From Nitrososphaerota archaeon (GTDB taxonomy: Archaea; Thermoproteota; Nitrososphaeria; Nitrososphaerales; Nitrosopumilaceae): DNA of 24,540 bases. A program made the translations under genes and the position numbers. Location of the stretch: assembly GCA_002698885.1 (NCBI GenBank), contig PAAH01000035.1, forward strand, positions 7,743 to 32,282. Reading direction: 5' to 3'. The notes under the pieces were generated by a model. That model saw only the letters and a list, made by a program, of their open reading frames with translations. It was not told where the DNA came from and ran no database searches. This document shows positions 1 through 24,540 of this stretch, piece after piece (the first letter of the stretch is position 1; each line of letters opens with the position of its first letter).

Positions 1-147
1 AGTGATGATATTTCTAAACTAGCTAAGGAATTAGAAGAATCACTCAACGTTACCGCTGTCATTACAATGGAAATTCATGAGACAACGACAGAGCAACTAA
101 AAGAATGGGGTTTTCCAGAAGCAAAATTATTACCTATACCAACATGA
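1..147 (+). CDS. C-terminal end of an unidentified protein (partial)
   Basis: An open frame runs in from the left edge and stops with TGA. The 48 visible residues contain a predicted amphipathic helix (KLAKELEESL) and end in a short Pro-rich tail (LLPIPT). No family can be named from this fragment. It lies on the same strand as tatC with a 35-base gap, so co-transcription is possible, but an AT-rich stretch in the gap could equally be the tatC promoter. Partial because the window starts inside the gene. Confidence 0.6.
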   Translation, partial: SDDISKLAKELEESLNVTAVITMEIHETTTEQLKEWGFPEAKLLPIPT

Positions 148-182
148 AACATTTTTCTAGAGTTATTCAATAGGATTTATAG

Positions 183-974
183 ATGTCAGAACTCAGTCAA
201 CTTAATTCACATCTAGAAGAATTAAGACGTAGAATTATCAAAATTGTAATTGCCATAGGAGGTATTACAATATTTCTACTTACGTTTCATGCAGTGCCAT
301 TTGAAATTCTTGGTCTTACTCTATACTATCCATATCCAGAACCATTGAATAACATTGCAGCACAAATAACAAATGTCATGAGAGCAGAACTTGTTCCTGA
401 TAAAGTTCAATTAATACAAACTGCACCAGGTCAAGCATTTTTCTCACAAGTTTACATTGCTGCACTTGTTGGAATTGTTGCAAGTGTTCCATTAATAATA
501 AGAGAATTTACTGCATTTCTAAAACCTGCACTAAAGGAAGCTGAAATCAAAGTTGGTCGAACAATAACAATTCCTTCAATAGCATTATTTGTTTCTGGAT
601 GTGTTTTTGCATATACATTAGTAATTCCATACATTCTAGATTTTCTATACAAATATGGTGAATCTGCAGGGCTAGTAACATTTCTAAATATTATGGACTT
701 TGTTAGTTTCATTTTACAATTTTTATTAGCATTTGGAATTTCATTTCAATTACCATTAATCATGTTTGCAATTAGTCAATCAGGAATAACTGATTCAAAA
801 TTCTGGAGAAAGAATATTAGATATGCAATTGTTGCTATTGTTATTTTTGGTGCAATCATCACACCGGATGGAAGTGGAGTAACAATGTGGTTTATTGCTG
901 GACCAATGATAGGATTATACCTAGCAGGCATGCTCATAGTAGAGCGTAAAGAACGACAGACCATCAAGACTTAA
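183..974 (+). CDS. tatC: Sec-independent protein translocase TatC
   Basis: Membrane core of the twin-arginine translocase, which binds signal peptides carrying the RR motif and exports folded proteins. The N-terminus carries the family signature HLEELRRR (residues 10-17), followed by about six hydrophobic segments. The cytoplasmic/loop motif around FQLPLIMF and the final transmembrane pair are also typical. At 263 residues it is close to the usual TatC length of 240-270. The ATG start gives the complete signature with no spare N-terminus. tatA follows after 26 bases, so the two probably form a transcription unit. The substrates are not in this window; in this group, Rieske-type and copper proteins are likely clients (inference). 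Confidence 0.95.
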   Translation: MSELSQLNSHLEELRRRIIKIVIAIGGITIFLLTFHAVPFEILGLTLYYPYPEPLNNIAAQITNVMRAELVPDKVQLIQTAPGQAFFSQVYIAALVGIVASVPLIIREFTAFLKPALKEAEIKVGRTITIPSIALFVSGCVFAYTLVIPYILDFLYKYGESAGLVTFLNIMDFVSFILQFLLAFGISFQLPLIMFAISQSGITDSKFWRKNIRYAIVAIVIFGAIITPDGSGVTMWFIAGPMIGLYLAGMLIVERKERQTIKT

Positions 975-1000
975 ATTTGAAAAAGGAAGTTTAGAAATAA

Positions 1001-1195
1001 ATGTTAACGAATTTGGCAAATTTCATTGCAGGGCAAGAATGGATTTTCATAATAATAATTGCAGCAGTTTTCATTTTTGGTGCAAAAAAAATTCCTGAGT
1101 TAGCTAAAACGTTTGGTAAAGCTAAAGGTGAATACAAAAAGGGTGAAATAGAAGCCGATGAAGAATTGAAAAAATTCAAGGATGCTAAAGAATAG
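1001..1195 (+). CDS. tatA: Twin-arginine translocase subunit TatA/E
   Basis: Small pore-forming partner of TatC. The 64 residues show the whole TatA plan: a short N-terminus, one transmembrane helix (about residues 14-26), the FG hinge (F26-G27), an amphipathic helix with the conserved KKIPEL (29-34), and a charged tail rich in Lys/Glu. The length is short but within the archaeal range. It sits 26 bases after tatC on the same strand. Its stop codon abuts the stop of the convergent SRPBCC gene with no gap. Only one TatA-type subunit is seen, so it may serve alone or with a paralogue elsewhere. Confidence 0.93.
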   Translation: MLTNLANFIAGQEWIFIIIIAAVFIFGAKKIPELAKTFGKAKGEYKKGEIEADEELKKFKDAKE

Positions 1196-1636
1196 TTAAT
1201 TTTCTATGACATCAACAAATTTTTGATATAAATTTTCTAATTCACTACTGTAGTTCTGTTTCTTGAAAGTATTTTTCAATCCTTTTGGAGTCTTTATTTC
1301 TGCATCCACGATGATCTTAGTTTGTGGATTTAATTTGTCGTTAACATTTAATGGAATGATTGATTCGGTTATGAAACTACCTTTAATGTCTCCGCCGACA
1401 ACTCTCATTTGATGTTTATTTGGTGGTTCAGAGAAATGTTTAGCCATTATAACAAACTCGTTTCCCAACAAATGAAGATGTTGAGCAACTAACGAACTTT
1501 CATTTCTTATCGATTTGACAGAGATCGATGAGTAAAATTCCGGTAATAATTTCTCAAAATTTTCAAAATCTGTTAAAATTTTAAATGTTTTTGTTATATC
1601 TGAATTGATTATTTTTTCAAAAGAAATTTTAGACAT
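1196..1636 (-). CDS. SRPBCC (START-like/Coq10-like) family protein
   Basis: 146-residue soluble protein with the layout of the SRPBCC helix-grip fold: an N-terminal strand (KISFEKII), a helix with the polyketide-cyclase-type pattern 'ITKTFKILTDFENFEKLLP', several beta strands, and a long C-terminal helix. Proteins of this fold bind hydrophobic ligands such as lipids or quinones; the ligand here cannot be told. A second protein of the same plan is encoded at 8516-8956. The ATG start places the first strand at residue 3, as expected. It is convergent with tatA, and UbiX lies upstream on the same strand with a 36-base gap, so the two may be co-transcribed. A quinone connection with UbiX is tempting but unproven. 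Confidence 0.75.
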   Translation of the reverse strand: MSKISFEKIINSDITKTFKILTDFENFEKLLPEFYSSISVKSIRNESSLVAQHLHLLGNEFVIMAKHFSEPPNKHQMRVVGGDIKGSFITESIIPLNVNDKLNPQTKIIVDAEIKTPKGLKNTFKKQNYSSELENLYQKFVDVIEN

Positions 1637-1672
1637 AAAATTATTAAAATATTCTAATCTAAATTTTTTTGC

Positions 1673-2230
1673 TTATTGAGTGCCCCATCTTGTGAATAAA
1701 TCATGGTCAATATCAAACTGATCTAAACACTTTCCTACAATATGATCAACCATTGCATCAATAGATGTAGGATTTGTATAAAATTCAGTGACTGGTGGCA
1801 TTATCACAACTCCTAACTGTGCAAGTTTGAGCATATTCTCAAGATTAATGGCAGTCAATGGAGTTTCTCTAGCAACCAAAATTAATTTTCTTGATTCTTT
1901 CAATGTTACACCTGCTGCTCTTGCAACTAAAGTTTCATCATATCCATTAGCTATACTAGATAAGGACTTCATACTACATGGAATTACAATCATTCCATCA
2001 GTTTTATGGGTACCACTTGATATACTTGCAGCCATGTTTTTTTCATCTGATATACTTGTAGCAAGTGATTTTACATGATCAACGCTATGCTTTGTCTCCA
2101 TTGAAATACATTTTTCAGCCCATTCTGACATAATTAGATGAGTTTCAATTCCTGCATCTTTCAGCACCTCTAACATTCGAATTCCATAAATCACACCTGT
2201 ACTTCCAGTAATAGCAATTATCAATCTCAT
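1673..2230 (-). CDS. ubiX: UbiX-family flavin prenyltransferase
   Basis: Joins a dimethylallyl group to reduced FMN to make prenylated FMN, the cofactor of UbiD-type decarboxylases. At 185 residues it has the normal UbiX length. Visible hallmarks are the N-terminal Rossmann-like strand and flavin-binding loop AITGSTG (residues 6-12), a central Ser-rich active-site segment, the RETPLTAINLENML stretch that binds prenyl phosphate, and the C-terminal PPVTEFYTNP region. The ATG start puts the first strand at residue 2. It is probably co-transcribed with the SRPBCC gene 36 bases downstream. A UbiD partner is not in this window. Confidence 0.92.
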   Translation of the reverse strand: MRLIIAITGSTGVIYGIRMLEVLKDAGIETHLIMSEWAEKCISMETKHSVDHVKSLATSISDEKNMAASISSGTHKTDGMIVIPCSMKSLSSIANGYDETLVARAAGVTLKESRKLILVARETPLTAINLENMLKLAQLGVVIMPPVTEFYTNPTSIDAMVDHIVGKCLDQFDIDHDLFTRWGTQ

Positions 2231-2276
2231 GTAACATTTGAATCAGATTTTACAATATATTAAAGAAGATATTATA

Positions 2277-2405
2277 CTACGCCTGAAAATCATCTAATTT
2301 CTCATTGTTTTGCTTTTCTTTTCTTTTATCTAGCCAAATTTTTACTGCACCGGCAGTCATTCCTGAAAATAAAATAATACCAACTAAAACCATTTCTGTA
2401 TTCAT
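2277..2405 (-). CDS. 42-residue single-pass membrane peptide
   Basis: A short frame starting with ATG (2403-2405) and ending in TAG. The peptide has an N-terminal hydrophobic helix (about residues 4-24, MVLVGIILFSGMTAGAV) followed by a strongly charged tail (KIWLDKRKEKQNNEKLDDF). This arrangement is typical of a genuine one-pass membrane microprotein and unlikely in random AT-rich sequence. It fills the gap between ubiX and purP, which would otherwise be about 270 bases of empty DNA. Function unknown; it could be a small accessory subunit of a membrane complex. Confidence 0.6.
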   Translation of the reverse strand: MNTEMVLVGIILFSGMTAGAVKIWLDKRKEKQNNEKLDDFQA

Positions 2406-2496
2406 ATATTATTTACTATACACTTAACGTAAAAATTATACTCTATGTGTAAATGAATCTCAATCATTTAAAATATGGTGTTAGTTTTAACAGAAT

Positions 2497-3588
2497 ATGA
2501 TTAAAAGATCTGATATGCAAAAAATTGTAAATAATTATTCAGATCTTCGTATAGGGGTACTAGGTAGTCATTCAGCACTAGAAGTAATGGATGGTGCAAA
2601 AGATGAAAATCTCAATACTGTTGTATTCTGCCAAAAAGGTAGAGAGGTTCCTTATCAACGCTTTGGAAGAATTGCTGATGAAATAATGATTTTAAAAAAA
2701 TTCAAAGATATTGCGTCTGCACCAAACCAAAAAAAACTTAGAGATACAGGTACAATAATTGTGCCACATCGTTCATTAACTGCATATCTAGGATATGATA
2801 TATTAGAAAATAAACTAAAAATTCCGATTTTTGGTAATAGGGCACTATTTCAAGCAGAGGAACGATATAATAAAAAAAATCAATACTACTTGCTTAAGAA
2901 AGCTGGAATAAAATATCCAAAAATATTCAAAGATCCAAAAAGCATTAACAAACCAGCAATTGTCAAAGTTCAAGAAAAAAATAGGAAGCTAGAACGTGCA
3001 TTTTTTACAGTTTCATCATATTCTGACTATAAGAAAAAATCTGAAGAAAAAATAAAGAATGGGGTCATATCAAGAAAAGATTTGAATGAGTCCAGTATTG
3101 AAGAATTAGCCATTGGGACATATCTGAATTTTAATTATTTCTATACTCCAATCTCTGAAAATGTAGATTTTATTGGAATTGAACGTCGCCTTCAAACTAA
3201 TATCCATGATTACAATGCACTTCCTGCAAAACAACAACTTGAGATGAATGTTGAACTACAGAATATTGAAGTTGGACATACACCGGCCAGTATTCGTGAA
3301 TCTCTATTAGATAAAGTAATTAAAATGGGCGACAAATTTGTCAAGGCAGTAAAGAAGGAGTATTCACCTGGAATAATTGGGCCATTTTCACTTCAGAGTG
3401 TAATTACTAAGGATCTTGAACTAATTGTTTATGATGTATCATTACGAGTTCCAGGAAATCCTATTGTAGCTACAACAAGCCCATACACAAAATATCAGTA
3501 TGGTAAAACATTTGGAATTGGAAGACGAATTGCTATGGAAATCAACAAAGCAATTGAAGATGACAGATTAAGTGAAATTATTACTTAG
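2497..3588 (+). CDS. purP: PurP, formate-dependent FAICAR synthetase
   Basis: Archaeal purine biosynthesis enzyme that formylates AICAR to FAICAR using formate and ATP, in place of the folate-dependent bacterial step. The 363 residues match the PurP family in length and layout: an N-terminal Rossmann-like domain (LRIGVLGSHSALEVMDGAK), an ATP-grasp middle part (AIVKVQEKN, FNYFYTPI) and the C-terminal metal/nucleotide loop RVPGNPIVATTSPYTKYQYG. The chosen start is an ATG preceded by an AT-rich promoter-like stretch. The last 8 bases overlap the 3' end of the convergent DUF151 gene. Paralogues exist in some archaea, so regulatory non-catalytic roles cannot be excluded. Confidence 0.9.
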   Translation: MIKRSDMQKIVNNYSDLRIGVLGSHSALEVMDGAKDENLNTVVFCQKGREVPYQRFGRIADEIMILKKFKDIASAPNQKKLRDTGTIIVPHRSLTAYLGYDILENKLKIPIFGNRALFQAEERYNKKNQYYLLKKAGIKYPKIFKDPKSINKPAIVKVQEKNRKLERAFFTVSSYSDYKKKSEEKIKNGVISRKDLNESSIEELAIGTYLNFNYFYTPISENVDFIGIERRLQTNIHDYNALPAKQQLEMNVELQNIEVGHTPASIRESLLDKVIKMGDKFVKAVKKEYSPGIIGPFSLQSVITKDLELIVYDVSLRVPGNPIVATTSPYTKYQYGKTFGIGRRIAMEINKAIEDDRLSEIIT

Positions 3589-4015
3589 AAAAACTTTCTA
3601 TAGGATCCTGTAATAGTGTTTTTCTCACCAAGATAGGAATGTTATAGTATACTGATAATGCCACTGCATCCGAAGCTCTATAATTTCTTAATACCATATC
3701 TTTTTTTCCAGTAAGATACAAATTTGCACGTAATGCATCTCCACTATCATAAATTTTTACTTTTACAAGAACCCGTTCATTTTGTTCACAGATATCTTCT
3801 AACATTTTGTAAATAGTAGGAACTGTATCATGATCACCATCCATAAAACTTGCAATATGACGTGAGACTTCCCCAGAAAATGCACGCATATGAAATTCTT
3901 TGTTCTCATCAGATTTGAAAACAATCAGACCTTCATTTCCATATGGATCAACAAATCCAAGATTTGCAATCTTCACTACCTCATAATCCAAATCTTGATC
4001 TTGATTAATTTTCAA
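3581..4015 (-). CDS. DUF151 'bifunctional nuclease' domain protein
   Basis: 144-residue protein made up almost entirely of a DUF151/BFN domain. Features seen are an acidic segment around residues 50-66 (SGEVSRHIASFMDGDHDTVP), the strand pattern VLVKVKIYDSGDALRANLYL, and the characteristic RASDAVALSVYYNIPILV near the C-terminus. Family members were named for nuclease activity in plants, but the archaeal role is not established. The 3' end overlaps purP by 8 bases in convergent orientation. The ATG start is followed by Asp/Gln-rich residues before the domain. Confidence 0.85.
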   Translation of the reverse strand: MKINQDQDLDYEVVKIANLGFVDPYGNEGLIVFKSDENKEFHMRAFSGEVSRHIASFMDGDHDTVPTIYKMLEDICEQNERVLVKVKIYDSGDALRANLYLTGKKDMVLRNYRASDAVALSVYYNIPILVRKTLLQDPIESFSK

Positions 4016-4074
4016 CTTAATCCATTACATAATCAATTTCTTAAAAATATATTGAACAACCAAATTGATCCAAT

Positions 4075-4884
4075 ATGAAATTACAGGCTACATCAGGTAG
4101 TCAAAATGATAAACGGTTGATTCTATTAGGTATTTTCTCAATTGCAATTTTATTTTTGATATATTCCAGATTTGAAAATCCAGGGATTACACCTGACGCA
4201 ATAAGTTCAATTGAAAGATTAAGTGCTATGTTTTACCTTCTACTTGCAATATCTTTTGGTGTGATTGGAATTGGATTAAGAAAATATCAAAAAAGAGTTG
4301 CTGCAACAGGAAATCAAACTGCAATATCTATGATTTGTAATTCAACTATTAGTAAAAGTGCTGCCAGAACATTTATCATTACATTTGTAATATATGGATT
4401 CTTCTTTTCAATGACTTCAGGAATTCTAGTTTATCAGCCAGAAGTAATTTTTTCATATCATTATGGTGCTGAAGTTCCATCAGCGCATATTACACCATGT
4501 TGTGGACCAATAGGTTACATGCCCAAATTTGTTGCGTATCTAACAGAACATGTTGGAATACAAATTATCCCAATAAATCTAGTTCTACAAGTTACAGTGT
4601 CATATCTTGTAGCAACAAATACTGCACTAGCAGTAAACGCTATATCTATAACAAAAAAAACAGGTGGCCTTGGAAGTATAGGTGCAACTACTGGATTATT
4701 TATTGCATGTCCTACATGTGTAGGTTCATTTCTTTCATTATTTGTAGGTGCAACTAGTGTAGTTGCATTCACAGTAGCTGTAACAGAACTTCAAACACTG
4801 TTTATTGCAATCACAATACCAATATTGATTTTAACACCTTTCATAATATCTCGAAAAATATTAAAAGTACAAGATCAAAATTAG
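4075..4884 (+). CDS. Six-helix membrane protein with paired cysteines, function unknown
   Basis: 269 residues with about six hydrophobic helices (near residues 15-31, 52-68, 98-118, 163-190, 203-235 and 240-258). Two cysteine sites stand out. One is an adjacent pair, C142-C143, in HITPCCGPIGYMP between helices 3 and 4. The other is CPTC (C212-x-x-C215) inside or at the edge of helix 5. Such pairs suggest either metal (copper) handling or a membrane thiol-disulfide function. I do not recognise the family with confidence. It runs convergent to the small gene that follows, overlapping it by 4 bases. The ATG start is preceded by an AT-rich stretch fitting a promoter. Confidence 0.8.
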   Translation: MKLQATSGSQNDKRLILLGIFSIAILFLIYSRFENPGITPDAISSIERLSAMFYLLLAISFGVIGIGLRKYQKRVAATGNQTAISMICNSTISKSAARTFIITFVIYGFFFSMTSGILVYQPEVIFSYHYGAEVPSAHITPCCGPIGYMPKFVAYLTEHVGIQIIPINLVLQVTVSYLVATNTALAVNAISITKKTGGLGSIGATTGLFIACPTCVGSFLSLFVGATSVVAFTVAVTELQTLFIAITIPILILTPFIISRKILKVQDQN

Positions 4885-5135
4885 TTAGTTTTTGGTACTA
4901 TCTGTGGATTTTCATAATTACCTATATCAAATCCATCACGACGTAAATATTTGAGAACCAATTTGTAAACTAATTCATCATGATTTACTTCAATTAATAA
5001 TTCAGACCACATGAATTTTCCTTTTTGTTTAATCTTAGGTTTTAATTTATCATTAATTGACTCTGCTATTTTTTTACAGTCATCATATGAATTACCATTA
5101 AGATATGATGTTCCTCTACCTGCACAAACCTTCAT
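4881..5135 (-). CDS. Small conserved-looking hypothetical protein
   Basis: 84-residue soluble, basic protein with no transmembrane part. It begins MKVCAGRGTSYLNGNSYDDC, giving two cysteines (C4, C20) around a Gly/Ser-rich loop. An alpha-helical half follows, ending in KLVLKYLRRDGFDIGNYENP. Codon use is like its neighbours and the frame is bounded by an AT-rich upstream region, so it is probably a real gene. I do not recognise a family. It is convergent with the membrane protein at 4075-4884 (4-base overlap). Confidence 0.6.
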   Translation of the reverse strand: MKVCAGRGTSYLNGNSYDDCKKIAESINDKLKPKIKQKGKFMWSELLIEVNHDELVYKLVLKYLRRDGFDIGNYENPQIVPKTN

Positions 5136-5178
5136 AAAATTATTTAAGAAATCTCAAATAAAAGAGTTAAGTTACTCA

Positions 5179-5901
5179 CTATTTTTTGAATTTTCTATAT
5201 ATGAGGAATCCAATAACACCTAGTAATCCTATTAAAATCAGAATTGCACTAATTGCTGATAAATAATCATTAAGAAATAATTTCGTCTCAAACCATGCAT
5301 AAGGTAAAATTGTAAAAAAATCATACGCCGAAAAATCTTCAATTGTTCCTACAGCCAATGCATATTTTCCAGGAGTAGAATTTTCATCAAAAACGGCTAA
5401 ATAATAGGTTCCATCAACAGGAAAATCAAAATTAATTTCTTGGCGCTCCCAATATGTCACTTGTCCAAATGGCTCATAAAATTCCTTAGAAGGAATAATT
5501 CCATCATAGTCAAAAACATATGCATCATAACCTTGTGGTAAAGAAAAATCAAAACTTGTTCTTGGTTTTAAGATTTTGAATTCTTCAATTAAATCCAAGT
5601 GAGATTCAACGCCGATAAATGCAATAGATGGTGTAAATTCTATAAGATTTTCAAGTTTGGGAATTACAATACTTGCATAAAGTGGATCCCCCTGTTTTCC
5701 ATAAAAAGAGTAATACCGAATATCACCATTAATTTCTTCATACATTGCCCAAGAGATACTAGGATCAGGAATTTCTAATGAGCTGTCAATTGAAATATTT
5801 GAACCATCTGTAGGAATTAGTTTATGCGCATATGCTGTTGATGGTGTTAGCATCACTATTCCTATGGCAGTAATTAAAAATAGATTTTTTGTTCTATTCA
5901 T
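5179..5901 (-). CDS. Exported protein with C-terminal membrane anchor
   Basis: 240 residues. An N-terminal Sec signal peptide (residues 1-25, ending STAYA before H26) and a C-terminal hydrophobic helix (about 213-234) followed by RKFKK make an outward-facing protein anchored at its C-terminus. The extracellular part is acidic and rich in aromatic residues, with beta-type segments such as GTYYLAVFDENSTPGKYALAVG that resemble pre-peptidase or immunoglobulin-like domains. No catalytic motif is visible. The start is ATG at 5899-5901. The promoter carries one exact copy of the GTTAGCACTA element described for this region, 20 bases upstream of a TATA-like ATTAAATTC. Confidence 0.8.
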   Translation of the reverse strand: MNRTKNLFLITAIGIVMLTPSTAYAHKLIPTDGSNISIDSSLEIPDPSISWAMYEEINGDIRYYSFYGKQGDPLYASIVIPKLENLIEFTPSIAFIGVESHLDLIEEFKILKPRTSFDFSLPQGYDAYVFDYDGIIPSKEFYEPFGQVTYWERQEINFDFPVDGTYYLAVFDENSTPGKYALAVGTIEDFSAYDFFTILPYAWFETKLFLNDYLSAISAILILIGLLGVIGFLIYRKFKK

Positions 5902-5921
5902 ATGATGATTACAAGTTTCGA

Positions 5922-5959
5922 GAATTTAATGGACACGAGTCTAAGTATCTAGTGCTAAC
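5922..5959 (-). promoter_or_regulatory. Promoter of the anchored exported protein, with NTTASCACTA element
   Basis: Read on the minus strand: GTTAGCACTA (5950-5959), then a TATA-like ATTAAATTC (about 5922-5930), then the ATG about 25 bases further. The element is an exact match to the copies at 8455-8464 and 10612-10621. There is no clear second copy at the 19-base spacing. The same element could also act on the divergent gene starting at 5998. Confidence 0.6.
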
Positions 5960-5997
5960 TAAGATGTAGTAATTTTTTGTGTTATATATTCAAGAAA

Positions 5998-6345
5998 ATG
6001 AACAATTTCATGCAGGAGCCAAAACCACCATTAAAATTCAAAATTAAAATTAATAGTCAGCGAGAAAATAATCTATATGGCAAGGCAATATTTCATGATA
6101 ATACCTACAAACTGGTTGTCAAACCAACAGAAGATAATGATAATATAAAAATTCCATTCAAAATACTGGGAATCATGAATGAACCTCATTTAGTTAGATT
6201 GTCTGGGATTACAGGTGCATACACCGAATTTAGGTTAGAGGTTCACGAATCACCAAAAAATATTGAAATTTACTCATCCTCTATCATAGATGATGTAAAA
6301 ACAAGTAAAAAAAAATATGACACAGTAGAAATTTTTGTTAATTAA
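5998..6345 (+). CDS. Small hypothetical soluble protein
   Basis: 115 residues from the ATG at 5998; a TTG 21 bases earlier would add seven residues and is less likely. The protein is rich in Lys, Ile and Asn and looks mostly beta: KFKIKINSQ, GKAIFHDNTYKLVVKP, TEFRLEVHE and DTVEIFVN are alternating strand-like segments. There is no signal peptide or membrane helix. No family is recognised. It is divergent from the exported protein at 5179-5901, and its stop codon abuts the end of the convergent oxygenase gene. Confidence 0.65.
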   Translation: MNNFMQEPKPPLKFKIKINSQRENNLYGKAIFHDNTYKLVVKPTEDNDNIKIPFKILGIMNEPHLVRLSGITGAYTEFRLEVHESPKNIEIYSSSIIDDVKTSKKKYDTVEIFVN

Positions 6346-7119
6346 TCAAGACCAACACAATAATGTAGATTTATCTGATTGACCGAAAAAAAAACCAACG
6401 CTGATCCTATCTAACACACCATTAATTTTTGATATGGTATGATAATGAATTGGATTTATGATAACTATATCTCCAACATTTGGTTTAATTTTTATGAATT
6501 TACTATCATTTACAACATCATCTGAATAGCCAAATTCAGGAAACCGAAATTGTTCATCACTCTTTTTCCATGATTTTTGATATAAAATTAGTTCACCGCC
6601 TGACTGAGCAGTCTGTAAATGTAAAACAGCAGATAATTGATTTCGTAGTTTTGAAACCGTATAATTATTTGCCTCAAAACTAGCATTATCTCTGTGAATA
6701 GGAAATGATTCATCACAATTATGAATCCTAAAAATACCATTTGAGTATATTTTGCCATTTTCTTTAGCTGGTATAATTTTTTTAGTGAATATTGCTGAGA
6801 GTAAATCTCGCATTATGTATCGTGGATCTTCAATATCAGAAAAGACCTGTCTTAGCTGATTATCCATTTGCTTTGTTTTTTCAAAATATTGCGTTTTGAA
6901 GTTAATGTATGAATTTAATGACTCACCGACATATCTCGAATTTGGAGAGAAATTAGTCATGTTATGAAACTCTGTAATTTTTTTAGAAACTTCCTTACAA
7001 GTTATTTCTGATAATGCATTTTCGAGAATTATTGCAGGTATTACACCAGTCACAAGATTATCTAAATCTGGACATTTTTGGTGTTTCTTAATGTAAACTG
7101 ATTTCCAATGTCTTTGCAA
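6346..7119 (-). CDS. 2-oxoglutarate/Fe(II)-dependent oxygenase (prolyl-hydroxylase-like)
   Basis: 257 residues with the full iron and co-substrate signature of the 2OG-Fe(II) oxygenase fold. H142-x-D144 (FPIHRDNAS) is followed by the beta strand GGELILYQKSW, then the distal His H227 (NPIHYHTIS) and R238, which would bind 2-oxoglutarate. These enzymes hydroxylate proteins or small molecules; the substrate is not predictable here. The N-terminal 100 residues are helical and unassigned. The only start that covers the domain well is a TTG (7117-7119), one base after the stop of the upstream gene, implying translational coupling with it. The next in-frame ATG would remove 53 residues. Confidence 0.82.
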   Translation of the reverse strand: MQRHWKSVYIKKHQKCPDLDNLVTGVIPAIILENALSEITCKEVSKKITEFHNMTNFSPNSRYVGESLNSYINFKTQYFEKTKQMDNQLRQVFSDIEDPRYIMRDLLSAIFTKKIIPAKENGKIYSNGIFRIHNCDESFPIHRDNASFEANNYTVSKLRNQLSAVLHLQTAQSGGELILYQKSWKKSDEQFRFPEFGYSDDVVNDSKFIKIKPNVGDIVIINPIHYHTISKINGVLDRISVGFFFGQSDKSTLLCWS

Positions 7120-7404
7120 TTAGTATCCACCTGCACCAGAATGAAAAACCTTACAAGTTAACCCATCATTAGAACGTGTTTCAATTTCACATTTGATGAA
7201 CTTCCCTTTTATTGCATCCTCAATTTGTTGAATTGTTCGTATACTAGGTTCTGCAGGTATACTCATAATGTCAATTTCTGTAAAAATAATTATCTCATTA
7301 TCGGCATAATCGTTTTTGTTTTCGTCTTTTCTATGAGTTACATTCATTTCAAATTTATTATTATCAATGACTTTTGTAACAGTGCCCCAAACTATGTCAT
7401 TCAT
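7120..7404 (-). CDS. Small SNase-like OB-fold protein, likely non-catalytic
   Basis: 94 residues. The opening WGTVTKVIDNNKFEMNV resembles the first strands of thermonuclease (SNase) domains, where 'GxVxxVxDGDTF' is usual. The later QQIEDAIKGKFIKCEIETRSNDG resembles their 'GKxVxxxxxxxDxYGR' region. The acidic/Arg active-site residues of true nucleases are not evident, and the domain is shorter than the usual ~130 residues, so it is probably a binding module. It ends GAGGY. It directly precedes the 2OG oxygenase (stop and start codons adjacent), so the two are probably one operon and may act together. Confidence 0.55.
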   Translation of the reverse strand: MNDIVWGTVTKVIDNNKFEMNVTHRKDENKNDYADNEIIIFTEIDIMSIPAEPSIRTIQQIEDAIKGKFIKCEIETRSNDGLTCKVFHSGAGGY

Positions 7405-7428
7405 ATAAAATCAGTTATAATGCAAATA

Positions 7429-8403
7429 CTATGGAGCAACTACAAGATTTAATGGCAAGTCCAATTTTCCAAATGGTTCAGCAATTCTCAAATAGTAATC
7501 TTTTCCCGAGTCATACAAAAAGTCTTCATAACTTCCATATCCAATTGCTGGTCCCCATAGAATCTCAAAGAATCTGTTCTGTCCTGGTTTCAGCACGACA
7601 TTCCCAGATGTAAAGTCTGAGCCCGAATTAACCCATTTATGACCACCATCCCAAACATTATAGTTACAAATTGAAGGACTTGTGCACGTCATAGTTACAT
7701 TACTGGAGGAGCCTGTGTTTTCAGCTAGGACTTTTAAGTTTAACAAAGCTTGACCAGTTGCAGTGTATGCAATGTTGTTATATTGCTTAACAGTACCCCG
7801 TTTTTCCTCTTGCCAGTTAGCTGCGTAATAATACGTGATAGGTCCTACCTGGTATGATTCACTGTTGTCTTTGTACATCTTTAGATTATAATCATCTTTG
7901 ATTACCTTCTCACAATCTCTGATTAACCTTGCATTCTCCTCATTTTGGCAAACCAAAAGCATCTCGTCTAATGTTTTATCTCCACTCTGACTAGTAGATT
8001 TTGGTGTTTGATCTTCTTGTGGTTGGTATTGTGATGGTTGGCTCATGTCGTTACCTACCGAACTTGCACTTACTTGCATGATTCCCATTTTTATTAAATA
8101 TTGAATTCCATTAAGAAAATCGTTTTCTGAAATTGCATCGTCTGCCCACCAACCTGCATTATTTTTTACCCAATCTGGTATACTATCAGAAGTAGATGCA
8201 CTACGTGTGGTTGATGGAACTGTGATTATGCCTTCCTCAATTAAAAATTGCATGCCTGATACAAATGCTTGATCATCAATTTGACCATCTGCCCACCAAC
8301 CTGCATTATTTTTTACCCAATCTGGAACATTTGCAGCATCTGCTAAACCTACAAATGAGGTTATGAGAATAATACTTGCCAAAACACTGATAATCTTTTT
8401 CAA
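7429..8403 (-). CDS. Secreted protein with two Trp-rich 'NNAGWWADG' repeats
   Basis: 324 residues: signal peptide (1-23, ending GLADA), then two copies of a ~45-residue unit. Each starts with (V/I)PDWVKNNAGWWAD and ends with the helix 'FLNGIQYLIKMGI'. A Ser/Gln/Pro-rich linker follows, then a C-terminal beta domain with two nearby cysteines (TCTSPSIC). The Trp-rich unit is common on exported proteins of ammonia-oxidising archaea; its function is unknown to me. The start is TTG (8401-8403), the only codon that leaves an intact signal peptide. The promoter has two copies of the shared element upstream of a TATA box. It is divergent from the SRPBCC gene at 8516. Confidence 0.85.
   Translation of the reverse strand: MKKIISVLASIILITSFVGLADAANVPDWVKNNAGWWADGQIDDQAFVSGMQFLIEEGIITVPSTTRSASTSDSIPDWVKNNAGWWADDAISENDFLNGIQYLIKMGIMQVSASSVGNDMSQPSQYQPQEDQTPKSTSQSGDKTLDEMLLVCQNEENARLIRDCEKVIKDDYNLKMYKDNSESYQVGPITYYYAANWQEEKRGTVKQYNNIAYTATGQALLNLKVLAENTGSSSNVTMTCTSPSICNYNVWDGGHKWVNSGSDFTSGNVVLKPGQNRFFEILWGPAIGYGSYEDFLYDSGKDYYLRIAEPFGKLDLPLNLVVAP
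8141..8325. repeat. Two identical 38-base direct repeats inside the secreted-protein gene
   Basis: Positions 8141-8178 and 8288-8325 are identical over 38 bases, 147 bases apart (start to start). They encode the PDWVKNNAGWWAD core of the two protein repeats. Complete identity including synonymous positions suggests recent duplication or gene conversion rather than protein constraint alone. Confidence 0.9.
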
Positions 8404-8423
8404 TAATTTTCTGCCTGTAATTT

Positions 8424-8464
8424 AATATATAAAGCACGTGCCTAGTTATACTACTAGTGCTAAC
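8424..8464 (-). promoter_or_regulatory. Promoter of secreted repeat protein with tandem NTTASCACTA elements
   Basis: On the minus strand: distal GTTAGCACTA (8455-8464), a degenerate proximal copy CTAGGCACG (8437-8445, 19 bases closer), then the TATA box in TTTATATATTA (about 8424-8432), about 25 bases before the TTG start. The layout matches the zinc-ribbon promoter at 10582-10621 almost to the base: the distal copy lies 52-53 and the proximal 33-34 bases from the start codon. Confidence 0.65.
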
Positions 8465-8515
8465 CTTTTCTGAACATTAATGATTTTAATTGATATAACA
8501 ATAATACACATTAAA

Positions 8516-8956
8516 ATGGTAAAATTTCAATTTACAAAAATCATTGATGTGGATAGAGACTTGATCTTTGAAATAAGTACTGATTACAAAAATTTTACAA
8601 AAGTTCTGCCAAAATATTTTAAAAATCTGGAGATAGTTGAAAGTAATGATAATAAAACAATAATAAAAGAAACAGTAAATTTTTTGAATAGGACAGATAC
8701 AATTTTAACAGAACATATAATCATCAAACCAGATCAACACATAATTACAATGCTAGATGGGCCAGCAAAAGATAGTTGTTTTGATGAAATATATGAAAAA
8801 AATGGCTCTAATACAAAAATTGTAATAAATGTAAATTTTATTCTGCATGGGAAATTAAAGATTATTGGATTTTTTGCAAAGAAAAAAATTCAAATGCATA
8901 TGGAACAGGTTATGAATGAGTTCGTAAGTTATGCTAAGAGCAATAAAACTAATTAG
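8516..8956 (+). CDS. SRPBCC (START-like) family protein, second copy
   Basis: 146 residues from the ATG at 8516. A start 36 bases earlier would add a hydrophobic dozen residues and would misalign it with the paralogue at 1196-1636, which begins in the same way (MSKISFEKII against MVKFQFTKII). Shared pattern: strand 1, the helix DLIFEISTDYKNFTKVLP, a beta sheet, and a long C-terminal helix (KKIQMHMEQVMNEFVSYA). This suggests binding of a hydrophobic ligand. It is divergent from the secreted repeat protein and runs convergent, with a one-base gap, into the flavoprotein gene. A distal copy of the regional promoter element lies 52 bases upstream of its start, but in reversed orientation. Confidence 0.72.
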   Translation: MVKFQFTKIIDVDRDLIFEISTDYKNFTKVLPKYFKNLEIVESNDNKTIIKETVNFLNRTDTILTEHIIIKPDQHIITMLDGPAKDSCFDEIYEKNGSNTKIVINVNFILHGKLKIIGFFAKKKIQMHMEQVMNEFVSYAKSNKTN

Positions 8957-8957
8957 A

Positions 8958-10295
8958 TTATCTATCTAAAAAATTCATTAATTTTGGATGAGCAAGAATT
9001 GAACTATGTGCTGCAGAATCAGTTCCGATACCATAACTGATAGTTGAATCACCCACAAAGAATAATCCGTCTACATTTTTTACGGAATGCGGCATTTTAT
9101 TTTTCCATACTAAACCTGGCTCCTTCACTACAGCCTCAACAAGTTTCCATGCCATACCTCTTTCCCAAAGTAATGCCATGTTAAAATCAGGATATATTTC
9201 AGAAAGCTCCTTTTTCATCTGTTCCACAATTTCTTTTATGCGACTTGGGTTATCTGTTTCTTCTGGCTTTACTGGAGTTCCAACAATTATCAAATGTTCA
9301 CCAGGAGGTGAAACAGATGGTGTAATATTTGAGATAAAGAATATTCCTTTTGACACATAATCTTTACCTACTGGAAAAACAACCTGTCTAGAATCAATTT
9401 GTTTTGATAATGCAAAATGAACCTCGACAACAGATGTAGTTTTATTGAGACGATTTGTCTGTGTTATGAATTCTTTATCAAATACTCCTTCATCAAATAA
9501 CTGATTTATTGCATGATATGCTGGAAATGAGATTACAACACAGTTAGTTTCCACATTTGTACCATCAGTCAATATAACACCTGTAACTTTTCCATCTGAA
9601 ATTGAGATTTTTTTCACAGACTTGCCTAAAATTACATCTGACTTTTTTTCTGTTATGTAATCTGCCATAACTTGAGAAATTCTATCATATCCACCCATGT
9701 CAGGATAAGCAAATTCACTTGTTCCACCTTTGAATGGATTTGCTCTAATTATCGTTCGTGCAAATTCACCAAGTGATATATGATCTGTCGTATCAGCAAA
9801 CGCCAACATACAGACTGCATCAAAAAAACGCTTTGAATGGTAATCCAATCTTTTTGTGACTTGTGTTAATGGTGTTTTATCAAGTTCTTCAGTTTTTTTC
9901 ATACTTGTGAATGCCATTGGTAGTAAGATTCTAAGTAATGATAATCTACTACGAAATGGAATCAATGACATCTGGAGAACATCTAAAATCCCTTTTGGAT
10001 ATTTATGAAATCCACTCCCGTCATAAAATGCAATATCTCCAACTATTGCCAACTTTAACCTTGATTCTATATTGACATCTTTCATGACTTGATATATTGC
10101 AGATTTTTTATAGAATGGCATTATATGAAATCCATTATCTAAAATATGATTTTTATATAATATTGATGAGGTTCTTCCTCCTACTTGTCTAGATTTTTCA
10201 AAGATTTTTACATTAATATTTTTATTTACCAGAAGTAGGCCGGTTGACAACCCACCTATTCCCGCACCAATAATTACAACTGGATGTTTAGTCAT
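8958..10295 (-). CDS. FAD-dependent oxidoreductase, phytoene-desaturase/amine-oxidase type
   Basis: 445 residues. The N-terminal dinucleotide-binding motif is GAGIGG (residues 10-15) and continues into the family motif FEKSRQVGGRTSS; the C-terminal FAD motif is VDGLFFVGDSTISYGIGTDSAA. This combination defines the carotenoid desaturase/protoporphyrinogen oxidase/amine oxidase superfamily. The substrate is unknown; carotenoid or other isoprenoid desaturation or isomerisation is plausible. The start is ATG 10293-10295, 29 bases after the end of the zinc-ribbon gene on the same strand, so it probably shares that gene's element-bearing promoter. Related flavoproteins are often found in light-induced gene sets of bacteria (known), which fits the neighbouring CarH-like sensor (inference). 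Confidence 0.85.
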   Translation of the reverse strand: MTKHPVVIIGAGIGGLSTGLLLVNKNINVKIFEKSRQVGGRTSSILYKNHILDNGFHIMPFYKKSAIYQVMKDVNIESRLKLAIVGDIAFYDGSGFHKYPKGILDVLQMSLIPFRSRLSLLRILLPMAFTSMKKTEELDKTPLTQVTKRLDYHSKRFFDAVCMLAFADTTDHISLGEFARTIIRANPFKGGTSEFAYPDMGGYDRISQVMADYITEKKSDVILGKSVKKISISDGKVTGVILTDGTNVETNCVVISFPAYHAINQLFDEGVFDKEFITQTNRLNKTTSVVEVHFALSKQIDSRQVVFPVGKDYVSKGIFFISNITPSVSPPGEHLIIVGTPVKPEETDNPSRIKEIVEQMKKELSEIYPDFNMALLWERGMAWKLVEAVVKEPGLVWKNKMPHSVKNVDGLFFVGDSTISYGIGTDSAAHSSILAHPKLMNFLDR

Positions 10296-10324
10296 TAAAT
10301 TATTAACCTATCATCCCAAGTTAC

Positions 10325-10561
10325 TTATGCTAAAGAAAAGTTTTTTCCTAGATCGTTATTTGAATTATTGCTAACTTTCGCTTTTTTCTTATTTCTTGAC
10401 TTTGTTCTCAAGATCATCTTGCAACATGGGCATCTAATTTCTTCTGTTGACATAAATACTTCGCACCAACTACAGCGTTTCAAACCAAATTGATATTTTT
10501 TTGCATTTGGTATCGATTGATGCTTCAAGTGAATACAAATTCCTTTGCATGATGCTCCCAT
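10325..10561 (-). CDS. Small zinc-ribbon protein of thaumarchaeal type
   Basis: 78 residues with three cysteine clusters: C5-x3-C9, C30-x2-C33 and C44-P-C46-C47. A basic Lys/Arg tail (RTKSRNKKKAK) follows. The N-terminus MGASCKGICI and the KRCSWCEVF...RCPCCKMILRTK pattern are familiar from the many short zinc-ribbon proteins of ammonia-oxidising archaea, usually suspected to be nucleic-acid or protein-binding regulators. The start is ATG 10559-10561. Its promoter has two element copies. It is probably the first gene of a unit with the flavoprotein that follows. Confidence 0.8.
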   Translation of the reverse strand: MGASCKGICIHLKHQSIPNAKKYQFGLKRCSWCEVFMSTEEIRCPCCKMILRTKSRNKKKAKVSNNSNNDLGKNFSLA

Positions 10562-10581
10562 ACACTATCTATTCATTCATC

Positions 10582-10621
10582 ATATATATCTCTAGTGTTA
10601 ATTTAATAAAATAGTGCTAAC
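10582..10621 (-). promoter_or_regulatory. Promoter of the zinc-ribbon gene with tandem elements
   Basis: On the minus strand: distal GTTAGCACTA (10612-10621), proximal ATTAACACTA (10593-10602) exactly 19 bases nearer the gene, then the TATA box ATATATAT (10582-10589), about 25 bases before the ATG. This is the clearest example of the two-copy arrangement. Confidence 0.7.
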
Positions 10622-10664
10622 TAATTTAGATTGGTGGAAATTTAATGAAAAAATAAAAAATGGG

Positions 10665-11078
10665 CTAATAGTATGCAGCACTAGCAGAACCAATTATAGA
10701 TATAACAGATTCATGACTTGATATTTCTGCAACCGTACTTACATTCATTAATCCAGTTACAACAAGTTTTGTTTTTTCCCATCTATGTACTGCAACTTGA
10801 ACATGGTGTTTTTCACTTATGTCATATTTTGGACGTTCGATGTCTATTCCTTCTTTGAAGGCTACTTCTAGATGCACATGTGGAAGACTATCTGAAAACT
10901 TTCTCTCCAAAGCCATTATCTTCACCAGTAAATTGTTGTTTACTTTAGGATATGCTGTAGATATTCTGTTCAAAAAGTCATCATAGAGTTTCTCTATGTC
11001 TGCACCTGGTTCTAAAGAATTACCAGAATCCACCAATTCTCTCCACCTTTGAATAGTCTTCGTGTAGGATGAATCCAC
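10665..11078 (-). CDS. Hypothetical soluble protein translationally coupled to a membrane protein
   Basis: 137 residues from a GTG start (11076-11078) that lies 59 bases inside the upstream membrane-protein gene. A second GTG at 11031-11033 would shorten it by 15 residues and reduce the overlap. The N-terminal half is helical (TKTIQRWRELVDSG, LYDDFLNRISTAYP). The second half is beta-rich, with His residues in LPHVHLEVAF and SEKHHVQVAVHRW that could bind a metal. No family is recognised. The overlap with the membrane gene implies co-expression and possibly a complex. Confidence 0.7.
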   Translation of the reverse strand: MDSSYTKTIQRWRELVDSGNSLEPGADIEKLYDDFLNRISTAYPKVNNNLLVKIMALERKFSDSLPHVHLEVAFKEGIDIERPKYDISEKHHVQVAVHRWEKTKLVVTGLMNVSTVAEISSHESVISIIGSASAAYY

Positions 11079-11598
11079 CCATAAGTCCCATTATTGCTCC
11101 AAAAATCACATGAAGTATTAATGAATGGTAGTAGATTCTGTCACTGTTAAACAACAACGTGGCCAAAGCCTCTTGTTCATCCAAGTCAAAGTCAGATATG
11201 TCGGTGATAATTAGTTCTACTTCCATTATTGGAGTCATAACAAACATGTGAATTGGTAAAAATGCTAATGTGAAAACAATAAGTCCAGTTAACACACCGG
11301 TCATAATTGCCTTGGGTACGGTCACCAATCTAAAAAATCTCCATATGTTTGAAGCCAATAAGTACATAGCACCAATCAATGCTGCGACGCCCATATGGGC
11401 CATAAATCCTAGTGCGATCCCAGAGAATTCATCAACACCCATTGTTACTCCAATGGTTTTGTAGAATGTTCCTGTAGGAATATCTAGCATTTGATCTATT
11501 GCAAAAAACGAAGAAAACAAAGCAAAACCTGCAACGAGGCCAGCTCCTATTCCTGCTTTTACGAGACCTTTCTTGGTTGGTAGTTGTATTGCACTCAT
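11020..11598 (-). CDS. Integral membrane protein, about five helices, function unknown
   Basis: 192 residues with hydrophobic helices near residues 12-32, 58-82, 92-122 and 155-178. An acidic loop (ITDISDFDLDEQEALATLLFNSD) faces one side before the last helix. Small residues (G, A, M) dominate the helices, as in tightly packed bundles. The protein ends with a short cytoplasmic-type tail. The start is ATG 11596-11598 with a TATA box 25 bases upstream. The gene overlaps the next by 59 bases. No family recognised. The promoter has one element copy between TATA and start and one further upstream. Confidence 0.78.
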   Translation of the reverse strand: MSAIQLPTKKGLVKAGIGAGLVAGFALFSSFFAIDQMLDIPTGTFYKTIGVTMGVDEFSGIALGFMAHMGVAALIGAMYLLASNIWRFFRLVTVPKAIMTGVLTGLIVFTLAFLPIHMFVMTPIMEVELIITDISDFDLDEQEALATLLFNSDRIYYHSLILHVIFGAIMGLMGGFILHEDYSKVERIGGFW

Positions 11599-11607
11599 TA
11601 ATCAACA

Positions 11608-11659
11608 AGTGCTAACTGGATATATATCGTTTATGCACTATGATTAGCATAGTGGTAAA
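11608..11659 (-). promoter_or_regulatory. Promoter of the membrane-protein pair: two elements plus an inverted repeat
   Basis: On the minus strand: the distal element TTTACCACTA (11650-11659) lies 53 bases from the start codon, the usual position. The TATA box is ATATATAT (11620-11627). A second exact GTTAGCACT (11608-11616) lies between TATA and the start, the classic place for a repressor site. A perfect 7-base inverted repeat, CACTATG-ATTAG-CATAGTG (11636-11654), overlaps the distal element. Confidence 0.6.
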
Positions 11660-11680
11660 AATTTACGATCTAATGCATAA

Positions 11681-11720
11681 CTTAGCACTAAATGAAAAAA
11701 TAACAATTGGGTTTTATATT
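11681..11720 (+). promoter_or_regulatory. Promoter of the small gene at 11741 with upstream element
   Basis: On the plus strand: CTTAGCACTA (11681-11690), a weak second copy AATAACAAT (11699-11707; 7 of 9 bases of ATTAACACT), then the TATA box TTTTATATT (11712-11720), then the ATG at 11741. Orientation and distances relative to the gene are the same as in the minus-strand promoters at 8424-8464 and 10582-10621. Confidence 0.6.
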
Positions 11721-11740
11721 CTAACTAATTTAAAATAGAC

Positions 11741-11926
11741 ATGACAGAAGAACAAGAATGGGCAAGTTTGTTGGCAGAAGTTTTCGATAAACTAACTGCA
11801 AAACATGCAGCAATTACCTACAAGTTCGATAAACTAGAAATGACTGGTACAGTAGAACGAAATGGTAAAAAAGTTCCAACCGGAACTGTAATACTAACAG
11901 GCGGCCTAACTATAACAACCAAATAA
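11741..11926 (+). CDS. Small hypothetical protein (61 residues)
   Basis: A helical N-terminus (EEQEWASLLAEVFDKLTAK) is followed by a beta-hairpin-like half (ITYKFDKLEMTGTVERNGKK, then TGTVILTGGLTITTK). Acidic at the start and Thr/Gly-rich at the end. No family is recognised. The ATG start has a TATA box at the normal leaderless distance and a good upstream element, which argues strongly for a real gene. The next gene follows after 15 bases and is probably co-transcribed. Confidence 0.7.
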   Translation: MTEEQEWASLLAEVFDKLTAKHAAITYKFDKLEMTGTVERNGKKVPTGTVILTGGLTITTK

Positions 11927-11941
11927 ACAGGAATAGCGAAA

Positions 11942-12307
11942 ATGAAATCTAAGCTTCCTGCCAATTTTTTAATATATCTTAAAAGTGGACAGCTCACTAT
12001 TACTAATAAGGAGAAAACTGCAATAGAGTTTAATTCTAAAGGCAGTACAAGGACGCTTGATATAATAGATTTACCTACAAAAATACCAGGTAATATGAGT
12101 CTGTTAAAACAATTAACAGAAGCTAAAGATTTAGCAAAAATGCTAAGCAAAGAAGGAGTTACCTTGGAGGTTAAACATAAAGGAAAACTAATTCTACGTC
12201 TTGGTAAAAATGCAAGACCAAAGTTATCTACATTGGTTACATTTTCTCGTAGCGTAGAAATAGTAGATCTTAGTGAACTTCGAAAACTTGACAAAGAAAT
12301 TTCCTAA
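11942..12307 (+). CDS. Hypothetical basic soluble protein
   Basis: 121 residues, lysine-rich, alternating beta and helical segments: FLIYLKSGQLTITNKEK, EFNSKGSTRTLDIIDLP, a helix (LLKQLTEAKDLAKMLSKEG), then VTLEVKHKGKLILRLGKNA. It is 15 bases behind the 61-residue gene, and a DICT-domain gene follows 55 bases later behind its own AT-rich promoter. No family recognised. The alternating hydrophobic strands with a central helix would fit a small ligand- or protein-binding fold. Confidence 0.7.
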   Translation: MKSKLPANFLIYLKSGQLTITNKEKTAIEFNSKGSTRTLDIIDLPTKIPGNMSLLKQLTEAKDLAKMLSKEGVTLEVKHKGKLILRLGKNARPKLSTLVTFSRSVEIVDLSELRKLDKEIS

Positions 12308-12362
12308 TTAAAATTATTTCAATTTTAGTTTCCATTAAATATTCTGAGTTTTAACTAGAATT

Positions 12363-12950
12363 ATGACATTACTGAATGACAGCATTGTAGAAACTGTTTG
12401 GGAAAAATTCCCTGAAAAACGAGGTGTTCCGGAACAAGGAGATGAAATTTTTACCAAATGGAATTTTCAAGATTTCCAAGATAGTGGATACCTAAACTTT
12501 AGAGCTGATAGGGCAGATCTTTTTGCACTGAGTATCATGGTTGAAAATTATGCAGCAAAACACAAATATCCATTACTAGCATCATTTGAAGACGAAAGTA
12601 GATACAAGTTTGTTGAAGATAGATACATGAAATTGATGAAATCAATACCACGTGTATGGGTAATTGGTAATTTCAACAATCCAAATCTTGCTCAGACTGT
12701 TCCACCAAGTTGTAAAGTGATTAGTTGCATAGGCACACCAATATCCACTGTTTGGGCAGTTGTAACACGCGGAAGCGATGGTCCAGTAGGACTAATTGCA
12801 GACGAAGTTGGTAATCGAAAGTTTAAAGGATTTTTTACTACAAATCCAGATGTTATGCAACATGCAGTTGACTTGATTGCCGAAACCCTTGTCACAACAT
12901 TTGATTTTAACAAATCAGAGTATGCTGAGGGTGGAAAAGGCGGCTACTAA
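12363..12950 (+). CDS. DICT-domain sensory protein
   Basis: 195 residues. Residues about 50-180 fit the DICT sensory domain: a helix with Glu (ALSIMVENYAAKH), the strand/turn PLLASFEDESRYKFVEDRYM, a core strand VWVIGNFNNP, then WAVVTRGSDGPVGLIADE and the ending KFKGFFTTNPDVMQHAVDLIAETL. DICT domains occur with two-component, diguanylate cyclase and haloarchaeal bacterio-opsin-activator-like proteins and have been linked to light responses (established idea, mechanism unknown). Here the domain stands almost alone, with no DNA-binding part. It is convergent with the B12-binding sensor gene, one base apart. It has its own TATA-like sequence (TTAAATATT) but no copy of the regional element. Confidence 0.65.
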   Translation: MTLLNDSIVETVWEKFPEKRGVPEQGDEIFTKWNFQDFQDSGYLNFRADRADLFALSIMVENYAAKHKYPLLASFEDESRYKFVEDRYMKLMKSIPRVWVIGNFNNPNLAQTVPPSCKVISCIGTPISTVWAVVTRGSDGPVGLIADEVGNRKFKGFFTTNPDVMQHAVDLIAETLVTTFDFNKSEYAEGGKGGY

Positions 12951-12951
12951 T

Positions 12952-13806
12952 CTATTTTTTAGATTTTTTTAGAATTTTTGGTAATTGTACAAGTGATTGG
13001 TTACTATCAATAATAGTTGCATCAAATTTTGCTTTGGAACCATCAGTAAAAGCTTGACCACCAACAAAAATTGGAATTTTTTTATTAAATTCCCGAATTT
13101 TTTTAGTCAATCTTTGCCCTGCAGGTATACTATCAGGGAGTGTGATTGAAATTATAACTCCGTCAGCAGATACACTTTTCATAAAATTTAAGACAGATTC
13201 TGCCGGTGTTGACGGTGATAGATTAAATGTTGTAAACCCTCTGTTTGCCAAATAACTTTCTACAACACTGCAACCTAAACTGTGTTCTTCTCCAACAGGA
13301 GTCGTGATAATGATTTTTCCATTTGTGCCTTTATGTTTGCGCTCTTCAAGGATAACTTTTACTAGACTGTGTGCAACATTGCTTGCAACATGTTCAGTTG
13401 CAACTGAAAGAATTCCATTAGACCACATCTCGCCTATTTTTTCCATGACAGGATTTAGAATTTTTTCAAAAAACTGATCTAACGAATTACTATTCAAGAA
13501 TCCAGCATATACTTTTTTTGCACCTTGAAGATCACCTTCCGTGAGAAATGTAAATGTCTGTAACTGTAATTTTTCTATTATCTTTTCTCTTTTTTCTCTA
13601 TCCTTTGGTGTATTTTGTAATAGAAATGCCTGGATTTTAGGATCATGTCTGTACTCCGCAGGTATATCATCCTGTGTTACATTATGGATTACACCTAGAT
13701 ACTTGATAGTTTCTTGCCTAGAGGTCTTGTGGAGTTTATCCCATGTACTTTTTACTAAATACAAATAATCAACGTTCTTTACATTTTTTTTTCTAATGTA
13801 AACCAA
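12952..13806 (-). CDS. Cobalamin-binding sensor, CarH/LitR-like, without MerR domain
   Basis: 284 residues. About 75-155 is the helical B12-binding cap domain with MWSNGILSVATEH, i.e. W128-x9-E138-H139, the signature of CarH-type photoreceptors. About 160-284 is the Rossmann-like B12 domain; GEEHSLG (H175) matches the CarH lower-ligand loop rather than the DxHxxG of methionine synthase, and LSPSTPAES follows as in CarH. The N-terminus is not the MerR helix-turn-helix of CarH but a short beta module (VYIRKKNVKNVDYLYLV...QETIKYLG) resembling the start of IS1634/IS4-type transposases. Start TTG (13804-13806); no better codon exists. It is convergent with the DICT gene and divergent from the SDR gene. 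Confidence 0.85.
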   Translation of the reverse strand: MVYIRKKNVKNVDYLYLVKSTWDKLHKTSRQETIKYLGVIHNVTQDDIPAEYRHDPKIQAFLLQNTPKDREKREKIIEKLQLQTFTFLTEGDLQGAKKVYAGFLNSNSLDQFFEKILNPVMEKIGEMWSNGILSVATEHVASNVAHSLVKVILEERKHKGTNGKIIITTPVGEEHSLGCSVVESYLANRGFTTFNLSPSTPAESVLNFMKSVSADGVIISITLPDSIPAGQRLTKKIREFNKKIPIFVGGQAFTDGSKAKFDATIIDSNQSLVQLPKILKKSKK

Positions 13807-13825
13807 ATTCAGTATAGGTGCATTT

Positions 13826-13857
13826 TAATGCCTAATAAGGTTTATCTAGTGCCTAAT
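13826..13857. promoter_or_regulatory. Two direct repeats between the B12-sensor and SDR genes
   Basis: TAATGCCTAAT (13826-13836) and TAGTGCCTAAT (13847-13857) differ at one base and are spaced 21 bases apart, two helical turns. Read on the minus strand they are ATTAGGCATTA and ATTAGGCACTA, close to the regional element with one extra base. The near copy overlaps the expected TATA position of the sensor gene, so it could be an autoregulatory operator. Confidence 0.5.
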
Positions 13858-13892
13858 ATAGATTTATTAGATAATTTCTTTAATTATAATTA

Positions 13893-13931
13893 ATTACCAC
13901 TATTAATTCAAAATTCCAATATGGTATATTA
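13893..13931 (+). promoter_or_regulatory. Promoter of the SDR gene with upstream element
   Basis: ATTACCACTA (13893-13902) lies about 22 bases before the TATA box TATATTA (13925-13931); the TTG start is at 13956. The element matches the NTTASCACTA pattern and its distance to TATA agrees with the other promoters, although the start codon is a few bases further downstream here. Confidence 0.5.
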
Positions 13932-13955
13932 ATTCTGAAATGAAACGATATGTAA

Positions 13956-15398
13956 TTGTCTCAAAAAACTAAACAGTATTCCACTCAACAAATAAAGCCT
14001 TATTCAATTTTGGTTACTGGTGCAACTGGCTTTATCGGCAAAAAATTACTAACAAAACTATCAGATTCAGGCTATAAAGTTAAGGCAATGTCAAGATCAA
14101 AATATCCAGATACAGAAAATATCCAGTATGTCAAAGCAGATGCACTTGATGCCGAATCATTATCCAATGCAACTAACGGAATTGAAACTGCTTTTTATTT
14201 ACTACATTCAATGGAGGGTTCAAAAAAGGAATGGGGAAAATTTGCAAGTAGGGAAAAACAACAAGCAGAGAATTTCTTGAAAGCTGCAACAGATGCCGGG
14301 GTAAAAAGAATAATCTATCTTGGAGGATTAGTTGACGAAGATACAGATTTATCAGAACATATGAAAAGCAGACAAACTGTTGGTAAAATTCTGGCATCGG
14401 GAAATATTCCTGTAACAGAACTACGTGCATCAGTTATTGTTGGTGCAGAAGGAGGATCATTTGCAATGCTCAGATATCTTGTAGAACGATTACCACTAAT
14501 GGTATGTCCAAAATGGGTCAAGTCACAAACACAGCCAATTGGAGTAGATAATGTTGTAGATTATCTAATTGGAGTAATGAAAAATAATGAAGCCGCTGGA
14601 AAGATCTTAGAAATAGGTGGTCCAGATATAATGACATATGAGCAATTAATGAGATTATATTCATCAATCCTTAATAGAAATCTTAACATAATTCAAATAC
14701 CATTTTTGACCCCAAGGTTATCATCATATTGGGTAGATTTAGTAACTCCAGTAAAAGCATCTCTAGCACGACCACTTGTTGACAGTTTAGTGCATGATTC
14801 AATTGTAAAAGACAAAGCAATTGAAAAATTAGTTCCACTGAAACTTGAACATATGAATGAAGCGATAAATAATGCAATAACTGAATCTAAGGCATTCAAA
14901 CCTATCACAAAGTCACCTGAAGAAAAAACATCATACAAAGTTAACCAAAAAATACTCTTAGTTTCACTGTGTGCAATGGCCATAATTGGCTCTACATATT
15001 ATTGGATGGATGATCGAACAGATGTATGGGAAATTTCTTGGGTATTCGGTTCACTCATTTGGTATGCGGCAATTCTTTTTGCAATCTCATTTGTAAAGCA
15101 AAAAGCAAGATTAGGTTATCTAATTGGAGGTGTTTTGGCGTGGATAACAATGGCATTTTGGTTGTTTGATAATTTTTACGTGGTGTTTGATATATCGTTG
15201 GTGGCAGCACAGCCAAGTATTGACGTAACATTGCGAAATTTCATAGGAGTTGCATTTGCAGGGCTTGCTGTATTTTCATCCCACAATGTATTTCACAAAG
15301 TCAGAGTTTATCAAGCAAGAGGAGAGCCAGTATTGGAATCAGCTGCTGCAGAAGTTCCAAATGGTACAAGACCTGTGTATAACACAGATTTTTCATAA
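13956..15398 (+). CDS. SDR-family NAD(P)-binding oxidoreductase with C-terminal four-helix membrane domain
   Basis: 480 residues. The N-terminal extended/atypical SDR Rossmann domain begins ILVTGATGFIGKKLL (about 18-32) with the second NAD contact YVKADALD. It shows the GGLVDED core strand and a helix with Lys, but the usual Tyr-x3-Lys pair is not obvious, as in NmrA-like/atypical SDRs. A middle substrate domain reaches about residue 315. Then come four hydrophobic helices (about 333-350, 360-382, 388-412 and 425-445), so the enzyme is membrane-bound. TTG start; an in-frame stop lies directly upstream. It is divergent from the B12 sensor. Multi-domain SDRs of this kind accompany LitR/CarH regulators in bacteria (from memory, not checked), supporting a regulatory link. 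Confidence 0.8.
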   Translation: MSQKTKQYSTQQIKPYSILVTGATGFIGKKLLTKLSDSGYKVKAMSRSKYPDTENIQYVKADALDAESLSNATNGIETAFYLLHSMEGSKKEWGKFASREKQQAENFLKAATDAGVKRIIYLGGLVDEDTDLSEHMKSRQTVGKILASGNIPVTELRASVIVGAEGGSFAMLRYLVERLPLMVCPKWVKSQTQPIGVDNVVDYLIGVMKNNEAAGKILEIGGPDIMTYEQLMRLYSSILNRNLNIIQIPFLTPRLSSYWVDLVTPVKASLARPLVDSLVHDSIVKDKAIEKLVPLKLEHMNEAINNAITESKAFKPITKSPEEKTSYKVNQKILLVSLCAMAIIGSTYYWMDDRTDVWEISWVFGSLIWYAAILFAISFVKQKARLGYLIGGVLAWITMAFWLFDNFYVVFDISLVAAQPSIDVTLRNFIGVAFAGLAVFSSHNVFHKVRVYQARGEPVLESAAAEVPNGTRPVYNTDFS

Positions 15399-15422
15399 TA
15401 AAGAAACAAACTCAAAGGTAAA

Positions 15423-15522
15423 CGCCGGGAGAGGGATTTGAACCCCCGTGTGCAATGCACAGACGCTATCCTGTAATGAGATTTCGAGGCGTCCGCCTTG
15501 GACCAAGCTTGGCTATCCCGAC
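15423..15522 (-). tRNA. tRNA-Ser(CGA), with a 15-base anticodon-loop intron
   Basis: Minus strand. Acceptor 5' GTCGGGA pairs with 3' TCCCGGC (one T-G pair), followed by discriminator G, which is typical for serine. D arm GCCAAGCTTGGTCCAAGGC; anticodon stem GACGC/GCGTC; a long variable arm TGTGC-ATT-GCACA (class II); T arm GGGGG-TTCAAAT-CCCTC. After removal of the intron the anticodon loop is CTCGAAA with anticodon CGA (15484-15486 on the plus strand). Mature length is about 85. CCA is not encoded. It lies between the SDR gene and fen1. Confidence 0.93.
15468..15482 (-). other. Intron in tRNA-Ser(CGA)
   Basis: The anticodon stem encloses 22 bases instead of 7. Removing 15 bases (minus-strand ATCTCATTACAGGAT) after position 37 restores a normal loop. 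This is the canonical site for archaeal introns cut by the splicing endonuclease. The intron ends can pair (ATCT with GGAT), giving a bulge-helix-bulge-like shape. The exact boundary could shift by a base or two. Confidence 0.8.
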
Positions 15523-15601
15523 ACAATACTGAGCAATATGCCCTAAAATAGTGAATCGATTAAAACAGTAAACACAAAAACTGGGAATATTATATCATAA
15601 T

Positions 15602-16624
15602 ATGGGATTAGATCTAAAACCACTATTAATTCGTGAGAAAACAAAACTTGAATCATTTACAAATAAGATTGTGGCAATTGACGCATACAATGCAATTTAT
15701 CAATTTCTAGCAATAATTCGTGGTCCAGATGGAATGCAATTGACAGATTCACAAGGTAGAGTTACTAGCCACATCACAGGATTACTTTATAGGAATATCA
15801 ATTTTCTATCATTAGGAGTAAAACCAGTATATGTTTTTGATGGAAAGCCACCATCACTAAAATCAGCAGAAATTGAACATAGAAAAAGAACCAAAAAAGA
15901 TGCAACCGTAAAATACGAGAGGGCATTATCTGAAGGAAATATGGAAGATGCCAGAAAATATGCACAGCAAACAACTTCTATGAGAGATGGAATGGTTGAT
16001 GACTCGAAATATCTTTTAGATTTATTTGGAATTCCACACATTCAAGCACCATCTGAAGGTGAAGCAACAGCTGCATTACTAACAAAAACTGGAATGGCTG
16101 ATGTTGCAGCAAGTCAAGACTTTGATTCAATATTATTTGGAGCTAAAAACCTGGTTAGAAATTTTACAAATAGTGGAAGAAGAAAACTACCTAATAGAAA
16201 TACGTATATCGAAATTGAGCCAGAAATAATTAACTTCCAAAAAAACCTAGATAATCTTGGTATTACACAAGAACAGCTTATCGATGTAGGGATTTTAATT
16301 GGAACTGACTTTAATCCAGATGGATTTGAAAGGATTGGACCAAAAACAGCAATCAAAATGATAAAAGAGCATGGAAGATTAGAAGACATTACACAAATTC
16401 AAGAGCAATTAAAGATAATTGATTTTGATGCAATACGCAAGATCTTTTTAGAACCTGAAATTGCTAAAGTGGATAAAATTGAATTTGGTAAGATCGACTA
16501 TGATGGTATTGCAGAATACTTGTCAAATGAGAGAAGTTTTTCACGTGACAGGATCGACTCATCATTAAACAGACTAAAGAAGAGTTTAGAAAAAAAGAGT
16601 CAAACTTTAGAAAAATGGTTTTAA
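15602..16624 (+). CDS. fen: Flap endonuclease FEN1
   Basis: Structure-specific nuclease that removes 5' flaps in Okazaki-fragment maturation and repair. 340 residues, as usual for archaeal FEN1. The N-terminus MGLDLKPLL and metal-binding acidic residues D27 (VAIDAYNA), D80 (VFDGKPP), E152/E154 (SEGEATA), D173/D175 (SQDFDS) and D236 (IGTDFNPDG) are all present. The helix-hairpin-helix [14 protein letters not shown] follows. The C-terminus SQTLEKWF is a sliding-clamp (PCNA) binding box, with Ser where Gln is usual. The ATG start lies just after an AT-rich TATA-like region downstream of the tRNA. Confidence 0.96.
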
Positions 16625-16625
16625 T

Positions 16626-16748
16626 CTATTTTTTTGATTCCATTCTAGCACACTCGATACAAAGTTTGCCTACTTCAAAAACATAAAGTAATTTTTGACA
16701 ATTTGTACATCGTCTTTCTAGTCTGGTTTTATCATAACCATAGGGCAT
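16626..16748 (-). CDS. 40-residue zinc-ribbon microprotein
   Basis: ATG (16746-16748) to TAG. The peptide has two CxxC knuckles, C14-T-N-C17 and C30-I-E-C33, spaced 12 residues apart, i.e. a minimal zinc ribbon, with a basic RLERR before the first knuckle. Such regular cysteine spacing makes a chance frame unlikely. It is too short for ordinary gene callers. It is convergent with fen1, one base apart, and a second cysteine-bearing microprotein lies upstream on the same strand. Function unknown; probably nucleic-acid or protein binding. Confidence 0.65.
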   Translation of the reverse strand: MPYGYDKTRLERRCTNCQKLLYVFEVGKLCIECARMESKK

Positions 16749-16785
16749 AAATTATTTAGACATTTCATAAATAAGAGTATGATGA

Positions 16786-16932
16786 TTATGGCATAGATTG
16801 TCTTAACTTATGTTGACTCATTCCAATCTTCTTTCTGCCATTTTTTATTAATTTCATGGCACAATCAAGTGATTCTTGATATGTGTGAGATGAAAGTTTC
16901 CTAGAACATAGATTACAAACTATATCATTCAT
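16786..16932 (-). CDS. 48-residue cysteine-bearing microprotein
   Basis: ATG (16930-16932) to TAA. It contains CNLC (C6, C9), then H16 and C24 (SSHTYQESLDCAMKL), possibly a single zinc site of type CxxC...H...C, and a basic tail (KNGRKKIGMSQHKLRQ). Same strand as the 40-residue zinc ribbon, with a 37-base gap. Together the two genes fill the stretch between fen1 and acs, which otherwise has no gene. Less certain than its neighbour because only one clear knuckle is present. Confidence 0.5.
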   Translation of the reverse strand: MNDIVCNLCSRKLSSHTYQESLDCAMKLIKNGRKKIGMSQHKLRQSMP

Positions 16933-16963
16933 CGGTTATATCACGGCATTATACTAAAAAAGT

Positions 16964-18886
16964 TCACCGATCTGATATGTTAATTGATTTTTGTATCTCA
17001 TCAAAAGCAGATTGAACTTCAGTAACTGCAGCACCATCTTCCAATGTACTAACATCACCAACTTTTTCCTTGTTTGCAATTGCCTTGAGTAATCTACGCA
17101 TGATTTTTCCACTACGTGTTTTTGGAAGTTTAGAGACAATATAGAATTCCTGGGGGATGGCAATTGCACCAACACTATTTCTTACAGTATTTCTTAATTC
17201 ATTGACTATTTTTTCTTGTGTAATTTCTATGCCGTCATTTAAAACAACAAATGCAATAATTGACTCACCCTTAATTTCATCAGGAATACTACATACTGCA
17301 GATTCTGCTACGTAATCATGAGAAACTAAACTGCTCTCAAGCTCAGCTGTTCCAATTCTATGTCCTGCTACTTTTAATACATCATCAGATCTTCCTAATA
17401 GCCAAAAATAACCGTCAGAGTCACATATGGCATAATCACCTGGATAATACTTATTTTCAAACTTTGACCAATACACATCTTTGTATTTTTCATCATCATT
17501 CCAAAGTGTCATTAACATTCCTGGCCATGGATTTTCTATTATCAATGATCCCTTTGTATTTGCAGGTACTTCTTTTCCATCTTCATCTACAACGCTTATG
17601 CTTACGCCTGGAACTGGTTGTGTTGCAGAACCCGGTTTTAAGAAATTTGATTCTATTCCAGGCAAAGATGAAATCATCATACCACCAGTTTCTGTCTGCC
17701 ACCAAGTATCAATTATAGGACAACGTTTCTTCCCAATCACATTAAAATACCATTTCCAGACCTCAGGATTAATTGGCTCACCTACAGTTCCAAGTAATCT
17801 TAAAGTTGATAAATCAAATGAGTTTGGTTTTTCATCACCAAACTTCATAAACATTCGTAATGCAGTAGGTGTTGTATAGAATATTGTTGCCTTATATTTC
17901 TGAATTATATTCCACATCCTAGATATATCAGGATAATCTGGTGCACCTTCATACATTATTTGTGTAGCACCATGTAACAATGGACCATAAACTACATAAC
18001 TATGACCAGTGACCCAACCAATGTCTGCAGTACAAAAATAGATATCACTATCTTGAATGTCAAACGCCCATTTGTACGTTGAATGTAAATGTGTAAGATA
18101 TCCACCTGTACCATGTAAAACACCTTTTGGTTTTCCAGTTGTGCCAGAAGTATAAAGTATGTAAAGTGGATGAGTGCTTTCTAATTCTTCTGCTTCACAT
18201 TGATCAGATGCATGTTTCATTAATTCCGACCATAGGTGATCTTTTTCATTTAATGTAATTTTCCCTTTGACTCTTTCGAAAACTATTACATGTTCAATAG
18301 ATTTTACTTCTGAAACAGCCTCATCTACTATATCTTTTAATTTGATAATCTTACCTTTACGAAAACCACCATCCGCAGTAATAACAATTTTTGATTCTGA
18401 ATCTTCAACACGATCTCTTAACGAAGTTGAACTAAAACCTGAAAATACTACTGTATGAATAGCCCCAATTCTTGCACACCCTAACATGGATATTACCAAT
18501 TCAGGAACCATTGGTAGGTAAATTGTCACCCTATCGCCTTTTTTAATTCCAAGTGATTTTAGGACATTAGCAAATTTTTTTACCTGTATGAATAACTCAG
18601 CATAGGAAATAGATCTCTGACTAGCATCCTCACCCTCCCAAAATATAGCAATTTTATCGGATTTTTCTGTTTGATGAATATCAAGCGCATTATATGACGC
18701 ATTAAGTAATCCACCCTCAAACCATTTGGCAAATGGCGGATTCCAATTCAGTGTGGTATCCCATGGTTTAAACCACTTTAATGATTTTGCCTGGTTTTCC
18801 CAAAATCTGATAAAATCGTCTTGTGATAATTTTCGTATGTCTGGATATGATTTTCCTAAATTTATTTCAAATTTTTCAGACGTCAT
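16964..18886 (-). CDS. acs: Acetyl-CoA synthetase (AMP-forming)
   Basis: Activates acetate (or a related short acid) to its CoA thioester with ATP. 640 residues, the normal Acs length. Visible motifs are the P-loop-like YTSGTTGKPKG (245-255), ADIGWVTGHSYVVYGPL, DTWWQTETGG with the Trp that favours acetate, the hinge region LGRSDDVLKVAGHRIG, and the catalytic/acetylatable Lys in KTRSGKIMRR near the C-terminus. The short-acid pocket is consistent with acetate or propionate. 3-Hydroxypropionate in the 3HP/4HB carbon-fixation cycle is another possible substrate, though that step is assigned to an ADP-forming enzyme in this group. The start is ATG 18884-18886; the next gene upstream is cdvA. Confidence 0.93.
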   Translation of the reverse strand: MTSEKFEINLGKSYPDIRKLSQDDFIRFWENQAKSLKWFKPWDTTLNWNPPFAKWFEGGLLNASYNALDIHQTEKSDKIAIFWEGEDASQRSISYAELFIQVKKFANVLKSLGIKKGDRVTIYLPMVPELVISMLGCARIGAIHTVVFSGFSSTSLRDRVEDSESKIVITADGGFRKGKIIKLKDIVDEAVSEVKSIEHVIVFERVKGKITLNEKDHLWSELMKHASDQCEAEELESTHPLYILYTSGTTGKPKGVLHGTGGYLTHLHSTYKWAFDIQDSDIYFCTADIGWVTGHSYVVYGPLLHGATQIMYEGAPDYPDISRMWNIIQKYKATIFYTTPTALRMFMKFGDEKPNSFDLSTLRLLGTVGEPINPEVWKWYFNVIGKKRCPIIDTWWQTETGGMMISSLPGIESNFLKPGSATQPVPGVSISVVDEDGKEVPANTKGSLIIENPWPGMLMTLWNDDEKYKDVYWSKFENKYYPGDYAICDSDGYFWLLGRSDDVLKVAGHRIGTAELESSLVSHDYVAESAVCSIPDEIKGESIIAFVVLNDGIEITQEKIVNELRNTVRNSVGAIAIPQEFYIVSKLPKTRSGKIMRRLLKAIANKEKVGDVSTLEDGAAVTEVQSAFDEIQKSINISDR

Positions 18887-18934
18887 ACTTGGTTTAAAAA
18901 AAAGTAATTAGTAAATGTTAAAAATATTATAAAA

Positions 18935-19780
18935 TTACTCAGAGCGCATACGCTTTAACCATTCTGGCTCTGGTTCAGATGATGGCTTCGATTCATTTTT
19001 TTCAGTCTCAGGTGGAATTACCATTGGAGGTCTTGGAATATTATTCTCTGGTTTTGTTTCACTTGGTGGTTCGGGTAAATGTGTTTGTGCTGATACTTGT
19101 TGATTGTTTCCTGATAGATATGAAACAGCAGAATCCTGTATAGGGTGAGATTCAGGTTCTGTAGGAATTACATCCTCAAGTGAGAGATTGGATAGCCTAG
19201 ATTTGACTTTAGCAATCTCAACTTTCTCGTGTTTCATATGTTGAAGTATTTCGTCAGTTTCTTTTTTAACTAAATCGAATGTCTCCTGAGAAATCTCGTC
19301 ACTCTTACTTTGAACTTTTGCATCAAACAGCATGACTTTTACAGATTTAATTTCTGTATCGATTTCAACGACTCTTTCTTCTAATTCAGAAATAATGTCA
19401 GATTCAGTTTCCTTGAGCGAGTTTAATTTGCTCTTGTATTGACCGTGGATTAATTCTGCATCAGATTTCATTTTATCGTTGTCAGAGACAATTTCCATTA
19501 ACGCAGTAAGACGTCGGACAGTAAGCTCCTTTTCTCGGAGTAGACGTTGTGAGTCCAATCGCCATTTTGGTATGAAAATTACTACTTCAGGGTTGTTTGG
19601 ATTTGGTTGTAGTACGAGCTGAGAGTATGGTACTTGTTTTAAACAACCTGAACCACAGTTGATACCAACAGTCTGAGTTGAACCATCAATATCAGTGGTA
19701 GTGCCTAAAATTTTACCCATTGGAGCACCATACATATCCTTGACAGGTTTTCCAATGATCACAGCCTCGTTATTACTCAT
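18935..19780 (-). CDS. cdvA: CdvA, archaeal cell-division protein
   Basis: DNA- and membrane-associated protein that recruits the ESCRT-III-like CdvB at the division site. 281 residues. The N-terminal PRC-barrel-like domain (1-75) contains GKPVKDMYGAPMGKILGTTTD and ends in FIPKWRLDSQRLLREKE, as in Sulfolobus CdvA. A long coiled coil follows (about 75-185; KSKLNSLKETESDIISELEE), then a Pro/Glu/Ser-rich linker and a C-terminal PEPEWLKRMRSE that may be the CdvB-binding peptide. Longer than the ~240-residue crenarchaeal form because of the linker. cdvB and cdvC are not adjacent, as is usual in Thaumarchaeota. The promoter has a TATA box 25 bases from the ATG with a proximal-type element upstream. 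Confidence 0.9.
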   Translation of the reverse strand: MSNNEAVIIGKPVKDMYGAPMGKILGTTTDIDGSTQTVGINCGSGCLKQVPYSQLVLQPNPNNPEVVIFIPKWRLDSQRLLREKELTVRRLTALMEIVSDNDKMKSDAELIHGQYKSKLNSLKETESDIISELEERVVEIDTEIKSVKVMLFDAKVQSKSDEISQETFDLVKKETDEILQHMKHEKVEIAKVKSRLSNLSLEDVIPTEPESHPIQDSAVSYLSGNNQQVSAQTHLPEPPSETKPENNIPRPPMVIPPETEKNESKPSSEPEPEWLKRMRSE

Positions 19781-19800
19781 GACGAATAGTTTCTTGTTTC

Positions 19801-19822
19801 ATATAATCGACAAAGTGTTAAC
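19801..19822 (-). promoter_or_regulatory. cdvA promoter with a single proximal-type element
   Basis: On the minus strand, GTTAACACTT (19813-19822) precedes the TATA box ATTATAT (about 19801-19807), 25 bases before the ATG. The 9-base core differs by one base from GTTAGCACT and sits at the same distance (34 bases) from the start codon as the proximal copies at 8437 and 10594. No distal copy is seen, so membership of the same regulon is doubtful. Confidence 0.35.
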
Positions 19823-19916
19823 AAGCTTAGAATTTTTAGTAGAAAGAAATTAACCAAATGAACACTATAGGCACACAATCGGAAATTTAAAATTAATAAA
19901 AAATTATTTGAAGATA

Positions 19917-20228
19917 ATGATTGAAAAAGACGAAGTAAGTGAGATACTTGAATTTATTTCACAGTATTGGATTAAATTAAAAAATGACCCAGAGAATGAA
20001 GCATTAAAAATGCTACCAAGTAAATTTTGGATGAAATCTCTTGGTGGACCAGTTGGAAATAAAGATGGGCCAAAAGGTCGGTGGATAACTACTTTGATGT
20101 ATACCGAAGACCCAGAAATGGACAATGCATTCAAAGAGGTTTTGAAACGTTGGCAATCTAAAGGACAGCAAACAAGTACTGAAGTTCCAAAAAAGTCACC
20201 CGATCTAATTCAAATCAAAAGAGGATAA
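19917..20228 (+). CDS. Hypothetical soluble protein divergent from cdvA
   Basis: 103 residues from the ATG at 19917; a TTG nine bases earlier is possible. Helical N-terminus (EKDEVSEILEFISQYWIKLKND), then a Gly/Lys-rich loop (LGGPVGNKDGPKGRWITTLMY), a helix with aromatic residues (AFKEVLKRWQSKG) and a polar tail. No membrane segment and no family recognised. It is divergent from cdvA (136-base gap), and the ThyX-like gene follows 31 bases later on the same strand, so the two may be co-transcribed. Confidence 0.65.
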   Translation: MIEKDEVSEILEFISQYWIKLKNDPENEALKMLPSKFWMKSLGGPVGNKDGPKGRWITTLMYTEDPEMDNAFKEVLKRWQSKGQQTSTEVPKKSPDLIQIKRG

Positions 20229-20259
20229 GATTAATACTAATTAGAAGCCTTGGTTTGTA

Positions 20260-21870
20260 TTGCCAAAGTTTTCCAACAATGAAAAAAATATTCTAATAAA
20301 ACATTTTTCTAATACTGAAAATTCTGTTTTTGCAATAACTACACCAAAGCAAGTTGATCGTGGTGCATTGATGTCACGATATAGTAGAACAGACAAAGAC
20401 ATGAGAAGAATATTCCTAGATGAATTTCTAAAAAATAAAAATAGAGGTGAAGAATTCTATACGCGTGTTCTCTTGGAATATGGAGATGACTCAGTTGCAG
20501 AATTAGGTAGTGCGCAAATTGCCATAGAAGGGCTTTCTAATATTGCAGTTAAAAAAATTGAAGATCGTAGAATTGGTTTCTCATATTTAGAAAAATCTTC
20601 AAGATATGTATCATGGGATAAAAAAATTAATGGTAGATACAAATTTTATCGAGAACCTACAATAATGAAAACACGTTATGCAGATAAATATTTAGAAGCG
20701 TGTAATTTAGATTTTGAAATATATACAAAAAATATTCAGCCAATGCTAAAGTTAATTCGTGAAAAAGATTCAATTGAAAATTATACATTTAGAGATAAAT
20801 CAGGAAAAGAAAAAAAATTCTCTCAACTTAAAGATCAAGATAAAATTAAATCAGCAGGTAGAATATACAATGCTGCAACCAAAGCTAAGGCACTTGATGC
20901 ACTAAGAAGTTTACTTCCTGCATCAACTTTAACAAATGTTGGGATAACTGGAAATGGACGTGCATTTGAATATCTTCTTAGTATACTTTTTAGTTCAGAA
21001 TTAGAAGAAGAGAAGATATTAGCATCTCAAATCAAGCGTGAGTTAGATAAAACAGTCAAATCTTTTGTCAGAAGAGCTAATGACAAATATGGTAAAGCTC
21101 TTCAATTATACATTACAAACACAAGGAAAATCTCACAGAATTTATGCAAAAAACATGTAATTGGTACTCCTAGGCGTGGAAGTAAGGTAAAATTAGTTGA
21201 ATGTGGAACAGAATCAGATTCTATAAACAGTGTAATTACAGCACTAATCTACGAGCAATCTCCTAGTATAACTTTTTCAGAAATACAAAAAAATGTTAAA
21301 AAAATTAGTACAAAAGAAAAAATAAAAATTATTAATGACTTAGCTGCAATCCGAAAAAATAGAAGACATAGACCTCCACGTGCATTTGAAATGATTAATT
21401 ATACATTTGATCTAGTTACAAATTATGGAATGTTTAGAGATTTTCATAGACATAGAGCATTAACTTTAGAGAGACAGCTGTTAACAACTGATAATGGATT
21501 TGATATTCCTAATGAAGTAATAGAATTAGGAATTAAAAAAGAATTCAATAACTGTATGAACTTTACAAAAGATGTTTTTAATTTAATTAAGAAAAAAAAT
21601 CCAGTCCAAGGCCAGTATGTTGTTAATTTTGCATATAATTATCCATATTTCATGAATATGAATTTACGTGAAGCAACTCATCTAATTGAACTTAGAACAG
21701 TACCTCAAGGACATATAGATTATCGAAGAGTTGCACAAAAAATGTTTAACTCAATCAAAAAGAAACACCCTATTTTATCTAAGATAATGAAATATGTTGA
21801 TTTAAATGAATATGAGTTAGAAAGATTTGAATCAGAAAAACGCACTGAAGAAAAGAGGAACAACAATTGA
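20260..21870 (+). CDS. Double-length ThyX-family protein (flavin-dependent thymidylate synthase-like)
   Basis: 536 residues, twice the usual ~220-250 of ThyX, with two ThyX-like halves. Half 1 has [18 protein letters not shown], then [11 protein letters not shown] (S108, E111, S113, R115-Y116), equal to the right part of the ThyX motif RHRxxSxNExSxRY but without RHR. It also has [11 protein letters not shown]...NGRAFEYLL (R234). Half 2 has [18 protein letters not shown] (R397-H398-R399), i.e. the RHR part without the NExSxRY part, and [23 protein letters not shown]- and dUMP-binding residues thus seem divided between the halves. The role as thymidylate synthase is plausible but not certain. 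TTG start, the only start codon after an in-frame stop 18 bases upstream. msrB overlaps its end by 4 bases. Confidence 0.8.
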
Positions 21871-22262
21871 CATACAAAATTTTTAAAACAGATGAAGATT
21901 GGAAAGAACAATTATCACCAGAACAATTTAGAATATGTAGAAAAAAAGATACTGAAAGACCGTTTACTGGGATCTATAATGATTGTAAAGAAAAAGGAAC
22001 ATACAATTGTTTGTGCTGTGGTGTACAACTTTTCTCATCTGATTCAAAATTTGATTCTGGTAGTGGCTGGCCGAGTTTTTTTAAATCACTAAATGATGAA
22101 AATATAGAATATGTGAAAGATGTTAGCTATGGTATGGAAAGAATTGAAGTTAACTGTAAACAATGTGGTTCACATCTGGGTCATGTTTTTGATGATGGAC
22201 CACAACCAACAAATCTGAGATACTGCATAAATTCTGCTTCATTAGATTTGAAAAAAAGTTAA
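21867..22262 (+). CDS. msrB: Peptide-methionine (R)-S-oxide reductase MsrB
   Basis: Repairs oxidised methionine (R-sulfoxide) in proteins. 131 residues. It has two zinc-binding CxxC pairs (CLCCGVQLF and [10 protein letters not shown]), the substrate loop SGSGWPSF and the catalytic RYCINSASL near the C-terminus, i.e. a complete MsrB. The start is TTG (21867-21869), whose last two bases are shared with the TGA stop of the ThyX-like gene, a 4-base overlap implying translational coupling. The next gene, hom, follows after 30 bases on the same strand. Confidence 0.95.
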
Positions 22263-22292
22263 ACTAAATAATACAGCGATAGTGGCGAAGTT

Positions 22293-23309
22293 ATGCGAAT
22301 CATATTATGTGGTTTTGGAGTTGTTGCACAAAGTCTATCATCACTGCTTGAATCAAGAACATCTGATCTGTATTCAAAATATGGTATGAAACCTAGAATA
22401 GTTGGAGTGTTTGATAGTCAAGGTAGTGCATATGATAATTCTGGATTAGACCTGAAAAAATTAGTTAGCACAAAAAAAGAATCTGGTAGTGTTAAAGCAT
22501 ATGATAAGTTACAAGAAAATCTCTCAGGATTAGATATGATAGACAGTCTTGATGCAGATGTATTAATTGAAACAACTGCTAGTAATTATAAAGACGCTGA
22601 ACCTGGAATGAGTCACATTATAGCTGCTATGAAAAAGGGATTACATGTAGTCTCTGTGAATAAAGGACCACTTGCATTAGCATTTCCATCTCTTATGGAA
22701 TTAGCAAAATATAATCGAGTTTTATTGAGATTTAGTGGTACCGTTGGTGGTGGAACACCAATCCTTGACTACGCAAAAAACAGTTTACGCGGAGAAAAAA
22801 TTATTTCATTTCAAGGAATTTTGAATGGTACCACAAATTATATCTTAACAAAAATGGCAAATGGTTTGTCATTTGATGATGCACTGTCAGACGCAAAAAA
22901 TAAGGGATATGTTGAAGCGGATGAATCACTCGATTTAGATGGCTTGGATGCTGCTGCAAAATTAGTCATTTTAGCAAATTGGATAATGGGATTAAAGGTA
23001 ACAATGAAAGATATAGAAAAGATTGGAATTAGGAAATTAACATCTGATGATATAGATGCAGCATCTGAAAAAGCATGTTCGGTTAAACTCATAGCATCAT
23101 GTAATGATAAACTAGCAGTTAGACCTATTCAGATAAAAAATGATGACCCACTTTGTGTTGATGGAACATTAAATGCAATTTCATTTACCTCTGAGCATTC
23201 AGGAACACAGACAATTATAGGCAGGGGCGCAGGTGGTATGGAAACTGCAAGTTCTATTTTGAGAGATTTACTAGATATTAGAAAAGAGATTCAAAAACTT
23301 GAAAACTAA
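22293..23309 (+). CDS. hom: Homoserine dehydrogenase
   Basis: Reduces aspartate semialdehyde to homoserine with NAD(P)H, leading to threonine and methionine. 338 residues, the short archaeal form without an ACT domain. N-terminal nucleotide loop CGFGVVA (G7, G9, A12); the central signature SVNKGPLA and the catalytic/substrate region SGTVGGGTPILD...GILNGTTNYIL, then EADESLDLDGLDAAAKL. The ATG start gives the nucleotide motif at residue 6, as normal. It is in a same-strand run with the ThyX-like gene, msrB and the PUA gene, four bases before the last. Confidence 0.95.
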   Translation: MRIILCGFGVVAQSLSSLLESRTSDLYSKYGMKPRIVGVFDSQGSAYDNSGLDLKKLVSTKKESGSVKAYDKLQENLSGLDMIDSLDADVLIETTASNYKDAEPGMSHIIAAMKKGLHVVSVNKGPLALAFPSLMELAKYNRVLLRFSGTVGGGTPILDYAKNSLRGEKIISFQGILNGTTNYILTKMANGLSFDDALSDAKNKGYVEADESLDLDGLDAAAKLVILANWIMGLKVTMKDIEKIGIRKLTSDDIDAASEKACSVKLIASCNDKLAVRPIQIKNDDPLCVDGTLNAISFTSEHSGTQTIIGRGAGGMETASSILRDLLDIRKEIQKLEN

Positions 23310-23313
23310 TCTC

Positions 23314-23769
23314 ATGTCAAAGACTGAAACATCTGATGTTCTCAATCAGGTGTCAAAAAAGTGGAATCGGGAAATTCCAAAAATTAAAAATATTAAGGTA
23401 CATTATGTAGATGACACTTCACAAATATTAGTAGGGGACAATTTCAAAGTTCTGAGATTAGAAAATGAATTTATTCCATTTTTAACTGAAAGTAAATTAC
23501 TAGAGAGTTTTCCAAATGTCATGGTTGACATGGGTGCGGTAAAATTCATGTGTAATGGTGCAAATGTCATGAGACCAGGTATTAAAAGTCATACAGAGTT
23601 TTCAAAGGATGAAATTGTCTGTATTGTTGAAGAATCACAACAGAAATTTCTCGCTGTTGGTAAATCATTAGTTCATAGTTCAGAAATGAAAGAAATGTCA
23701 AAGGGCGAAGTAGTTAAAAATTTACACTACATCTCGGATAAATATTGGGAAATTAATAAAACAATTTAA
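23314..23769 (+). CDS. PUA-domain RNA-binding protein
   Basis: 151 residues from the ATG at 23314; an earlier TTG overlapping hom would add five residues. The C-terminal half is a PUA domain: VMVDMGAVKFMCNGANVMRPGIK is the typical 'VDxGAxxxvxxGAxVmxPGI' pattern, followed by KDEIVCIVEESQQKFLAVGKSLVHSSEM. The N-terminal half has the extra alpha/beta unit found in archaeal MCT-1/DENR-like PUA proteins. A likely role is in tRNA/rRNA binding or translation initiation. It is the last gene of the run and converges on the proteasome gene with one base between. Confidence 0.85.
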   Translation: MSKTETSDVLNQVSKKWNREIPKIKNIKVHYVDDTSQILVGDNFKVLRLENEFIPFLTESKLLESFPNVMVDMGAVKFMCNGANVMRPGIKSHTEFSKDEIVCIVEESQQKFLAVGKSLVHSSEMKEMSKGEVVKNLHYISDKYWEINKTI

Positions 23770-23770
23770 T

Positions 23771-24403
23771 CTAGTTGACTTTTTCAGTAAATTCTTGCAT
23801 TCCGTCTTTGTTTACAACCAAGACATCAATTCCATCACCACTAAAAGAATCTCTCATCGTTGCAGAGCGAACAGCTTTGGTTGCCAATTCAACAGCATCT
23901 TTCTCATTCATGTTTTCTTTGAATTGAGGGTCTAAAACACCTAATGCCATTTCAGCACCAGTTCCTACTGCTGCATACTCATCCGGTAAGACAGATCCTA
24001 ATGGGTCAAGTGTATAAATTACTGGTTTTTCAACTACACCACCAACTATGACCTGGGTCAATAATGGAAAGAATCTCCTTTCATACATCATGTTTGACAT
24101 CATCTTTGCAACAGTATTTGGTGGAACATCACGTTTTAATTCCATTTTTCTAATCTTTGCAAGTGCAGATATTTGTAATGAAAGTAATTGCATATCAGCA
24201 ACAAGACCTGCACATGTTGCACCAACTTTAGGAGTTATTGCAAATGTTTTCTTTGTAGTTTTACTTACTAGAAAATTTCCATAAGCTATACGACGTTCAC
24301 TTGCAAAAACCACACCTTCATCAAATGTTATTCCAACTGCTGTTGCTCCAGGCATGTACATTGCAGACATAAATTTTCTAATTTTAATGACAATAAAAGT
24401 CAT
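23771..24403 (-). CDS. psmB: Proteasome beta-type subunit, Thr1 apparently replaced by Ala
   Basis: Component of the 20S proteasome core. 210 residues from the first ATG; starts at M12 or M15 would give a shorter N-terminus and are equally possible. The fold signature is clear: VGITFDEGVVFASERR, then NFLVSKTTKK, LVADMQLL, VIVGGV and RDSFSGDGIDVLVV. In active beta subunits the mature protein begins TTTVGI or similar. Here the aligned sequence is A20-T21-A22-V-G-I, so position 1 is Ala, while E36 (E17) and K52 (K33) are kept. It therefore looks like a non-catalytic beta subunit, as occurs beside an active one in some archaea. Convergent with the PUA gene. Confidence 0.9.
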   Translation of the reverse strand: MTFIVIKIRKFMSAMYMPGATAVGITFDEGVVFASERRIAYGNFLVSKTTKKTFAITPKVGATCAGLVADMQLLSLQISALAKIRKMELKRDVPPNTVAKMMSNMMYERRFFPLLTQVIVGGVVEKPVIYTLDPLGSVLPDEYAAVGTGAEMALGVLDPQFKENMNEKDAVELATKAVRSATMRDSFSGDGIDVLVVNKDGMQEFTEKVN

Positions 24404-24451
24404 TACAAAATTTCTGTATAGCCTTGCTTAAGTAATATTTAAAAAATAGAA

Positions 24452-24519
24452 GATCGTCAATTTGCCGAGTAACGCTTTAGCGTGATGCACGCGGTCAACG
24501 TTTCTGACTAATTACGATC
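24452..24519. ncRNA. Possible small structured RNA or structured 3' region
   Basis: A stretch much richer in G and C than its surroundings contains nested inverted repeats: outer arms GATCGT (24452-24457) and ACGATC (24514-24519), an inner perfect hairpin GCGTG-ATG-CACGC (24480-24492) and a third hairpin GTCA-N7-TGAC (24494-24508). No known RNA family is recognised and the strand is unknown. It could be the 3' untranslated region of the gene entering from the right, or part of the promoter region of the proteasome gene. Confidence 0.3.
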
Positions 24520-24522
24520 AGT

Positions 24523-24540
24523 TTAACGACGACGTTTTTT
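24523..24540 (-). CDS. Possible C-terminal end of a basic protein (partial)
   Basis: At the right edge, the minus strand reads Lys-Lys-Arg-Arg-Arg followed by TAA. A basic tail of this kind suits a ribosomal or other nucleic-acid-binding protein, but only five codons are visible, so this is a guess. Confidence 0.25.
   Translation of the reverse strand, partial: KKRRR

Follow-up and report, generated by a model that had tools for sequence, protein, structure and literature searches.

A conserved tandem promoter element accompanies a CarH-like cobalamin protein gene in Nitrosopumilaceae and probably marks a switch responding to sunlight

Bacterial light sensors of the CarH/LitR family bind cobalamin, and the members described so far repress transcription in the dark. 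PMC9304148 defines a W-x9-EH upper-face motif for them, and PMC11796333 gives a light signature comprising GxxW, EH, GxxH, and GxxxP. AerR, which has a related cobalamin-type domain, is described as modulating the regulator CrtJ (PMC9144470). The literature consulted also included PMC5069720, PMC8612252, and PMC9239080. Among the open-licence PMC titles listed, we found no description for ammonia-oxidizing archaea of a CarH-like regulator or the element reported here, nor of any light-specific operator or light sensor based on B12. Sunlight is regarded as a constraint on where these archaea can be active.

The window, a stretch of 24,540 nucleotides analysed as a whole, is from a “Candidatus Nitrosopelagicus”-type ammonia-oxidizing archaeon, and it carries a shared promoter element that is real and conserved (Table 1). 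Because the element is conserved and accompanies the gene of a B12 protein resembling a bacterial light sensor, it probably marks a switch by which these archaea respond to sunlight. All six sites named in the original prediction were found where they had been placed. The pattern TTASCACTA has seven matches in the window against 0.37 expected, a number reached by none of 100 shuffles; one match is coding (14490, within the SDR gene and at the same coding place in relatives) and was left out of the site count. The exact word AGTGCTAAC occurs four times (5951, 8456, 10613, and 11608), every time between genes as predicted. The proposed fixed distance to TATA-like boxes also held, with gaps of 19 (site 5950), 21 (8455), 22 (10612), 22 (11681), 23 (11650), and 22 (13893) bases; the gap at 10612 was counted by eye to ATATATAT, the box that the script placed at 4 being spurious. 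The copy at 11607 to 11615 lies downstream of the TATA box.

The idea of two-turn tandem copies was borne out, and the unit can be redefined as a tandem direct repeat, TTAGCACTAG-N9/10-TTAGCAYTA, with the core TTAGCACTA and a period of 18 to 21 bp, mostly 19 to 20. Second copies had been reported for three promoters. Those at 8403 (8438 to 8445, degenerate) and 10561 (10593 to 10601), each placed 19 bp closer to its gene, are present; the weak one at 11741 is unconvincing. A uniform orientation relative to the genes does not hold strictly, as the divergent region between 11598 and 11741 has copies both ways, more clearly still in relatives. The original prediction overlooked the tandem TTAGGCACTA/TTAGGCATTA and the cobalamin-protein gene (12952 to 13806, minus strand), which is the key target. 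Its proposed targets (a flavoprotein, an SDR enzyme, and membrane and exported proteins) are supported as regulon members.

Table 1. Candidate operator copies, regulon genes, and neighbours in the window
Feature	Position	Strand	Remarks
Exported, membrane-anchored 240-aa protein	5179..5901	-	Signal and hydrophobic C-terminal segment, both judged by eye
Copy TTAGCACTA	5950..5958	-	Upstream of exported/membrane-anchored protein gene 5179-5901
Exported protein, regulon member	7429..8403	-	Two DWVKNNAGWW repeats
Proximal degenerate copy CTAGGCAC	8438..8445	-	Adjoins TTTATATA
Distal copy TTAGCACTA	8455..8463	-	Upstream of gene 7429-8403; matrix score at least 10
FAD-dependent amine-oxidase-type oxidoreductase	8958..10295	-	PF01593, E 4e-30; downstream of zinc-ribbon-like gene
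78-aa zinc-ribbon-like protein	10325..10561	-	First in FAD operon; cysteine pattern only, no Pfam match
Proximal copy TTAACACTA	10593..10601	-	19 bp nearer gene, adjoins ATATATAT
Distal copy TTAGCACTA	10612..10620	-	Upstream of 10325-10561 (zinc-ribbon-like), then FAD oxidoreductase gene
192-aa membrane protein	11020..11598	-	DUF1440-like, weak (E 0.02)
Copy TTAGCACTT	11607..11615	-	Past the TATA box, ahead of the start codon of 11020-11598
Copy TTATGCACTA	11631..11640	+	Strand of 11741 operon; counterparts in relatives
Copy TTACCACTA	11650..11658	-	Upstream of TATA box for 11020-11598 (membrane protein)
Copy TTATGCATTA	11671..11680	-	Pairs with 11650-11658; basis includes L032 tandem
Copy TTAGCACTA	11682..11690	+	Upstream of 61-aa protein gene 11741-11926
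61-aa conserved protein	11741..11926	+	First in operon
DICT-like sensory protein	12363..12950	+	Family assignment weak
CarH-like cobalamin-binding protein P0007	12952..13806	-	B12-binding_2 and B12-binding; candidate regulator
Proximal copy TTAGGCATTA	13826..13835	-	Upstream of cobalamin-protein gene
Distal copy TTAGGCACTA	13847..13856	-	Upstream of cobalamin-protein gene
Copy TTACCACTA	13894..13902	+	Upstream of SDR gene 13956-15398
SDR/NmrA-type protein	13956..15398	+	PF05368/PF13460; C-terminal hydrophobic part

The repeat lies directly upstream of the CarH-like gene in 52 of the 55 distinct loci examined and, in the remaining three, precedes the gene just upstream of it. Among 29 near-complete genomes, picked by CarH-like gene status and uncorrected for kinship, the fixed repeat pattern occurred in 19 of the 20 with the gene and in none of the nine without it. 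One search found the gene in 89 genomes; promoters were read at the best 30 loci, and the other genomes were covered, if at all, by the fixed-pattern search. The element occurs in many genera beyond that of the source organism, and the proposed regulon is supported as real.

The element is likewise kept upstream of orthologues of the window genes. Scored with a position weight matrix built from the six originally named sites, the promoters of 11598 orthologues reached at least 13.5 in 13 of 16 cases, the window's own among them; the three below (G009, G027, and G028) are taken to be operon-internal. Of the 22 loci for the 8403 gene, L158 was excluded because of a late-starting alignment; 18 of the 21 scored promoters, again including the window's own, reached at least 10; G028, G027, and G009 fell short, G028 having a site farther up (L105:7779). 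In many orthologues, ATTAGCACTTG stands before the TATA box as the counterpart of the proximal 8438 copy. Copies crowd the 11598 promoter at 11 of 14 loci from relatives and are absent at L019, L020, and L022. The tandem at 10612/10593 recurs in G028 and G019 (L105 and L106); with one and the same pattern, the 5950 copy has a counterpart at the G028 orthologue (L105:5160) and none at the G019 orthologue (L106). Tandem operators also precede the SDR orthologues in L239, L240, L241, L242, and L245 (in one case upstream of a short preceding ORF), and tandem copies precede the orthologues of the DICT-like gene in L026 and L110. For that family, PF10069 did not match the window protein, and its orthologues gave E values of 0.0067 (L239), 0.078 (L026), and 0.24 (L110), none of them reaching the cut-off, or no match (two).

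A genome-wide scan, which had accompanied the original prediction as a suggestion, gave no enrichment of the single 9-mer in the 746-kb assembly of the source organism (17 TTASCACTA matches versus 29 for the reversed pattern), and TTANNCACTA was not enriched in the same genome either (23 versus 92). The ten TTASCACTA matches outside the window comprise seven in long ORFs, one in an opposite-strand 102-aa ORF, and two between genes (L005 and L008). Across 61 genomes, the variable-gap pattern CACTAN{8,13}TTANNCACTA had 20 matches in 19 genomes, with 49 for its reversed control; 14 lie upstream of a CarH-like gene, and the other six do not (those of G042, G019, G023, G043, and G049, and one of the two matches in G020).

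In some other genera the cluster also includes photolyase and DUF1722 genes, for example in G133. No photolyase match was found in the source assembly (64% complete), and none of six Nitrosopelagicus photolyase loci (L169 to L174) has a convincing element; four of them have a weak word, TAGTGAnAA, some 297 bases upstream. Photolyase is thus unsupported as a target in Nitrosopelagicus. The photolyase genes lacking the element there and the unenriched single 9-mer both count against a light regulon.

The cobalamin protein P0007 has CarH/LitR photoreceptor signatures yet lacks the MerR DNA-binding domain. Its C-terminal part is a four-helix plus Rossmann cobalamin-binding domain, as in the CarH/LitR family. 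The W-x9-EH motif is present as WSNGILSVATEH, and also in 24 of 24 loci of one set and 33 of 33 of another. The cobalamin motif D/ExHx2G/P...SxT/V...GG spans residues 173 to 250 (ExHxxG...SxT...GG), its G position being P in L053 to L055, as the motif allows, and S in L052. From the light signature, GEMW, EH, and GEEH match, and the GxxxP position reads SPSTP, or GTSLP in the aligned G033 orthologue. The MerR helix-turn-helix was not matched by the whole protein at E 0.001 or by residues 1 to 67 at E 10 within HMMER's filters, and sequence matches to CarH begin at residue 78 or later. AF2 models instead give the N terminus a three-stranded sheet followed by short helices, with weak matches throughout when this domain was compared to the PDB; among 100 homologues listed, 98 carry a B12-domain label, one (P0148) carries another, and one (P0140) has none. 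This CarH-like protein is the most likely regulator of the element.

The tandem repeat, then, precedes the CarH-like gene and its neighbours and tracks that gene across genomes. Our best reading is a small photoprotection set under a B12 light sensor of the CarH-like kind, unusual in its N-terminal domain and more probably a dark repressor than an activator. We infer binding at the element and the light response of the regulon, and consider it likely that the element serves as operator for a small Nitrosopumilaceae regulon, regulated by the CarH-like cobalamin protein of the same cluster, in which light lifts dark repression. In the dark, two or more units of the adenosylcobalamin-bound protein would bind both copies from the same side of the double helix, presumably through their basic N-terminal beta-sheet domain, and would block TBP/TFB. 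Light would break the Co-C bond and the oligomer would leave the DNA, allowing transcription of the regulator gene and of genes for photoprotection, namely those for the FAD oxidoreductase, the SDR, the exported and membrane proteins, and, in some other genera, photolyase. We also favor, with somewhat less assurance, the broader proposal that ammonia-oxidizing archaea have a B12 photoreceptor transcription factor of new architecture, in which a CarH-type cobalamin domain is joined to a three-stranded DNA-binding domain of a kind not yet described. This factor would recognize TTAGCACTA tandems where TATA and BRE meet and would control a photoprotection regulon; cobalamin, whose biosynthesis genes these archaea possess, would double as light sensor. 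If this is true, B12-based photoreception extends to transcription in archaea and there uses another DNA-binding module. The conserved operator and likely photoreceptor supply named genes and a short DNA probe.

The sign of regulation is the least certain step. Archaeal activators usually bind upstream of TATA, as the six originally named copies are placed, and the light sensor could itself recruit TBP/TFB from the tandem site, with light altering activation. We regard this as rather unlikely. At 33 promoters from outside Nitrosopelagicus, the TATA box directly follows the near copy, an arrangement that should hinder TFB, and dark repression is what has been described for CarH/LitR relatives; a repressor is therefore at least as likely, and the earlier “probably an activator” is unsupported.

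It is also unlikely that the element is bound by another protein, such as a small winged-helix protein, a MEDS or DICT-like protein, or a DNA-binding partner under the control of the cobalamin protein, which would itself stay off the DNA, as AerR is described to act on CrtJ. In L026 and L110, MEDS (PF14417) and winged-helix (PF14947) genes adjoin the CarH-like gene; the N-terminal domain is no more than a putative DNA binder; and three incomplete genomes have the element with no CarH-like gene found. Against this stands the absence of the fixed tandem pattern from all nine near-complete genomes without the CarH-like gene. The 91-aa winged-helix protein is ruled out as general binder, as no close orthologue was found in G019 (95% complete), G033 (99%), or G053 (98%), which all have the element.

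TFB recognizes the BRE just upstream of TATA, the position that the near copy occupies. The near copy might thus be a special BRE for a dedicated TFB paralogue, making the element a core-promoter class rather than an operator; a TFB gene adjoins the CarH-like gene in G033 and G099, and extant mesophilic ammonia-oxidizing archaea carry 4 to 11 TFB copies according to PMC7554672. We find this very improbable, given that the same letters recur 19 to 20 bp farther upstream, that both orientations occur at 11598/11741, and that the 20 window proteins scanned include no TFB (L026 was only partly scanned). Chance clustering of an AT-rich word, which the genome-wide rarity of the single 9-mer relative to its reversed control might suggest, is negligible in view of the cross-genus conservation, the co-occurrence with the CarH-like gene, and the shuffles.

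Returning to the CarH-like protein as regulator, its closest known counterparts share some features with it and differ in others. Like the B12 co-regulators AerR and AppA, which have a related cobalamin-type domain and no MerR domain, P0007 could act via a partner. The best structural matches of its cobalamin domain are photocobilins (8j2w, 8j2x, and 8j2y); P0007 ends after that domain, with no further domain found. The class II LitR regulons of Pseudomonas, as described in PMC9758184 and PMC11417400, contain photolyase, SDR, FAD-dependent oxidoreductase, and DUF1722/RudS genes, a gene company that the archaeal clusters match in part; the FAD and SDR genes carry the element in the window, and photolyase and DUF1722 are found in the G133 cluster. 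According to the same sources, class II LitR proteins keep one of two B12-binding domains, whereas P0007 has both, and here the general transcription machinery is archaeal. CarH and class I LitR of Thermus, Myxococcus, and Bacillus share with P0007 the W-x9-EH and D/ExHx2G...SxT/V...GG motifs and the CarH-like fold, and share with its cluster direct-repeat operators that overlap promoter elements. In contrast, P0007 is archaeal, has a modeled N-terminal three-stranded sheet where no MerR helix-turn-helix was found, and is a putative light sensor. The CarH/LitR operator consists of 11-bp nnnnTnnACAn tandem repeats, whereas the archaeal element repeats TTAGCACTA every 18 to 21 bp.

All six sites and four exact 9-mers of the original prediction are present where it placed them, and within the window, the single-copy motif TTASCACTA is ~19 times as frequent as expected by chance (observed, 7; expected, 0.37). 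Over the 746-kb, 64%-complete assembly, however, this 9-mer showed no enrichment (17 matches versus 29 for the reversed pattern); among the 10 matches outside the window, 7 lie inside long open reading frames and those on C24 (L005) and C28 (L008) are intergenic. Therefore, the evidence lies in the arrangement and conservation of the element rather than in the 9-mer alone. Outside the cluster, an intergenic copy (L005, ~1501) and an intergenic pair TTATGCACTA...TTAGCACTA (L022:19122-19143, minus strand) stand upstream of orthologues of a 190-aa protein gene, a possible further regulon member.

The arrangement is a tandem repeat, and its position and spacing are conserved at the gene for a CarH-like cobalamin protein. 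Among 61 relatives, we found 24 loci with a long CarH-like orthologue, and all 24 carry the tandem operator (shuffled loci, mean 0.55/24; control loci, 3/46), directly in front of the gene in 21. In L052 to L054, it precedes the orthologue of an exported-protein gene (8403) immediately upstream. These three loci (G031, G011, and G008) harbor a divergent class of CarH-like gene, with the operator before both genes. The CarH-like gene occurs in 89/199 genomes of the family (12/22 genera) and in 3/7 genomes of the family of G053. A further 33 loci (the best 30 from the first family and 3 from the second, two repeating earlier loci) all had a tandem ≤120 bp from the CarH-like start. In the pooled set, 52 of 55 distinct promoters have the pair directly in front. 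The repeat period in these 52 is 19 bp (31 pairs), 20 bp (17), 21 bp (2), or 18 bp (2). In an alignment of 29 promoters (L177 to L205) anchored at the near copy, the elements shared at the 80% level were limited to TTAGCACTA, TTAGCATTA, and a TTAnATA box.

Neighboring genes retain the element as well. In 11 of 14 loci from named relatives (uncultured marine group I, Thaumarchaeota, and "Ca. Nitrosopelagicus" records), the region between the orthologues of the membrane protein gene (11598) and the divergent 61-aa protein gene is packed with copies in both orientations, including TTAGGCACTAG, TTACCACTAG, and TTATGCACTAG. The tandem GTTAGGCACTAG-N-ATTAGCACTTG is kept before the TATA box of many 8403 orthologues, and a tandem is kept at orthologues of the zinc-ribbon-like gene (10561) in G028 and G019.

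The operator also co-occurs with the gene. Among 29 near-complete genomes chosen by CarH-like gene status, a fixed pattern (≤1 mismatch) matched 19/20 with the gene and 0/9 without it (P = 1e-6, a statistic that ignores kinship; the contrast is also seen within genus g32, 9 versus 1), with three matches in total for the reversed control. Some matches lie away from the CarH-like gene, and the spacing in G053 kept the pattern from matching there. In the 61 genomes, a looser pattern gave 20 matches versus 49 for its reversed control, 14 of the 20 in front of the CarH-like gene. In three assemblies (G001, G012, and G029; 64 to 65% complete), the element stands at the 8403 orthologue and the CarH-like gene was not found. 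Eight genomes (G115, G126, G160, G208, G210, G212, G218, and G092) have a second, more distant match (32 to 40% identity to the query) and may carry two CarH-like sensors.

We propose that the cobalamin protein would bind the element, that adenosylcobalamin and light would control this binding, and that binding would repress. With a period of 19 to 20 bp, the two copies share almost one face of the helix, which suits an oligomer. Activation, the mode favored originally, is possible, as is a partner protein; however, the near copy touches the TATA box in 33 promoters outside Nitrosopelagicus and should hinder TFB, which favors repression. In 19 Nitrosopelagicus promoters, the pair is shifted to 14 to 19 bases from the start codon (28 to 32 elsewhere), a position suited to block transcription. 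The winged-helix neighbor was rejected as a general binder, since G019, G033, and G053 carry the element but yielded no close orthologue of it. Upstream of the TFB paralogue gene of G033 is a single TTAGCACTAG (L107:10528).

Genes beside the CarH-like gene or in the G133 cluster
Feature	Coordinates	Strand	Context
TFB (TFIIB) paralogue	L107:10716-11648 (G033)		adjoins CarH-like gene
TFB (TFIIB) paralogue	L245:7639-8628 (G099)		adjoins CarH-like gene
Winged-helix protein (PF14947)	L026:6587-6862	-	adjoins CarH-like gene, Nitrosopelagicus
MEDS sensory protein (PF14417)	L026:6945-7517	-	adjoins CarH-like gene, Nitrosopelagicus
Photolyase	L239:12748-14127		in G133 cluster

G133 has eight tandem operators within 17 kb, standing before orthologues of the FAD oxidoreductase, cobalamin protein, SDR, 8403, and 61-aa protein genes, among others; a DUF1722 gene is divergent from the 8403 orthologue. 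According to excerpts of PMC9758184 and PMC11417400, photolyase, SDR, FAD oxidoreductase, and DUF1722 accompany bacterial LitR. Among the genomes examined, full-length photolyase was found in 17/44 that have the CarH-like gene (18 counting a fragment) and in 0/6 that lack it (P = 0.075). By coordinates, 15 of these photolyase genes map no more than 10 kb from the CarH-like gene, and tandem operators stand 213 and 216 bp upstream of the remaining two; overall, a tandem in the same orientation is present within 1.6 kb for 3/17. Six Nitrosopelagicus photolyase genes showed no convincing element, which counts against a LitR-like gene company.

Unlike in CarH/LitR, neither a MerR domain in the archaeal protein nor the 11-bp operator at the archaeal promoters was found, and we therefore do not file the system as a member. 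At its N terminus, the cobalamin protein has a three-stranded domain (window 13606-13806, minus strand) with no confident Pfam or PDB match. If our inferences hold, working like CarH/LitR is its candidate function, and it would be a new form of B12-based photoregulation, in archaea.
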